Below, piece by piece: positions 1 to 64,000 of a stretch of 64,000 nucleotides of DNA. This DNA is from Desulfuromonadaceae bacterium (GTDB lineage: Bacteria > Desulfobacterota > Desulfuromonadia > Geobacterales > Pseudopelobacteraceae). Each line of letters opens with the position of its first letter. Position 1 is the first letter of the stretch. Location: positions 62,001-126,000 of the forward strand of contig JAQTZV010000002.1 of assembly GCA_028687585.1 (NCBI GenBank). Direction: 5' to 3'. The notes beneath the pieces are model-generated. The model worked only from the letters and a program-made list of their open reading frames with translations, was not told the origin of the DNA and did not search any database. Both the position numbers and the translations under genes were made by a program.

Positions 1-167
<167 letters not shown>

Positions 168-189
168 TCATGACCTCCTCTTTCTCAGA

Positions 190-711
190 TCACTCTTTAA
201 AGTACTTGATAATGCACGCTTCCGGCTTTTGGTGCAGCAATGCCTCTTCGTAGTTGCAGATTTCCGCGTACAAAGCCTCGGCAGGAGCGGGACAAATACC
301 CGCATAAACGTGTCACCATTCAGTGCAAGTTTGGTGCAAACAATGCCGCCCTTGCCGGCAAATTCGCTGCCATGCTTGGGGAGTTTGGCCTCGAGTTCTT
401 TGGCATTCGGTTTGACCGCCTCGGTGATTTTTTGCGAACCGGCATCGTAAAATTCAACAATAACCAGATGATCCTGTTCTATCTCAATCTGAATCTTGCG
501 GTTGAGTTCAGCCAGAGCCTCAGGCGATGCTATTTCAGGTAGAGGGCTATCTGCCCAAATAGCTTGTCGTCTCTGCTTTTGCCATGTCCACGACATGGCT
601 GTCCAGGCGGACAGTGCCGAGATAATGTACCAGACCGCCAATCACCAGCGACAGGATGAGACAGGGTAACATAAGTCTGATGGCAAGCCATGTATGAAGG
701 TTATCAATCAT
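190..711 (-). pseudogene. Broken membrane-anchored sensor-like gene
   Basis: A plausible start at 711 (MIDNLHTWLAIRL, with AAAGGAG upstream) leads into one transmembrane helix (LPCLILSLVIGGLVHYL) and a periplasmic-type stretch. The reading then shifts frame near 555-600 to continue as WADSPLPEIASPEALAELNRKI and a compact alpha/beta region ending MRVFVP. It shifts again near 300 to end as AEALYAEICNYEEALLHQ before a TGA at 190. Each piece looks like protein, but no single frame holds all three, so I read it as a decayed gene. The TM-plus-extracytoplasmic layout resembles the N-terminus of HD-GYP or chemotaxis-type sensors, but no output domain remains. A sequencing error could mimic one of the shifts. 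Confidence 0.55.
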
Positions 712-1145
712 CTGTGTTACAGCTCCTTTCATTTCTCCAGGAACTCCGGTTGCCTGGGGCCGTAAATTATGAAGAACCGGCTCCTTCATACGCTTATTAT
801 AGAGCCAAACTGTCTTTTGGCAATCTGCCGCAGGAGAATGCCCGCTCCTGCCCGCCTGAATCTCCGCAAGCTACACTGGCTCGCCGGGGGTGACAACGAC
901 AACGATAATAAAGATTCCGGTACCTTATGTGTGTAGTTCCCGTTGATCTTTTCAGGGGTGGCAGACGCAGTACCACCCGGATTTTTCTACCCGAAATGAA
1001 CAATGATCAAGTTGTCACATACCTCACGGCTTTCATTGCGTTATTTGCAATTCAATTTGTCAGGAGCAGATTTTCTGCCTACGTCAAATGATGAAATATG
1101 ATATAAAAATGTACCGGCTAAAACCGGCAAGCTGACGGAGTATTC
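712..1145. other. Intergenic stretch without a recognisable gene
   Basis: 434 bases lie between the broken minus-strand gene and the ABC transporter genes. The short open frames here have no protein-like composition and no good ribosome binding site. The last 100 bases are AT-rich and should hold the promoter of the downstream ABC operon, but I could not pick convincing -35/-10 boxes. Confidence 0.5.
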
Positions 1146-1826
1146 ATGCCCATCCTCGAAGCCCGATCCATCTCTAAGTCATACTCTATTAACAACACCA
1201 GGGCAACGGTCCTTGACGGTGTCTCTCTCTCTGTGGAGGAAGGTGAATTTCTTGTCATCAAGGGTGAAAGTGGTAGCGGTAAATCAACACTCCTCTCGAT
1301 CCTCTCGGGTCTCGACCGTCCTGATACCGGCCGAATCCTGCTGGTCGAGCGAGATATCACCGAACTCTCGGAAGAAGACCTTGCACCTGTCAGAAACAGC
1401 ACCTTCGGCTTCGTTTTTCAATCATTCCACCTGATCCCGTCGCTCACGGCGATAGAGAACGTAATGTTCCCGGCCGAACTTCGTGGAGACCCGTACGCAC
1501 GGGCAAAAGCGAATATGCTCCTTGAGCAGGTTGGGCTTTCCGGCAGGTCTGCCAGCTTTCCCCATCAACTCTCCGGCGGCGAGAAACAGCGTTGCGCAAT
1601 CTGTCGGGCATTGGTCAACGAACCGCAGATACTCTTTGCCGACGAACCGACCGGCAATCTCGACCTGGCAAACGGCAGAACAGTTATGGATCTGCTTTGT
1701 GATCTTCACAGCAAACGCCGGACAACGTTGATCCTCGTTACACACAGCCGGGAGATCGCACAAACTGCAGATCGGGTTATGACCCTCCGGGACGGCAGAA
1801 TGGTTGCCAATTCCGACCATGTATAA
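1146..1826 (+). CDS. ABC transporter ATP-binding protein, LolD/YbbA type
   Basis: This 226-residue ATPase has Walker [10 protein letters not shown] at residues 40-48, the ABC signature LSGGEKQR, Walker B ILFADEP followed by the D-loop (GNLD), and the switch histidine in LVTHS. Size and the short insertion-free fold match the MacB/LolD/YbbA subfamily, which powers mechanotransmission or lipoprotein release rather than classical import. It overlaps the next gene by 8 nt, and that gene encodes a matching FtsX-type permease. A TesA-like esterase follows. Together this reproduces the ybbA-ybbP-tesA neighbourhood of gamma-proteobacteria. The exact substrate is unknown. Confidence 0.9.
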
Positions 1827-4314
1827 CCTGCGCCTCCTCCTCCGGCAAATTCGAGGGGCCTTGCGCCAGTCAACCGTCTTCGCACTCTGTGTGGCACTTT
1901 CAGTCATTACCATGGTTTCCTTAGGCAGCTTCAGTCGGAGCGTCCACTCATCTCTCCTGCGGGACGCTCGCGTTCTTCATGCTGCAGACATCATTATCAA
2001 GTCCCACTCCCCGTTCTCGCCCTCTCTTATCAAAGCCGTAGTCGAACTGCAAAGTCAAAAAGAGATCGAAATTGCTCGCGTCTACGAGTTTTACTCCATA
2101 GTCCGGACGATAGACAACAAAGCGTCTCTGCTTTCTGACCTGAAAATTGTCGAGCCGAACTACCCTTTCTACGGTGCTGTGCTGCTTACCTCCGGACGAC
2201 CGTTCCGTGAAGTTCTAACAGCGGGCGGCATCGTTGTCGAGCAGCAACTCCTTGACCGCCTGCACCTTCGGGTCGGCGACAAACTCCGGATTGGCAGTAC
2301 CGCTTTAACAATCCGGGATGTACTGGTAACCGAACCCGACCGCCCGGTTAATCTCTTTTCCCTCGGCCCACGCGTTTTTATTGCAGCTGCGGATCTCGCT
2401 TCACTGGAACTGGTTGGCACGGGGAGCAGAGTACACTACTCAATCCTTGCAAAAGTCCGGGATCCGCAGGGGATCGACCGCATAGCCAAAGAGCTGGGGC
2501 GTTCGGCAGTCAAAGACCGGGATCAGGTAGAAACCTACCTGACGGCCGGTTCCGGGGTAAAGCGTTTCTTCGACAATCTGCTGTTTTTCCTCAATCTAAT
2601 CGGCATGTTCACCCTGCTTCTGGCGGGGATCGGCATTCAGAGTACCTTGACGGCCTTGTTGAAAGAACAGGAGCGGACCATAGCAATTATGAAAGCGTTG
2701 GGAGCCGGGAGCCGCTTTATCCGCTCTCATTATTTTGCCCTGGCTTTTGCTCTTGGTCTCATCGGTACTTTCTGGGGCATGACAGCAAGTTTTCTCTTGC
2801 AACCGTTTCTCCCGGCGCTGTTCCGGGGACTGCTCCCTGCCACCGTTGAGTTTACTATCTCCGGGAGTGCCGTAGCCGAAGGTTTAATTCTCGGCTTAAT
2901 GGTTGTTTTTCTTTTTACCGCCCTGCCGATCTATCAACTCGGGGGGGTAAAGCCCCGAGCCATTTTCGGCAAGGATGAACAGATTGCTAAGCTCCGGCTA
3001 CCGACATTGATAACCGCTGGTGCCTCTCTGCTCTTTTTGCTCGCCATGGTTCTATGGCGGGTTCAAGAGGTGAAAACCAGCCTGTATTTCGTTCTCGGAA
3101 TTGCGGCGCTCATCATCATTTCCCTGCTATGCGCTGAAGGGATCATCTGTCTGCTGAGGAAACAGCAACCTCGAAACCTGATCCTGCGCCAGGCAGTAAG
3201 AGGTTTATTTCGTCCCGGTAATGCCACGCGATCAACGATTGTAACGTTGACCGCTTCCCTGGCGGTGATCTTTTGCATAACCCTCGTAGAGAAGAACCTG
3301 GATAGTGCTTTCATCCAATCTTACCCTCCCAAGTCTCCAAACCTCTTCTTTATCGACATCCAGCCCGGACAGAAGGCCGCCTTCGTTCAAACGCTCGGTA
3401 TAGATACCACCCTCTATCCGATTGTCAAAGGTTCCATTATTGCTCTTAACGGCGATCCTGTTGATCGGGAGATAGAGCACCAAAAACGGGGAGATAACCT
3501 TGGGCGTGAATTCAATCTGACCTACCGGGATCAACTTTTAGTGGATGAGAAGATTGTTACGGGCAACACTCTTTTCCGGAAGGATTGGTCCGGGTTACAG
3601 GTTTCAGTTCTGGACACGGTTCTGAAGATGCGGGATATGCACGTCGGCGATACCATCACATTCCGTATTCAGGGCATTCCAATGGCAGCGCGGATCTCAA
3701 GCATTCGCACAAGTTCCCGGGAGGTACTGCAGCCATTCTTCTATTTCGTGTTTCCGGACAAAGCTCTCAATGACGCCCCCCAGACACTGTTCGCAGCTGT
3801 CCGGGTAGACAAGGAACGCATAGCCCCGCTCCAGAACCGGATAGCGGGTGCCTTACCGAATATTACTACTATTGATTTAACGGAAACAGTGGCGGTTTTC
3901 GCCGGAATCATGGGGAAACTCTCAACAATTGTCCGCTTTTTTACCCTCTTTAGTGTTGTCGCAGGGGTCTTGATTATTGTCAGTTCAATATTTGCCACGC
4001 GCCATGTCCGCATACGTGAGTCGGTCTACTTCACTATTCTCGGTGCGCGGAGAAGGTTCGTTCTTGCCGTCTTTGCCGCAGAGAACCTCTGTCTTGGACT
4101 GGCAAGCGCCGTGAGTGCCCTGATTCTTGCCCAGACAGGCAGTTGGGCCATCTGCCGGTTTGCCCTCGATGTAACCTGTCAGCCATTCGCCGGCATCAGC
4201 TTCTTGATGACTATGGCAACGACACTGGTTATCATAGTCATCGGACTCGGAGCCTCGCTCTCGATCTTGAACGTAAAGCCGGTTGAGTTCCTGCGGGAAC
4301 AAGCTGATGAATGA
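1819..4314 (+). CDS. FtsX-like ABC permease, YbbP type
   Basis: A protein of about 831 residues with an N-terminal transmembrane helix (STVFALCVALSVITMVSLGSF) and a large periplasmic domain. Groups of helices follow around residues 255-370 and 385-445, then a second periplasmic domain and four C-terminal helices. The duplicated FtsX arrangement is the YbbP pattern. The frame is open from a TTG at 1804, but the ATG at 1819 is the better start and gives an 8-nt overlap with the ATPase gene, implying translational coupling. It should form the membrane part of the ABC complex with the preceding ATPase. Its role in lipid or lipoprotein handling is inferred from family and from the esterase next door. 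Confidence 0.88.
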   Translation: MYNLRLLLRQIRGALRQSTVFALCVALSVITMVSLGSFSRSVHSSLLRDARVLHAADIIIKSHSPFSPSLIKAVVELQSQKEIEIARVYEFYSIVRTIDNKASLLSDLKIVEPNYPFYGAVLLTSGRPFREVLTAGGIVVEQQLLDRLHLRVGDKLRIGSTALTIRDVLVTEPDRPVNLFSLGPRVFIAAADLASLELVGTGSRVHYSILAKVRDPQGIDRIAKELGRSAVKDRDQVETYLTAGSGVKRFFDNLLFFLNLIGMFTLLLAGIGIQSTLTALLKEQERTIAIMKALGAGSRFIRSHYFALAFALGLIGTFWGMTASFLLQPFLPALFRGLLPATVEFTISGSAVAEGLILGLMVVFLFTALPIYQLGGVKPRAIFGKDEQIAKLRLPTLITAGASLLFLLAMVLWRVQEVKTSLYFVLGIAALIIISLLCAEGIICLLRKQQPRNLILRQAVRGLFRPGNATRSTIVTLTASLAVIFCITLVEKNLDSAFIQSYPPKSPNLFFIDIQPGQKAAFVQTLGIDTTLYPIVKGSIIALNGDPVDREIEHQKRGDNLGREFNLTYRDQLLVDEKIVTGNTLFRKDWSGLQVSVLDTVLKMRDMHVGDTITFRIQGIPMAARISSIRTSSREVLQPFFYFVFPDKALNDAPQTLFAAVRVDKERIAPLQNRIAGALPNITTIDLTETVAVFAGIMGKLSTIVRFFTLFSVVAGVLIIVSSIFATRHVRIRESVYFTILGARRRFVLAVFAAENLCLGLASAVSALILAQTGSWAICRFALDVTCQPFAGISFLMTMATTLVIIVIGLGASLSILNVKPVEFLREQADE

Positions 4315-4358
4315 TCCGTTTCCATTTGGAATGACACACGTATGAAAGGGAGATATAC

Positions 4359-5030
4359 ATGTCAAAAGTTTTGCGGGTTTCTTCTCTGGCTGTTGTGCTG
4401 ATATATCTGCTGTGTGGATGTGAAAAGCACTCCTCGTCACCTCCATCTCCAAAAACTCAGCCACTGCCATCATTCAAAGGAACCATTGTTGCCGTCGGAG
4501 ACAGCCTCACCGCAGGATACGGGGTGAACGAAGCGGATGCCTATCCGGCTCAATTGGAAAAGAAACTACAGGGTGCGGGTTTCAATTGGAGGGTTATAAA
4601 TGCTGGAATCAGCGGCGAGACGAGCAGTGGCACGTTATCGCGTGTTGCATGGGTGCTCAAACTCAAACCCGACATCGTCATCCTCGAAACTGGAGCCAAT
4701 GACGGGCTACGTGGAATAGATCCGCAGGTGACGAAAAAAAACATCGATGAAACAATCCGTATTCTCAAGGACAACCGAGTCACCGTAATTCTGGCAGGCA
4801 TGCGCATGGTCACCAGCATGGGGCGGGACTACACTTCTGAATTTGGCGCCATATACCCCGTAGTGGCGAAAAAGCATAACCTGATACTGATCCCATTCTT
4901 CCTTCAGGGCATTGCCGGCATTCCAACCCTTAATCAGAACGACGGAATACACCCGGTTGCAGAGGGGTACAGAATTATTACCGATATGATCTTCCCCTAT
5001 GTAGTGCAGGTACTTACATCGAAAACATAA
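4359..5030 (+). CDS. GDSL/SGNH esterase, TesA-like lipoprotein
   Basis: 223 residues with all SGNH blocks visible: VAVGDSLTAGYG (catalytic Ser49), the glycine in GISGET, GANDG (block III) and DGIHP (block V, catalytic Asp and His). The N-terminus is a lipoprotein signal ending in a lipobox with Cys21 (LLCGC), so the mature enzyme is probably tethered to a membrane facing the periplasm. E. coli TesA is instead a soluble periplasmic thioesterase/lysophospholipase. It lies 44 nt downstream of the YbbP-type permease gene, on the same strand. Acyl-ester or lysophospholipid hydrolysis is the likely activity; the substrate is inferred. RBS GGGAGA precedes the ATG. Confidence 0.88.
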   Translation: MSKVLRVSSLAVVLIYLLCGCEKHSSSPPSPKTQPLPSFKGTIVAVGDSLTAGYGVNEADAYPAQLEKKLQGAGFNWRVINAGISGETSSGTLSRVAWVLKLKPDIVILETGANDGLRGIDPQVTKKNIDETIRILKDNRVTVILAGMRMVTSMGRDYTSEFGAIYPVVAKKHNLILIPFFLQGIAGIPTLNQNDGIHPVAEGYRIITDMIFPYVVQVLTSKT

Positions 5031-5282
5031 AGCACAAGTTCTGCTTATCTTTTAGCTATATGTTCTGCCGGACGAACCCAAGTGACGAGTCCATGTTCAA
5101 ACTGCTTTATTTAGCTTTACAAAATATCTCGAAGAAATCGACCATGCCTATCAGATTGAAAATCAGCATTGAACCAGTTCAGCATCATATTTGACGGCAG
5201 AATGCCAACTGCTAAAAGTATCTTTTCAGTCTCTAAGGTGAATGATAGCAAGTATTTTCCGCATAAATCATGAGGTTTTAGA
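5031..5282. other. Intergenic stretch before the hybrid kinase
   Basis: 252 bases without a gene. Nothing recognisable apart from AT-rich DNA near 5250-5282 leading to the kinase start. Confidence 0.4.
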
Positions 5283-7649
5283 ATGGCCGAAAATATAGAA
5301 AATATTAAGCAGATCAAGAAGCAACGTTGGCTGAAGATGGTAATGTTCTCTCTTCTGGCGGCCGTTATTGTATCAGGTTCTGTCTATTACGCCATATCAA
5401 GCTATGTCATGAGTGAGGCAGAGGAGAACATTCAGAACATCCTACAGTCTAACAGGGCGGTACATCAATACATTCAGCAAATTATGCATCCGACATTTTT
5501 CCGGGATCGCAACAAGGGAAAAGTGCCCCAGGATTATTATACTCCGGAAATTTTTTCTTCTTCTTTCATCGTGCGAGTTATGCATAACTTTCATAATAAG
5601 GAGCGTGTAAAACTCGGATTACCTGAGGTTTACTATAAACTGGCATCTGACAACCCCCGCAACCCGCTGAACAAGGCTGATGAATTTGAAATGGGTCTGA
5701 TCAGGATGTTCAATGAACAGCGGGACATGAAACAGTTCCGAAAGATAGTTACGGTTGATGGGAAGGATTATCTCTACTATGCAATCCCTTTCCTTGAAAC
5801 AAGCAATGCTTGCATACGTTGCCACGGCAAGCGATCTGATGCGCCAGTTGGCTTGCAGCGAATATATTCTGGAAGCGGCGGTTTTAACGAACTGACTGGC
5901 CGTATTCGCGCAATAGAGTCTATTCGCGCTCCTATCGTTAAAGAAAAGTATTCTCTTGCCATAACCGGTTCTTCTATCGCAGTATTTGCTGTAGTAGGGC
6001 TGGGCATGTTCTTCTTCAATAGAAAGCTTAGATATGATGTTAGCGAGCGGACCGTAGATCTGGAACATGAGATTAAAGAACGAGTCAACACAGAGCGCGA
6101 ACTTGTTGTGAGTCGCAGGCTGTATCAAAATCTTGTGGAAGGGACACCGGATCTTATCACCAGAGTAGATACGGAGGGGCGCCTGGTCTTTGTGAACCAT
6201 GCCGCACTCAACATCTTTGGATTGTCGCCTGAAGAATGTATTGGCCGTTTGGTTTTTGACTTCATACACCCTGAAGATCGGGAGGTGACGATCAAAGCGT
6301 TTCAGGATTGGCTTAATGGCAGCAAGGAATCATTCACTTTTGAGAATCGGCAAGTGGGCATTTTGGGTCAAGAACACTTTATGTCATGGTCGATTCGCAG
6401 TGAAAAAGATGAGAATGGCATTGTCCAAGGTTTTGCCGGCACAGCTCATGACATCACCAACCGCAAACGTGCTGAAGAGGAGAAGATCAAACTTGAAAGC
6501 CAGCTCCAACAGGCGCAAAAGATGGAATCAGTTGGCCGGTTGGCCGGAGGTGTCGCTCACGATTTTAATAACCTGCTGACGGTCATCCTTGGAGGTGCTC
6601 ACCTCGCTCTCAGTGAACTGGAACCTGGTCAACCTCTCTATGAATACGTAACCCTAATCCAAAACGCCGGCGAAAAATCTGCCGTTCTCACGCAGCAATT
6701 ACTGGCCTTTGCACGTAAACAGACCATCGAACCCAAGGTGCTGGACCTGAACGAGATCGTATCAGGAATGATCAAGATGCTCCAACGCCTGATCGGCGAG
6801 AATACACAGTTAACGTGGCAGCCAGCGAACAATCTATGGCCGGTCAAGGCAGACCCCTCCCAGATTGATCAAATCCTTGCCAACCTCTGTGTTAACGCTC
6901 GGGATTCGATAACAGACATCGGTGCTATTACTATCCAGACGGGGAACAACGTTGTTGATGAGGGCTACAATATCGAACATGCTGACGTTATTCCTGGCGA
7001 GTATGTTCATATTTCCGTGTGCGACAACGGCTGCGGCATGGACAAAGAAACAATGGCTCATATTTTTGAACCATTCTTCACGACGAAAGGTGCCGGTGAA
7101 GGAACCGGTTTGGGTCTGGCCACAGTATATGGTGCTGCAAAACAGAACAACGGCTTTGTCAACGTCTACAGTGAGCTTGGCATTGGTACTACTTTCACAA
7201 TCTATCTGCCCAGGTATGTTGGCAATGCCGATCAGAAGTCAGCAAAAGGACAGGCGCAACCGGCCCCGAGGGGGCTAGAGACAATTTTACTTGTAGAAGA
7301 TGAGGCTGCAATTCTTAATATGGTAAAATTGCTTCTCACAAAACAGGGCTATACTGTGCTGGCGGCAAACACCCCCGGAGAAGCGACCCGTTTGGCAAGT
7401 GAACAGTCCGGTAAAATTGATCTGCTCATTACTGATGTGGTGATGCCGGAGATGAACGGGAAGGATTTGGCTCATAACCTGATGTCACTCAATTCGAAAC
7501 TCAAATGCTTGTTCATGTCCGGATATACTGCTGACGTGATCGCTCATCATGGTGTTCTCGAAGAAGGGATGCATTTTATTCATAAACCATTCGCTTTGCC
7601 TGATCTGGCGGTTAAAGTGCGAAAAGTGCTGGATGGAAAATACCCGTGA
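5283..7649 (+). CDS. Hybrid sensor histidine kinase with haem-binding DUF3365 sensor domain
   Basis: 788 residues. Order: cytoplasmic tip, TM helix (about 18-38), a periplasmic DUF3365/Tll0287-type domain carrying a c-type haem motif CIRCH at 177-181, and a second TM (226-246). A short linker helix, a PAS domain (about 280-390), a HisKA phosphoacceptor (GGVAHDFNNLL, His426) and an HATPase domain (DNGCGMD, EPFFTTK, GTGLGLATVYG) follow, ending in a receiver domain (LLVEDE and phosphoacceptor Asp in LITDVVMPE). The covalent haem suggests redox or gas sensing at the periplasm. No DNA-binding output is attached and no partner regulator is adjacent, so the downstream target is unknown. Single gene with its own RBS. 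Confidence 0.9.
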   Translation: MAENIENIKQIKKQRWLKMVMFSLLAAVIVSGSVYYAISSYVMSEAEENIQNILQSNRAVHQYIQQIMHPTFFRDRNKGKVPQDYYTPEIFSSSFIVRVMHNFHNKERVKLGLPEVYYKLASDNPRNPLNKADEFEMGLIRMFNEQRDMKQFRKIVTVDGKDYLYYAIPFLETSNACIRCHGKRSDAPVGLQRIYSGSGGFNELTGRIRAIESIRAPIVKEKYSLAITGSSIAVFAVVGLGMFFFNRKLRYDVSERTVDLEHEIKERVNTERELVVSRRLYQNLVEGTPDLITRVDTEGRLVFVNHAALNIFGLSPEECIGRLVFDFIHPEDREVTIKAFQDWLNGSKESFTFENRQVGILGQEHFMSWSIRSEKDENGIVQGFAGTAHDITNRKRAEEEKIKLESQLQQAQKMESVGRLAGGVAHDFNNLLTVILGGAHLALSELEPGQPLYEYVTLIQNAGEKSAVLTQQLLAFARKQTIEPKVLDLNEIVSGMIKMLQRLIGENTQLTWQPANNLWPVKADPSQIDQILANLCVNARDSITDIGAITIQTGNNVVDEGYNIEHADVIPGEYVHISVCDNGCGMDKETMAHIFEPFFTTKGAGEGTGLGLATVYGAAKQNNGFVNVYSELGIGTTFTIYLPRYVGNADQKSAKGQAQPAPRGLETILLVEDEAAILNMVKLLLTKQGYTVLAANTPGEATRLASEQSGKIDLLITDVVMPEMNGKDLAHNLMSLNSKLKCLFMSGYTADVIAHHGVLEEGMHFIHKPFALPDLAVKVRKVLDGKYP

Positions 7650-7882
7650 TTTCTGGTATGAGACCCTCAAGGGGATCGATGAAAACCAGCGGGAATTCTT
7701 CTAGGCAGCAGAGGCGGGAAAGCGAGGGACATATTCCGAATGGAGCTCGTTATTGTTGTTTTTGAAGTGATGACATTTTTATGGTATGAGGACAGTGGCG
7801 CGTCCAATTATCAGCAGCGTACAATGCTCATGAATGTCCCCTGATAGCCGGCCTAAACCATGGATCCCTTGGAGGAGAATCG
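7650..7882. other. Intergenic stretch before the glycosyltransferase
   Basis: 233 bases without a supported gene. It must hold the promoter of the glycosyltransferase, but no clear boxes were found. Confidence 0.4.
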
Positions 7883-9694
7883 ATGAATCATCCATCCCGG
7901 ACGCACCGGCAAGCCTGGCAAAACGGCATGAGCCTTTCCCTGCTATGTGGGCTTATTACCCTTGTCATGGCCGTTGGTCTGTTCGCGTACGGAATCTCCT
8001 CGGCCGACCGGATGCGCGACCTTTTCGGGAAATCAACCTATTATATTCTGTGGATTCTTTTTCTCATCTGGCTGATACAGTGCGGTATATTCCTCCGTTC
8101 CATTGCGTTTTCCTGGAAACAGTTCCTGCGCGATTCCTGGCCCGTGCTGGTTGTCGCACTCCTGCTTACCGTCATGACAGCCACGGCCGTTCCATCCAAA
8201 TTCCGTGTTCTCAGTGATGAAGCCAATCTAGCTTCGGTATCCCGATCGATGGTACACGCCAAGACCGTGTATAATTATACGATCGCAAAAAATTACTACT
8301 TCACGTTCACACCTCTTGTGGCCGAGCTCGAAAAACGGCCCATGCTCTACCCGTTCTTCGCTCATCTCCTGCATCTTGTGCGCGGTTATGACGTCAAGAA
8401 CCTCTTTCTGCTTAATCTTCTTCTGCTTTTTTTCCTTCTTGCGGCAGCCGGCATTCTGGTCAGACGGGCATTCTCTTCGGCACTATTTCCTGAATCAGGC
8501 TCCGTATGGTTTTCCGCACTGTTTTTACTACTTTCCTGTCCGATCGTCACGCTCACAGCCACATCTGCGGGGTTTGACTTTTTTTCTGCGGTGTTTTTCG
8601 GCTGGTCTTTTTTTCTGCTGACCCGGTTTATTAAACTCCGGACTCCCGAAAGTCTTGCCTTTCTCTGGATAAACCTGCTCCTGCTCGCTCATGCGCGCTA
8701 TGAATCGTTCATCTTTTTCGGTATTGTCATGTGCGGACTGCTGATTTCCCGCCGCCTCACCCCGGACCTTTTTTCACGCTACCACCACGTATACCTGGTA
8801 GCTCCTCTTGCCCTTGTTCCGCTTGTTTTTCAGCGGATAATCTGCCATGGCAAGTACGAAAACCCACCCGGTGTTCCGGTATTTTCCGTCCGGCATCTCG
8901 TGACCAATCTTAAACACTTTTTTCAGTGTATTTCCGATTTTACGTTTTTTTATCCGTATCCGAATCTGCTGCTGTGGATTTCTCTTGCCCTGGCAATAGC
9001 ATTGGGGATGCTCTGGTATCTCAGGAAAAGTGTGACTGTCAGTTCAGACCTGCGCCTGTTCCTCGCCCTGCTGCTTGCAAGTCTGGGGGCATATCTTGCT
9101 GTGGTCTTTTCGTATTACCTGGGCGACCCCAAACACCCCACGTCAGCCCGTTTTTTTGTGCTCCCCGTAGCCGCCCTTGCCCTGTTACCGGTTCTGGCCC
9201 ATCGTGTCTGGCCGCGTATTTTCAGCCAGCGATTGTTGCTTGCAGGGTCAGTCGGCATGCTGTTGCTCTATTTCCCGGTAGCTAGCGAGGACCGCTTCAC
9301 CCAGTCACTTGAACTGATCAGGGAGACGGAACATTCAGTGCAGTTTCTGCAACGCTTGCAGAGCAGAAACATATTCGTCATTGCCGACAGACCCGGTATT
9401 TACAGCGCCTTTCAGTATGGAACGGCAGATTTCTCATATGCAAACAAAAACAGGAAAGAACTGCTTGCCGAGCTGGATAATCATCTCTACAGCAGAATCG
9501 TAGTCCTGCAGCAGATTTCCTATGACACCCGCACACCGCTCCAATCTCAAGTGCTTGATCCCGAATTTGTTCTTTCACAACCGGCGGCGGAATATCAGAT
9601 CACCGGAAACTACTTCCTGCGGATATCCTATGTCGTACGACCGGAAAGCGCTCCCTCAAGAGATGCGGTTCAGAGGGCAGTGCTTCAGCAATAG
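7883..9694 (+). CDS. Polytopic membrane glycosyltransferase, GT-C/ArnT-like
   Basis: 603 residues with roughly a dozen hydrophobic helices from residue 16 to about 470 and a soluble C-terminal tail. After the first helices there is an extracytoplasmic Asp-Glu pair in VLSDEANLASVSRSM (residues 112-113), at the place where GT39/GT83-type glycosyltransferases keep their catalytic acid. That would make it a polyprenyl-phosphate-sugar dependent transferase acting on a surface glycan, lipid A or protein. The start has a strong GGAGGAG site 6 nt upstream. It is monocistronic as far as can be seen. The family assignment is moderate because no longer motif is decisive. Confidence 0.65.
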   Translation: MNHPSRTHRQAWQNGMSLSLLCGLITLVMAVGLFAYGISSADRMRDLFGKSTYYILWILFLIWLIQCGIFLRSIAFSWKQFLRDSWPVLVVALLLTVMTATAVPSKFRVLSDEANLASVSRSMVHAKTVYNYTIAKNYYFTFTPLVAELEKRPMLYPFFAHLLHLVRGYDVKNLFLLNLLLLFFLLAAAGILVRRAFSSALFPESGSVWFSALFLLLSCPIVTLTATSAGFDFFSAVFFGWSFFLLTRFIKLRTPESLAFLWINLLLLAHARYESFIFFGIVMCGLLISRRLTPDLFSRYHHVYLVAPLALVPLVFQRIICHGKYENPPGVPVFSVRHLVTNLKHFFQCISDFTFFYPYPNLLLWISLALAIALGMLWYLRKSVTVSSDLRLFLALLLASLGAYLAVVFSYYLGDPKHPTSARFFVLPVAALALLPVLAHRVWPRIFSQRLLLAGSVGMLLLYFPVASEDRFTQSLELIRETEHSVQFLQRLQSRNIFVIADRPGIYSAFQYGTADFSYANKNRKELLAELDNHLYSRIVVLQQISYDTRTPLQSQVLDPEFVLSQPAAEYQITGNYFLRISYVVRPESAPSRDAVQRAVLQQ

Positions 9695-9812
9695 AACTGT
9701 TTTTCATAAACCATTCTGGACGACACCAAAAGCGCAGGAATCACCTGATGTAATAATATGTTACACTTGCAACTGTCCGTTATATTTAATACAAATATTT
9801 AGACAATTTTTC

Positions 9813-9840
9813 TTGAAAACTCCAGAGCTTTTGGTATAAA
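9813..9840 (+). promoter_or_regulatory. Candidate sigma-70 promoter of the repeat lipoprotein
   Basis: TTGAAA at 9813-9818 and TATAAA at 9835-9840, separated by 16 bp, 40 bp before the ATG. AT-rich DNA lies upstream. Predicted from the sequence only. Confidence 0.5.
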
Positions 9841-9879
9841 TTAACCCTGTTATAAATTATATTTACAAAGGGGGATTTT

Positions 9880-10671
9880 ATGGACCAAAAAGCACTGTTA
9901 CGGTTACTGTTTGTCGTTGCTCTTGCTGCAGTTCCGGTAATTCCCGGTTGCAGCGGTGACGACACCAACACGGCAACCAACACCAACACGGCAACCAACA
10001 CCAACACGGCAACCAACACCAACACGGCAACCAACACCAACACGGCAACCAACACCAACACGGCAACCAATACCAGCACGGCAACCAATACCAGCACGGC
10101 AACCAATACCAGCACGGCAACCAACACCAGCACGGCAACCAATACCAGCACGGCAACCAATACCAGCACAGCAACCAATACCAGCACGGCAACCAACACC
10201 AGCACAGCAACCAACACCAGTACGGCAACCAATACCAGCACGGCAACCAACACCAGCACGGCAACCAACACCAGCACAGCAACCAACACCAGCACAGCAA
10301 CCAACACCAGTACGGGAACAGGGGCATATACAGCAGCACAAATGACAGGGACCTGGGACTATACCATCGATTCTTATGGCAGTGCGACCACCGAATGCGT
10401 TGCATTGCCAACCGTTCAGCTTTCAATGTCATGCACTTCAACGTACGATGCCAGCTGTAACATATCGACAGCATGTAAAATGAACGGAGTTGATTTGCCG
10501 GTGACACAATCCAAATGCGATCCGAATAACGCAGTCTCGACAGCTCCCGGCACTGATCCGTGCAACACACAATTTACGTATGTTACAAATAGCAGCAGCC
10601 CGCTGTCATTAACGGTAACAGGCAAAGTCGGTGGCGCGACTTATTTTATTCTGACCCAAACAAAACGATAA
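9880..10671 (+). CDS. Lipoprotein with TNTSTA tandem repeats
   Basis: 263 residues. A lipoprotein signal ends at the lipobox cysteine in VIPGC (Cys24), so the protein is probably anchored to the outer membrane. Residues about 29-146 are a short TNTA followed by nineteen hexapeptides: five TNTNTA, thirteen TNTSTA and one TNTSTG. This should be an extended, Thr-rich, possibly glycosylated stalk. The C-terminal 115 residues form a small domain with four or more cysteines (ECVALP, SCTSTYDASC, ACK, KCDPN), probably disulfide-bonded. RBS GGGGGA precedes the ATG and a strong terminator follows. I do not recognise the C-terminal domain; a surface or matrix role is inference. Confidence 0.82.
   Translation: MDQKALLRLLFVVALAAVPVIPGCSGDDTNTATNTNTATNTNTATNTNTATNTNTATNTNTATNTSTATNTSTATNTSTATNTSTATNTSTATNTSTATNTSTATNTSTATNTSTATNTSTATNTSTATNTSTATNTSTATNTSTGTGAYTAAQMTGTWDYTIDSYGSATTECVALPTVQLSMSCTSTYDASCNISTACKMNGVDLPVTQSKCDPNNAVSTAPGTDPCNTQFTYVTNSSSPLSLTVTGKVGGATYFILTQTKR
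9968..10315 (+). repeat. Tandem 18-bp repeat inside the lipoprotein gene
   Basis: Nineteen copies of an 18-bp unit of the form ACC AAy ACC Arc ACr GCA. The first five encode TNTNTA and the rest encode TNTSTA. Copies differ only at synonymous or AAC/AGC positions (AAC/AAT, ACG/ACA, AGC/AGT), which points to recent expansion by slippage or unequal exchange. The number of units is likely to vary between strains. The unit length is a multiple of three, so changes in copy number keep the frame. Confidence 0.93.
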
Positions 10672-10692
10672 CTTGACGTATACCTGTGAGAC

Positions 10693-10724
10693 AAAAGAGC
10701 CTCCTTGTGGGGCTCTTTTTTTTG
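10693..10724 (+). terminator. Rho-independent terminator of the repeat lipoprotein
   Basis: The stem AAAAGAGCC / GGCTCTTTT, with a 9-nt loop, is followed by a run of T, about 20 nt after the stop codon at 10671. Confidence 0.88.
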
Positions 10725-10859
10725 GAATACGAAGGGACCCCGCCCGTATTTACGGTGAATTACGGAGCTGTCTTGCAACATAAATCCGGGCAGTAAAAGT
10801 GAAAGAAGTGGAAGGGTAGAGTAGAGGGCAGGGTGATACCTTCTCTCTAATCTACCTTT

Positions 10860-11120
10860 ATGCTTGCTCCTGAGCCGTTCTACACAACCAAATTTACTGG
10901 CCTTGGCCTTGGAATGCCGGCGGTGCTTGGTATTATCAACTCGCATAATGGTGGATTGCAGCTTTTCAGCCAACTGGGTCAGGGGACAACATTCAAAGTC
11001 TATCTGCCTATTCTGAACGATGACTCAACCGGAGAGAACGATGAAATACCGTCCGCTCCTGAAGCACCATGGAAGGGAATCCAGATATTCATTATCTCAA
11101 ATAACATTCTAAGGTCATAA
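10860..11120 (+). pseudogene. Histidine kinase C-terminal remnant
   Basis: The 86-codon frame reads EPFYTTKFTGLGLGMPAVLG then a GG-rich turn and GTTFKVYLP, which is the F/G2 end of an HATPase_c domain of a hybrid kinase. It is followed by a degenerate start of a receiver domain (GIQIFIISN). The phosphoacceptor, N-box and G1 box are missing, and nothing kinase-like lies upstream, where the DNA runs back to the terminator at 10.7 kb. It is a truncated leftover, not a working gene. It sits immediately beside the left boundary of the integrated element (11171). Confidence 0.8.
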
Positions 11121-11170
11121 TAAAATTGAATTCGATGAGCAAGGGAATGGATGGGTATGACTTTACCGAG

Positions 11171-11244
11171 CAACACAAAAGAAAAAGCCCTTGAATTATC
11201 AAGGGCTTTTGGTTGTATCCGGATGGTACCGGACTGTTAATTGG
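11171..11244. repeat. Left attachment-site repeat (distal copy)
   Basis: 74 bp identical to 16700-16773. It includes a copy of the tmRNA terminator hairpin (11183-11210) and ends in TTGG, the complement of the tmRNA CCA end, after which the sequences diverge. It marks the boundary between chromosome (histidine kinase remnant side) and element. Confidence 0.92.
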
Positions 11245-11314
11245 GACGGTGTCAATACAACTGATTGTATAATTATATAATAAATAACGTTATTATCAGG
11301 TTGCAAAAGTTGAG

Positions 11315-11335
11315 ATACCCCTAAAAATACCTCTA
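11315..11335. promoter_or_regulatory. Candidate integrase arm-type sites, left end
   Basis: Two copies of ATACCYCTA (11315-11323 and 11327-11335) with starts 12 bp apart, about 70 bp inside the left repeat. The same motif occurs four times at the right end of the element, so these may be integrase or excisionase arm sites. Pattern-based prediction. Confidence 0.4.
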
Positions 11336-11373
11336 AAATATTTTGCTCAGAGTACTTATGGACGTTTGATTTG

Positions 11374-11616
11374 TCAAGCCAAAGGTAATGCATATGACTT
11401 ATTTATGAGTCGACGAATATCGAGAACGTTCCAGCAGGTAGTTCTTTCTCCAAGTTTAATAGGTTTTGGAAAACGTCCTGACTTCACGCCATCCCACCAT
11501 GTCGATTTGCTCACAGGTATTATCGGAGGTATTCCCTTTTTCTTATCTCCCAAAATCTGTGATAACCTCACAAGACCAGTTTCAGGAAGTATGTTGCATT
11601 TATCGAAATTTTGCAT
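11374..11616 (-). CDS. AlpA-family regulator / excisionase-like protein
   Basis: 80 residues with the AlpA winged-helix pattern: GLVRLSQIL, then VSKSTWWDGVKSGRFPKPIK (recognition helix and turn) and WNVLDIRRLI. Proteins of this family activate the integrase or act as recombination directionality factors in P4-like elements. The gene overlaps the end of the small ORF upstream (start 11616, that ORF ends at 11600). It is therefore the last cistron of a compact minus-strand operon that starts with the ribbon-helix-helix-like gene. Position near the left attachment repeat fits a role in excision. Confidence 0.85.
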   Translation of the reverse strand: MQNFDKCNILPETGLVRLSQILGDKKKGIPPIIPVSKSTWWDGVKSGRFPKPIKLGERTTCWNVLDIRRLINKSYALPLA

Positions 11617-11851
11617 ATAGCACCAATTGGTTAAAGGCGATATTTGGGACGCGAGCGACGTAGTTGCTGTTTGTTACTGTTCTTCGCGTTGCGGCTATGG
11701 AGGTATTATCAGCAATGCTGGTAAAGCCAAGGCGGTTGTTGATGGCGTGAAGGCAAAACCCCACACGCCATAGGGCTTGAGGCCTTCGGCCTGATGTTTT
11801 CATACCTGCAAAGCCCAGTTTTTTAAGCATGTTCTTAATATTGCCATTCAT
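11600..11851 (-). CDS. Small basic protein of unknown function, coupled to rep
   Basis: 83 residues, starting with an ATGA overlap on the rep stop codon (start 11851, rep ends 11848) and running 17 nt into the alpA-like gene. This phasing is what a translationally coupled cistron would show. It has several basic residues and a segment VGFCLHAINNRLGFTS but no motif I can assign. It may be a real conserved small protein of such elements, or an open frame kept by overlap constraints. Confidence 0.45.
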   Translation of the reverse strand: MNGNIKNMLKKLGFAGMKTSGRRPQALWRVGFCLHAINNRLGFTSIADNTSIAATRRTVTNSNYVARVPNIAFNQLVLYAKFR

Positions 11852-13098
11852 AGCTGATCCTCACATTTTTGTATCAGCCGCGCTGCCATTTCCGCTTCAC
11901 ATCTTTCCAGTCCACCATCAAATTCCATGATTGCCGCACGTTCTACAAATTCCTCTTTGTGATTGCCGTAATTATCAGCTTTTCCTTGAGCCGAAACGAG
12001 TAACATTTGTTCATGCTTTGTACCCATTCGCTCTGATCCGTCTGCAATTAGTTCTCGCATATACTCATTGTAAGAAAAATCACCCAGGTCGGTTTTGATC
12101 ATGGCAAGGGTAGGGGCGTATTGTCGTTTAACGAACCTCATGACCTCGCCAACGGTTTTGATTTCTTTTGCAGTAGTGAGCTTGATCTTTTCAGTTGATT
12201 TTAGCCAGGATGACCACCAGAGCTGAATACTGCGGCGTGATGTATTGCTGTCATCGCTGTTAATGACGGAAAGGTACTGATTAATGATACCGACAAACAG
12301 TTGACCAACCGGAACACCTAATGAAAGGTGTTTGGCCGCTTCATGTGCACGCTTGTCTTTCAATTCTACTTCAGCACGATTCCAGAAGAAGGGAACGCCG
12401 AGTTGAGCGGCTTTATCGTAAAAACGGAGGTACACGCGGGAACTTCTTTTGCCGAAGTACAAGGTATGACCGTCTGCGGGTTGTTCTCTCTCTGGCGAAA
12501 GATCAAAGTTTTGAATCTCACTGGCGTTCCTGAATCGTGATCTGATTTCACATTTAAGAATCGCTTCTTTGAGTTTTGCCAAATCAAGCGCACCGTCAAC
12601 ATTGTCATGAGCTATATCAAGGCGGGTGAATTTAGCGTTGAATTTGATGGCTGTTGCAAAGAGAGCAAACCAGGGTATTTTTGGGAACTGTGATTCGTAC
12701 TGACGGCAACCCTGGCCAGACATCACAACATGACAACCCATATTCGGTTGACCATCAGAATATACGCAGATGTTACCGAAGCGGAGGGACTTTCTATATC
12801 CGTGGATACCGCGATCAAGTTCAGAAAACAGAGCGGATTTCAGACCTATGATTTTGATGAGTTCCAGGGGATCAGTGACTTTGACGGTGAATGCTACCCA
12901 GTCGATTAAGAACTGATCTAAAAGAGGAACTGTAATTTGTGCCCCCCTATTAGTTAAGGGGGGCTTGTAGTCTGGTGGAAGGGTATCAGGTGCATCGCCG
13001 GAGGTGGAGGCCGAGCCGTCACCCTCGGTTTCAATACCAGACTTACTTTGGTTGCAATCGTTACTTGAATCAGAATTTGCGTGATGGTACATTGACAT
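11848..13098 (-). CDS. Rep_trans-family replication initiator / MobT-like relaxase
   Basis: 416 residues. After a Ser/Asp-rich linker of about 50 residues, the protein shows the PF02486 pattern: LIDWVAFTV, KFTRLDIAHDNVDGAL (acidic metal-binding strand), GHTLYFGKRSS, then VYLRFYDKAAQ (candidate nucleophilic tyrosine) and a paired acidic/basic strand WNRAEVELKDKRAHE. The family includes pT181-type RepC initiators and the ICE relaxases Orf20/NicK (MobT). It should nick one DNA strand and initiate rolling-circle replication or transfer of the excised element. AAGGAG precedes the ATG at 13098. A GC hairpin lies in its own N-terminal coding region (12941-12964). Confidence 0.8.
   Translation of the reverse strand: MSMYHHANSDSSNDCNQSKSGIETEGDGSASTSGDAPDTLPPDYKPPLTNRGAQITVPLLDQFLIDWVAFTVKVTDPLELIKIIGLKSALFSELDRGIHGYRKSLRFGNICVYSDGQPNMGCHVVMSGQGCRQYESQFPKIPWFALFATAIKFNAKFTRLDIAHDNVDGALDLAKLKEAILKCEIRSRFRNASEIQNFDLSPEREQPADGHTLYFGKRSSRVYLRFYDKAAQLGVPFFWNRAEVELKDKRAHEAAKHLSLGVPVGQLFVGIINQYLSVINSDDSNTSRRSIQLWWSSWLKSTEKIKLTTAKEIKTVGEVMRFVKRQYAPTLAMIKTDLGDFSYNEYMRELIADGSERMGTKHEQMLLVSAQGKADNYGNHKEEFVERAAIMEFDGGLERCEAEMAARLIQKCEDQL
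12941..12964. other. GC hairpin within rep, candidate nick site
   Basis: GCCCCCC and GGGGGGC form a perfect 7-bp stem around a 10-nt loop, inside the linker-coding part of rep (about residue 45). In pT181-type replicons the double-strand origin lies inside rep, so this hairpin is a candidate origin. The position is suggestive only. Confidence 0.35.
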
Positions 13099-13181
13099 AG
13101 AATCTCCTTGTTTTTACCTATGGGGTGATTTTAGAGAGGGAAGCCGGCCGCCAAGCAAAGCTTCCCTCTCTTTTTTTTGGT

Positions 13182-13538
13182 TTATTTTTTATCAGTTTGT
13201 TTTTTCTTTATTGTCCTGGCCTTAGTAGCGTCAGGAAGTTTTTGGTCTGTAGTTGGAGCGTGTTGTTCGTCATATATTTCCTTGAGTTTCATCACAGTAA
13301 GATTGTGATGCTTACTTTTTTCTTCATCACTGAGATGTTTCATAATTTCTTCGTGCCCAACTTGGAGAACGTTTATGAGGGTTGTATTCATACTTTCATT
13401 AGTCATTATAGAAATGGCGTGAATCTTTGAATACATTGAAATATTCATTCGTACAGATATTGATTTTATCATGGTGACATCTTCTTCAAAGAGGTCTGTG
13501 CCTCTTATGCTACTGATTACAACATCTATCGCTTCCAT
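13182..13538 (-). CDS. Small ribbon-helix-helix-like protein
   Basis: 118 residues. The segment KSISVRMNISMYSKIHAISI then TNESMNTTLINVLQVGHEEI has the strand-helix-helix rhythm of MetJ/Arc-type DNA-binding proteins, and the C-terminus is Lys-rich (KARTIKKKQTDKK). The start has a clear GGAGG site 5-6 nt upstream. It is the first gene of the minus-strand operon with rep, 83 nt upstream of it. A role as rep repressor or as relaxosome accessory protein is inferred from size, fold pattern and position. The fold call is moderate. Confidence 0.55.
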   Translation of the reverse strand: MEAIDVVISSIRGTDLFEEDVTMIKSISVRMNISMYSKIHAISIMTNESMNTTLINVLQVGHEEIMKHLSDEEKSKHHNLTVMKLKEIYDEQHAPTTDQKLPDATKARTIKKKQTDKK

Positions 13539-14069
13539 GCATTACCTCCAACAATTTTTGAGAATCATAAATGAATTACTGTATGAATCATAGAATGATT
13601 TATAATAAATGCAAGTGTTTTTTTAGCGGGTCAATATATTGTGCTAATACTGCGAAGCTATCGCTTCGCCTTTCACACTTGCGCTCACTAACGTTCGCCG
13701 CACCATCGGCAGGTTTGCGCTCATAGCGCGCCTACCTGCCTTTTTGGGCGTGCGTTTGATTTAACTTTAAGAAATTTAAATGGTGTGGTAGGAAAGGTAG
13801 ATATATATCTAAGCCCCCGTGTTACTGAAACGGGGAGGGAAATGATGATGAATTTATCGTTGGGGTTGTTGACCAGAAAACCGGTCAACAAGTATTTGGA
13901 ATATTATTCAATAAACAGTGTTTAATAAAATCAGTTGAACAAGAGAACTGACAACCCAATTGATAAAAAAAGAAGGCCCATAAATGAAACAGCGGGAAGC
14001 GGCACTGGTTGTCGCCAAGTTTTGGCAACAGGAGCCATCTGCATCATCCTATGAACAGTAAGGTGAAAC
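13539..14069. other. Hairpin-rich non-coding region, candidate origin
   Basis: 531 bases between the divergent RHH-like and TPR genes. It holds an 18-bp palindrome (13652-13669, stem GCGAAGC), a nested hairpin GGCAGGT...ACCTGCC with an inner GCGC stem (13708-13740), a CCCCGT/ACGGGG hairpin (13815-13835) and a 9-bp stem TTGTTGACC/GGTCAACAA (13866-13891). No convincing gene is present. Very short frames with possible RBSs exist: 27 codons from the ATG cluster near 13843, 25 codons at 13984, and a minus-strand frame with one hydrophobic helix ending at 13931. Clustered stems beside a nicking-type Rep suggest oriT or a single-strand origin. Confidence 0.4.
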
Positions 14070-15224
14070 ATGTCTAACATAATATCAGTTATAAGATGTT
14101 TTAGTAAAAAACGGCTCTTCATTATGAAATATAAACTTTATAGATATAAAAATGATCATCCGTTTAAATTTATTGAGTTTTATAAATATTTTACTACGGT
14201 TATCGCTTTTTTGGTTATAAACTTTATAATATTTAAAATTCTAATCGGATTGGCAAATAACTATATAATAGTAGAACCGTTTGAAGTACCTACGCAACTA
14301 TCTAATAGCGGATATACTGGTAAAACTATAGCAACTAAAATTATTAATAGAATGGAATATTTGACATCGAAATCAGTATTCAGAAACAATAATGAAATAA
14401 TTAACGCATCATCATCTGTTTATAAGTCCGATATTATAATACCTTATGCATCAAATACATTAACGTCAATAGTCATGTCGATTAGGGAAGTCATCTCTGA
14501 TCCGTTGTTTATTATATCTGGATTTATTGTTTCAGATAATAAAAACGATTTAAAGATGAAGTATATTATGAAAGGAAAGCGCAGACTCATTCTAACTAAT
14601 GACAATGATTACGTTATAAATAAGGATAATGATTTAGATGAAATAATTAATAATGCTGCATTAAAAATATTAGTTCAAATTGATCCTTCAACAGTGGCGG
14701 GTTATTACTTTAGGGTGGAAGATTATAAATCTGTTATAGCAATATGTAATGCAATAAATAAAATGGAACCAAGATATGCAGGTATTACGTATAGTATATG
14801 GGCTAATGCACATTTGAAATTAAGTGAATTCGATAAAGCATTAAACAAAATTGAGGAGGCAGCTAAGTATATAAATAGTAAAGATTTAAAAACTAATGTA
14901 TATGCCGTTTGGGGTGATATTTTGAGAAAAAAATGTGCATTTAGCGAAGCAATAGTTAAATACAAAGTGGTTAGTGATAATAATTCAAAAGATTCATATC
15001 CATATTATATGATAGGAGATATTTTGATATTACAAAAAAAATATAATGAATCAATTACCTATTTGAATCGTGCAATTGATCTTGATAAAGACAATCCTAA
15101 GAAAAAAGATACAATATTTGCTATTTCAAACGTCATTAATACTTTGAGAAAAGTTAGTGATGATGAACTCGATAAAATTAATAGTAATCTTAATATGATA
15201 ATAATTTCACAAGATATATACTAG
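14070..15224 (+). CDS. AT-rich membrane-anchored TPR protein (element cargo)
   Basis: 384 residues. One transmembrane helix near residues 45-65 (TTVIAFLVINFIIFKILIGL) is followed by a domain of unknown type (about 75-210). Two to three TPR-like helix pairs come next (IWANAHLKLSEFDKALNKIE, YPYYMIGDILILQKKYNESI and TYLNRAIDLDKDNP). Base composition is far more AT-rich than the rest of the window, marking recent transfer. RBS AAGGTG lies 5 nt before the first ATG. It is alone on its strand within the element and is the only cargo-like gene. I do not recognise the middle domain; function unknown, with helper or phage interaction one possibility. Confidence 0.75.
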   Translation: MSNIISVIRCFSKKRLFIMKYKLYRYKNDHPFKFIEFYKYFTTVIAFLVINFIIFKILIGLANNYIIVEPFEVPTQLSNSGYTGKTIATKIINRMEYLTSKSVFRNNNEIINASSSVYKSDIIIPYASNTLTSIVMSIREVISDPLFIISGFIVSDNKNDLKMKYIMKGKRRLILTNDNDYVINKDNDLDEIINNAALKILVQIDPSTVAGYYFRVEDYKSVIAICNAINKMEPRYAGITYSIWANAHLKLSEFDKALNKIEEAAKYINSKDLKTNVYAVWGDILRKKCAFSEAIVKYKVVSDNNSKDSYPYYMIGDILILQKKYNESITYLNRAIDLDKDNPKKKDTIFAISNVINTLRKVSDDELDKINSNLNMIIISQDIY

Positions 15225-15335
15225 CAAACATTACGTGGATATGTTGCTTGTTGATTGTGACTCACCGGATTTGCCTGCAATAAGGAAACCTTTCATCAGG
15301 CTTTCACCAATCCGGTTATATTCCGCATTTTCCCG

Positions 15336-16568
15336 TTACGCCGCCCGTATAAACGGTATAACCTTAGCCCCTGCCTTCAATCCGTCCAGATAATCAGCCC
15401 AAAGTTGCATCATTTTCTTGCGCTCAACAAGGTGTGCTGTCCGATTGTATGCCCTGCCGTTCGGGTCTTTGACAGCGTGAGCAAGCTGGTGTTCAATGTA
15501 GTCAGGGCGGACTTGTAACACCTCATCAAGAATAGTACGCGCCATTGCTCTGAATCCGTGGCCGGTCTGATCTTCTGAAGTGTAACCCATACGTCGCAGG
15601 GCGGCATTGATGGCGTTGTCTGTCATGGGGCGCAGTGGAGTGCGGTGGTTAGGAAAAACATATTTACCGAATCCGGTTAATGGCTGTAACTCCTTTAAAA
15701 TAGCCATTGCCTGACGTGATAGGGGTACAATATGGGGTATTTTCATCTTCATTTTTTCAGCGGGTATGTTCCATCGCCCTTCCTCAAAATCTATTTCAGC
15801 CCATTCCATCTGGCGCAACTCTCCAGGACGTACAAAGAGAATTGGAGCCAGCTTTAAGGCACATTGCACATGAAATGTACCGACAAAACTGTCAATTGCA
15901 CGTAATAGCTCGGCTACCTCTTTCGGGTCGGTAAGTGCGGCATGGTGCTTTTCCCGTACTGGTGGCAATGCCCCCCGCAGGTCAGCCGCAATATCACGTT
16001 CAGCGCGTCCGGTTGCTACGGCATAGCGTAGGACTTGGCCGCAAATTGTTCTGATCCTGTGCGCTGTTTCCAGCGCGCCACGGCCTTCTACTCGCCGGAG
16101 TACTGCCAGGATATCAACAGGTTTAATCTCTGCAATAGGTTTTGATCCTAGCCAGGGGAAAACGTCACGTTTTAGCCTATCCATGATTGTCAGTGCATGC
16201 CCCTCAGACCATTGGCCGGAAAATTTTGTATGCCATTCAAGAGCAATTATCTCGAAGCTATTTTCTTCAAGGTCAATTTTAGTTTGTTTAATAGTTTTCT
16301 TCATTTCGCCAGGGTCAATGCCATTTGCCAGCAGTTTTTTTGCATCTTCACGGCGTTGTCTGGCATCGGCAAGGGAAAGGGCAGGGTACGCACCGAAAGC
16401 AAGTACTTTACGCTTGTCACCGAAACGATAGTCAAATCGCCAAAGTTTTCCGTTAGTGGGTGTAACGAGCAAATAAAGACCAAACCCGTCCATCAATTTG
16501 AATTCTTTTCCTTGAGGTTTTGCAGTCCTAACTTGAATGTCTGAAAGTGGTGTAATCCGCTTTGGCAT
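15336..16568 (-). CDS. Tyrosine recombinase, P4/IntA-type integrase
   Basis: 410 residues. The N-terminal arm-binding domain is DUF4102-like (LSDIQVRTAKPQGKEFKLMD, FGAYPALSLADAR), followed by a SAM-like core-binding domain and the catalytic domain. Visible catalytic residues are Arg in RPGELRQMEW, the Lys of the beta-hairpin, HGFR (His and Arg), the His in HQLAHAV and the nucleophile Tyr in RAYNR. It lies next to the tmRNA end of the element, pointing away from it, as usual for ssrA-integrated islands. It should catalyse integration and excision between the 74-bp repeats, probably with the AlpA-like protein as partner. Confidence 0.95.
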   Translation of the reverse strand: MPKRITPLSDIQVRTAKPQGKEFKLMDGFGLYLLVTPTNGKLWRFDYRFGDKRKVLAFGAYPALSLADARQRREDAKKLLANGIDPGEMKKTIKQTKIDLEENSFEIIALEWHTKFSGQWSEGHALTIMDRLKRDVFPWLGSKPIAEIKPVDILAVLRRVEGRGALETAHRIRTICGQVLRYAVATGRAERDIAADLRGALPPVREKHHAALTDPKEVAELLRAIDSFVGTFHVQCALKLAPILFVRPGELRQMEWAEIDFEEGRWNIPAEKMKMKIPHIVPLSRQAMAILKELQPLTGFGKYVFPNHRTPLRPMTDNAINAALRRMGYTSEDQTGHGFRAMARTILDEVLQVRPDYIEHQLAHAVKDPNGRAYNRTAHLVERKKMMQLWADYLDGLKAGAKVIPFIRAA

Positions 16569-16585
16569 TGGGCTTCTCCTTTTTA

Positions 16586-16658
16586 TGGAGGTATTTGAAA
16601 TGTGTTATGGAGGTATCCGTGTAAGTTGTTTGGAGGTGAGCCTCTATAAATACCTCCA
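16586..16658. promoter_or_regulatory. Candidate integrase arm-type sites, right end
   Basis: Four copies of the motif TGGAGGTrw or its complement lie just upstream of the integrase gene: 16586-16594, 16608-16616, 16631-16639 and inverted at 16650-16658. The first three start 22-23 bp apart. The last two form an inverted repeat. The same sequence appears twice at the left end of the element. They could bind the integrase arm domain or regulate int. Confidence 0.5.
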
Positions 16659-16699
16659 TAAAAAACGGATTTCAGCATACCAAATCGGACGCTAGTGGA

Positions 16700-16773
16700 C
16701 AACACAAAAGAAAAAGCCCTTGAATTATCAAGGGCTTTTGGTTGTATCCGGATGGTACCGGACTGTTAATTGG
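16700..16773. repeat. Right attachment-site repeat overlapping the tmRNA 3' end
   Basis: 74 bp identical to 11171-11244. It covers the tmRNA terminator and the final CCA of the tmRNA gene (16771-16773). The tmRNA gene itself is intact on this side. Confidence 0.92.
16712..16739 (-). terminator. Terminator of the tmRNA gene
   Basis: Perfect 12-bp stem AAAAGCCCTTGA / TCAAGGGCTTTT with a 4-nt loop, about 30 nt past the tmRNA 3' end. The flanking A and T runs allow it to work in both directions. It lies inside the attachment repeat, so a second copy exists at 11183-11210. Confidence 0.9.
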
Positions 16774-17125
16774 TGGAGACGGTGGGAGTCGAACCCACGT
16801 CCGAAAAACCTAGCATCTGAGACCCTACACCGTTAGTTCGTTGCTCGATTTAACCATCTGCCTGTGCACCGAACAAAGCAGTCAGACGGCGGTCCCGTTG
16901 AGTTTCGGGTTGCGCTACGGGCGTTGCGCTCCCCTATCCGGTAGTGAGTGACGCCCCCTTTTTACCACCGGCATCTTGATCGGGGACGCCTGTTAAGCTG
17001 CTAGAGCAACAGGAGTGTTATAATTGTCGGCAATTAATGCCGTGCAGGTTTATTAAGGTCGGCCGCCTGCCCCGACCCGGTGCTCCCCAGATTTTCAATT
17101 CCCCGTCGAAACCTTTACGTCCCCC
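16771..17125 (-). ncRNA. ssrA: Transfer-messenger RNA (tmRNA)
   Basis: On the minus strand the 5' end reads GGGGGACGTAAAGGTTTCGA and the 3' end TTCGACTCCCACCGTCTCCA-CCA, the paired tRNA-like halves of tmRNA with an encoded CCA. The mRNA-like part carries the tag reading frame at 16993-17031, giving ADNYNTPVALAA followed by TAA, a typical proteolysis tag ending in LAA-like residues. It rescues stalled ribosomes together with SmpB, whose gene lies about 1 kb away on the same strand. About 355 nt, one-piece form. The 3' end is the insertion site of the element on its left. Confidence 0.97.
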
Positions 17126-17220
17126 TTTGATAAATAATATGTCTTTTATACTTGATACAGCACCCACAATTTGATGGTAGCTTCAAAACCGACTCTCCGC
17201 AATCTAAATCGTTGCGAGCG

Positions 17221-18096
17221 TCACTTTGTCTTCGGTTTCATGACCGGCAGATCGTGGACATCGATATGACAGGAGAGGCACCGCGGATACTTTTCATGAA
17301 ATAACGTATTGTGCGGTTTGCCATGGCAGTCGGTACACTGCGGAATAAAGCGATGCGTACCCTTGTGGCAGGTAACACAGGTTAATGCCGCATGTTTGCT
17401 GGTCCCTTTCGACAGTTTGGTTACAATGGCACTGTGACAGGTACTGCAGGTATTAGAAGGCGTCTTCGTATCAAATACGATATTCCGGGGCTGGTGAACC
17501 GGGTGGCACTGGAGACATTGCGCAACGGTCTGTCCCGCAACATGCGGCTTGTGACAGGTGAAGCAGGAGGGCTTGAATCCATGAGAGGTGTGGCACGTTA
17601 CACAGGCAACCTTCGTATGCTTGCTCGGGAGTGTGTCCAACTGTTTACGGACGGCGCCGTGGCAGTCATAGCAGAAATTGGTTATTGGAGCCTTTGCGGC
17701 AATTTTCTTGGGTGTGTGGGGATTAAAATGACATGTCATACAGTCGGTGATCTTTGCCCCGTGAGGTGCATCATGGCACGATGCACATTTCGGCATGATT
17801 GCGTCATAATTCCCTTTGCGCGGACTATAGGCGTGAAAGACGTTATGGCAGTTCTGGCACGCAAACTGGTGTCTTCCGCCACTATCCTTCAGGCCCTGGA
17901 AAGGACCGGTATGGCATTGTGCGCACTGACTCGCGGTAAGCGGCTGCGGTTGAACGGCATACTGCTCCGGAGTCGGCGCAATAGAAACCGTTGCAACCTT
18001 TTTGCCTTGTGCCGCAAAAGACAATCCTGCGAATGCAAGCACGATAGCCGCCCCCGAAAAGATCCTTCTGATACTGATACATTTTACGATACCCAT
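17221..18096 (-). CDS. Periplasmic dodecahaem c-type cytochrome
   Basis: 291 residues from the ATG at 18096 (GAGAGGTAG upstream). The frame is open further to a TTG at 18165, but that extension lacks a signal. The N-terminus is a Sec signal (RRIFSGAAIVLAFAGLSFAA). Twelve CxxCH motifs are present: CAQCH, CQNCH, CASCH, CMTCH, CYDCH, CVTCH, CFTCH, CLQCH, CSTCH, CVTCH, CTDCH and CLSCH. Many extra histidines can act as distal ligands. It is almost entirely haem-binding, like the multihaem electron carriers used by Geobacter for metal or electrode respiration. The specific partner is unknown. It sits between smpB and ssrA on the same strand. Confidence 0.9.
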   Translation of the reverse strand: MGIVKCISIRRIFSGAAIVLAFAGLSFAAQGKKVATVSIAPTPEQYAVQPQPLTASQCAQCHTGPFQGLKDSGGRHQFACQNCHNVFHAYSPRKGNYDAIMPKCASCHDAPHGAKITDCMTCHFNPHTPKKIAAKAPITNFCYDCHGAVRKQLDTLPSKHTKVACVTCHTSHGFKPSCFTCHKPHVAGQTVAQCLQCHPVHQPRNIVFDTKTPSNTCSTCHSAIVTKLSKGTSKHAALTCVTCHKGTHRFIPQCTDCHGKPHNTLFHEKYPRCLSCHIDVHDLPVMKPKTK

Positions 18097-18165
18097 TATT
18101 TCTACCTCTCGCCAGGAGTATTTACTGTCCATGCTTCTGCATGGATTTTCTAACATATTTCCCAA

Positions 18166-18624
18166 TTAATCCCTGTTTCTCGCCTTCAATGCCTGCGACA
18201 TCTCGCGCTGGCTATCCTTTGATTTCAAATCCTCGCGTTTATCATACAGCTTCTTGCCTTTGGCAAGCCCAATCTCAACCTTTACCAGACCGTCTTTGAA
18301 ATAGAGCCTGAGAGGGACGACAGATAGGCCCTTCTCGCGAATTTTGCCGTAGAGGCGGTCGATCTGACTGCGATGCAGCAGCAGTTTGCGGTTACGATCC
18401 GGTTGGTGATTCTGACGGTTGCCGAATTCATATTGAGAAATATTCAGATTGTGCAGATACGCCTCACCGTCACGCACCAGCATAAATGAATCACTCAGAC
18501 TGGCTTTGCCTGCCCGCAACGATTTTACCTCGGTGCCTTGCAGCACAATGCCCGCTTCAAGCTTCTCCTCGATGAAATAATCGTGATAGGCTTTTTTGTT
18601 ATTACAGATCAGTTTTTCACCCAT
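18166..18624 (-). CDS. smpB: SsrA-binding protein SmpB
   Basis: 152 residues with family hallmarks: NKKAYHDYFIEEKLEAGIVL, GTEVKSLRAGKASL, GEAYLHNLNISQYE, RNRKLLLH and the basic C-terminal tail KKLYDKREDLKSKDSQREMS. It binds the tRNA-like domain of tmRNA and places it in the ribosomal A site. Its RNA partner gene ssrA lies about 1.0 kb downstream on the same strand, with one cytochrome gene between them. Confidence 0.97.
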   Translation of the reverse strand: MGEKLICNNKKAYHDYFIEEKLEAGIVLQGTEVKSLRAGKASLSDSFMLVRDGEAYLHNLNISQYEFGNRQNHQPDRNRKLLLHRSQIDRLYGKIREKGLSVVPLRLYFKDGLVKVEIGLAKGKKLYDKREDLKSKDSQREMSQALKARNRD

Positions 18625-18760
18625 GCGTATCTACCTATCACAGATCACTGAAGAATGGAATGCTCAACCTTGCATTAATCTATAGAAATCTATATAGTTC
18701 CATTCCTGAAACTCCTTAAAAATAACAGTTCGTTACCTCTGCCTCAAAAGGATGGCTCCC

Positions 18761-21253
18761 ATGACCACTGTTGATGCGATATCGGACCAAGATAAAAAAC
18801 CGACCGCAGCAGATCTGCAGCGATCTTTTCTCAGTCACCTGCAGTACACCCTGGTCAAGGACAAATTCTCGGCAACAAAAGCAGACCTTTATCTGGCGCT
18901 TGCCTACGCCGTGCGTGACGTACTGGTTGATCGCTGGCTTGATACTCAGCAATCCTACTACATCAACGATGCGAAGCGGGTTTATTATATCTCAATGGAA
19001 TTTCTGATGGGGCGTACGCTTGGTAATAGCCTGATTAATCTTGGTATTATGGAGGAGTGGCAGACAGCTCTCAAGCAGATGGGGATTGATGCTGAAGAAC
19101 TGCAGGAGCAGGAGTGGGACGCCGGTCTCGGTAACGGTGGTCTTGGTCGTCTGGCCGCCTGCTTCCTCGATTCAATGGCCACGATGAGTCTCCCGGCGTA
19201 TGGGTATGGTATTCGCTATGAATACGGTATGTTCTATCAAAAAATCCATAACGGCGCCCAGGTGGAGTTTCCCGATAACTGGCTGCGCTATGGCAACCCG
19301 TGGGAGTTTGACCGTCAGGAGCATCTCCACCAGATCAAGTTCTTTGGCCGGGTTGAAAGTTATCAGGATGATAGGGGACAAACCCGTTACAACTGGGTTG
19401 ATTCTACCGATGTCATGGCGCTGGCCTCTGATATTCCTATTCCGGGGTACGGTAATGAAACTGTAAATACCATGCGGCTCTGGAGTGCTAAATCAACCCG
19501 TGATTTTGAACTTGGCTCGTTTAATCAAGGAAATTACATCGGCGCCGTCGAATCAAAAATGCGTACGGAAAATATTTCCAAAGTACTTTACCCGGCGGAT
19601 CATATGGCGGAAGGGAAGGAATTACGCTTGCGTCAGGAGTATTTCCTCTCTTCGGCGACGGTTCAGGATATATTCTATCGCTTTGCAAAAAAACATGACA
19701 ATCTGAGTCTGTTGCCAAAAAAAGTGGCGATTCAGTTGAATGATACGCACCCCACTCTGGCGATCCCCGAACTGATGCGCATTCTGCTCGATGACAAACG
19801 ATGTGACTGGGATGAAGCCTGGCATATCGCGTGCAGCACGTTTGCCTATACTAATCATACGGTGCTTCCGGAAGCGTTGGAAAAATGGCCGGTAGCGATG
19901 ATGGAGAGAATTCTGCCGCGTCATCTCCAGATTATTTACCGTATCAATGAACTCTTTATCCAGCAGGTCATCGCCCGTTTCCCGGGTGACAATGACCGGC
20001 TGCGGCGGATGTCAATCATCGGAGAAGATGGCGAGCGCACGGTACGGATGGCGCACCTGGCGATTGTCGGCAGTCATTCGATCAATGGTGTCTCGGCTCT
20101 GCACAGTGAAATTCTCAAAAATGACCTGTTCCACGATTTTTATCAGCTCTGGCCCGAACGCTTTAACAACAAGACCAACGGCATTACCCAGCGGCGCTGG
20201 CTGAAATACTGCAACCCCTGGCTGGCTGACCTGATATCATCAAAGATTGGTGATGGCTGGACGACTAACCTGGATGAGCTGAAAAAACTGATTCCATTTT
20301 CAGAAGAATCTGCATTTCAACAGATGTGGATTGAGGTCAAGCGGGCCAACAAGCAGAAGCTGGCTGACTATATCCGCAGACATAACTGCATCGAGGTTTC
20401 TCCCGATTCAATGTTCGACTGCCAGACGAAGCGTATTCATGAGTACAAACGCCAGCTTCTGAATGTACTGCATGTTATCACCCGCTATAACCGCATCAAA
20501 GCTGATCCTGATGGCAATTTTGCACCACGTACCGTCATCTTCGGTGGTAAGGCCGCTCCCTCCTACTACATGGCAAAATTGATAATAAAATTGATCAATT
20601 CAGTTGGCTCGGTCGTTAATGATGATCCGGCGGTAAAAAATCTTCTGAAAGTTGTTTTCCTCGGCAATTACAATGTAACGATGGCTGAGATGATCTTCCC
20701 TGCCTCCGACCTATCCGAGCAGATTTCTACCGCCGGTACCGAGGCGTCCGGTACCGGTAACATGAAATATTCTTTGAACGGGGCACTGACGGTCGGTACG
20801 CTGGACGGAGCAAATATTGAGATAATGGAGGAGGTCGGGCGCGAAAATATTTTCATTTTCGGCATGACAGCCGAACAGGTAACCGGACTGAAAAAGGCCG
20901 GCTACCAGCCGCAGGATTACTATTTCCATAACCCGGAACTGAAACAGGCGATTGATATGATCGGCAACGGCACGTTTTCAGCAGATGACCCGATGGTCTT
21001 CAAGCCGATTGTCGACACGTTGCTTGGACTTGATCACTATCTGCTGCTTGCCGATTACGCCTCCTATATAGCGTGCCAGGATGAAGTTGATGCGCTGTAT
21101 CAGCAGCCGCACGAGTGGGCGCGCACTTCAATTCTCAATACTGCCGGCATGGGCAAATTTTCCAGTGACCGAACCATAGCCGAGTATGCTCGTGAAATAT
21201 GGGGCATCAAGCCGGAAAAAATCAGCCGCCATAGCCGGCGGGATCTGCGCTAG
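18761..21253 (+). CDS. glgP: Glycogen/starch phosphorylase
   Basis: About 830 residues, full length for the family. Motifs: YFSMEFL-like [15 protein letters not shown], the glycine-rich [14 protein letters not shown], and the pyridoxal-phosphate lysine in [13 protein letters not shown] followed by [12 protein letters not shown]. The enzyme releases glucose 1-phosphate from glycogen using phosphate. The ATG at 18761 is preferred over one at 18752 because the AAAGGA site is properly spaced only for the former. A short gap to the rarA gene suggests co-transcription. With pfkA two genes on, it fits glycogen use into glycolysis. Confidence 0.95.
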
Positions 21254-21258
21254 GAGCA

Positions 21259-22611
21259 GTGACGACAATGAATACACCCAACCTCTGGGAACAAAGCTCC
21301 GGTGCGTATACCCAGGCGGAAATTTCATCGCATGCGCCGCTGGCCGAACGTATGCGTCCGAGAACGATTGCCGAATTTTCCGGGCAGGAGCATCTGGTCG
21401 GGGAGAGGCGTATTCTGCGGCGGATGATTGAAACAGATTCGCTCTCATCCCTTATCCTCTGGGGGCCGCCCGGTTGTGGTAAAACCACTCTGGCCCACAT
21501 TATCGCTGCCGAAACAAAATCGCACTTCATTTTCTTTTCCGCGATCCTCTCAGGAGTCAAGGAGATCCGTGAAACGTTTCGCGAAGCCGAACGCTACGCG
21601 GCCAGAGGCATCCGTACCATTTTGTTCATTGACGAAATCCACCGATTTAATAAAGCACAGCAGGACGCTTTTCTCCCCTATATTGAAAAAGGGGTCGTCA
21701 CTCTTATCGGCGCTACCACCGAGAACCCGTCCTTTGAAGTTATTGCGCCACTGTTGTCTCGCTGCCGCGTGCTGACGCTGCGGCAGCTTGAGCCTGATGC
21801 TGTCTGCGAACTGCTGCTGCTGGCGCTCAATGACCATGAGCGGGGTCTCGGTAGCCGTGCCCTTACGGCAACAGATGAAACCCTGAACTTTCTGGCTGAA
21901 CAGTCGGGGGGAGATGCCCGTTCTGCATTGAATACGCTGGAGGTTGCTGCCGGTCTGATTGCGGAGGGTCACGGAGCGATAACCGTTGAAATTGCTCAGG
22001 AGGCACTCCAGAAAAAAGCGCTGCTCTATGACAAGGGTGGTGAGGAGCATTACAACGTCATATCAGCGTTCATAAAATCACTGCGCGGCAGTGATCCGGA
22101 TGCATCTCTCTACTGGCTCGCCCGGATGCTGGAAGCTGGTGAAGATCCGATCTTTATCCTGCGGCGTATGATTATCATGGCTTCCGAAGATATCGGCAAC
22201 GCTGATCCACGGGCTCTTCAGATTGCCGTTGCCGCCTTACAGGCGTTCCAGGTAATCGGCATGCCGGAAGGTCGCATCATATTAGGACAGGCGGTAACGT
22301 ATCTGGCCACCGCACCCAAATCAAACGCTTCATATGTTGGTATAAATTCTGCTCTGGCCGAGGTACGCACAAGTGGCGCTCTCCCGGTTCCGCTCCATAT
22401 CCGTAATGCTCCGACAAAACTGATGAAGGAGCAGGGTTACGGAAAAGGCTATCAGTACGCCCATGACTATGAGGATGGTTACGCCGGACAGGAGTGTCTG
22501 CCGGAAAAACTTGTCGGCAGGTCGTTTTATACTCCCGCCGGCCGCGGCTATGAAAAGAGTATCATGGAGCGGATGGAGTGGTTGAAAAAGAGGAGGGAGA
22601 CGGTGTCATGA
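21259..22611 (+). CDS. rarA: Replication-associated recombination protein A (RarA/MgsA)
   Basis: 450 residues. AAA+ ATPase with Walker A GPPGCGKTT (69-77), Walker B FIDEIHRFNKAQQDAFLP, sensor 1 GATTENPSFEV and the C-terminal MgsA_C tetramerisation part (YHYHD-like region with GYQYAHDYEDGY). It acts at stalled replication forks. The start is uncertain: GTG at 21259 lies too close to the GGAG site, while ATG at 21268 is about 11 nt from it. It begins just after glgP and its stop overlaps the next start (ATGA). Confidence 0.94.
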   Translation: MTTMNTPNLWEQSSGAYTQAEISSHAPLAERMRPRTIAEFSGQEHLVGERRILRRMIETDSLSSLILWGPPGCGKTTLAHIIAAETKSHFIFFSAILSGVKEIRETFREAERYAARGIRTILFIDEIHRFNKAQQDAFLPYIEKGVVTLIGATTENPSFEVIAPLLSRCRVLTLRQLEPDAVCELLLLALNDHERGLGSRALTATDETLNFLAEQSGGDARSALNTLEVAAGLIAEGHGAITVEIAQEALQKKALLYDKGGEEHYNVISAFIKSLRGSDPDASLYWLARMLEAGEDPIFILRRMIIMASEDIGNADPRALQIAVAALQAFQVIGMPEGRIILGQAVTYLATAPKSNASYVGINSALAEVRTSGALPVPLHIRNAPTKLMKEQGYGKGYQYAHDYEDGYAGQECLPEKLVGRSFYTPAGRGYEKSIMERMEWLKKRRETVS

Positions 22612-23069
22612 AGCCATTCATCCTTGAGCGTACCCAGACAGTGCCGTTCTCTCTTGAAGCAGCATGGAAGTTTTTTTCCAATCCGGCCAATCTGGTCAAG
22701 ATCACGCCGCCGGATATGGATTTTCGCATAACATCTCCGCCGCAAAAAGAAATATATGCCGGCCAGATCATTACTTACACTGTACGGCCGCTGTTGCGGG
22801 TTCTCGTCAACTGGACAACCGAGATCACTCACGTGGATGCTCCCCGCTTCTTTGTTGACGAGCAGCGTTTCGGACCGTATCGCTTCTGGCATCATCAACA
22901 CCGCTTCCGGGAAGTTGCAGGGGGCGTTGAAATATACGACCTTGTCCATTATCTGCTGCAACATGACCAACTGGCCGGGCTGATAAACAGAATCTTCGTA
23001 GCGCCCCGTCTCAAACGGATCTTTGATTTTCGCAGCGCGGCACTTATGAAGCTTTTTCCGCAGAGATAA
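22608..23069 (+). CDS. SRPBCC (START-like) family protein
   Basis: 153 residues from the ATG at 22608, which overlaps the rarA stop as ATGA. The sequence FILERTQTVPFSLEAAWKFF, then NPANLVKITPP, a central VNWTTEITHV and FVDEQRFGPYRFWHHQHRF follow the cyclase/dehydrase-type SRPBCC fold with a hydrophobic ligand cavity. Members of this subgroup are small cytoplasmic proteins, often of unknown ligand. Translational coupling to rarA does not by itself explain its role. Function unassigned. Confidence 0.8.
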   Translation: MKPFILERTQTVPFSLEAAWKFFSNPANLVKITPPDMDFRITSPPQKEIYAGQIITYTVRPLLRVLVNWTTEITHVDAPRFFVDEQRFGPYRFWHHQHRFREVAGGVEIYDLVHYLLQHDQLAGLINRIFVAPRLKRIFDFRSAALMKLFPQR

Positions 23070-23099
23070 CTATTCCACCATCAGGGAGATTTTTTTACC

Positions 23100-24062
23100 A
23101 TGAAACGACTTGCAATTTTAACCAGCGGTGGAGATTGTTCCGGCATGAATGCCACTATCCGCGCAGCCGCCAGGACCGCTCTTGCCAACGATGTTGAAAT
23201 GATCGGCTATCGTAAAGGGTATGCCGGTCTCCTGAAGAATGATTTTATCATCCTCAATTCACAGGCGGTATCCGGAACGCTGCAGCGCGGCGGGACTTTT
23301 CTGCAATCGGCCCGTTCAGCGGAATTCCGTACCGAAGAGGGGCAAAAAAAAGCGCTGGATAATCTGTTGAAAGAGAAGGTTGAAGGATTAATCGTGTTAG
23401 GCGGGGACGGCTCATTAAACGGCGCTCTGGCACTGGACAAAATGGGGTTCCCGGTTGTCGGTATTCCGGCAAGTATTGACAACGATATCGCCTACACCGA
23501 TATGGCGCTGGGGGTCGATACGGCGCTTAACAATATCATCTATGCCGTCGACTGCATCAAGGATACGGCCAGCTCTCACGACCGCGCCTTTATTGTTGAA
23601 GTCATGGGGCGCAACTCAGGCTATCTGGCGTCAACAGCCGCCATTGCAACCGGCGCCGAGTTTGCGATCGTTCCGGAGGTAGAGCTCGACCTGAGTAAAA
23701 TGTGCCATCAACTGCGTCAGCGCTATGATGAGGGGCGCACGAACGCCCTTATCATTATGGCAGAGGGGGCCGGACATGCGCAGGAAGTTGCTGAAGGGAT
23801 AAAAAACGCCGTCGGCTTTGAAACCCGCGTCACCGTGCTGGGTCACTATCAGCGGGGTGGCGCGCCATCGGTTTTTGACCGTCTGCTCGGCAGCCGCTTC
23901 GGCATGAAGTCGGTAGAGCTCCTGTTAAACGGTACAAAAGGGGTCATGGTCGGGTTATCGGCGAATTCGCTCACCACCACGCTGCTGGAGATGGTGGTTA
24001 ATGGCGGCCAGAAAAAACTGAACCACGAGTTTCTGCGTATGTCAGAGATTCTGGGTATTTGA
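23100..24062 (+). CDS. pfkA: 6-phosphofructokinase
   Basis: 320 residues, the length of bacterial ATP-type PfkA. Motifs: LTSGGDCSGMNATIR, LGGDGSLNGA (the GGDGS form typical of ATP users rather than the GGDD of PPi-dependent enzymes), IPASIDNDI with the catalytic Asp region, and EVMGRNSGYLA. It commits fructose 6-phosphate to glycolysis. ATG with a GGGAGA site upstream. Downstream of glgP on the same strand. Cofactor preference is inferred from motif only. Confidence 0.94.
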   Translation: MKRLAILTSGGDCSGMNATIRAAARTALANDVEMIGYRKGYAGLLKNDFIILNSQAVSGTLQRGGTFLQSARSAEFRTEEGQKKALDNLLKEKVEGLIVLGGDGSLNGALALDKMGFPVVGIPASIDNDIAYTDMALGVDTALNNIIYAVDCIKDTASSHDRAFIVEVMGRNSGYLASTAAIATGAEFAIVPEVELDLSKMCHQLRQRYDEGRTNALIIMAEGAGHAQEVAEGIKNAVGFETRVTVLGHYQRGGAPSVFDRLLGSRFGMKSVELLLNGTKGVMVGLSANSLTTTLLEMVVNGGQKKLNHEFLRMSEILGI

Positions 24063-24161
24063 TTCTTTGTGGACTTCGCGGAGCTGAACGTGGTGAGGGA
24101 AGGGCCGAAAGGGTATCGAGTATAACATGCACAAATCTCTGTGAATAAGAAGAGTTAAACC

Positions 24162-25235
24162 ATGCGTTTGAATCAACGCTTCAATAAAAAACGTTCAATC
24201 AAAAGCGGGCTTCCCCCCGGCACACTGGTGCATATCGGCGATGCCTCGGACAAAGCGGCGCATATCTCCGTTATCGGGTATTCACCGACCGGAGTTGAAG
24301 AGCGCCATTTCGAGCAGGTTGATCAATATCTGCAGAACCCCTTTGATAGCAGTGTCGTGTGGGTTAATGTCGAAGGGGTGCACGATATTGAACTGATCCG
24401 TGCCGTGGGGGAAAAACATTCATTTCACCCGCTGGTTCTGGAGGATATCGTCAATACGGCGCAACGGCCGAAGATCGAGGATTACGGCGAATATCTCTTC
24501 ATAGTGCTGCGAATGCTCCATCCGGTTGACGATGGCGACTTTAACTCGGAACAGCTCAGCATTATTCTCGGGCCCGACTACCTGTTCACGTTTCAGGAGG
24601 GAATTGCGGGTGACCCTTTTGATTCGGTGCGCAATCGCATCCTGAACGGCAAGGGTAAAATTCGCGGCATGGGGGCAGATTATCTGGCCTATGCTCTTAT
24701 CGATGCCGTAGTTGACGGCTATTTCACTGTTCTTGAAGCGTTTGGCGAGCGGATTGTGGACGTCGAGGAAGAGTTGACGCACGCTCCTGACCAGAGATCG
24801 CTCCATCGGATCAATGTTATTAAGAAAGAGATTATCTATCTGCGCAAGAGCGTCTGGCCACTGCGTGAAGCGATCTCTTTCCTGGAGCGGGGTGACAGCG
24901 ATCTGCTCAATGATGCCACCAGGCTCTATTTCCGAGATGTCTACGATCACACCGTTCAGGTGATCGATACCGTTGAAACGTACCGCGATCTCCTCTCCGG
25001 CATGCTCGATCTCTACCTCTCAAGCATCAGCAACCGTACCAACGAGGTGATGAAGTTTCTGACCGTGATCGGAACGATTTTTATGCCGCTTACTTTTCTG
25101 GTAGGAGTCTATGGTATGAATTTCAAGCACTTTCCCGAGCTGGAGTGGCAAAACGGCTATTTCGCCCTCTGGGGTGTTATGATCACGCTCTCCCTGTTGA
25201 TGATTGCCTATTTCAAAAAGAAACGCTGGCTGTAA
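24162..25235 (+). CDS. corA: CorA-type magnesium/cobalt transporter
   Basis: 357 residues. Long N-terminal cytoplasmic alpha/beta and coiled helix region, then two C-terminal membrane helices (FLTVIGTIFMPLTFLVGVYG and GYFALWGVMITLSLLMIAYF) separated by the signature YGMN and an acidic periplasmic loop (HFPELEWQNG). The C-terminal KKKRWL tail is typical. It forms a homopentameric Mg2+ channel in the inner membrane. It is separated from pfkA by about 100 bases with no visible signal and is followed closely by tilS. Confidence 0.95.
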   Translation: MRLNQRFNKKRSIKSGLPPGTLVHIGDASDKAAHISVIGYSPTGVEERHFEQVDQYLQNPFDSSVVWVNVEGVHDIELIRAVGEKHSFHPLVLEDIVNTAQRPKIEDYGEYLFIVLRMLHPVDDGDFNSEQLSIILGPDYLFTFQEGIAGDPFDSVRNRILNGKGKIRGMGADYLAYALIDAVVDGYFTVLEAFGERIVDVEEELTHAPDQRSLHRINVIKKEIIYLRKSVWPLREAISFLERGDSDLLNDATRLYFRDVYDHTVQVIDTVETYRDLLSGMLDLYLSSISNRTNEVMKFLTVIGTIFMPLTFLVGVYGMNFKHFPELEWQNGYFALWGVMITLSLLMIAYFKKKRWL

Positions 25236-25242
25236 TTACTCC

Positions 25243-26634
25243 ATGATCTTCACTGATTCCGCACTGATATCCCGGGTAGCACATACCGTTCGTGAGCAGC
25301 GTCTCTTCAAGCCGGCTGATACTCTTGTTGTCGGACTCTCCGGTGGCGCCGACTCGACCGCCCTGCTTGATCTGCTGACCAGACTTCCTGGTTACAACCT
25401 TACGCTTGTTGCGGCTCACCTGAACCACGGTCTCCGAGGCGCTGAATCTGATGCCGACGAGGAATTCTGCCGCGACCTGGCTGAACGCTACGCTATTGCG
25501 TTCGAAGGGCGGCGCCTCGACATCAGAGCTCTGGCTGCAGCTGACAGGCACAATCTTGAGGACGCCGGCCGCCGCGCACGGATAGCCTTTTTCGACGAGA
25601 TCCGCACGAAGTATGCTGCTGCAGCGGTGGCGCTCGCCCATCATGCCGACGATCAGGCCGAGACCGTGCTGATGCGACTCCTGCGCGGTTCAGGGATGAC
25701 CGGACTGTCTGGCATGTCGTACCGCAACACGCGGGGGTATGTGCGCCCGCTGCTGGCAATAACCCGAGCAGAAATCGAAAAATACCTTCGCAGCTGCGGC
25801 CTTGCATGGCGTGAGGATTCGACCAACAGCGACTCTGCGTACCTGCGTAATCGCATTCGTCATCAGCTTCTGCCGCTTCTGGAGGAGTACAATCCTGCAA
25901 TACGTTCCGGACTCGCGGCAACGGCGGAGATTATTCGTGGTGATGAATCACTGTTGCTCACCTTGACGGATACTGCTTTTGCCGAATCATGCCGGGGCGG
26001 AGAGGGCATTATTACCTGTTCCGTGGCGCGCCTGCGCATGTTTGATCTTCCCCTGCGGCGTAGAGTCCTGCGCCATGCGTTCAAGCAGTTGGCCGGCACC
26101 CTTGCGGGGGTGAGTCAGCTTCATGTCGATGTCCTGTGCGACACGCTTAATTCCGGCCGCCCAAATGCACAACTGTCTCTTCCGAATGGTGTTGTGGCGG
26201 TGAGGGAATACGAACATCTGAAATTGATGTTTGCTGGTGACCGAAAGCTGCATACGGATTTTGAGTTTTTCATTACCGGACCGGGTAGCTATCCGCTCCC
26301 TTGCGGCAGTTCTATTACCATAGATGCAATCACTGCTGAAACGTTCCCGACAGATTCCTCAACGGTACATGTTGACCTCAATAAAACTCCATTCCCGTGG
26401 CTGGTACGTACGTTCCGTCCCGGTGACCGCATCACGCCGTTCGGCATGAACGGCAGCAAGAAAGTGAAGGATATTTTTATCGATCGAAAGATCCCGCCGT
26501 CTGACCGCAGGCGTATTCCTCTTGTATATTGTGGTAATGATCTGGTATGGATTGCCGGAGTATGTATTTCAGAATTAAACCGCTTGGGCACAGACGCTCA
26601 TGCTGTTGTAAAAGCAACCTACATACGGCAATAA
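25243..26634 (+). CDS. tilS: tRNA(Ile)-lysidine synthetase
   Basis: About 463 residues from the ATG at 25243. The PP-loop SGGADS is at residues 33-38, followed by AHLNHGLRG, HHADDQAETVLMRLLRGSG and DSTNSDSAYLRNRIRH, all TilS marks. The C-terminal domain ends with the conserved KVKDIFIDRKIP and LVWIAGV. It modifies C34 of the tRNA-Ile CAT anticodon so that it reads AUA. The gene begins 7 nt after corA and precedes ftsH, a common tilS-ftsH pairing. Confidence 0.95.
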   Translation: MIFTDSALISRVAHTVREQRLFKPADTLVVGLSGGADSTALLDLLTRLPGYNLTLVAAHLNHGLRGAESDADEEFCRDLAERYAIAFEGRRLDIRALAAADRHNLEDAGRRARIAFFDEIRTKYAAAAVALAHHADDQAETVLMRLLRGSGMTGLSGMSYRNTRGYVRPLLAITRAEIEKYLRSCGLAWREDSTNSDSAYLRNRIRHQLLPLLEEYNPAIRSGLAATAEIIRGDESLLLTLTDTAFAESCRGGEGIITCSVARLRMFDLPLRRRVLRHAFKQLAGTLAGVSQLHVDVLCDTLNSGRPNAQLSLPNGVVAVREYEHLKLMFAGDRKLHTDFEFFITGPGSYPLPCGSSITIDAITAETFPTDSSTVHVDLNKTPFPWLVRTFRPGDRITPFGMNGSKKVKDIFIDRKIPPSDRRRIPLVYCGNDLVWIAGVCISELNRLGTDAHAVVKATYIRQ

Positions 26635-26723
26635 CCCGCAATTCAGCTTGTCAACCTCCCTCCAGTATGCTAGCTTTGCTAAATTTTTAACGTCACAGAC
26701 ACACATCTATTTGGGGGTTTATT

Positions 26724-28592
26724 TTGAATCAGTTTTACAAGAATCTCTCGCTCTGGCTGGTCATCAGCCTGATGATGATCCTGCTTTTTAACATGTTCAA
26801 CAAACCACGGCCGACTGCAGAGAAGCTGAACTTCAGCGATTTCATGACCCAGGTGGAAACGGGAAAAATTACCTCCGTTGTTATTCAGGGTAATGATATA
26901 ACCGGCAAGTTTGAAGGGAAAGACGGCAAAGAATTCCACACCTATAAGCCATATTCCGACGCTGATTTAACCAAGAAGCTGCTCGAGAAGAAGGTAACGA
27001 TTAACGCAAAGCCGGAAGAGGAAAAGTTTTCCTGGTTTTCAATCTTTATCTCCTGGTTTCCGCTGATTCTGCTTGTCGGTGTCTGGATTTTCTTCATGCG
27101 TCAAATGCAGATGGGGGGGGGCAAGGCGATGTCGTTCGGCAAAAGCCGTGCCAAACTGCTGACCGAGTCACAGGGGAAGATCACGTTTGAAGACGTTGCC
27201 GGTATTGAAGAGGCCAAGGAAGAGCTGGAAGAGATTATTGCCTTTCTTAAGGAACCGAAAAAATTCACGGCGCTCGGTGGGAAAATCCCGAAAGGTGTCC
27301 TGCTGGTCGGTCCTCCGGGAACCGGAAAAACGTTGTTGGCCCGGGCTGTTGCCGGTGAGGCGGGAGTACCGTTCTTTTCAATATCCGGATCAGATTTTGT
27401 CGAGATGTTTGTCGGTGTCGGCGCCAGTCGCGTTCGTGACCTGTTTTTGCAGGGGAAAAAGAGCGCTCCGTGTATTATTTTTATCGATGAAATTGATGCA
27501 GTCGGCCGTCATCGAGGCGCCGGCATGGGGGGAGGGCATGATGAGCGGGAACAGACCCTCAACCAGTTGCTGGTGGAGATGGACGGTTTTGAGTCAAATG
27601 AAGGGGTGATCCTGATCGCCGCGACCAACCGCCCCGATGTTCTTGATCCGGCTCTGCTCCGCCCGGGGCGTTTTGACCGCCAGGTCGTTGTGCCCCGCCC
27701 GGATGTCAAGGGACGTGAAATGATTCTCAAAGTCCACTCTAAAAAAGTACCGCTTTCTCCGGATGTTGATCTGGCAGTAATAGCCCGCGGTACCCCCGGA
27801 TTTTCCGGAGCCGACCTGGCCAATCTGGTGAATGAAGCGGCCCTGCTGGCGGCCCGCCTGAATAAAACCGTCGCTGAGCCGAGTGATTTTGACAGCGCCA
27901 AAGATAAGGTTATGATGGGTGCCGAGCGGCGCAGCATGGTGATTTCTGATGAAGAGAAAAAGAGTACCGCTTACCACGAAGCCGGCCACACATTGGTCGC
28001 CAAGCTCGTTCCGGGCACTGATCCGATCCACAAGGTTTCCATTATTCCCCGTGGGAGGGCGTTGGGCGTCACGATGCAGCTTCCGATCGAAGACAAGCAC
28101 AGCTATTCCCGCGAATCCCTGTTGGCACGCATTGCAGTCCTGATGGGCGGTCGCGCTGCCGAACATCTTATCTTCAATACGTTTACGACCGGCGCCGGCA
28201 ACGACATTGAGCGTGCCACCGATATGGCGCGGAAAATGGTTTGTGAGTGGGGCATGAGCGACAAAATGGGACCGCTCTCTTTCGGTAAGAAAGACGAGTC
28301 AATTTTCCTCGGTCGTGAGATGGCAATGCACAAAAATTTCAGCGAGAAAATCGCCGAACATATTGATGATGAAGTCAAGCGCATTGTAGATGAATCGTAC
28401 GAACGTGCACTCGGTCTGTTGCGTGAAAATCTTCAGAATCTCCATAATCTGTCAGAAATATTGATTGAAAAAGAAAATTTGACCGGTGATCAGGTCGATG
28501 AAATTATCTCCACCGGTACGTTGGTTTCCCCGGAGCCTGTACCGCCGCTGCCGGTCGAACCTCAAGCGCCTGCGACGGATATTATAGCGTAG
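26724..28592 (+). CDS. ftsH: ATP-dependent zinc metalloprotease FtsH
   Basis: 622 residues. Two N-terminal membrane helices (about 9-24 and 104-124) flank a periplasmic domain. The AAA module has Walker A GPPGTGKT (196-203), Walker [13 protein letters not shown] and the SRH at [18 protein letters not shown]. The protease site HEAGH is at 418-422, with the distal aspartate further on ([10 protein letters not shown]). The start is a TTG at 26724 (reading [12 protein letters not shown]), supported by a GGGGG-type site and the usual N-terminus of the family. It degrades membrane and short-lived cytoplasmic proteins, including SsrA-tagged ones. Confidence 0.96.
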
Positions 28593-28594
28593 CT

Positions 28595-29800
28595 GTGGCC
28601 GTATTTGCCCCCCGATTGCTTGCTCTGCCGACACCCGACCATGCCGTGAGAGCGTTACTGCGGGTTGCGGTTGACAGTCGCGGCATAGCCGAAATGGTTC
28701 CCAAAATGCGGACGCTCTGTATCGAGTTGCCGCAGTTGGAGTGCCGGCAGGCAAACATCCTGAAACAGGAGATGTTGTCTCTGGGAGGAGATGCCGCTGT
28801 TGCCCGCGGTGCCGTTGCGTGCAGTATAGACAGTACCGATTGCATTTTGATTGGAACGGCCAAGCAATTTGCGCGGCTCTGCCGGAAGCTTTCCGCCCAG
28901 CCGTTTGGATTGGCAGCGTTGTCAGGTGAGCTGGAAAGCCTGTTGACCCGGGTTATTACAGTCCCCGCTGCATGGAAGACTTCGCGCCGCACATTATCGC
29001 TTCAGCGTCCCTTGATAATGGGGATCCTGAATCTCACCCCGGACTCTTTTTCTGATGGGGGACGATGTAACGATCCTGCACAGGCAATTGACAAAGCGTT
29101 GCAGATGGAAGCGGAAGGCGCTGATATTATCGACATCGGCGGTGAAAGTACGCGGCCGGGGGCAGCGCTGATATCAGCTGAACAAGAGCTGGCACGTATT
29201 ATTCCGGTTATAGAACGACTTTCAGCAGTACTGAAATGCGCCATCTCGGTGGATACCTGGAAAAGCGCAGTTGCTGAGCAGGCTCTTTTGGCGGGGGCAG
29301 AAATCATTAATGACATCAGTGGCTTCAATTTCGATCCGGAGATGGCCGGATTAGCAGCGGCACGCGGAGCCGGTGTTGTACTGATGCACACCAGAGGAAC
29401 GCCGGCCAAGATGCAGCAGGATACGGCGTACGATGATCTCATGCTGGAAATAACCACCAGTCTGCGCAACTCAATCGAGCGGGCGCGCACAGCCGGCGTA
29501 TCCGATGGATGTATTGCACTGGATCCCGGCATTGGTTTTGGCAAAGATGCCGCAGGTAATCTTGAACTGTTGCGGCGTTTATCAGAGTTGTCCTGTTTCG
29601 GACTGCCGATTCTGATCGGTACATCCCGCAAGTCATTTATTGGTAAAATCCTGAACCGACCGCACACAGATGACCGTCTCTACGGGACTGCCGCTACGGC
29701 TGCGCTCTCCGTAGCACATGGCGCATCGATTCTTCGCGTGCACGATGTCCGGGCAATGCGGGACGTCGCAGATATGACACACGCCATTATGCACAGCTGA
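28595..29800 (+). CDS. folP: Dihydropteroate synthase with N-terminal extension
   Basis: 401 residues. The core begins at about residue 140 with IMGILNLTPDSFSDGG, followed by DIIDIGGESTRPGA, ISVDTWKS, EIINDISGF, LMHTRGTP, LDPGIGFGKD and IGTSRKSFIG. All pterin-binding signatures are intact. An extra domain of about 135 residues precedes it (AVFAPRLLALPTPDHAVRAL...), which ordinary 270-280-residue enzymes lack. The GTG start at 28595 is 2 nt after the ftsH stop. It condenses p-aminobenzoate with the pterin pyrophosphate in folate synthesis. The role of the extension is unknown. Confidence 0.94.
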   Translation: MAVFAPRLLALPTPDHAVRALLRVAVDSRGIAEMVPKMRTLCIELPQLECRQANILKQEMLSLGGDAAVARGAVACSIDSTDCILIGTAKQFARLCRKLSAQPFGLAALSGELESLLTRVITVPAAWKTSRRTLSLQRPLIMGILNLTPDSFSDGGRCNDPAQAIDKALQMEAEGADIIDIGGESTRPGAALISAEQELARIIPVIERLSAVLKCAISVDTWKSAVAEQALLAGAEIINDISGFNFDPEMAGLAAARGAGVVLMHTRGTPAKMQQDTAYDDLMLEITTSLRNSIERARTAGVSDGCIALDPGIGFGKDAAGNLELLRRLSELSCFGLPILIGTSRKSFIGKILNRPHTDDRLYGTAATAALSVAHGASILRVHDVRAMRDVADMTHAIMHS

Positions 29801-29832
29801 ATGTCGCGTACAGACCGATTCAAAGGGGAACT

Positions 29833-30612
29833 ATGGCTCCACTCTTCGACAGCGCCACCCTGCCAGCCCTTCTCGACAAGTGTATTGTTGCCGGCCTTGT
29901 GTATGCGTGTTCTCTGCTTCTCAAAAAGGAGGCAGCCCTTCGATTTCTCATAACTCTGCTCTCCCTTGTTGTCGCTGAGGTCATCTCGGAAAAACTCGGT
30001 CTTGCTGCAACCGCTTCCTTTTTCCACCTGCTGCTTACTTCTGCACCGGTTATTCTGGCAATCATCTTCCAGAGTGATATTAAACGCGCTCTTTTTTCTT
30101 TCTGGAAACGCGATAACTCCGGCGAGAGCGCACATATGGATGTGACGTCGACTGTCGATGAATTATCAAAAGGGCTTCATGAGCTGGCTGAACGAAGAAT
30201 TGGCGCCTTGATTGTTATTATCCGTCAGATGTCGATTGACCACCTGATTCATATCGGTACCGAGATTGATGCCAAAGTAACCAGTGAGCTTCTTAATTCT
30301 ATTTTTCTTCCCTATTCGCCGATTCATGATGGTGCGGTTATTATCCAACGCGAAAAGATCATTTCCGCCGGCTGTATTCTACCGTTATCCCAGAATCCGG
30401 ACATCGCAAAGAGTTTCGGAACCCGCCACCGTGCTGCGCTTGGAATATCTGAACAGACGGATGTTCTGGTGCTGGTCGTATCGGAGGAGACCGGAAAGAT
30501 ATCCATCGTTCATGAAGGAAAGATTACCTACGATGCTGACCCGGCTGAAATTCGCCGGCTTTCCCGGAAGGCGATCGAGGGGCGGCGCGCACCGAGGGTG
30601 ACAGCAGCTTAG
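29833..30612 (+). CDS. cdaA: Diadenylate cyclase CdaA
   Basis: 259 residues. The N-terminus has hydrophobic helices (about 15-50 and 60-80), followed by a DAC domain with the catalytic DGA motif at 166-168 (SPIHDGAVII) and the RHR motif at 198-200 (GTRHRAALG). It makes cyclic di-AMP from two ATP at the membrane. The start ATG has AAAGGGGA upstream. The next gene is glmM, the usual partner of CdaA, but the ybbR gene commonly found between them is absent here. Confidence 0.94.
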   Translation: MAPLFDSATLPALLDKCIVAGLVYACSLLLKKEAALRFLITLLSLVVAEVISEKLGLAATASFFHLLLTSAPVILAIIFQSDIKRALFSFWKRDNSGESAHMDVTSTVDELSKGLHELAERRIGALIVIIRQMSIDHLIHIGTEIDAKVTSELLNSIFLPYSPIHDGAVIIQREKIISAGCILPLSQNPDIAKSFGTRHRAALGISEQTDVLVLVVSEETGKISIVHEGKITYDADPAEIRRLSRKAIEGRRAPRVTAA

Positions 30613-30645
30613 GAACACTGAATTATACATAAGAGGAGAGGAATC

Positions 30646-32004
30646 ATGAAAAAACTATTCGGAACAGACGGCGTTCGCGGCGTTGCCAATGTGCATCCCA
30701 TGACCGCCGAGATGGCGATGCAGCTTGGCCGTGCTGCTGCGTATATTTTCAAAGGTGGCGGTAAACATCGTCATCGTATCGTGATCGGAAAAGACACCCG
30801 CCTCTCCGGATATATGCTGGAAAATGCCCTGGTCGCCGGTATCTGTTCGATGGGTGTTGATGTCTTGCAGGTCGGGCCGTTACCGACCCCGGGTATTGCC
30901 AACATCACGAAATCAATGCGTGCTGATGCGGGCGTTGTTATTTCTGCGTCACACAATGCTTTTCAGGATAACGGCATAAAATTCTTTTCTGCCGACGGTT
31001 TCAAATTACCGGATGAAGTGGAACTGAAGATCGAAAAACTCATTGAAACCAATAAAATCAGCGCTCTCCGGCCGACGGCGACCGAAGTGGGTAAAGCATA
31101 CCGTATAGAAGACGCTGCCGGCCGCTATATCGTCTATCTCAAAAATACCTTCCCGCATGAGATGGATCTTTCCGGCCTCAAAATTGTTCTGGACTGCGCC
31201 AACGGAGCAGCCTACAAGGTTGCCCCGGCAGTGTTTGAAGAGTTGGGGGCAGAAGTGATCCCGTACGGAGTCAAGCCGAACGGGACAAATATCAATGCCG
31301 GGTGTGGTTCAACCTGTCCTTCCGTCATCAGCGAAGCGGTCAAACTTCATCGCGCCGATATCGGCATTGCACTTGACGGTGATGCCGATCGCGTGATCGT
31401 CTGTGATGAATTCGGCAATGAAGTTGACGGTGACCACATCATGGCCATCTGTGCCAGCGACATGCTGAAGCGCAAATTACTCAAGAAGAAAACGCTTGTG
31501 GCGACCGTCATGAGTAACATGGGGCTTGATATCGCCCTGCGCAAATGCGGCGGCAAGATCGTCAAGACCGATGTTGGCGACCGGTACGTTGTCGAGACGA
31601 TGCGCAAGGGGGGATATAATCTGGGGGGTGAACAGTCCGGGCATATGATCTTCCTGGATTATAACACGACCGGAGACGGCATTCTTTCGGCGCTACAGCT
31701 CCTGGCAGTTATGCGTCGTGAGGAAAAAACGCTGGCTGAGCTTGCTGAAATTATGATTCCCCTGCCGCAGGTTCTCTGTAATACCCGGGTACGTGAAAAG
31801 GTTGACATTTACTCAATCGCCGATGTGGCGGCAAAAATCAAAAATGTCGAGGAAAAACTCGGTGAAGAGGGGCGTGTGCTGATACGCTACTCCGGTACCG
31901 AACCGCTGTTACGGGTTATGCTTGAGGGCCAGGATAAATATGAGATTACGACCTGGGCAAACGAGATCTGTGACCTGGTAAAAAAACATATCGGGGAAAA
32001 ATAA
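30646..32004 (+). CDS. glmM: Phosphoglucosamine mutase
   Basis: 452 residues. [14 protein letters not shown] at the N-terminus, active-site serine loop [14 protein letters not shown], metal loop LDGDADRVI, sugar loop GGEQSGHM and phosphate loop [12 protein letters not shown]. It converts glucosamine 6-phosphate to glucosamine 1-phosphate for UDP-GlcNAc and the cell wall. It directly follows cdaA (34 nt), and GlmM is known to bind and restrain CdaA in other bacteria. The stop overlaps the pdxJ start by 1 nt. Good AGAGGAG site. Confidence 0.97.
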
Positions 32005-32723
32005 TGGCGAAACTGGGACTTAATGTTGATCATATAGCTACCGTTCGTCAGGCGCGGGGCGGCGTTGAACCGGATCCGGTAGTAGCAGCAGCGATAGGAG
32101 AAATGGCTGGCGCTGAAGGGATAACCATTCACCTGCGTGAGGACCGGCGTCATATCCAGGATCGTGATCTGGAAATACTGCGACGCACGGTAAAAAGTAA
32201 ACTCAACCTTGAGATGGCGGCGACACAGGCAATGGTGCGCATTGCGCTCTCGGTCAAACCTGAACAGGTGACGCTGGTTCCGGAAAAACGGCAGGAGCTG
32301 ACTACCGAAGGGGGCCTTGATGTCATTGTTAACGCAAAAATGATAACCGATACGGTCAAACGGTTAAAAGATGGCGGCATCGTTGTCAGCCTGTTTGTCG
32401 ACCCTAATCAGGAACAGATCAAGGCGGCAAAAAAGACGAATGCCGATTATATTGAAATCCATACCGGAGCCTATGCCGAAGCGGTCAGGTGGGACGAGCA
32501 GCATCATGAACTTGAACATATCGACACCGCTATCAAGCTGGCCCGCAAGGTAGGACTGGGAGTAAACGCCGGTCATGGACTGAATTATGTTAATATTAAA
32601 GCAATTGCCGCTCTGGGCGGAATCGAGGAGTATAACATCGGCCACTCTATTATTGCCCGGGCCATGCTGGTCGGACTTGATCGTGCGGTGCGCGATATGG
32701 TTGAGCTGCTCAAGTACGCATGA
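32004..32723 (+). CDS. pdxJ: Pyridoxine 5'-phosphate synthase
   Basis: 239 residues with [17 protein letters not shown] at the start, [32 protein letters not shown] and a C-terminal [20 protein letters not shown] followed by GHSIIARA. All are PdxJ signatures. It condenses 1-deoxyxylulose 5-phosphate with aminoacetone phosphate in vitamin B6 synthesis. Start overlaps the glmM stop by one base, and its stop overlaps the acpS start by four. The pdxJ-acpS pair is common in proteobacteria. Confidence 0.97.
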
Positions 32724-33097
32724 TCTACGGGATCGGTACTGACATCGTCGCTGTAGAGCGTTTTCAGCGTTTTATTGACACCGGCAATAGCGCAATTATT
32801 GAACGGCTGTTCACCTTCGTTGAACGCTCTCGGTGCGAAAACAGAAAAGACGCTGCGTCCTGCCTTGCGGCACGATTTGCGGCGAAAGAAGCATTTTTAA
32901 AGGCGCTGGGAACCGGATTACGGGATGGTCTTTCCTGGCTGGATATGGAAGTGTCAAATGATTCACTGGGAAAACCGGCGTTGATCCTTTCCGGCAAGGC
33001 GGCAGAACTGTTTCAGGTACATGAACTCATTCGGGTGCATCTGTCGTTGTCGCATGACGGCGGTAATGCCATTGCAATGGTTGTTGTGGAGTCATAG
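32720..33097 (+). CDS. acpS: Holo-[acyl-carrier-protein] synthase
   Basis: 125 residues. [17 protein letters not shown] contains the Mg-binding Asp, and [18 protein letters not shown] holds the second acidic residue and lysine. [17 protein letters not shown] closes the fold. It transfers phosphopantetheine from CoA to apo-ACP. ATGA overlap with pdxJ and direct abutment with nnrDE. Confidence 0.96.
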
Positions 33098-34651
33098 ATG
33101 AGAGTTGTCACCGCACAAGCGATGCAGGAAATCGACCGGCAGGCCATCACCGGGTACGGTATTCCCGGTTTGCTGTTAATGGAAAACGCCGGACGTCGCT
33201 GCGTGGAAGAGATCGTTGCAGAATTTGGCGCCAGCGGGCGCTGTGTCGTCATGGCCGGAAAAGGCAACAATGGCGGAGATGGGTACGTAATAGCCCGTCT
33301 CCTCGGAGCGAAAGGGTGGAGTGTCACGGTTGTTATCCTTGCTGATCGCGAACAGATTAGCGGTGATGCGGCAACAAATCTGGAAATGCTTCCCGGCTCA
33401 GTTATTAATTATTGTACCGGTGAAGGCCGGTTATCTGCCCGGCACCGGGATGATCTTCTTCAGGCGGATGTGATTGTCGATGCACTCCTTGGCACAGGGT
33501 TGCAGAGCAGCATCAGCGGTCTCTATCGTGAAGCGGTCGAATTGATCAACACTTCAGGTCGTCCGACCGTTGCCGTTGACATTCCATCCGGTATCCATGG
33601 CACGACCGGCCTTGTTCTGGGGTGCGCCGTCAGGGCGCATAGTACCGTTACCTTTGCCTTTGCCAAATTGGGCCATGTCCTTTACCCGGGTGTCGAGTAT
33701 ACGGGAAGATTGGTCGTGGCTGACATCGGTATCCCCGTAACACTCATGGAAACAGCTTCCGGCTATGATTTTCTGAATGAAGAGACAGTACGCCCGATGC
33801 TGCGGAGCAGAGACCGGCATGCGCATAAGGGTCATTTCGGTCACTGCCTTATCATCGCCGGTTCGGTCGGAAAAACCGGTGCGGCTGCTCTTTCAGCCAA
33901 CAGTGCCGTACGGGCGGGGTCCGGGTTGGTGACTCTGGCAGTGGCAGAAAGTATTCACTCAATTCTTGAGATGAAAACAACGGAAGTTATGACGTTCCCG
34001 CTGCCCGATGCGGGGAACGGTTACCTGGCCGGCAGCGCCGCTGCGGACATCAAAAAGCTGCTCGTCGGCAAGGATGCCATTGCAATCGGTCCTGGCATTG
34101 ATCGTCATCCGGGGACGTCTGCGCTGGTTCAGCATCTCGTCGAAACCGTTGACCTGCCGCTGGTTATCGACGCAGATGGCTTGAACGCCCTGGCAGAAGA
34201 TATAACCGTTTTACACCGGAAAAATTCGAAGCAGGTTATCCTGACACCGCATCCGGGAGAAATGTCCCGCCTTGTGGGAACTTCAATTGCGGATGTTGAG
34301 GCGGCACGAATTTCGGTCGCTGAGGAATTTGCTCGCAACTACGATGTATTTGTGGTTCTTAAGGGGGCGCGTACTATTATTGCATCTCCAACGGGAGAAA
34401 CCGCCATTAACGGCAGCGGCAACCCCGGAATGGCTAGCGGCGGCATGGGTGATGTGCTGACCGGCATCATTGTCTCTCTGCTCGGCCAGGGGTATTCTGC
34501 GTGGGACGCCTGTCGACTGGGGGTGTTCCTTCATGGGTATGCTGCTGATACGGTTGCTACTGAGAAAGGAGAAATCGGCTTAAATGCTACTGATGTTATT
34601 GAAAAAATGCCCTATGCCTGTAATAAATTACTAAGGAGAATGCCATGTTGA
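33098..34651 (+). CDS. Bifunctional NAD(P)HX epimerase/dehydratase
   Basis: 517 residues. N-terminal YjeF_N epimerase domain (MENAGRRCVEEI, GKGNNGGDGYVIAR, VDALLGTG, DIPSGIHG) to about residue 220. The C-terminal ribokinase-like ADP-dependent dehydratase domain follows (HKGHFGHCLIIAGS, AIGPGI, VIDADGLNALAE, LTPHPGEMSRL, GSGNPGMASGGMGDVLTG). It repairs hydrated NAD(P)H. Acts in the cytoplasm. It abuts acpS without a gap and its last codons overlap the CBS gene by 7 nt. Symbols nnrE/nnrD apply to the two halves; no single symbol is used here. Confidence 0.96.
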   Translation: MRVVTAQAMQEIDRQAITGYGIPGLLLMENAGRRCVEEIVAEFGASGRCVVMAGKGNNGGDGYVIARLLGAKGWSVTVVILADREQISGDAATNLEMLPGSVINYCTGEGRLSARHRDDLLQADVIVDALLGTGLQSSISGLYREAVELINTSGRPTVAVDIPSGIHGTTGLVLGCAVRAHSTVTFAFAKLGHVLYPGVEYTGRLVVADIGIPVTLMETASGYDFLNEETVRPMLRSRDRHAHKGHFGHCLIIAGSVGKTGAAALSANSAVRAGSGLVTLAVAESIHSILEMKTTEVMTFPLPDAGNGYLAGSAAADIKKLLVGKDAIAIGPGIDRHPGTSALVQHLVETVDLPLVIDADGLNALAEDITVLHRKNSKQVILTPHPGEMSRLVGTSIADVEAARISVAEEFARNYDVFVVLKGARTIIASPTGETAINGSGNPGMASGGMGDVLTGIIVSLLGQGYSAWDACRLGVFLHGYAADTVATEKGEIGLNATDVIEKMPYACNKLLRRMPC

Positions 34652-35094
34652 CCGTAGCCGATATTATGACCAGAAATGTAGTTTCGATAAAAAAGACAAC
34701 TACTGTGCGCGAGATGGCCGGTATATTTGACACCATGCGTTTAGGTACTCTTCCGGTTGTTGATGATGCCGGGAATCTGACCGGAATCGTTACCGCATCC
34801 GATCTGGTCGAGCAGGACCGCCCACTGCATATGCCGACGGTTATCTCCCTTTTTGACTGGATTATTCCGCTGGAGGGAGAAGAATCCCTGCAGCGGAACT
34901 TGAATATGATTACGGCACAGACCGCAGCAGAGTTGGCATCAACGGACGTTGTGACAGTAAGCCCTTCAGAATCCGTCAGTAATGCCGCCGAAATTATGAG
35001 TAACAAAAAATTACATGCGCTTCCGGTCGTCGAAGGGAAAAAGCTGGTTGGTATGGTGTCGCGAATTGACATTATTCGCTCAATGAACCGGTAG
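34645..35094 (+). CDS. Tandem CBS-domain protein
   Basis: 149 residues consisting of two CBS motifs: ADIMTRNVVSIKKTTTVREM...GTLPVVDDAGNLTGIVTASDL and VVTVSPSESVSNAAEIMSNKKLHALPVVEGKKLVGMVSRIDII. Such stand-alone pairs bind adenosyl ligands (ATP, AMP, NAD-type, sometimes c-di-AMP) and report energy state. AAGGAGA site inside the end of nnrDE; the stop shares one base with the tsaE start. The ligand and target are unknown. Confidence 0.9.
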   Translation: MLTVADIMTRNVVSIKKTTTVREMAGIFDTMRLGTLPVVDDAGNLTGIVTASDLVEQDRPLHMPTVISLFDWIIPLEGEESLQRNLNMITAQTAAELASTDVVTVSPSESVSNAAEIMSNKKLHALPVVEGKKLVGMVSRIDIIRSMNR

Positions 35095-35591
35095 TGCTGC
35101 GGTTCAAGATTACAACCGGTTCGTCACGGGAAACTGAACAGCTGGGAGTCTGTATCGGTTCACTGCTCCATCCCGGCTGTTTTGTCGCGTTACAAGGTGA
35201 CCTCGGCGGCGGTAAAACCTGTCTGACCCGGGGGGTAGTGGCTTCAGTGGCTCCTCAGAGCGCACATCTTGTCGCAAGCCCGACATACGCAATCATGAAT
35301 TGCTACCCGGGAAATACGCCGGTATATCATTTCGATTTCTACCGTTTGGCAGGTGACAACGATATTGCCGAGCTTGGTTTTGAAGAGCTCTTTTACGGGG
35401 ATGGCGTGTGCATTGTTGAGTGGTCTGAGCGACTTACGGAACTGTTGCCGCTCGATATTCTTACCATCTTGTTTGAATATTCCGGAGAAGATCAGCGCAA
35501 TATTACTCTGACAAGCTCCGGTCAGAAGTCGGACGCTCTGCTAACGCAGTTGAAAGATGATATTCAAAGCAAAAAAATCTTTGACCCGTAA
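35094..35591 (+). CDS. tsaE: tRNA threonylcarbamoyladenosine biosynthesis ATPase TsaE
   Basis: 165 residues. P-loop GDLGGGKTCLTRGV, switch-like SPTYAIMNCYPG, HFDFYRL and ELGFEELFYGDGVCIVEWSERL are TsaE signatures. It works with TsaB, TsaC and TsaD to make t6A37 in tRNAs reading ANN codons. GTG start at 35094 overlaps the preceding stop. The TsaB and TsaD genes are not in this window. Confidence 0.95.
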   Translation: MLRFKITTGSSRETEQLGVCIGSLLHPGCFVALQGDLGGGKTCLTRGVVASVAPQSAHLVASPTYAIMNCYPGNTPVYHFDFYRLAGDNDIAELGFEELFYGDGVCIVEWSERLTELLPLDILTILFEYSGEDQRNITLTSSGQKSDALLTQLKDDIQSKKIFDP

Positions 35592-35656
35592 GCAGGTTAT
35601 CTGGTATAGAGCATGATCTGCCGATTCATCTTTAAACTTTTACTAAGGAGAGCAGT

Positions 35657-36871
35657 ATGGCGCTTGTAGTGCAAAAGTACGGTGGCACATCGGTCGGCTC
35701 AGCCGATCGTATCAAAAACGTTGCCAAACGCATTATCAAAACCTATGACGCGGGCAACGACGTGATTGTTGTCGTTTCTGCAATGTCGGGTGAAACCAAC
35801 AAACTGGTCGCACTTGCCAATGAAATGTGCGAGATACCTGACGGACGCGAGTATGACGTGCTGGTTGCGACAGGTGAGCAGGTCACTATCGGACTTCTTT
35901 CCATGTATCTCAAGTCTCAGGGGTACAAGGCAAAATCCTATCAAGGATGGCAGGTTCCGATTATTACCGACTCGACTGCAACCAAAGCCCGCATTGAGAG
36001 CATCGGTGACGCAAACATCCGTGCGGACCTTAAAGAGGGAACCATCATTGTTTTGGCCGGTTTTCAAGGGATTGATGCCGACGGTAATGTAACGACTCTT
36101 GGTCGCGGCGGCTCCGATACGTCCGCTGTTGCCATTGCTGCTGCACTTAAAGCGGACGTCTGCGAGATTTACACCGATGTTGACGGTGTGTATACGACCG
36201 ATCCTAACGTATGTAAAGAAGCGCGCAAAATCGAAAAAATATCGTATGATGAAATGCTCGAACTCGCCAGTCTGGGCGCCAAGGTACTTCAGATCCGTTC
36301 GGTGGAGTTCGCCAAAAAATATAACGTGGACGTTCATGTCCGCTCAAGCCTTAATGAAAATACCGGTACGATGGTTACCAAGGAGGACAAGGATATGGAA
36401 GGAATTCTCGTTTCAGGGGTTGCATACGACAAAAATGAGGCAAAGATCGCCGTTAAGGGAGTTCCTGACAAACCGGGTATTGCCGCAAAAATACTTACGC
36501 CGCTTTCTGATGCTGCCATTTCGGTAGACATGATTGTGCAGAATGTCAGCGACAACGGCTTGACTGATTTTACTTTTACCGTTACGAAGGCTGATCTGAA
36601 ACAGGCGCTGTTAATCACAAATGCAGTTGCCAAGGACGTGCAGGCAAAGGAAGTGCTCTCTGACGAAAATATCAGCAAGATATCGATTGTCGGACTCGGT
36701 ATGCGGAGTCATGCCGGCGTTGCGACGCAAATGTTCAGTGCACTTTCCCAGAACGGCATAAATATTCAGATGATCTCGACTTCAGAAATTAAGATATCTG
36801 TCGTCATTGATGAAAAATACACCGAACTGGCCGTACGCGTAATGCATGAATCTTTTGGTCTGGCAGGTTGA
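35657..36871 (+). CDS. lysC: Aspartate kinase
   Basis: 404 residues, single-function aspartokinase. ALVVQKYGGTSVGS start, GRGGSDTSAVAIAAAL, EIYTDVDGVYTTDP and SLGAKVLQIRSVEFAKKYNV, then two ACT domains (VPDKPGIAAKIL, VQNVSDNGLTDF, SIVGLGMRSHAGVATQMFSAL). The ACT pair indicates feedback control by lysine and/or threonine. It phosphorylates aspartate at the head of lysine, threonine and methionine synthesis. AAGGAGA site; a terminator follows at 36904. Confidence 0.96.
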   Translation: MALVVQKYGGTSVGSADRIKNVAKRIIKTYDAGNDVIVVVSAMSGETNKLVALANEMCEIPDGREYDVLVATGEQVTIGLLSMYLKSQGYKAKSYQGWQVPIITDSTATKARIESIGDANIRADLKEGTIIVLAGFQGIDADGNVTTLGRGGSDTSAVAIAAALKADVCEIYTDVDGVYTTDPNVCKEARKIEKISYDEMLELASLGAKVLQIRSVEFAKKYNVDVHVRSSLNENTGTMVTKEDKDMEGILVSGVAYDKNEAKIAVKGVPDKPGIAAKILTPLSDAAISVDMIVQNVSDNGLTDFTFTVTKADLKQALLITNAVAKDVQAKEVLSDENISKISIVGLGMRSHAGVATQMFSALSQNGINIQMISTSEIKISVVIDEKYTELAVRVMHESFGLAG

Positions 36872-36903
36872 TCATTTTACGAAAGTATGTCTAACGTATT
36901 CAT

Positions 36904-36937
36904 GGGGAGAACAGATTGATGTTCTCCCCTTTTTTTA
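36904..36937 (+). terminator. Rho-independent terminator after lysC
   Basis: 10-bp stem GGGGAGAACA / TGTTCTCCCC, 6-nt loop, then a run of T. It separates lysC from the fdhD-mobA fusion. Confidence 0.93.
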
Positions 36938-36955
36938 TCGAGGAAACCGGAAATT

Positions 36956-38329
36956 ATGAAACAAGATACCAGGAAAAAACCATTTTTTATCTGCCGTGGC
37001 GATGTCCTTGAGCCGACTGCTTCATCGGTTGTTACCGAGTACCCGCTGCAGCTGATCGTCAACGGCCGCGAGATTGCAACACTGATCGGCTCTCCGCATG
37101 ATCTTCGCTTTCTGGTCGCCGGTTTTTTACGTCTGCAGGGGTTTGTATCGTCACTGCAGGATTTTGAAATATTCAGTGTATGTGAAGAGTTCGGCACCGC
37201 TAACATCAGGATCAAAGGGGAGTTGCCGGAGCGCCTGAAACCGGTTTTGACCTCAGGGTGCGGTACCGGTATCACTTTTACGCTACCTGACGTCAGCAAA
37301 GCCGATGTAACACGTCCGCTGCATCCTGAACGACGTTCCCCACGGCATATTTTTACGCTTATGAATGAGCTGACCAAAAAAGCTGATCAGTATCGCTCAC
37401 ACGGCGGTATTCATTCAGCCGCTATCGGTCGCAACGGTGCTCTGATACTGTACGCCGAAGATCTTGGCAGGCATAATACCTTCGATAGAATTGCCGGTGA
37501 AGCGCTATTTAAAGGTATTGACATGTCAGGCGCCGAACTGGTGACATCAGGACGGGTATCAACAGAAATGGTTGCCAAAGCTTCGCTGATGGGGATCAGT
37601 GTTATCGCTTCACGCACATCTCCGACAGACATGGCGATCAAGCTCTGCGATCAGGCCGGAATCTGCCTGGTCGGCTATGTGCGTGGCGGGTCGTTTACCG
37701 TGTACAGCCATCCTGAGGTCATTGAAGAATATCCGGAGCGCGAGAAAATAGCGGGTGTTACCGGGGTTATTCTTGCCGGTGGAGCATCTCGGCGCATGGG
37801 TAGCAATAAAGCGCTGTTGGAAGTTGACGGCAATTCGATTATCTCCCGGATCTACCGGACGTTAGCCGGCATGTTTCATGAAGTAATTGTTGTCACTAAT
37901 TCTCCTCTCGATTATGAGTTTCTCCCCTGTCGCAAAGTTCCGGATATCTACTCCAACTTTGGTTCGATTGCCGGGCTGCACTCTGCACTGACTCACAGTC
38001 GTACGGCACACTCATTTGTTACCGCATGTGATATGCCGTTTCTCGACCAGTCCATTATACGCTATCTGTGTCATCTGCGGCTGGAAGAGGGGTGTGAAGC
38101 GGTCATCCCATACAGTAAAGGGGGGCAGGAACCGCTTCATGCGGTCTATTCATCAGCATGTAAAGATGTTTTTGAACAAGCCATTCTGGAAGGTGAGAGA
38201 AAAGTTGTCGATATTCTAAAGAGGATTAATATCCGGGAAGTTACGTATGATGAGGTGCGGAGCATTGGTGGTCAGTCTGCATCATTTTTGAATGTGAATA
38301 CGCCCGAAGAGTATGAGGGAATCAAGTAG
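36956..38329 (+). CDS. FdhD-MobA fusion protein
   Basis: 457 residues. Residues 1-260 are FdhD: EYPLQLIVNGREIATLIGSPHDLRFLVAGFL, the sulfur-handling cysteine in LTSGCGTG, GGIHSAAI, EDLGRHNTFDRIAGEAL, TSGRVSTEMV and ISVIASRTSPTDMAI. Residues from about 265 are MobA: GVILAGGASRRMGSNKALLEV, then CRKVPDIYSNFGSIAGLHSAL and ACDMPFLDQ. FdhD passes sulfur to the bis-MGD cofactor of formate dehydrogenase, and MobA attaches GMP to Mo-molybdopterin. One chain would couple the two steps. Only one cysteine is seen in the FdhD loop where E. coli has a CxxC pair. Confidence 0.93.
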   Translation: MKQDTRKKPFFICRGDVLEPTASSVVTEYPLQLIVNGREIATLIGSPHDLRFLVAGFLRLQGFVSSLQDFEIFSVCEEFGTANIRIKGELPERLKPVLTSGCGTGITFTLPDVSKADVTRPLHPERRSPRHIFTLMNELTKKADQYRSHGGIHSAAIGRNGALILYAEDLGRHNTFDRIAGEALFKGIDMSGAELVTSGRVSTEMVAKASLMGISVIASRTSPTDMAIKLCDQAGICLVGYVRGGSFTVYSHPEVIEEYPEREKIAGVTGVILAGGASRRMGSNKALLEVDGNSIISRIYRTLAGMFHEVIVVTNSPLDYEFLPCRKVPDIYSNFGSIAGLHSALTHSRTAHSFVTACDMPFLDQSIIRYLCHLRLEEGCEAVIPYSKGGQEPLHAVYSSACKDVFEQAILEGERKVVDILKRINIREVTYDEVRSIGGQSASFLNVNTPEEYEGIK

Positions 38330-38885
38330 CTTTGGGGGTACCTGCGGTCCGTTTGCGTGAGCGCAGTTCCGCGAAAAAACCGGTTAAAAGGGCCGAACAT
38401 TCGCTTTCAAGAACCTGCGGAAACAGTTCCACCCGGTGGTTGAGGCGTGAATCGCCGGAGAGATCAAAAAGTGAGCCTGCAGCTCCTCCCTTCGGGTCAT
38501 AGCAGCCGAAAACGACAGTGGGGATGCGAGCCAGGATGATCGCCCCCATGCACATCGTGCAGGGTTCCAGGGTGACATAGAGAACAGTATCAAGCAGCCG
38601 CCAGGAGCGAAGTTTCCGGGCGGCTTTTCTAATGGCAATCAATTCGGCGTGGCCCGTGGGGTCCTGACTCGTTTCGCGCAGGTTATGGCCGCGGGCGATG
38701 ATTCTGCCCTCGCGGACAATGACACAGCCGATAGGCACTTCCGCTTTTGACTCTGCCTTGGCAGCTTCAACAATGGCATAGCGCATCCACTGTTCGTGAC
38801 TGCGGGGTGGGGCGGGTATATGGGAGGGCGAAGAGGATGAAATAATCGTTTTTCCTTTTGCGTTGCACGTGTCGGATGTGATCAT
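38322..38885 (-). CDS. tadA: tRNA-specific adenosine deaminase
   Basis: About 187 residues from ATG 38885. Deaminase zinc site: the HAE motif in DPTGHAELIAIRKAAR and the PCxxC motif in TLEPCTMCMGAIILARI. Also VPIGCVIVREGRIIARGHNLRE and FGCYDPKGGAAGSLFDL, typical TadA. It converts A34 to inosine in tRNA-Arg(ACG). The frame stays open upstream to 39038, but no good ribosome site supports a longer protein. Even this start leaves about 26 residues before the usual EQWMRYAI beginning. Converges on the fdhD-mobA gene with an 8-nt overlap of 3' ends. Confidence 0.93.
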   Translation of the reverse strand: MITSDTCNAKGKTIISSSSPSHIPAPPRSHEQWMRYAIVEAAKAESKAEVPIGCVIVREGRIIARGHNLRETSQDPTGHAELIAIRKAARKLRSWRLLDTVLYVTLEPCTMCMGAIILARIPTVVFGCYDPKGGAAGSLFDLSGDSRLNHRVELFPQVLESECSALLTGFFAELRSRKRTAGTPKAT

Positions 38886-39185
38886 GATTTGCTGTAAAAT
38901 AAGCCTCATTCCGCATCCAGTTGTCAAGCATGATTGTTTGCCGGTAGGATTTTGCTCATTAATAGGTGGCAATGTCGATGCTGAACTGCATTTTTGATGC
39001 ACCTGTGCATCAAAACGGTGCATGCACTTTTTCAACACAAGTTACAACCTCGAATGCCGTATTCCAACGTCTCGTGGTGAGGCAAGCCCTGGTCAGGCAG
39101 TGTTGATAGCAGGGGGGCGAAATCTCCTTATCCTCAATATATACCGACCACTGCCGCTTTTACCTAGAGAGTTTTTGTTGTAATC
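38886..39185. other. Intergenic stretch, probably eroded pot operon
   Basis: 300 bases between tadA and the potC remnant. A functional potABC arrangement would have coding sequence here, yet I find no recognisable transporter peptide in any frame. It contains in-frame stops just before the potC remnant. Confidence 0.4.
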
Positions 39186-39584
39186 ATGCTCGCTTTTACT
39201 ATCCAACTGGCATCTATCGGCCACGATGTTGAGGAGGCCGCCAGAGATCTTTTTGCCAGCAACTGGTACGTTATGAGCCGGATAATGCTCCTCCTGATGC
39301 TGCCGGGTGTCGTTGCCGGAGCAATGCTGGCGTTTACCCTTTCCCTGGACGATTTCGTACTCAGCTTCTTTACCTCCGGTCCGGATTCGCAAACATTGCC
39401 CCTGTACATTTACGCTGCTGTTCGTAAAGGGGTGACTCCGGAAATACATGCACTCTCAACACTCGTTGTTTTCATTACTGTTGTGCTTGTTGTCGGGGCA
39501 GAGCGTCTTGGCAGGAAGAAAGAAATTCATAATAAGTTATATTTAATACACTGGCCCAATCCGGACAAAAATCGGGAGGTACAT
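39186..39584 (+). pseudogene. Truncated potC (spermidine/putrescine ABC permease)
   Basis: 133 codons encode only the C-terminal half of a PotC-type permease. The EAA loop (HDVEEAARDLFASNWYVMSRIMLLLMLPGV) is followed by AMLAFTLSLDDFVLSFF and TLPLYIYAAVRKGVTPEI. The first three or so membrane helices are missing and an in-frame TAG lies just upstream. There is no stop before the next gene: the frame runs straight into potD. No potA or potB is present. Confidence 0.85.
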
Positions 39585-40639
39585 ATGAAGAAAATATTTT
39601 TTGCCGTTATGCTGTTGATGTCGCTATTTGTTCGGATCGGTTTTGCTGAAGACAAAGAGCTCAGAATTTTTACCTGGTCTGAATATATGGACGAGCGGCG
39701 CTTTGCAGCAGATTTCAAAGCTGCTACCGGTATTAAAGTAAAAATCGATATCTGCGAAAATAATGAGGAAATGATAGCAAAACTGTTGGCAGGCGGCGTC
39801 AAACAGTACGATATCATTGTACCTTCAGGCTTTGTCCTGTCAATTTTAATTTCGCAGCATTTGATGCAGCCGCGGGATCACACCAAATTACCCAATCTCA
39901 AAAACCTGTCGGACCGCTTCCATAACATCCCCTACGATCCGGGCAATAAATATACCGTCGGCTGGCAATGGGGCACGGTGGGGTTATAATGTACAACAAA
40001 AACATGGTCAAGCCGGAAGCGGTAAAGTCATGGTCAGTAATGTTTGACGAGAAAAAACAGTCAGGTCCCTTCTGTTTTATGGATTCTGCCCGGGATACAA
40101 TGAGTATTGAGCTGCTTTATCTGGGCTACGATGCAAACTCCACTAATCTTGCTGAGCTGAAAAAAGCAGCGGAACTGCTTACCAGTGCAAAGAAAACCAA
40201 GAACTGCCAGGGCTTTAAGCCTGGTGTGGGAGGTAAAAATGATGTCGTCGCCGGTAGGGCCGTCATGGCGGTCGTCTATAATGGTGATGCGGAGAGAGAT
40301 ATTGCCAAGGATCCGAAAAAACTTGGGTTTTCGATACCAAAGGAAGGGAGCACGCTCTTCCTTGACCTGACGGCCATACCTGCCAATGCGCCACATCCGG
40401 ATGCCGCGCACAAATGGATCAACTGGATCCTGGAGGCTAAACGTAGCGCCATGCTGTCTAATTATAACCGCTATGCCACGCCAAACCAGGCATCAATGCC
40501 GTATATTATCCTCGCTGACCTGAAAAACGACGAGATCTATCCATCTGCAGATACCATGAAAAGATTGCACTCCGCCAAGGATCTTGGCTCTGCCAGTCGT
40601 ATCCTCGATGAAGCCTGGACCAGAGTCAAGGCCCAGTAA
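39585..40639 (+). pseudogene. Frameshifted potD (polyamine-binding protein)
   Basis: Starts at 39585 with GGGAGGT upstream and a signal peptide (KKIFFAVMLLMSLFVRIGFA), then ELRIFTWSEYMDE, GIKVKIDIC and GGVKQYDIIVPSG. The frame stops at 39989 in the middle of the conserved WQWGTVG segment. The rest (YNKNMVKPEAVKSW to the end at 40639) continues in another frame. One missing base near 39980-39985, in or next to the GGGG run, explains it. Otherwise the protein is complete, including C-terminal SADTMKRLH. It would be the periplasmic spermidine/putrescine receptor. With potA and potB missing the system is dead regardless. Confidence 0.88.
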
Positions 40640-40673
40640 TTCCAATTATAAATCTTGATTTAGAATTGGAATT
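40636..40673. other. Long inverted repeat after potD
   Basis: TAATTCCAATT ... AATTGGAATTA (11-bp arms, 16-nt spacer) starting at the potD stop codon. No T run follows, so it is a hairpin of unclear use, perhaps a weak terminator. Confidence 0.5.
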
Positions 40674-40774
40674 ACATCAACGGCAAGGCATCTGGTACAC
40701 TGCCGGTAAAAGGGCTTACGCCGAAAGCGTAAACCCTTAATCGTAACACCTTTTAACCGAGGTCTCGCCCAAAC

Positions 40775-41617
40775 ATGTTAGCGGTTCTTTGTGGCATATC
40801 AACGGCGCTCTGCTGGGGCACTGCCGATTTTATCGGCGGTTCTGCCAGTCGTCGCGCCGGTGCGTACGGCATGACACTCGGCACGGTCGCCTGTGGTTTG
40901 CTGTTTCTGCTGCCTGCGGCGTTCATTATGCAGGAGGCACCGCTCAGTTGGCACGGCTGGCTCTGGAGCATGCTTGCCGGGGTATTTGATGCAGTCGGAA
41001 TATTGCTGCTGTATATGTCGATGACATCCGGGCGATTGAGCCTGGCCGCTCCGGTTTCTGCGCTTACGTCAGCGGCGCTGCCGGTTGCCTACGGTATGGT
41101 GACGCTCGGCATACCGGATCTGTCGGTTCTTGCCGGCCTGATCCTGGCGCTGGCCTCTGTCTGGCTGGTTTCGCGGGGCGAAGAGATGGGACAGCACGGG
41201 CGAATCCGCTTTTCCGATCTGTACCTGCCGCTGCTGTCCGGCAGCTGCCTCGGGGCATTCCTTGTTCTGATGCATACAAGTAGCCATACGGCCATGTTCT
41301 GGCCGATGATTGCCGTACGCTGCGGAGGGGTTATTACGCTCCTCTGTTTGTGTGCTGCGTTCAAGTTCCGCTCTCACTCTTCGGCAGCATTTCCTTGGCG
41401 GTTGATCGTACTGTCCAGCCTGCTTGATGTCGGCGGCAACTTTTTTTATATTCTTGCCGGGCAGAGGGGGCGTATGGATGTCGCCGCCGTACTCAGTTCC
41501 CTGTTCCCCGGCACGACCGTGTTTCTCGCCTGGCTCATACTTAAGGAGCATATATCCCGGCTGCAGTTAGCCGGCATCCTGCTTGCTCTGGGCGCAATCG
41601 TGCTGTTTGCCCTGTAA
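40775..41617 (+). CDS. EamA/DMT-family transporter
   Basis: 280 residues with ten hydrophobic helices arranged as two EamA repeats. The first includes ALCWGTADFIGGSASRRAG and VGILLLYMSMTSGRLSLAAPVSALT; the second includes GGNFFYILAGQRGRMDVAAVLSSLFPGTTVFLAWLILKEHI. It is an inner-membrane drug/metabolite exporter-type protein with unknown substrate. It appears intact although both neighbours (potD and the SDR gene) are pseudogenes. No strong RBS is visible upstream of the ATG. Confidence 0.88.
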   Translation: MLAVLCGISTALCWGTADFIGGSASRRAGAYGMTLGTVACGLLFLLPAAFIMQEAPLSWHGWLWSMLAGVFDAVGILLLYMSMTSGRLSLAAPVSALTSAALPVAYGMVTLGIPDLSVLAGLILALASVWLVSRGEEMGQHGRIRFSDLYLPLLSGSCLGAFLVLMHTSSHTAMFWPMIAVRCGGVITLLCLCAAFKFRSHSSAAFPWRLIVLSSLLDVGGNFFYILAGQRGRMDVAAVLSSLFPGTTVFLAWLILKEHISRLQLAGILLALGAIVLFAL

Positions 41618-41648
41618 CGCAGAATATTGGCCGGAAAGGTGAAATACT

Positions 41649-42221
41649 ATGGATATGAAGAGACTCACGGATGCTGCAATTAAGCCATTGGCAGGGCAGG
41701 TCGCGGTCGTCACCGGGGCACAGGCAGCGCAACCGGTATCGGTTTTGTCTCTGCCTGCCGCCTTGCAATGATGGGGGCTGCAGTGGTGGTCACTTCGACT
41801 ACGAGCCGTATTTCTGATCGGGTTGCCGAGTTATCTGCGGCCGGGTTCAGTGCCAAAGGTTTTGCCGCCGATCGTCAATATTTCATCGACAACCGGAACT
41901 GTCGGGGCGATGCCGAACCAGTCCACCTATGGGTCGGCAAAAGCCGCTCTTGTCGGTTTCTCCAAATCCATAGCGCTGGAAGTGGCAACAATGGGGATCA
42001 CTGTCAATGCCGTGGCCCCGGGGTGGATTGCTACCGGCTCAGCAACAGTCGCTGAGCTTGAGGCGGGGAGGGCGACTCCGGTCGGCCGTTCCGGAACTGC
42101 TGATGAGGTCGCAGCCCTTGTGGCATTTCTCGCCTCTCCTGACGTCGCATACCTTACGGCCCAGCTGCTGGTGGTTGATGGCGGCAATTCCGTCAAAGAT
42201 GACAAGGCGCGTCACAACTGA
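41649..42221 (+). pseudogene. Decayed short-chain dehydrogenase (SDR) gene
   Basis: The start at 41649 reads PLAGQVAVVTGA, then the frame shifts to continue as TGIGFVSACRLAMMGAAVVV and ends in GFAAD. At about 41868 it jumps to a third frame with PPIVNISSTTGTVGAM, catalytic STYGSAK, FSKSIALEVATMGITVNAVAPGWI and the usual SDR C-terminus LTAQLLVVDGG. The section between (roughly 80 residues with the NNAG motif) is deleted. The NAD-binding, catalytic and C-terminal pieces are each recognisable, but the gene cannot make an enzyme. Confidence 0.85.
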
Positions 42222-42263
42222 CTGGATGAATATTTCTGAGTAATGTCTTAAACCGGTAAGCAG

Positions 42264-43436
42264 TTACTGTACAAATTCTTTTGTCATTACAATTTGTGTC
42301 CCGCCTTTTCCATCAGGCTTCAGAAGGCATAATGCTTTGATGGGTGGCAGGGGGATGCCGGGTGTAATAGTTCTGCCAATTTTTCTGTACGCCTCGTTCA
42401 AGGACTTAATCACTTCGACATCAGAGATACTTTCGTGATTACTTTTCTTATTATACGTAAACCAATCACCTGTCTCGTTTCTGAATAATTTTTTTTCTGG
42501 AAGACCATTTCGTAATTTGTTTAATCTTTCCATTACGGGAGTGATAGTTACTGTACTTGCCTGAATATTCTCAGCTGCTGCATGTCCGTTCTTTGGTGTT
42601 GATACCTGGTTTGGTTGGGGGTGTTCTTGTTGAACTGGAATATCCAAAGCTTTAGTGATATTTTTATCATAATCAGCCATTTTTTTATTAAGGTTGCTAA
42701 TGTTCTGCAGAACCGTAGAACCTGCCGTATTTTGTAATAATTGAATTTTATTCAGAGAAGCGAACATATATATCTGGAAAGAGACTAACAAGACCAGGAT
42801 TAATGAGGAGCAGAGCAAGAACGATTTAGAGAGTGTGCTTTTTGAATGTGAAGCTGAGTTGAAAACATCCATTTCCCCACTCAACACAGCTAAATTAGTT
42901 GATGCACTGTCAATCTGTTTTATCAGAGTCTCGGTGTCATGTGAAACTCCATCGATCTTCAATGAAATGTTTTGAATATTTGCCAGAGTGTCTTGCAAAG
43001 TTTCCTGAAATTTATTTTGTTCCACTCCGGCAACCATCTGTGCCTCTTTGATAGTGGCCAGCTCGGTTATTATCTCCGGAATCAGTTGAGTATTTGTTGT
43101 TTCTTGCGGTAAAGCCGCTGCAGAAGCGGCGGTATTTTTTTCTTCCCCGGAATCAACATCATACTGAGAGAAGGTTTCTTCATACTCGTTGATTTCACTT
43201 TGCGTAATCTCCAGGGCTTTATTGCCGAAAACGATATCCCCGCCTAGAAGGCTCGGAACTTCTTCTGAACGATCTGATTGTAATACACCAACGGTATCAT
43301 CCGGATGTATTTCGGTATCGGCGGTAACCTGACTTACTTCCGGAGCAGTTTGAACAGGGGAGGCCAGCTTTTTATCAACTTTTTTATCAGTTGGAACCAT
43401 AGCATTTTCTGATTTTTTTTTAGGTGAAATCGCCAT
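42264..43436 (-). CDS. Single-pass membrane protein with coiled-coil, unknown function
   Basis: 390 residues. A Lys-rich then acidic, low-complexity cytoplasmic N-terminus (1-110) is followed by a helical, probably coiled-coil stretch (about 115-195, ELATIKEAQMVAGVEQNKFQ). One membrane helix (SKSFLLCSSLILVLLVSFQIYMF, about 203-225) leads to an extracytoplasmic part with another helical segment and a C-terminal domain containing GDWFTYNKKS and RTITPGIPLPPIKALCLLK. No family recognised. The start has a GGAGAG-type site. It is followed in the same direction from the oxidoreductase gene at 43495; the 58-nt gap allows co-transcription. Confidence 0.75.
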   Translation of the reverse strand: MAISPKKKSENAMVPTDKKVDKKLASPVQTAPEVSQVTADTEIHPDDTVGVLQSDRSEEVPSLLGGDIVFGNKALEITQSEINEYEETFSQYDVDSGEEKNTAASAAALPQETTNTQLIPEIITELATIKEAQMVAGVEQNKFQETLQDTLANIQNISLKIDGVSHDTETLIKQIDSASTNLAVLSGEMDVFNSASHSKSTLSKSFLLCSSLILVLLVSFQIYMFASLNKIQLLQNTAGSTVLQNISNLNKKMADYDKNITKALDIPVQQEHPQPNQVSTPKNGHAAAENIQASTVTITPVMERLNKLRNGLPEKKLFRNETGDWFTYNKKSNHESISDVEVIKSLNEAYRKIGRTITPGIPLPPIKALCLLKPDGKGGTQIVMTKEFVQ

Positions 43437-43494
43437 AGTTTTCTCTCCATTACAGTAGTGACTTCCATAGATGATACCTTGGATATCAACAAAA

Positions 43495-44601
43495 TCAGGT
43501 GGCTAGTTTTGCCCGAATAGCCTCCACCACATAATACGCATCATTGATGGCAGTGTAGATGAGATTGGGGTGGCGTTCCTCGGCAATAGATCCTTCATTA
43601 ATTTTCATGTATGAGGGGGAGATGGCCCCACCTATGACATACACACCCTTACGTGTCGATTCAAACTCAGCAGAGAGCAGCACCAGACGATCGCCCTCTT
43701 TAGCGATTTTGCAGACGCCGGCGGTACAGGCGATGCTCTGAATATTCAGTTTGTCAAAAATCGGCACCGGCCCTTGTGAACCGATGCAGGCGATAACATT
43801 CTGCATCGGAAAGCTGAGGGCATGGTAGAGATCAATGCCGTCGGCCTGTTTAAACTCGTTGATCCTTATGGACAGGCGATCTACACCTTCGTCATCGACT
43901 TCTCCGATTCGTGGCATCGCTCCAGGCAATAGCCTAATGTTTCCACCAAGTAAGATCTCTTCTCCGAGACGTTGGGCCGTCTCTTTATTAACATCAAACG
44001 TTTCGGCTAAATGTGCCCAGAAGACGGGATGAGTGTCATGTGCTTCACGTTTGGCTTTCAAAATATTGATAATCACGTCAGCTGCGGTATTGCCGCCACC
44101 AATCACCAGCGCTTTGATCCCGACATATTTACTGACATCATCAAGGTTTTTAGCGATAATCTTGGCATCACCATATACGGTAAGTTCACGGGGAATATTG
44201 CTGCCAAAAGCAAGGACAACTTTTTTTCCTCTAAAGTTTCCTTTTGATGTAATTACGGTTAACCCGTCCCGCTCGTCCTTGATATCCTCAAAATCGACTT
44301 CCGTTTGAACAAGAAGTTTTTCATGCTGAACAAAATGCTGGACATACTGCAGGTAGCTTTCCACGGTTACCGGCTTGTCTGGAGGGCGTAATTCATCGAC
44401 CATGAACGGCATAGGAGCATCTTTTGGTTTTGATGCATACACCAGCTTTCCTTCTGGATATGTGTTGGAAATCCCCTGGAAGATGGACTTTCCCGATTCA
44501 AGTACCAGGTAGGTCAGGCCATGCTTGTGGCACAGATACGCTGTTGACAGACCGGATGGACCGCCACCGATTATAAGAACATCATACGTAGTGTTTTTCA
44601 T
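43495..44601 (-). CDS. FAD-dependent NAD(P) oxidoreductase, YpdA/thioredoxin-reductase-like
   Basis: 368 residues. N-terminal FAD-binding VLIIGGGPSGLSTAYLCHK, a second dinucleotide fold VGIKALVIGGGNTAADVI and a C-terminal FAD contact KGVYVIGGAISPSYMKI. There is no CxxC redox pair in the NADPH domain, so it is not a thioredoxin reductase; it groups with ferredoxin/flavodoxin-NADP reductase-like or YpdA-like enzymes. Electron acceptor unknown. A clear AAGGGCG site precedes the ATG. Upstream of the coiled-coil membrane protein on the same strand. Confidence 0.82.
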   Translation of the reverse strand: MKNTTYDVLIIGGGPSGLSTAYLCHKHGLTYLVLESGKSIFQGISNTYPEGKLVYASKPKDAPMPFMVDELRPPDKPVTVESYLQYVQHFVQHEKLLVQTEVDFEDIKDERDGLTVITSKGNFRGKKVVLAFGSNIPRELTVYGDAKIIAKNLDDVSKYVGIKALVIGGGNTAADVIINILKAKREAHDTHPVFWAHLAETFDVNKETAQRLGEEILLGGNIRLLPGAMPRIGEVDDEGVDRLSIRINEFKQADGIDLYHALSFPMQNVIACIGSQGPVPIFDKLNIQSIACTAGVCKIAKEGDRLVLLSAEFESTRKGVYVIGGAISPSYMKINEGSIAEERHPNLIYTAINDAYYVVEAIRAKLAT

Positions 44602-44743
44602 AAAACGCCCTTGTCATAACTTTATTATGTTACTACTCGGCAAATTTAACATGATTTCAAAGTAAGATAAAGCGGTAAGGGACTTGCCAAAAGCTGTGGA
44701 TGCGCTATCATATAAGTCAAAATCACTCTATTGGAGGTTATCT

Positions 44744-45088
44744 ATGGAAGATCGGGAAAAGAAAATTGCAGCCGCTGCATTGTTGATAGTTGCGGGCGGC
44801 GTCATCGGTGCTGGTCTTGCCTTGTTGTTTGCTCCTCAGTCGGGAACCAGAACGAGAAAAGACATTCTTCGTTACTCAAAAAAAGCTCGCAACAAGGCAG
44901 ATGAGGTTGTAGATGACTTGGCTGCCAATGTATCAAATCTGGTTGAGATAATTGGTGAAAAGACTGATGATCTGCTTGAGAAGGGCAGAGATTCTGCGGG
45001 GGGTGCCCGAAAAGATCTGATTCGGCTTATCGAAGAAGGCTCCTCAAAGCTGGAAAAGTTCAGGACCATACTGAGCAGAATGAGATAA
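44744..45088 (+). CDS. YtxH-domain protein
   Basis: 114 residues from the ATG at 44744 (TTGGAGG upstream; an earlier in-frame start at 44684 has no RBS). One N-terminal glycine-rich membrane helix (AAALLIVAGGVIGAGLALLFAPQSG) with the YtxH signature LLFAPQSGTRTRKDI, then a long amphipathic helix. Members are often stress-related small membrane proteins. The specific role is unknown. Confidence 0.85.
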   Translation: MEDREKKIAAAALLIVAGGVIGAGLALLFAPQSGTRTRKDILRYSKKARNKADEVVDDLAANVSNLVEIIGEKTDDLLEKGRDSAGGARKDLIRLIEEGSSKLEKFRTILSRMR

Positions 45089-45222
45089 TTAACTCAAATC
45101 CGGCAGGAGTTAAAATATATAACATGCTGATATTATTAATAGCACGGTGCCTTAATTATGTAGTATAGGTGAGCACGGGGAATGGGTGATCCTAGCATTA
45201 ATGAAGGGGAGTAAATTTACAG

Positions 45223-45504
45223 ATGGCTAACCAGAGACAATATATTAGAATCAAGAGCGATTCAAAGTGTACTGTAACAGATGGTGATGGCAGCAGTTTT
45301 GTGGCAATGCTGCAGGACATCTCTCTTGGTGGAGCTTTGATTCAGGTAAAAAATGGTATTCCTGCGAATCTTGCGGTTGGTGATATCTGCAGGCTGATGC
45401 TGTGCCTCAATGTCGATTCATGTCCGATAAAGTATACCTGCAGGGTCGTCAGGTATGATTTGGTTAGTATGGGAGTTCAGTTTCTAACTGATACGACCCA
45501 ATAG
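45223..45504 (+). CDS. PilZ-domain protein
   Basis: 93 residues, a single PilZ domain. The c-di-GMP-binding elements are RQYIR (RxxxR at residues 5-9) and DISLGG (D/NxSxxG at 33-38), both intact. It should bind cyclic di-GMP and act as a small adaptor. No partner is fused. AAGGGGA-type site upstream. Neighbours do not reveal its target. Confidence 0.9.
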   Translation: MANQRQYIRIKSDSKCTVTDGDGSSFVAMLQDISLGGALIQVKNGIPANLAVGDICRLMLCLNVDSCPIKYTCRVVRYDLVSMGVQFLTDTTQ

Positions 45505-45629
45505 ATACTCTGATTGATGTGCCACTGAAGCAGTTATGCAAGCAAGAAAATTGAGCCATTGGTTTGACGTTGACTTTGCGTTTCATGCCAGAACGGAGAG
45601 TTGTCTCAGTTAATAATAAGGGTGATACA

Positions 45630-45965
45630 ATGAAACTTCCGCTAAAATATTTGATAGTATTACATTTTTTGCTGGTTTCTGCTGTTGAACTTTTTGCCGC
45701 CAATCTTACACTTCCTGATACTGAAGGTTATAAACCGGTTGGAGAATCCATCGTAAATGGCGAGTTCAAAGGGTGCAATGCTCAAGTGGGCATACGGATG
45801 ACAAACACGCTATTTATCTGTACAACTTTCGGTTTTAGTCCCACATTGTATTACCCCAAAGTTACTGTTTTTAAAAACAAGAAAGGCGAGTATAAGGTAT
45901 TGATTAACGGATCCGAGTATAAAGGCTACTTTTTTAACGGGTATGAAAGAACAGAATTTCCTTAA
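45630..45965 (+). CDS. Small secreted protein, unknown function
   Basis: 111 residues from ATG 45630 (AAGGGTG site). A Sec signal (LKYLIVLHFLLVSAVELFAA) is followed by a mature part of about 90 residues with two cysteines (GCNAQ and FICTTF) that may pair, and a beta-rich pattern (YYPKVTVFKNKKGEYKVLIN). No family recognised. Follows the PilZ gene on the same strand after 125 bases. Confidence 0.65.
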   Translation: MKLPLKYLIVLHFLLVSAVELFAANLTLPDTEGYKPVGESIVNGEFKGCNAQVGIRMTNTLFICTTFGFSPTLYYPKVTVFKNKKGEYKVLINGSEYKGYFFNGYERTEFP

Positions 45966-46088
45966 GAATGGTTTTTACCCCTCTTCAGGCATAGCATAAC
46001 ATAAAGAAAGCTCAGGACATGGTATGTCCTCAGGTGCTGTGTAAAGGCCTTAAATTAAGACCAATTCAGCATTCGAGGATACTACTAC

Positions 46089-47345
46089 ATGCCATTGCCA
46101 TCACTCCGGAATATCCAGCTTCTTCCTTACAGCAAACTGCAGCAGCTGCTTATCGATTCCAACTCCTCTGAGTATGGAAGCCGGTACGATCTTCTCTCTT
46201 TCGCCACCCCTGAACAATTGACTGCCGCAACAGCAGCACGAGAAGAATTACTTCAGTGGCTGACACATCGTGCCACTATAGGCTACGCCGGCACCAAGAT
46301 GGATTGTAATGGCCTCTCTCCCGGTTGTCTGCACTGCGGAGATGGCAGTTGGTCCTGCCTGTTCATCAATGGCCGCTGCAACGGACGTTGCTTCTACTGT
46401 CCTACCGTTCAGAACGATGACGGGCCACCGGTTACCAACGGCCTTGCTTTCACCACTCCGGAGGAATATGCCGCCTATGTGGCTCTGCTCGGTTTTAGAG
46501 GCGTCAGTATCAGTGGCGGTGAACCGCTGCTGACGCCGGATCTCACCCTGGCGTACCTGAAAGCTGTTCGAGGACGCTGTGGCGACGACGTCCACCTTTG
46601 GCTCTATACTAACGGTACCATGCTGACACCTGACCTCTGCAACCGATTGAGGGATGCAGGGCTAAACGAAATCCGTTTTGATCTTGGAGCCGTTCGCTAT
46701 AATCTTAAAAAATTACGCCTTGCGGTGGGATATATCCCGACGATAACCGTTGAAATTCCGGCCGTGCCGGAGGATGAAGAACTACTAAAACTGAAGATGT
46801 TTGAAATGGCTGAGAGTGGTGTCAATCACCTCAATCTGCACCAGATGCGCTTGACGCCACACAATTTCGGGCCGTTAATGGAGCGCGGCTACACCTTTCT
46901 TCATGGCGAAAAAGTGACGGTGCTAGAGTCGGAACTCTCTGCCTTGAGGATCATTCGGTACAGCTTGGAGAAAGAGATTCCCTTGCCGGTTAACTATTGC
47001 TCATTTACCTACAAACGTCGATTCCAACACGCTGCAGCCAGGCGTCGTGCGGCTATGACCATCTGTAATTCCGGTGAGGTTGTAACAGAACCAGGATATC
47101 TCCGTACCCTTTCTGCAACGGGCGTCAGTTACTGCGAGGCGGTACTGCTACAGAATCCAGGTTACCACCATCCTTTTGAAAAGATTGTTTTGGAAACCGG
47201 ACGAGCCCTTTACCTGGAACGCCGTCCATTAACACCGGAATTGGAGCTTACGATCATCGAACGAAGAAACTTAGGGATGGGGCACCCAACAGAGCAGATA
47301 ACCCGTTTTGAACAGGTTAAATACGGATTGGCTGAGTACTTCTAA
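46089..47345 (+). CDS. Radical SAM protein with extra cysteine cluster
   Basis: 418 residues. The radical SAM motif CNGRCFYC is at 97-104, preceded by a regular set Cys73, Cys80, Cys83 and Cys90 (CNGLSPGCLHCGDGSWSC) that could hold an auxiliary metal cluster. SISGGEPLL is the SAM-binding GGE, and LYTNGTML and IRFDLGAV follow the barrel pattern. Further cysteines near the C-terminus (NYCSF, ICNSG, SYCEA) may help. Substrate unknown. It stands alone on its strand; the nearest genes give no pathway hint. RBS not obvious. Confidence 0.85.
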   Translation: MPLPSLRNIQLLPYSKLQQLLIDSNSSEYGSRYDLLSFATPEQLTAATAAREELLQWLTHRATIGYAGTKMDCNGLSPGCLHCGDGSWSCLFINGRCNGRCFYCPTVQNDDGPPVTNGLAFTTPEEYAAYVALLGFRGVSISGGEPLLTPDLTLAYLKAVRGRCGDDVHLWLYTNGTMLTPDLCNRLRDAGLNEIRFDLGAVRYNLKKLRLAVGYIPTITVEIPAVPEDEELLKLKMFEMAESGVNHLNLHQMRLTPHNFGPLMERGYTFLHGEKVTVLESELSALRIIRYSLEKEIPLPVNYCSFTYKRRFQHAAARRRAAMTICNSGEVVTEPGYLRTLSATGVSYCEAVLLQNPGYHHPFEKIVLETGRALYLERRPLTPELELTIIERRNLGMGHPTEQITRFEQVKYGLAEYF

Positions 47346-47389
47346 AGCTGTATAACGGCATTACTTCTCGATCATCCTGAAAAGCGATT

Positions 47390-47632
47390 TCATTTAATTT
47401 CCAAACGCGACAGTGCAACGCGTATTTTTAACTCAAGGCGATCACAACAGATGTCATTGCTCAGAGCATCCAAGTCAGACTGGTGTATTAGCGCACTTAC
47501 CAGCTTATCGTTCGAACCAAGATGCAAAAGGTGAACGCTGAGACATCCGACACTTCGACCATCAATGACCGAAAATCTTGTTAGCGATATACCCATCTGA
47601 TCGGCAAGATCAGCAACATATTTCTGAATCAT
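47390..47632 (-). CDS. Small hypothetical protein
   Basis: 80 residues with a good GAGGTG site 7 nt before the ATG. Sequence begins IQKYVADLADQMGISLTRFS and ends with a helical LKIRVALSRLEIK. Balanced composition, no signal or membrane helix, two adjacent cysteines. No family recognised; the RBS and codon-like composition suggest a real gene. Confidence 0.5.
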   Translation of the reverse strand: MIQKYVADLADQMGISLTRFSVIDGRSVGCLSVHLLHLGSNDKLVSALIHQSDLDALSNDICCDRLELKIRVALSRLEIK

Positions 47633-47883
47633 TCGTTACACCTCAAAAAAAATGAAACTTTTATCACTTATATTCAAGTTGTTTCTAATGAACAATCGAA
47701 AATGTTATTCTACATCCGATGAAATTACCCGGATACAACTATTAACGGGGGATGGTTCGAGGTTGGCCGGGACCAATTGGAAATGGAGGACGACTTGGCG
47801 TGGAATAGGCGAGATGCCATTGAGAAACAGAGGCATCAGTAAGGCACCTTGTGGTTAACGATACGTTCCTTTTTATCATATAT
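47633..47883. other. Intergenic stretch between small ORF and RIO kinase end
   Basis: 251 bases. An open stretch on the plus strand ending at 47842 reads WFEVGRDQLEMEDDLAWNRR with protein-like composition but has no start codon and may be a remnant. No signal otherwise. Confidence 0.3.
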
Positions 47884-48732
47884 TCAGGTGACTTGTGCCG
47901 CTCTGAGCAGTGTGCGTTCATGTAAAATCCGTGCATAGTCAATTTCGCGCATGACTCCGTTAACATCGGCCGGGACATCACTCTGTTCAAACATTCCGGT
48001 CAGTTCAGAGGAAATGCTTAGCTTTCCACTTGCATACAGTTTCCAGATTTCCCGCCCGTAATCTGTAGAAAGCAGTTCAGGAGCAAATCGTCCAAAATAG
48101 GCGGTGATATTTTCAACATCCCGCTCAAGCATGCTGCGGGCGTTGTTATTCCCTGAAGCATTAACCGCCTGGGGAAGGTCGATTATCACCAGTCCTGCAT
48201 GATCAACAAGCACATTGTACTCAGACAGGTCTCCATGGATAATTCCGGCACAGAGCATGATAACAATATTTTTGATCATCTCATGATGGTATTCTCGCGC
48301 CTTTAATGCCGTCAAACGGATGTCATTGAGTCGGGGAGCAGCATTCCCGTCAGAATCTGCCACGAATTCCATAAGCAGAATTCCATCGGCATAATCATAT
48401 ACTTGTGGAACACGCACACCAGCCTCAGCCAGCGTCCTCAGTGCGTCGACTTCAGCGTTTTTCCAGGCCTCTTCAGTTTCCTTGCGCCCGTACTTCGTAC
48501 TCTTCTGCATCGCTCGCGTCTGACGACTGTTACGACTTTTTCGTCCTTCCTGATACTGAGCCATCTGGCTAAAACTACGGGTTCTAACTTCCTTGTAGAC
48601 CTTGGCACAGCACAGTTCTCCCTTTGACTGAACAACATACACATCTGCCTCTTTGCCGCTCATTAAACGGGAGACGACTTCATCCACTAAACCATTGCGA
48701 ATAAGGATTTCAAAACATTCCGGAGTTTTCAT
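47884..48732 (-). CDS. RIO1-type serine protein kinase
   Basis: 282 residues. RIO features: LMSGKEADVYVVQSKGELCCAKVYK (nucleotide loop and catalytic Lys), the flexible-loop region after RSFSQMAQYQEG, the catalytic loop IIHGDLSEYNVLV and the metal loop VIIDLPQAV (D in place of DFG). In archaea and eukaryotes RIO1 matures the small ribosomal subunit; bacterial members are widespread but poorly understood. A long hairpin terminator separates it from korC. Confidence 0.9.
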   Translation of the reverse strand: MKTPECFEILIRNGLVDEVVSRLMSGKEADVYVVQSKGELCCAKVYKEVRTRSFSQMAQYQEGRKSRNSRQTRAMQKSTKYGRKETEEAWKNAEVDALRTLAEAGVRVPQVYDYADGILLMEFVADSDGNAAPRLNDIRLTALKAREYHHEMIKNIVIMLCAGIIHGDLSEYNVLVDHAGLVIIDLPQAVNASGNNNARSMLERDVENITAYFGRFAPELLSTDYGREIWKLYASGKLSISSELTGMFEQSDVPADVNGVMREIDYARILHERTLLRAAQVT

Positions 48733-48893
48733 AGCTGCTCATCGGAATCTGCTGAAATAGTTATTAATTGATACATATAAGGGTTCCTTTAAGTTGTTAG
48801 ATCTGTACTGAGTTCAAAATTAACTGTTCACTGTCCGTACTTTATCATTACTTCACTGATATCAGCAAGAACGAACAAAAATCACCAATCAAC

Positions 48894-48946
48894 CACTGTA
48901 ACACGAAAGGCCCGATGTTGTGCACCGGGCCTTTCGTGTTACAGTG
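48894..48946 (-). terminator. Perfect 21-bp hairpin, terminator of korDABC
   Basis: Arms CACTGTAACACGAAAGGCCCG (48894-48914) and their exact complement (48926-48946), with an 11-nt loop. It lies 15 nt after the korC stop on the minus strand and is followed there by a T-rich stretch. Symmetry lets it work in either direction. Confidence 0.85.
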
Positions 48947-48960
48947 TACAGGTGATTTAA

Positions 48961-49509
48961 TCAGGCACTGGCAGCCAGAGCCTTTTCATAACCAATACTG
49001 AATGCTTTCCTGTTCAGTTCAATAAAAGCCTCTGGGACGCTTGAAAGTACGGCCTTTTCAGCATTTTCACGACTCACCTGACCGGTCAGTGCTACCATTG
49101 CTCCAAGAGCAACAATGTTGGCAACAATCTCACGACCAACGTCATTTTTAGCAGTATTTATGATCGGAAAAGAAATAATCTTGAAATTACCTTTTGTCGG
49201 CAGTTTTGTGACGAGATCAGAATCGACCACCAGGACTCCGCCCTCTTTCAGGTCGTGTGTGTACTTGTCGCACGCTTCCTGAGTCATGGCCAGCAATGCG
49301 TCTACGGATGTAGCCTTCGGATAATCGATCGGTCCATCTGAAATAATAACTTCCGATTTTGATGAACCGCCACGCGCTTCCGGGCCGTAACTTTGCGATT
49401 GAACAGCCTGCTTCCCCTCGTAGATCGAAGCGGCTTTGGCCATAATAATACCGGCGGTGATCAGACCCTGCCCACCTGAACCGGAAAACCTTAGTTCATA
49501 TCTTGACAT
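48961..49509 (-). CDS. korC: 2-oxoglutarate:ferredoxin oxidoreductase, gamma subunit
   Basis: 182 residues from ATG 49509 (AAAGGAG upstream; the frame is open to 49563 without support). RYELRFSGSGGQGLITAG, QSYGPEARGGSSKSEV and VNIVALG-like IVANIVALGAMVALTG are the gamma-subunit pattern. Fourth gene of a korD-A-B-C operon. The complex oxidises 2-oxoglutarate to succinyl-CoA with reduction of ferredoxin. Confidence 0.93.
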   Translation of the reverse strand: MSRYELRFSGSGGQGLITAGIIMAKAASIYEGKQAVQSQSYGPEARGGSSKSEVIISDGPIDYPKATSVDALLAMTQEACDKYTHDLKEGGVLVVDSDLVTKLPTKGNFKIISFPIINTAKNDVGREIVANIVALGAMVALTGQVSRENAEKAVLSSVPEAFIELNRKAFSIGYEKALAASA

Positions 49510-49537
49510 GAATATATCGCTCCTTTTCCTGTAATTG

Positions 49538-50359
49538 TTACTTGGCAGCCTTGGCACGCTCAATAACTTTGGCGTACTCGGCAGTATACTCAGGCTTGGT
49601 ATCGTCCTTGTAGAGAACCCCAGTCAGAACCTTGCCTTGTAGTTGTTCAGCGGTCATCTTTTCTGCCGCCTTAACCGGAACGGCAACCTCTTTCAGGCGG
49701 TTCATCATCTCGATAACCGACTTGAATTTGTTACGACGACCGTAAGTTGTCGGGCAGTCATCAAGGATCTCGACAACCGAGAAACCTTTATGCTGAATAG
49801 CTTCTGCAATCAGCTTATCAATCTGGTTGGCATGGAATGCTGTACCACGGGCAACAAAAGTAGCACCGGCACCGATTGCAAGTTTGGCAATATCAAAACC
49901 AGGGTCCGGGTTGCCGTATGGAGTCGTGGACGCCTTGTGACCGGTAGGAGTACATGGTGAGAACTGTCCACCGGTCATGCCGTAGATGTAGTTGTTCATA
50001 ATGATGTAAGTCATGTTGATGTTACGACGACAGGCGTGGATGAAATGGTTACCGCCGATTGCGGTACCGTCACCGTCACCGCCGACCAGAATAACATTCA
50101 TTTCCGGCTTGGCCATTTTTACACCGGTAGCAAAGGCAGCGGCGCGACCATGAGCTGTGTGCAGTGTACAGCAATCAATATAGCCGGGAAGACGTGAAGC
50201 GCAACCGATACCGGAAACAACTGCAGTCTCTTCTTTTTTCAGATTGAGCGAGTCCATGGCGCGTATCAACCCCTTCATGACGATGCCGTGGCCGCAGCCT
50301 GGACACCAGATGTGGGGCAATTTGCCGGGACGAATCCATTTATCATAATCAAAAGCCAT
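49538..50359 (-). CDS. korB: 2-oxoglutarate:ferredoxin oxidoreductase, beta subunit
   Basis: 273 residues. IWCPGCGHGIVMKGLIRAM, VSGIGCASRLPGY, HTAHGRAAAFATGVKMAKP and the thiamine pyrophosphate motif GGDGDGTAIGGNHFIHACRRN...IMNNYIYGMTGGQ. It carries TPP and a cluster-binding cysteine set. It starts 1 nt after the korA stop and shows tight coupling. Confidence 0.95.
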   Translation of the reverse strand: MAFDYDKWIRPGKLPHIWCPGCGHGIVMKGLIRAMDSLNLKKEETAVVSGIGCASRLPGYIDCCTLHTAHGRAAAFATGVKMAKPEMNVILVGGDGDGTAIGGNHFIHACRRNINMTYIIMNNYIYGMTGGQFSPCTPTGHKASTTPYGNPDPGFDIAKLAIGAGATFVARGTAFHANQIDKLIAEAIQHKGFSVVEILDDCPTTYGRRNKFKSVIEMMNRLKEVAVPVKAAEKMTAEQLQGKVLTGVLYKDDTKPEYTAEYAKVIERAKAAK

Positions 50360-50360
50360 G

Positions 50361-51494
50361 TTATTTAACCTCCTTAATCTTTTCGAGGATCTGGTCTGGA
50401 TTGATCGGTTCTCCGTCTACACGGAAAATCCCCAGGACCGGAACCTTGCCCTGCGCACAACGCTCAAGCTCAAGTGAACACATGCCCAGATTCATCTCTG
50501 GAATAACAATGCCTTTAACCTTGCCGGCCAATGCCTTAATCTGTTTATCCGGGAACGGCCAGAAAGTTTTGATGCGGAACATACCGGCTTTAATACCCTG
50601 TTCACGGGCAACATTGACCGCATAACGAGCTGAACGTGAGGTGGAGCCGTATGCGACAACGACAACATCGGCATCTTCAAGCAGGTAATCTTCAAACGTG
50701 ACGATATCGTCAATGTTTGCATCTACCTTGCGAACTTGACGCTCTTCCTCAGCCTGAACGATGTCGGCTTTTGTAGTCGGGAAACCGTCCTGCATCTTGT
50801 TGAGACCGGTAACATGAAACTTGTAGCCGGAACCAAAAGAAGCCAGCGGTGGGACGTCGCCGAAGCTGGTGTCGTATGGCTTGTACTGCTCAGGGGGGAC
50901 AGTCGGGGATTTTCGTGGTGTAATTGCAATTTCGCCCGGTTCTGGAAAGACAATGCGTTCACGCATGTGCGCTACGATTTCGTCAGGCATAACCATTACA
51001 GGAGTACGATATTTTTCGGCCAGATTGAAGGCACGAATAACTTCTTCATACGTTTCCTGAACGGAAGCCGGAACGAGGCAAATAGCAGGATGGTCGCCAT
51101 GTGTTCCCCATTTGGCGCACATAACGTCTGACTGACTCGGGCCGGTAGGCATGCCGGTTGAAGGGCCGCCACGCATGACATTGTAAACTACGCAGGGTAT
51201 TTCTGCGATGCAACCGTAACCGATCAATTCCTGTTTCAGAGAGAGACCGGGGCCGGATGTGGAAGTGAGTACTTTTGCACCGGCAAGCGATGCGCCAAGA
51301 ATTGCAGCCATGGCGGCAATTTCGTCTTCCATCTGCAGGAATTTTCCGCCAATTTTAGGTAATTCAGCTGACAGCACTTCAGATACTTCTGTCGAGGGGG
51401 TAATCGGGTAACCTGCAAAGAAGTTACACCCGGCGTATAATGCGCCTTGTGCAGCTGCCTCATTACCCTGAAGAAACGCTACTTTTTTGGACAC
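50361..51494 (-). CDS. korA: 2-oxoglutarate:ferredoxin oxidoreductase, alpha subunit
   Basis: 377 residues. FLQGNEAAAQGALYAGCNFFAGYPITPSTEV, FLQMEDEIAAMAAILGASLAGAKVLTSTSGPG, RGGPSTGMPTGPSQSD and the C-terminal VVAYGSTSRSARYAV and RIKTFWPFPD are those of KorA/VorB alpha subunits. It supplies the pyrimidine side of the TPP site and the CoA-binding domain. Follows korD by 21 nt. Confidence 0.95.
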   Translation of the reverse strand: MSKKVAFLQGNEAAAQGALYAGCNFFAGYPITPSTEVSEVLSAELPKIGGKFLQMEDEIAAMAAILGASLAGAKVLTSTSGPGLSLKQELIGYGCIAEIPCVVYNVMRGGPSTGMPTGPSQSDVMCAKWGTHGDHPAICLVPASVQETYEEVIRAFNLAEKYRTPVMVMPDEIVAHMRERIVFPEPGEIAITPRKSPTVPPEQYKPYDTSFGDVPPLASFGSGYKFHVTGLNKMQDGFPTTKADIVQAEEERQVRKVDANIDDIVTFEDYLLEDADVVVVAYGSTSRSARYAVNVAREQGIKAGMFRIKTFWPFPDKQIKALAGKVKGIVIPEMNLGMCSLELERCAQGKVPVLGIFRVDGEPINPDQILEKIKEVK

Positions 51495-51515
51495 TGTTCA
51501 TTTCCTCCTGTAAAT

Positions 51516-51713
51516 TTATTCGGTTATGACTTTGATAGCGAAGTCGGGACAACGCAATTCGCACTGCATGCATTTGATACAGGCTTCAAGATTTTTGACA
51601 GAGGCATAAAAGCCCTTCATTTCAAGTACGTCTTTAGGGCAGAATTCAACACAAATATGGCACCCCTTGCAGTACTTCTCGATAATCTCAATTTTTGGCA
51701 ATGTTTTTTCCAT
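51516..51713 (-). CDS. korD: 2-oxoglutarate:ferredoxin oxidoreductase, ferredoxin (delta) subunit
   Basis: 65 residues with two 4Fe-4S motifs, CKGCHICVEFCP and CIKCMQCELRCP. Such small ferredoxins are the delta subunit that takes electrons from the TPP site. First gene of the kor operon, with the terminator of mdh just upstream. Confidence 0.95.
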   Translation of the reverse strand: MEKTLPKIEIIEKYCKGCHICVEFCPKDVLEMKGFYASVKNLEACIKCMQCELRCPDFAIKVITE

Positions 51714-51771
51714 CTAGCAAGACTCCTTTATTCCGTAATAAAAGGTGGTAAATACCGGTTCTAGAAAGTAA

Positions 51772-51804
51772 CAAAAGAAGGGCGCACACTCCACCCTTCT
51801 TTTG
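51772..51804 (-). terminator. Terminator between mdh and korDABC
   Basis: 11-bp stem CAAAAGAAGGG / CCCTTCTTTTG with an 11-nt loop, 30 nt after the mdh stop on the minus strand. The A/T runs are part of the stem. It implies korDABC has its own promoter in the gap before 51713. Confidence 0.8.
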
Positions 51805-51833
51805 CCGACTTCCAGGAACCTGGAATCAAAAAA

Positions 51834-54270
<2,437 letters not shown>

Positions 54271-54325
54271 CTAGGTCACTTCGTTATTACATAAAATTAT
54301 AAAAGAGCTGAGAGCCACTAACCGG

Positions 54326-56828
<2,503 letters not shown>

Positions 56829-57530
56829 TTATTTTTGGCCGTTTTTGGCTGAATAGCGACGCGCTTCATCTGCTTCACTGCGACTGAAGTTTCTTGGTAT
56901 AGCAAAAACCTGGCCTGGCCAGAGTCGTTTTGGGTCACGGATCTGGTCACGATTGGCACGAAAGATAATCGGCCAGAGTGATGAATCGTTATAAATTTCT
57001 GATCGGGCCGAAATCTGTGGCAGCGTTTCTCCACGACGGACAGTATATGACGTTGGCAATGAAGGGGGTGGCGTTCTATATTTTTTCTGTACAGGCAGAG
57101 CAGCTTCAACGGTATTAGCCAACTGTTGTTGGGCCTGTAAGCGTAATTCAGCCTCAATCGCAGCACGCATACGTTGTTCTTCTTTTGCCTTGGCAGCCAA
57201 CTCAGCAATTTGCCGCTGTTTTTCTGCAGCGCGCTGCTTAATTATCCGGTTAACCTCTGCTTGAAGCATTTCAGCTTTCTGAAATGCCAGCTGATAATAC
57301 TCATCCGCACCCTTGTCATCTTTCCTGACATGGTAGAGCGCTTCTCCATGATCATATGTATCGAGCAGGCTGCGGTATTCCTGGGGAAACAGCGAAGGAG
57401 CTTCGTGACGCCCAAGTTCTTCAACAAATGGTGCAGTCTTGCTCCGCCAAGAGGGGATCTGAGCAGAACAGGCCGCCAGCGCTGCACTAATCAAACATAT
57501 GCAAACAGCCTGGCGGCCCTTCTTAATCAT
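56829..57530 (-). CDS. LysM-domain lipoprotein with coiled-coil
   Basis: 233 residues from ATG 57530, which lies 2 nt past the aspS stop; a TTG two codons earlier is also in frame. Lipobox cysteine in ISAALAACS, a helical segment with two tetratricopeptide-like helices (ALYHVRKDDKGADEYYQLAF) and a charged coiled-coil (residues about 75-140). The C-terminal LysM domain reads SYTVRRGETLPQISARSEIYNDSSLWPIIFRANRDQI. It should anchor to the outer membrane and bind peptidoglycan. Transcribed after aspS. Confidence 0.87.
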   Translation of the reverse strand: MIKKGRQAVCICLISAALAACSAQIPSWRSKTAPFVEELGRHEAPSLFPQEYRSLLDTYDHGEALYHVRKDDKGADEYYQLAFQKAEMLQAEVNRIIKQRAAEKQRQIAELAAKAKEEQRMRAAIEAELRLQAQQQLANTVEAALPVQKKYRTPPPSLPTSYTVRRGETLPQISARSEIYNDSSLWPIIFRANRDQIRDPKRLWPGQVFAIPRNFSRSEADEARRYSAKNGQK

Positions 57531-57532
57531 AA

Positions 57533-59317
57533 TCAAGACAGTTTTTCGGCCAGTCGAATACCCAGTTCACGGAGTTGCTTGGTGTCGACCGGAGATGGGG
57601 CCTCTGACATCATACATGTACCCTTCTGGGTTTTGGGGAAGGCAATAACATCTCGTATTGAGTCACTACCGGTTAAAAGCATAATCAAGCGATCCATACC
57701 AAAGGCAATCCCGCCATGCGGTGGTGTGCCGAACTCAAGTGCATCGAGCAGGAAGCCGAACTTGCTGCGAGCATCCTCAACGGTCATTCCAAGCAGCTTG
57801 AACATAAGAGACTGGACGTGCTCCTGGTGAATCCTGATGGAACCGCCACCAATTTCATTACCATTCAACACCAGGTCATATGCCTTGGCGCGACAGCGGC
57901 CCGGATCTGATTCCACAAATTCGACATCTTCGTCCATGGGAGCGGTAAAGGGGTGGTGGACCGCACACCATCGCTTATCCTCGTCATCCCACTCAAGCAG
58001 CGGAAATTCAGTTATCCAGACAAATCGATAATCATCCTTACTGGTTAATTTAAGCATATTTGCCAGATGGTTACGCAGTTTGCCGAGCGAATCATGGACA
58101 ACCTTAGGTTTGTCGGCCACGAAGAAGAGCAGATCACCTTCTTCCGCGACGAATACATTGTTCATTATAGCAATTTCTTCTGCTGTAAAGAATTTGGCAA
58201 TCGGAGAGTGCCACTCACCATTTTCGATCTTGACATAAGCCAGTCCCTTAGCACCGTAAATCTTAACAAATTCTGTCAGATCGTCGATCTCTTTACGCGA
58301 GAACTTCGCACACCCTTTTGCATTGATACCTTTTATTACCCCGCCCTTGGAGGCAACATCGGCAAAAACTTTAAAGCCGGAGGCCTTGACGATATCAGTC
58401 AGATCACAGAGTTCCATACCGAACCGGAGATCAGGATTGTCGAGACCGAAACGGCGAATTGCTTCAGCATAGGTAAGGCGCTCAACCGGCAACTGAACGG
58501 TAACGCCCTTCGCTTCAGTAAATACACGGGCGATCAACCCCTCCATAACCGTAATGATATCTTCCTGGTCGATGAAGGACATCTCGCAGTCGATCTGGGT
58601 GAATTCCGGTTGACGATCTGCACGCAAATCTTCATCACGGAAACAGCGTACCACCTGAAAGTATTTGTCAAAGCCGGAAATCATCAAAATCTGTTTAAAA
58701 ATCTGGGGCGACTGCGGCAATGCATAAAAATGACCCTGATTAATACGGGATGGTACAAGAAAGTCGCGCGCACCTTCCGGAGTTGATTTGGTAAGAAAGG
58801 GGGTTTCCAGCTCTAAAAATCCGTTGTCTGTCAGGTATGAGCGGGTCAACTGTGCGACTTTCGAGCGGAGGATCAGATTGTACTGCAACTGCGGGCGACG
58901 AAGATCGAGATAACGGTATTTGAGACGGATATTTTCATTAATATCACTATGTTCATCCAGCATAAACGGGAGTGGCTTGGAACGATTGAGCAGTTTGCAC
59001 TCAAGTACCTGGATTTCAACCTCGCCGGTTTTCATGTTCGGGTTGACAGTACCCTCCGGTCGGGGAATTACCTTTCCCCTGACCGCCAGAACAAATTCGC
59101 TGCGAACTGATTCTGCAACAGCATGTCCGGACAGATTCACTTCCGGGTCAAATACGACCTGAGCTATTCCTTCACGGTCACGCAGGTCAATGAATATGAG
59201 CCCGCCATGATCGCGACGGCGCAGTGCCCATCCCATCAGGATTACTTCATTGCCAATGTCTGCAGCCCGTAAGTCACCACAGTAATGCGTTCGTTTCCAA
59301 TTTCCGAGTGTGTCCAT
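57533..59317 (-). CDS. aspS: Aspartyl-tRNA synthetase
   Basis: 594 residues, bacterial-type AspRS with the internal GAD domain. [21 protein letters not shown] (OB fold), motif 2 [35 protein letters not shown] and motif 3 [16 protein letters not shown]. Without GatCAB in the window I cannot tell discriminating from non-discriminating type. GGAGGAT site before the ATG. Followed by a LysM lipoprotein gene 2 nt later. Confidence 0.97.
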
Positions 59318-59407
59318 AATAATCCTCCTTAGGGGTCAAGGGTCAAAGGGCAAGGGGAGAGGGAAAACAAGAGTAATATTTCATCTCTTGACCCTTGGCC
59401 CCTGACT
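59318..59407 (-). other. Imperfect long hairpin between lepB and aspS
   Basis: The run GTCAAGGGTCAAAGGGCAAGGG is mirrored by CTCTTGACCCTTGGCCCCTGAC, giving a long, imperfect stem with a short AT-rich middle. It could be a terminator or a repeat of the intergenic type seen in Geobacter relatives. Its copy number in the genome cannot be seen here. Confidence 0.4.
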
Positions 59408-60073
59408 CTAGTTAATTAGCCTTCCGATGTTGCCGAACCGTGGCATAAGTTTGTCGCGATCCCACGACCAGTATTTAATAAACGCCAGTCCTTTGATCTG
59501 ATCCCGACGTACAAATTTCCAAAAGCGACTATCGTAGGAACGATCACGGTTGTCGCCCATTACGAAGTACGAATCAGCCGGTACGGTAACCGGGCCGAAA
59601 GTGTCTCGGGGATTCATCTCTTTCGGGATGATGTCTTTTTCCTTATGCACTTCATGGGGATTTTTATACGGCTTGCCGTTTACATAAACCTTTTTGTCCT
59701 TTCCTTCAACCACATCACCAGGGACACCAACAATACGCTTAATAAAATCTTTGCTGGGATCTTCCGGATATTCAAAAACTATTACATCGCCCTGACGGGG
59801 GTCACGAATCGTCAAAGCCCGTTTGTCGGTAAAAGGGATTTTAGTGCCATATATGAACTTGCTGACGAGCAGATGATCTCCGATCGCCAGCGTATCTTCC
59901 ATAGACCCGGAAGGGATTTTAAACGCCTGTACAAGATACGTGCGGATTACTAATGCCAACAGAACTGCTATTATTATCGATTCGGCGTACTCGCGAAGCA
60001 GACCTTTCTTTTTAATCTGTTCCTGAGGTGCCGGTGCCAATTCAGCCTGGGGTGAATCTTGATGCTCTTCCAT
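59408..60073 (-). CDS. lepB: Signal peptidase I
   Basis: 221 residues. One membrane helix (ESIIIAVLLALVIRTYLV), the catalytic serine in FKIPSGSMEDTL (Ser57), the general-base lysine in DFIKRIVGVPGD, and box E MGDNRDRSYDSRFW. It cleaves Sec and Tat signal peptides at the periplasmic face. The N-terminal 25 residues are an extra Pro/Gln-rich tail. Located 24 nt after lepA on the same strand, the classic lepA-lepB pair. Confidence 0.96.
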   Translation of the reverse strand: MEEHQDSPQAELAPAPQEQIKKKGLLREYAESIIIAVLLALVIRTYLVQAFKIPSGSMEDTLAIGDHLLVSKFIYGTKIPFTDKRALTIRDPRQGDVIVFEYPEDPSKDFIKRIVGVPGDVVEGKDKKVYVNGKPYKNPHEVHKEKDIIPKEMNPRDTFGPVTVPADSYFVMGDNRDRSYDSRFWKFVRRDQIKGLAFIKYWSWDRDKLMPRFGNIGRLIN

Positions 60074-60097
60074 GCGGTTTCCTTTTAAATAGATTCT

Positions 60098-61894
60098 TCA
60101 GTCAACTTTTAAAATTGCGAGAAATGCTTCCTGCGGCAACTCGACGTTACCGACGTTTTTCATGCGTTTTTTGCCCTCTTTCTGTTTTTCCAGCAACTTC
60201 CGTTTTCGGGTAATATCTCCCCCGTAACATTTTGCCAGAACGTCCTTGCGCATAGCCTTGACTGTTTCACGGGCAATTATGCGGTTACCGATGGCTGCCT
60301 GAATTGCCACCTCGAACATCTGTCGTGAAATCAGCTCTTTCATTTTTGATACAAGGTCACGACCCCTGAAATACGCTTTGTCACGGTGCAGGATCAGCGA
60401 AAGTGCATCAACGACTTCCCCGTTGATCATGACATTCATGCGCACCAGATCACTTTGCCGGTATTCAAGATGTTCATAATCCAGAGAAGCGTACCCTTTG
60501 GTGATTGATTTGAGGCGATCATAAAAATCAAGCACAATTTCATTCAACGGCAGTTCATAGATAATCATGACGCGAGTCGGTGTCAGGTATTTAATCTCGC
60601 GCTGCACACCACGTTTGTCTTCACAGAGCGCCAGTACGCCGCCGACAAACTCATTCGGCACATGGATGTGGGCCAGAATGAACGGCTCTTCCAAAAACTC
60701 TGTGCTTTGCAGTTCCGGCATCTGATTGGCACTCTGAATGGAGTATACTTCGCCATTCATTTTGTGCACTCTATAGACAACGGTTGGAGCTGTGGTAATC
60801 AGTTCTAGAGAGAACTCCCGCTCCAGTCGCTCCTGGATTATTTCCATATGCAACAGACCGAGAAAACCGCAGCGGAAACCAAAACCAAGCGCCAGTGACG
60901 TTTCCGGTTCGAAGGAGAATGACGAATCATTCAGTTTCAATTTGGCAAGTGCATCGCGTAACTGTTCATATTGAACGGTATCTATCGGGTACAAACCGGA
61001 GAATACCATCGGTTTGACTTCCTTGAACCCACCCAATGGTACTTCGCACTGCCTATGCAACAGAGTTACGGTATCGCCGACTTTAGCATCGGCAACGTCT
61101 TTTATACCAGCAATAATGAATCCGACTTCCCCGGCAGCCAACTCGGGAACTTCAATCATCGTTGGAGCAAAAACACCAATTTTGAGTGCTTCGAACGAAC
61201 TGTTGGTCGACATTAACTGGATCTTGTCTCCCTTTTTGAGTGTTCCATCAAAGATGCGAACCAGGATGATGACTCCCTGATACTGGTCATACCAGGAGTC
61301 GAACAGCAGTGCTTTGAGCGGAGCAACTGAGTCCCCGACAGGAGGAGGAATTTTCTTGATAATCTGCTCAAGGATCTCGTGTGTACCGATTCCCTCTTTA
61401 GCACTGGCCAGCACGGCATCATGAGCATCAATACCGATAATGTCTTCAATCTCCTGTTTGACACGTTCCGGATCGGCGGCGGGAAGATCTATCTTGTTCA
61501 AAACCGGAAAGACCTCCAGATTTATATCCAGGGCGAGATACACGTTAGCCAGAGTCTGGGCTTCAACCCCCTGAGATGCGTCAACCACAAGTAACCCGCC
61601 TTCACAGGCAGCGAGAGAGCGCGACACTTCATAGGTAAAGTCAACATGGCCAGGGGTGTCGATCAGGTTGAGAACGTAGTCAACGCCGGCATCGGAGCGG
61701 TAGTCAAGGCGCACGGTCTGGGCCTTGATAGTAATACCACGTTCACGCTCCAGATCCATTTTGTCAAGGAACTGGTTCTGTTTATCCCGTTCAGATAACG
61801 TACCGGTATACTCAAGGAGACGATCAGCCAGAGTTGATTTGCCGTGGTCAATGTGGGCGATAATAGAGAAGTTGCGGATTTTACTGATTTCCAT
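60098..61894 (-). CDS. lepA: Elongation factor 4 (LepA)
   Basis: 598 residues. G1 [17 protein letters not shown]2 [13 protein letters not shown]3 DTPGHVDF, G4 NKIDLP, and LepA-specific C-terminal [23 protein letters not shown] with [15 protein letters not shown]. It is a ribosome-associated GTPase that aids translation under ionic stress. Upstream of lepB. Confidence 0.97.
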
Positions 61895-62055
61895 GAATTC
61901 CTTCGTGCTCTAAAAATTAGGACTGTGAAGAATAAATAAAGATGGCTGGAAAGTAAAGTGGAAAAGGGCTACGTACAAATTCAGGATCTTGACAAAAAAG
62001 AGTTCTGAAACGTATTGTCGAGACTGATTCATTTTTTTCAGAAGGGAAATTATTG

Positions 62056-62739
62056 ATGATTATCGATTGGAACAACATTAACACCGTGCTTCTTGATATG
62101 GACGGCACTATTCTTGACCGCCACTTTGATGATCATTTTTGGCTGGAGCATGTTCCGAAACGGTGGAGCCAGCATAACAATACGACCCTTGAGTTTGCCA
62201 AGGAGCACCTGTACAGCCTGTTTCGCAGCCAGGAAAACACCCTCAACTGGACCGATCTCGATTATTGGTCTGATCGTCTCAGGCTGGACATCCCTGTTCT
62301 TAAGCGGGAAATTGAGCACCTGATCGCCGTCCATCCTTTCGTGATTGAATTCCTGCTGTTTCTCAAACATACCGGTAAAACCGTTTGGCTGGTCACCAAT
62401 GCTCACTCTAAAACACTTGACTTGAAGATGAAAACCACTCGAATCGGACCTTACTTTGACGGTATTATCTCTGCACATCAGGTTGGAGTGCCAAAGGAAG
62501 ATGAACGTTTCTGGGGGGAATTGCAGCGTTTTATCTGTTACGACCCGGAGCGGACGCTACTTGGAGAAGACAGTGAGACGAATCTGACGACTGCGGAGAG
62601 TTTTTCTATTCGATATCTTGTGTATATCAGTTGTTACAGCTCAAAAATTGAGCCGCGCCGATCGGAGCGGTTTCCTACAATCGACTACTTCAACAAACTT
62701 ATCCCGGAAATTGGGAGCAACTGCGTAACCATATTGTAA
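62056..62739 (+). CDS. HAD-family hydrolase, YrfG/GMP-IMP nucleotidase-like
   Basis: 227 residues from ATG 62056 (GAAGGGA site). Motif I LLDMDGTILD, motif II LVTNAHSKTL, lysine in VGVPKEDERFW, motif III LLGEDSETNL. The overall layout, with YFDGIISAHQVGVPKED, is that of YrfG-type nucleotidases. In motif III the sequence EDSE replaces the usual DDSE, which could lower activity, but the second Asp is kept. Divergent from lepA. Confidence 0.82.
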   Translation: MIIDWNNINTVLLDMDGTILDRHFDDHFWLEHVPKRWSQHNNTTLEFAKEHLYSLFRSQENTLNWTDLDYWSDRLRLDIPVLKREIEHLIAVHPFVIEFLLFLKHTGKTVWLVTNAHSKTLDLKMKTTRIGPYFDGIISAHQVGVPKEDERFWGELQRFICYDPERTLLGEDSETNLTTAESFSIRYLVYISCYSSKIEPRRSERFPTIDYFNKLIPEIGSNCVTIL

Positions 62740-62824
62740 AATTCATTTGATATAAGGATTATTGCAACTTTATGTGTAGTTATGCAAAATTATCTTGACA
62801 TGATCCTAAATTATAGTAAATGTC

Positions 62825-63067
62825 ATGAAAACTAAAATTATGACTGCGGAACAAGTGGCTATGAAGAATAAAAACAGAGTAAAAGCAATTAGAGAATCCA
62901 GGTTGCTGAGTAAGTCAGAACTTGCCAGAAAAGCCGGAGTTTCCGTTTTAACCATTGCTCGTATTGAGCGTGGTGAGGAGTGTCGGATGGAAACGATGCG
63001 GAAAATTATTCTGGCCTTGGGTTATAACTTAGAAGATAAAACTAAAGTATTTCAGGATCAGGAATAA
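62825..63067 (+). CDS. Small XRE-family transcriptional regulator
   Basis: 80 residues. Helix-turn-helix KAIRESRLLSKSELARKAGV followed by SVLTIARIERGEECRMETMRKI, the Xre/Cro pattern. No good RBS is seen, and later ATGs (62840, 62861) are alternatives. The sequence TGACAT ... ATGTCA (62795-62824) just before the start is a candidate operator. It precedes pilM by 11 nt and may control the pilus operon. Confidence 0.85.
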   Translation: MKTKIMTAEQVAMKNKNRVKAIRESRLLSKSELARKAGVSVLTIARIERGEECRMETMRKIILALGYNLEDKTKVFQDQE

Positions 63068-63078
63068 CGGGACTGGAT

Positions 63079-64000
63079 ATGTTTCTTTTTAAAAAGAAAA
63101 AAGAGCTTATAGGGATAGACATCGGATCAAGTTCCGTGAAGGTTGTCCAGTTGAAAGGAAACGATGGTTCCTACCAACTGTTGAATGCCGGAATACTCCC
63201 ATTACCACCAGAGGCTATTGTTGACAATACGCTCATGGATAGTGCTGCAATTGTTGGAGTGGTTAAAAATTTAGTTTCAAGTCTTGGCATTAAGATTAAG
63301 GACGTTGTCTGCTCGATTTCCGGGAATTCCGTTATTATCAGGAAAATTGTGCTGCCGACGATGCCGCAGGAAGAGCTCGAAGATCAGATTTCGTGGGAAG
63401 CAGAGCAGTACATCCCGTTCGATATTAATGACGTAAATATGGATTTTCAGATTTTATCACCTGACAGTAATGATCCGTCAAAAATGAATGTTCTGCTTGT
63501 CGCAAGCAAAAAAGATATTATTAATGACTACGTGTCGGTGTTCAGTGAATCCGGAATGAATCTTTCAGTTGTTGATGTTGATTCTTTTGCCATTCAAAAC
63601 GCATTTGAAGCAAATTACGATTATAATTCTGAAGATATCATTGCGCTCGTAAATATTGGTGCCAGCATTATGAACATCAATGTTATCAAAGATGGCATTA
63701 CACTGTTCACCCGTGACGTACAGATGGGTGGTAATCTCTATACAGAGGAGATTCAGAAGCAAATAGGTCTTAGCAGCGAAGACGCCGAAGCGGGAAAACT
63801 TCTTGCGCACGAGTCCACTAACAATCAACTTTTACATGTAATTATGAAGGTTAACGAAACCATCACTCAAGAAATAAGACGTTCTCTTGATTTTTACAAT
63901 TCAACTGCAAGCGACAATCGAATTTCAGGGGTTTTTGTGTGTGGCGGTTGCTCTAAGGTTTACAAACTCATTGACACTATTTCAGAAAAAATAGGTTTGC
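63079..64000 (+). CDS. pilM: Type IV pilus assembly protein PilM (runs off window)
   Basis: The frame from ATG 63079 is open to the window end (307 residues). KELIGIDIGSSSVKVVQLKG is the actin-like phosphate-1 motif, followed by GVVKNLVSSLGIKIKDVV, ISWEAEQYIPFDINDVNMDF and DIIALVNIGASIMNI (phosphate-2). It continues with RSLDFYNSTASDNRISGVFVCGGCSKV. PilM is a cytoplasmic FtsA-like protein that binds PilN and links the pilus machine to the membrane. pilNOPQ are expected just downstream. Confidence 0.94.
   Translation, partial: MFLFKKKKELIGIDIGSSSVKVVQLKGNDGSYQLLNAGILPLPPEAIVDNTLMDSAAIVGVVKNLVSSLGIKIKDVVCSISGNSVIIRKIVLPTMPQEELEDQISWEAEQYIPFDINDVNMDFQILSPDSNDPSKMNVLLVASKKDIINDYVSVFSESGMNLSVVDVDSFAIQNAFEANYDYNSEDIIALVNIGASIMNINVIKDGITLFTRDVQMGGNLYTEEIQKQIGLSSEDAEAGKLLAHESTNNQLLHVIMKVNETITQEIRRSLDFYNSTASDNRISGVFVCGGCSKVYKLIDTISEKIGL

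What the first reader, a model, noticed from the sequence alone, without database searches (positions are those of the whole stretch)
11171..16773. A 5.5-kb integrative element at the tmRNA gene with its own nicking-type Rep
Perfect 74-bp direct repeats bound a compact module: integrase, AlpA-type factor, Rep_trans protein, RHH-like protein, a hairpin-rich spacer and one cargo gene. There is no conjugation or capsid gene. The Rep_trans family includes both plasmid initiators and MobT/NicK relaxases, so this may be a minimal mobilisable island or satellite that replicates or transfers with a helper.
Basis: partly seen in the sequence, partly recalled or inferred. Interest (0 to 1): 0.78.

Follow-up and report, generated by a model that had tools for sequence, protein, structure and literature searches.

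The report
Tiny satellite-like island beside tmRNA gene
A 5.5-kb DNA island sits next to a bacterial housekeeping RNA gene; it carries its own rolling-circle replication starter and two replication-origin-like hairpins, one of them of a kind found in filamentous phages, so it may be a small hitchhiker that spreads with a helper phage.

Summary
A perfect 74-bp repeat (11171-11244, 16700-16773) bounds a 5,529-bp unit at the 3' end of ssrA with a P4-type tyrosine integrase, AlpA, a Rep_trans initiator, a 118-aa ORF (RHH not confirmed), a structured spacer and an orphan TPR cargo gene. The Rep keeps the active-site residues of RepSTK1 and fails two MobT tests. Its 15 strong matches in 76 family genomes are 8 inovirus prophages with Zot and 7 Zot-less loci, this one included. 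It has two origin-type hairpins: one inside rep, of a type found at 6 sites in the 76 genomes, all at Zot-less reps, and one in the spacer, of a type common at inovirus reps. Beside it lies a covarying 118-nt structure shared with related islands and no Rfam family. Best reading: a satellite-like element that excises, replicates by rolling circle and needs a helper, most likely a filamentous phage, with a tailed phage close behind (I55, PICMI). No helper was found in this genome (no Zot, no VirB4). New variant of a known kind.

The parts
11171..11244 (.). distal attachment repeat (74 bp)
   Evidence: exact direct repeat
16700..16773 (.). ssrA-proximal attachment repeat (74 bp)
   Evidence: exact direct repeat
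16771..17124 (-). tmRNA gene ssrA (integration target, intact)
   Evidence: ARAGORN; Rfam RF00023 152.9 bits
15336..16568 (-). P4-type tyrosine integrase
   Evidence: Pfam PF13356, PF22022, PF00589; integrases 75-83% identical beside ssrA in other genomes
11374..11616 (-). AlpA-type regulator / excisionase candidate
   Evidence: PF05930 23.3 bits; 83-89% identical copies in L029, L030 and L198
11600..11851 (-). 83-aa ORF, unknown
   Evidence: similar ORF in L026 (55% over 51 aa) and L028; DNA 81% identical to L026 at 11685-11814 and 86% to L028 at 11720-11799
11848..13098 (-). rolling-circle replication initiator (Rep_trans + Rol_Rep_N)
   Evidence: PF02486 167.9 bits; PDB 4cij E 6.5e-39; active-site residues
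12941..12964 (-). origin-type hairpin inside rep, type 2 (stem GCCCCCC/GGGGGGC, loop TTAACTAATA)
   Evidence: 6 sites in 6 of 76 genomes
13182..13538 (-). 118-aa ORF, RHH-like by eye only
   Evidence: no Pfam hit above cut-off; weak phrog_8682; low-confidence model
13636..13753 (-). covarying structured region R1 (27 pairs)
13815..13835 (-). second origin-type hairpin, in the spacer, type 1 (stem CCCCGT/ACGGGG, loop TTCAGTAAC)
13866..13891 (-). perfect 9-bp-stem hairpin (TTGTTGACC...GGTCAACAA)
14070..15224 (+). cargo: orphan protein with TPR repeats and a hydrophobic N-terminal segment (seen by eye), in DNA of 28-30% GC
   Evidence: TPR; no relative but itself in the protein search; no PADLOC match; GC
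16580..16664 (.). inverted repeat upstream of int (17-nt arms); candidate integrase arm or operator sites (inferred)
   Evidence: I3, and D2/D6 copies

Best explanation
A helper-dependent, satellite-like integrative element. Integrase with AlpA excises a 5.5-kb circle from the 3' end of ssrA (inferred from family and repeats). Rep nicks the hairpin inside its own gene with Tyr227 and copies the circle by rolling circle, giving single-stranded circles (active site and hairpin shown; activity inferred). The element codes for no particle or pilus, so it must use a helper. The most likely helper is a filamentous phage: in the host family the Rep is nearest, after other Zot-less Reps, to inovirus Reps; the spacer bears an origin-type hairpin of the kind common at inovirus reps, which a helper Rep could use; and R1 could serve as complementary-strand origin or packaging signal (inferred). 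The cargo gene is the exchangeable module.
For: Perfect att repeat at ssrA; integrase and AlpA; 14 of 14 RepSTK1 active-site positions kept (positions from section 11 of PMC4797284). Of 15 strong Rep matches in 76 genomes, 8 lie beside Zot (8 of 8) and 7 do not. Tree of 19 context-labelled rows: all inovirus rows as one clade p-AU 0.036, all Zot-less rows as one clade p-AU 0.035, two changes of label. Type-1 hairpin: 16 sites in 10 of 76 genomes, reversed control 0; 26 IMG/VR contigs, of which 17 match Zot and 19 match Rep by tblastn, 22 either, 4 neither. CTXphi RstA nicks between G and T in an apical loop (passage of PMC4439123), which fits AG/TAAC here. Similar layout in L026, L027, L028, L030, L157, L200, L201.
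Against: No Zot in the own genome, and only 2 of the 7 genomes with a Zot-less Rep carry Zot (G059, G073). Same-genus genomes with Zot (G022, G024, G031, G046) show no strict type-1 site. The spacer hairpin is intact in 2 of 4 clade-B elements, half decayed in L027 and lost in L026. The hairpin kind is not phage-only: an Exiguobacterium plasmid matches the type-2 pattern and pSTK1 has a type-1-like hairpin; the IMG/VR scan covered viral contigs only. Against annotated records, plasmid Reps score higher (best 173 bits) than phage Reps (best 140 bits). The published islands most like this one use tailed phages. R1 was not found in the inovirus loci searched nor by pattern in viral contigs. Clade tests are marginal, with long branches.
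Confidence: 0.4

Rival explanations
1. Satellite of a tailed phage, like the I55 islands and PICMIs: integrase and AlpA excise it, Rep makes rolling-circle concatemers, and a tailed helper packages them.
For: I55-family islands sit directly downstream of tmRNA with intY, alpA, an inovirus Gp2-like protein and defence cargo; I55 is carried by a jumbo phage (passages of PMC12595487). PICMI replication looks plasmid-like rolling circle (passages of PMC10803314). Of 10 cargo proteins of related or neighbouring-type islands scanned with PADLOC, 3 match strongly (methylase of L030, AbiL-type ATPase of L031, kinase of L157), 3 weakly, 4 not.
Against: No primase, RadC, YqaJ or Gp2 match in the element; the window's own cargo has no PADLOC match; pac/cos sites were not tested; Rep and hairpins resemble those of inoviruses.
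Confidence: 0.25
2. Integrative plasmid-like element that excises and replicates but has no present means of transfer beyond chance (transformation, generalised transduction).
For: No helper found in this genome; ssrA islands with this integrase but no Rep exist, and one has a split integrase (L107); the rep frame of the relative in G010 is interrupted.
Against: Perfect 74-bp repeat and intact Rep, Int and hairpins here suggest recent arrival; the same modules are scattered over the family with different cargo.
Confidence: 0.2
3. Mobilisable element (IME) in which Rep acts as a MOBT-like relaxase for a helper conjugative system.
For: Rep_trans proteins include MobT; Rep_trans initiators occur in streptococcal IMEs (passages of PMC5704250); MOB-suite types pSTK1 as MOBT.
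Against: NCBIfam MobT 125.6 bits against 600; no N-terminal HTH; no VirB4 in the own genome; MobT use is described for Firmicutes.
Confidence: 0.1
4. About the spacer hairpin only: it is a relic. The island first had a diverged Rep (as in L157, L200, L201) with its origin in the spacer, and the Rep gene was later replaced by an inovirus-type Rep that carries its own origin inside the gene.
For: L152 and L157 have a type-1 hairpin in the same place next to a diverged Rep; R1 occurs with diverged Reps in L198, L200, L201; decay in L026 and L027.
Against: The 21-mer is identical at 7 sites in three genera with unrelated DNA upstream, which suggests continued use.
Confidence: 0.35

Closest known systems
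I55-family tmRNA islands of Pseudomonas (PMC12595487, passages read)
   Same: Integrated immediately downstream of tmRNA, direct repeats, tyrosine integrase, AlpA, inovirus-like replication protein, no transfer genes, defence cargo
   Different: 5.5 kb here; Rep_trans Rep in place of the Gp2-like protein; 74-bp repeat against 14 bp; no RadC or YqaJ match; helper unknown
PICMI (PMC10803314, passages read)
   Same: Minimal gene set, integrase plus AlpA plus replication gene, rolling-circle-like replication
   Different: PICMI has a DUF3987/DUF5906 primase and sits at fis; neither found here
RS1 satellite of CTXphi (gene content recalled; named in passages of PMC4439123 and PMC11389934)
   Same: RstA-type Rep and origin without capsid genes, depends on a filamentous phage
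   Different: RS1 uses host XerCD and rstB/rstC (recalled); here own integrase, AlpA, cargo
pSTK1 and pT181-type rolling-circle plasmids
   Same: Rep_trans fold and active site; origin-type hairpin at the start of rep (L121)
   Different: Integrative, with AlpA, second hairpin and R1
Inoviruses of the same host family (L032-L039) and in IMG/VR (L125, L126)
   Same: Related Rep; origin-type hairpin at the start of rep in 8 of these 10
   Different: No Zot, coat or adsorption gene here
[quoted passage not shown] title in reference lists only; not held)
   Same: By its title, a non-phage replicon as inovirus satellite
   Different: Text not seen; that one is an autonomous plasmid

Membership tests
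Rep_trans rolling-circle initiators | PF02486 domain above cut-off | tested here: met
   167.9 bits, cut-off 29.6
Rep_trans rolling-circle initiators | active-site residues incl. nucleophilic Tyr and three metal-binding acids | tested here: met
   14 of 14 positions as in RepSTK1: D66, R159, D161, A163, D165, T212, Y214, G216, R225, Y227, K229, Q232, R241, E243
Rep_trans rolling-circle initiators | nicking activity | not testable with these tools
   needs biochemistry
MOBT relaxase | N-terminal HTH plus PF02486 | tested here: not met
   Rol_Rep_N plus Rep_trans only; definition from passages of PMC6499999
MOBT relaxase | NCBIfam NF041493 cut-off | tested here: not met
   125.6 against 600 bits
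Inovirus | Zot/pI ATPase and coat genes | tested here: not met
   none among the six ORFs; no Zot in the own genome
I55-type tmRNA island | integrase downstream of tmRNA with direct repeats | tested here: met
I55-type tmRNA island | AlpA | tested here: met
   23.3 bits, cut-off 21
I55-type tmRNA island | inovirus Gp2-like protein, RadC, YqaJ | tested here: not met
   no such Pfam hits up to E 1
I55-type tmRNA island | packaging by a phage | not testable with these tools
   needs culture
PICMI | DUF3987/DUF5906 primase; fis site | tested here: not met
   no primase hit; site is ssrA
IME | relaxase with oriT and helper conjugation system | tested here: inconclusive
   Rep_trans present; no VirB4 in own genome; oriT not tested

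The most novel reading that the evidence does not exclude
A family of inovirus satellites in Geobacteraceae and kin: integrase islands of about 4-6 kb that took over an inovirus-type Rep, keep a private origin inside that gene (type 2) and in some cases also display an inovirus-type origin (type 1) plus a conserved structured packaging or conversion element (R1) in the spacer, so that an infecting filamentous phage both replicates and packages them; the origin hairpin is also the junction at which cargo, often defence-like, is exchanged.
Probability: 0.2. Interest if true: 0.85.

Novelty: new variant of a known kind. Interest (0 to 1): 0.57.

Why it matters
Inovirus satellites with their own integrase seem hardly described: the listings of the searches made here (an open-licence library only) showed none, beyond the RS1 case and a title on one plasmid. 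If right, zot-based inovirus surveys overlook a class of helper-dependent islands that spread single cargo genes. The hairpin 21-mer and the R1 covariance model give simple handles to count them and to test helper dependence.

Tried and rejected
MobT/conjugation reading: marked down. RHH call: left open. R1 as a known RNA: no Rfam family (best hit a snoRNA at E 0.33, off R1). R1 in inoviruses: none at a good score among the inovirus loci in the 70 sources searched with the model (one weak hit in L038 at E 0.28) and none by pattern in viral contigs. Type-1 motif in print: 10 unrelated papers hold fragments. Idea that the hairpin is an element end: rejected for L157, where a 125-bp repeat at 94% places it inside the element; for G053 (L152-L154) no outer end was found, so whether cargo or chromosome lies upstream is open. 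Clade test with unlabelled rows gave extreme p values because unnamed rows were left outside; it is not used, one search replaces it. The first active-site table used a wrong offset; one search replaces it. Cargo search found only the window's own protein. Seven weaker Rep matches were not examined. A clean empty site with both flanks was not shown: the left flank has no counterpart beside ssrA in most relatives.
Full report
WHAT IS THERE. The window lies in a genome of 5.47 Mb in 60 contigs; a relative's contig is titled Geobacteraceae bacterium GWC2_55_20. A 74-bp exact direct repeat at 11171-11244 and 16700-16773 bounds a 5,529-bp unit. ssrA is at 16771-17124 on the minus strand, so the repeat holds only its CCA end and the 71 nt downstream with a terminator-like hairpin. 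Inside are: integrase 15336-16568, AlpA 11374-11616, an 83-aa ORF, Rep 11848-13098, a 118-aa ORF 13182-13538, a spacer, and a divergent cargo gene 14070-15224. The cargo DNA is 28-30% GC; its protein has TPR repeats and, in a search of 5.8 billion proteins limited to relatives sharing short words, no relative but itself.

THE SITE. This integrase subfamily often sits at ssrA. In the ssrA loci fetched, an integrase 75-83% identical lies next to ssrA in L030, L101, L102, L103, L105, L106, L118 and, split in two frames, in L107. Of these only L030, like the window, has a Rep in the stretch fetched. In L030 the integrase is 80% and AlpA 88% identical while Rep is 49%: the modules are exchanged. 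L102 is a 6.1-kb island with an 88% repeat and no Rep match. Of 12 ssrA loci without a full-length integrase, 8 show one copy of the repeat region, 2 none like it and 2 a second diverged copy.

THE REP. It matches Rep_trans and Rol_Rep_N and the structure 4cij of the pSTK1 Rep (E 6.5e-39). All 14 active-site positions taken from section 11 of PMC4797284 (that section read) are kept, with Tyr227 as the nucleophile. In 76 genomes of the family 22 have a match; 15 are strong (over 200 bits) and were examined: 8 (L032-L039) lie with a Zot gene (8 of 8; L032 also has a coat-protein match below cut-off), and 7 (window, L026-L031) do not; of those 7 genomes two have Zot elsewhere. In the 7, a tyrosine integrase is seen in 5 (window, L026, L027, L028, L030); in L029 and L031 no match to the integrase queries was found in the stretch held. 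Sizes from repeats: window 5.5 kb, L026 4.3 kb (24-bp repeat at tRNA-Gly), L027 5.2 kb (23-bp repeat at tRNA-Gly). In L026 (G010) the rep frame is interrupted at the hairpin (two stops in the match). The own genome has one Rep_trans, no Zot and no VirB4. Against annotated records all matches are below 60% identity; plasmid Reps of Firmicutes score up to 173 bits, phage Reps up to 140.

RELATEDNESS. With 17 context-labelled rows and two plasmid Reps as outgroup, Zot-less Reps fall in two groups and the label changes twice; one clade for all inovirus rows is rejected at p-AU 0.036, one clade for all Zot-less rows at 0.035. These are marginal, the group was chosen after a first tree, and long branches are present. 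A larger tree with unlabelled rows also sets the Zot-bearing L035 next to the window's group.

TWO HAIRPINS. A hairpin lies at the start of rep in most of these genes: type 2 (CCCCCC, loop ending CTAAYA, GGGGGG) in Zot-less reps, type 1 (CCCCGT, loop ending AGTAAC, ACGGGG) in the inovirus reps L032, L037, L039, L125, L126; L033 to L035 and the Zot-less L029 have variants, and none was recognised at that place for L036 and L038. The pattern is wider than phages: at or near the start of rep an Exiguobacterium plasmid has a strict type 2, pSTK1 and the inovirus Dulem virus 64 have type-1-like ones, while the MobT and the Vibrio phage stretches fetched show none. Published work puts the nick in such a loop for pT181-type Reps, with the specific binding site downstream (passages of PMC4797284), and between G and T for CTXphi RstA (passage of PMC4439123). 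Type 2 occurs at 6 sites in 6 of 76 genomes, control 0: inside the Zot-less reps of G000, G025, G052, G059, G073, and at the interrupted start of that of G010. Type 1 occurs at 16 sites in 10 of 76 genomes, control 0, and in 26 IMG/VR contigs, of which 17 match Zot, 19 match Rep, 22 either and 4 neither (two of the 26 are the contigs of L125 and L126). The window has both: type 2 at 12941-12964 in rep and type 1 at 13815-13835 in the spacer, on the same strand. L028 has both too, with an identical 23-bp stretch and different flanks. L027 keeps only the right half of the type-1 site and sequence after it, L026 neither arm.

STAND-ALONE TYPE-1 SITES. L157 (G066) and L152 (G053) are another kind of island: serine recombinase (Pfam for L157, 83% identical protein in L152), a diverged Rep (Rep_trans 21-23 bits, below the cut-off of 29.6), an ORF, the hairpin, then other genes. 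L157 has a 125-bp repeat at 94% around about 6.2 kb with the hairpin inside. In G053 three stretches are 92-99% alike over about 146-149 bp from the first base of the hairpin onward and unlike before it. L107 has the hairpin near a split related integrase with no Rep match; L155 has it near an integrase with a 31-aa Rep-like fragment; L156 has two; L150 and L151 have it between genes with no integrase or Rep match. So in several islands the hairpin marks the border between replication module and variable DNA. That cargo is swapped at the nick is an inference.

R1. Next to the spacer hairpin lies a structured stretch, 13636-13753. Seven sequences give 27 pairs, 13 with changes on both sides; 91.3% of cells pair, 13 double-changed pairs against a shuffled mean of 6.1 (0 of 500 as high), slid controls 1 to 4. 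Relatedness can inflate the shuffle test, and a structure derived from these sequences tends to beat slid versions. A covariance model finds it in 8 of 76 genomes, with filters that lose weak matches: three Rep elements (G000, G010, G052) and G012, G013, G021, G031, G047; 7 of the 8 built the model or are the loci it came from. In G012 and G013 it again lies between other genes and a replication operon with a diverged Rep, AlpA-type gene and integrase at a tRNA; in G021 the same operon is there but the contig ends just past R1. The G031 and G047 contexts show no Rep. No Rfam family fits. It could be a complementary-strand origin, a packaging signal or an RNA leader of the rep operon; nothing here decides.

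HOW IT LIKELY WORKS. Shown: integrative unit, intact active site, origin-type hairpins, covarying spacer, no transfer genes, no resident helper of the two kinds tested. Inferred: excision by Int with AlpA; nick at the rep hairpin; rolling-circle copies; transfer in helper particles. If the two hairpin types are read by different Reps, the own Rep would not end replication at the spacer hairpin, which would otherwise drop the 871 bp between them; this argues for two specificities, but is an argument, not a result.

COMPARISON. Closest in print, from passages: I55-type tmRNA islands carried by a jumbo phage and PICMIs. Both are satellites of tailed phages, which is why that rival stands close. 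Rep_trans initiators in IMEs are known from streptococci. Passages of the inovirus survey PMC6813254 describe detection through the pI protein, so islands like this one would be missed there (inference). The paper searches made here cover an open-licence library only.

Noticed in passing
L104 2780-3183 and L105 11933-12286 (G046 contig C62): Two tmRNA genes of different type (tags AADNYAFAGAIAA and ADNYNTPIALAA) about 24 kb apart in one genome; L111, L112, L113 have a longer tmRNA (404-407 nt) with a similar ADNYAFAG-type tag.
   Followed up: no
L114 1609-1677 (G026 contig C61): A copy of the repeat region (90% over 69 nt) with no tmRNA gene found in the 3.5-kb stretch.
   Followed up: no
L152, L153, L154 (G053): Three 92-99% alike stretches begin exactly at the type-1 hairpin, with different DNA before it; two lie at contig ends.
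   Followed up: partly
L030 8142-9518, L029 4461-5969, L031 5285-6838, L198 8634-10226, L200 12550-14058: A conserved protein of about 460-530 aa downstream of Rep in one group of islands; no Pfam match in the two scanned.
   Followed up: no
L185 1735-2679, L188 1886-2842, L198 11564-12592: A conserved protein of about 315-340 aa between R1 and a diverged Rep; no Pfam match in the two scanned.
   Followed up: no
L155 about 6519-8857 and L156 9533, 11230 (G059): Integrase at tRNA-Ser with a type-1 hairpin, an AlpA fragment and a 31-aa Rep-like fragment; and two hairpins 1.7 kb apart in repeated DNA near tRNA-Pro.
   Followed up: partly
window 11685-11814: DNA inside the 83-aa ORF is 81% (L026) and 86% (L028, 80 bp) identical, higher than the protein match of 55%; it may be a DNA site rather than a gene.
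   Followed up: no
L032 (G068) 5238-5257 and 10869-10888: An inovirus prophage with two type-1 hairpins 5.6 kb apart, one at the start of rep, possibly a tandem remnant.
   Followed up: no
window 9880-10671: ORF with a long Asn-Thr-rich repeat (NTNTAT and NTSTAT units), open in several frames.
   Followed up: no
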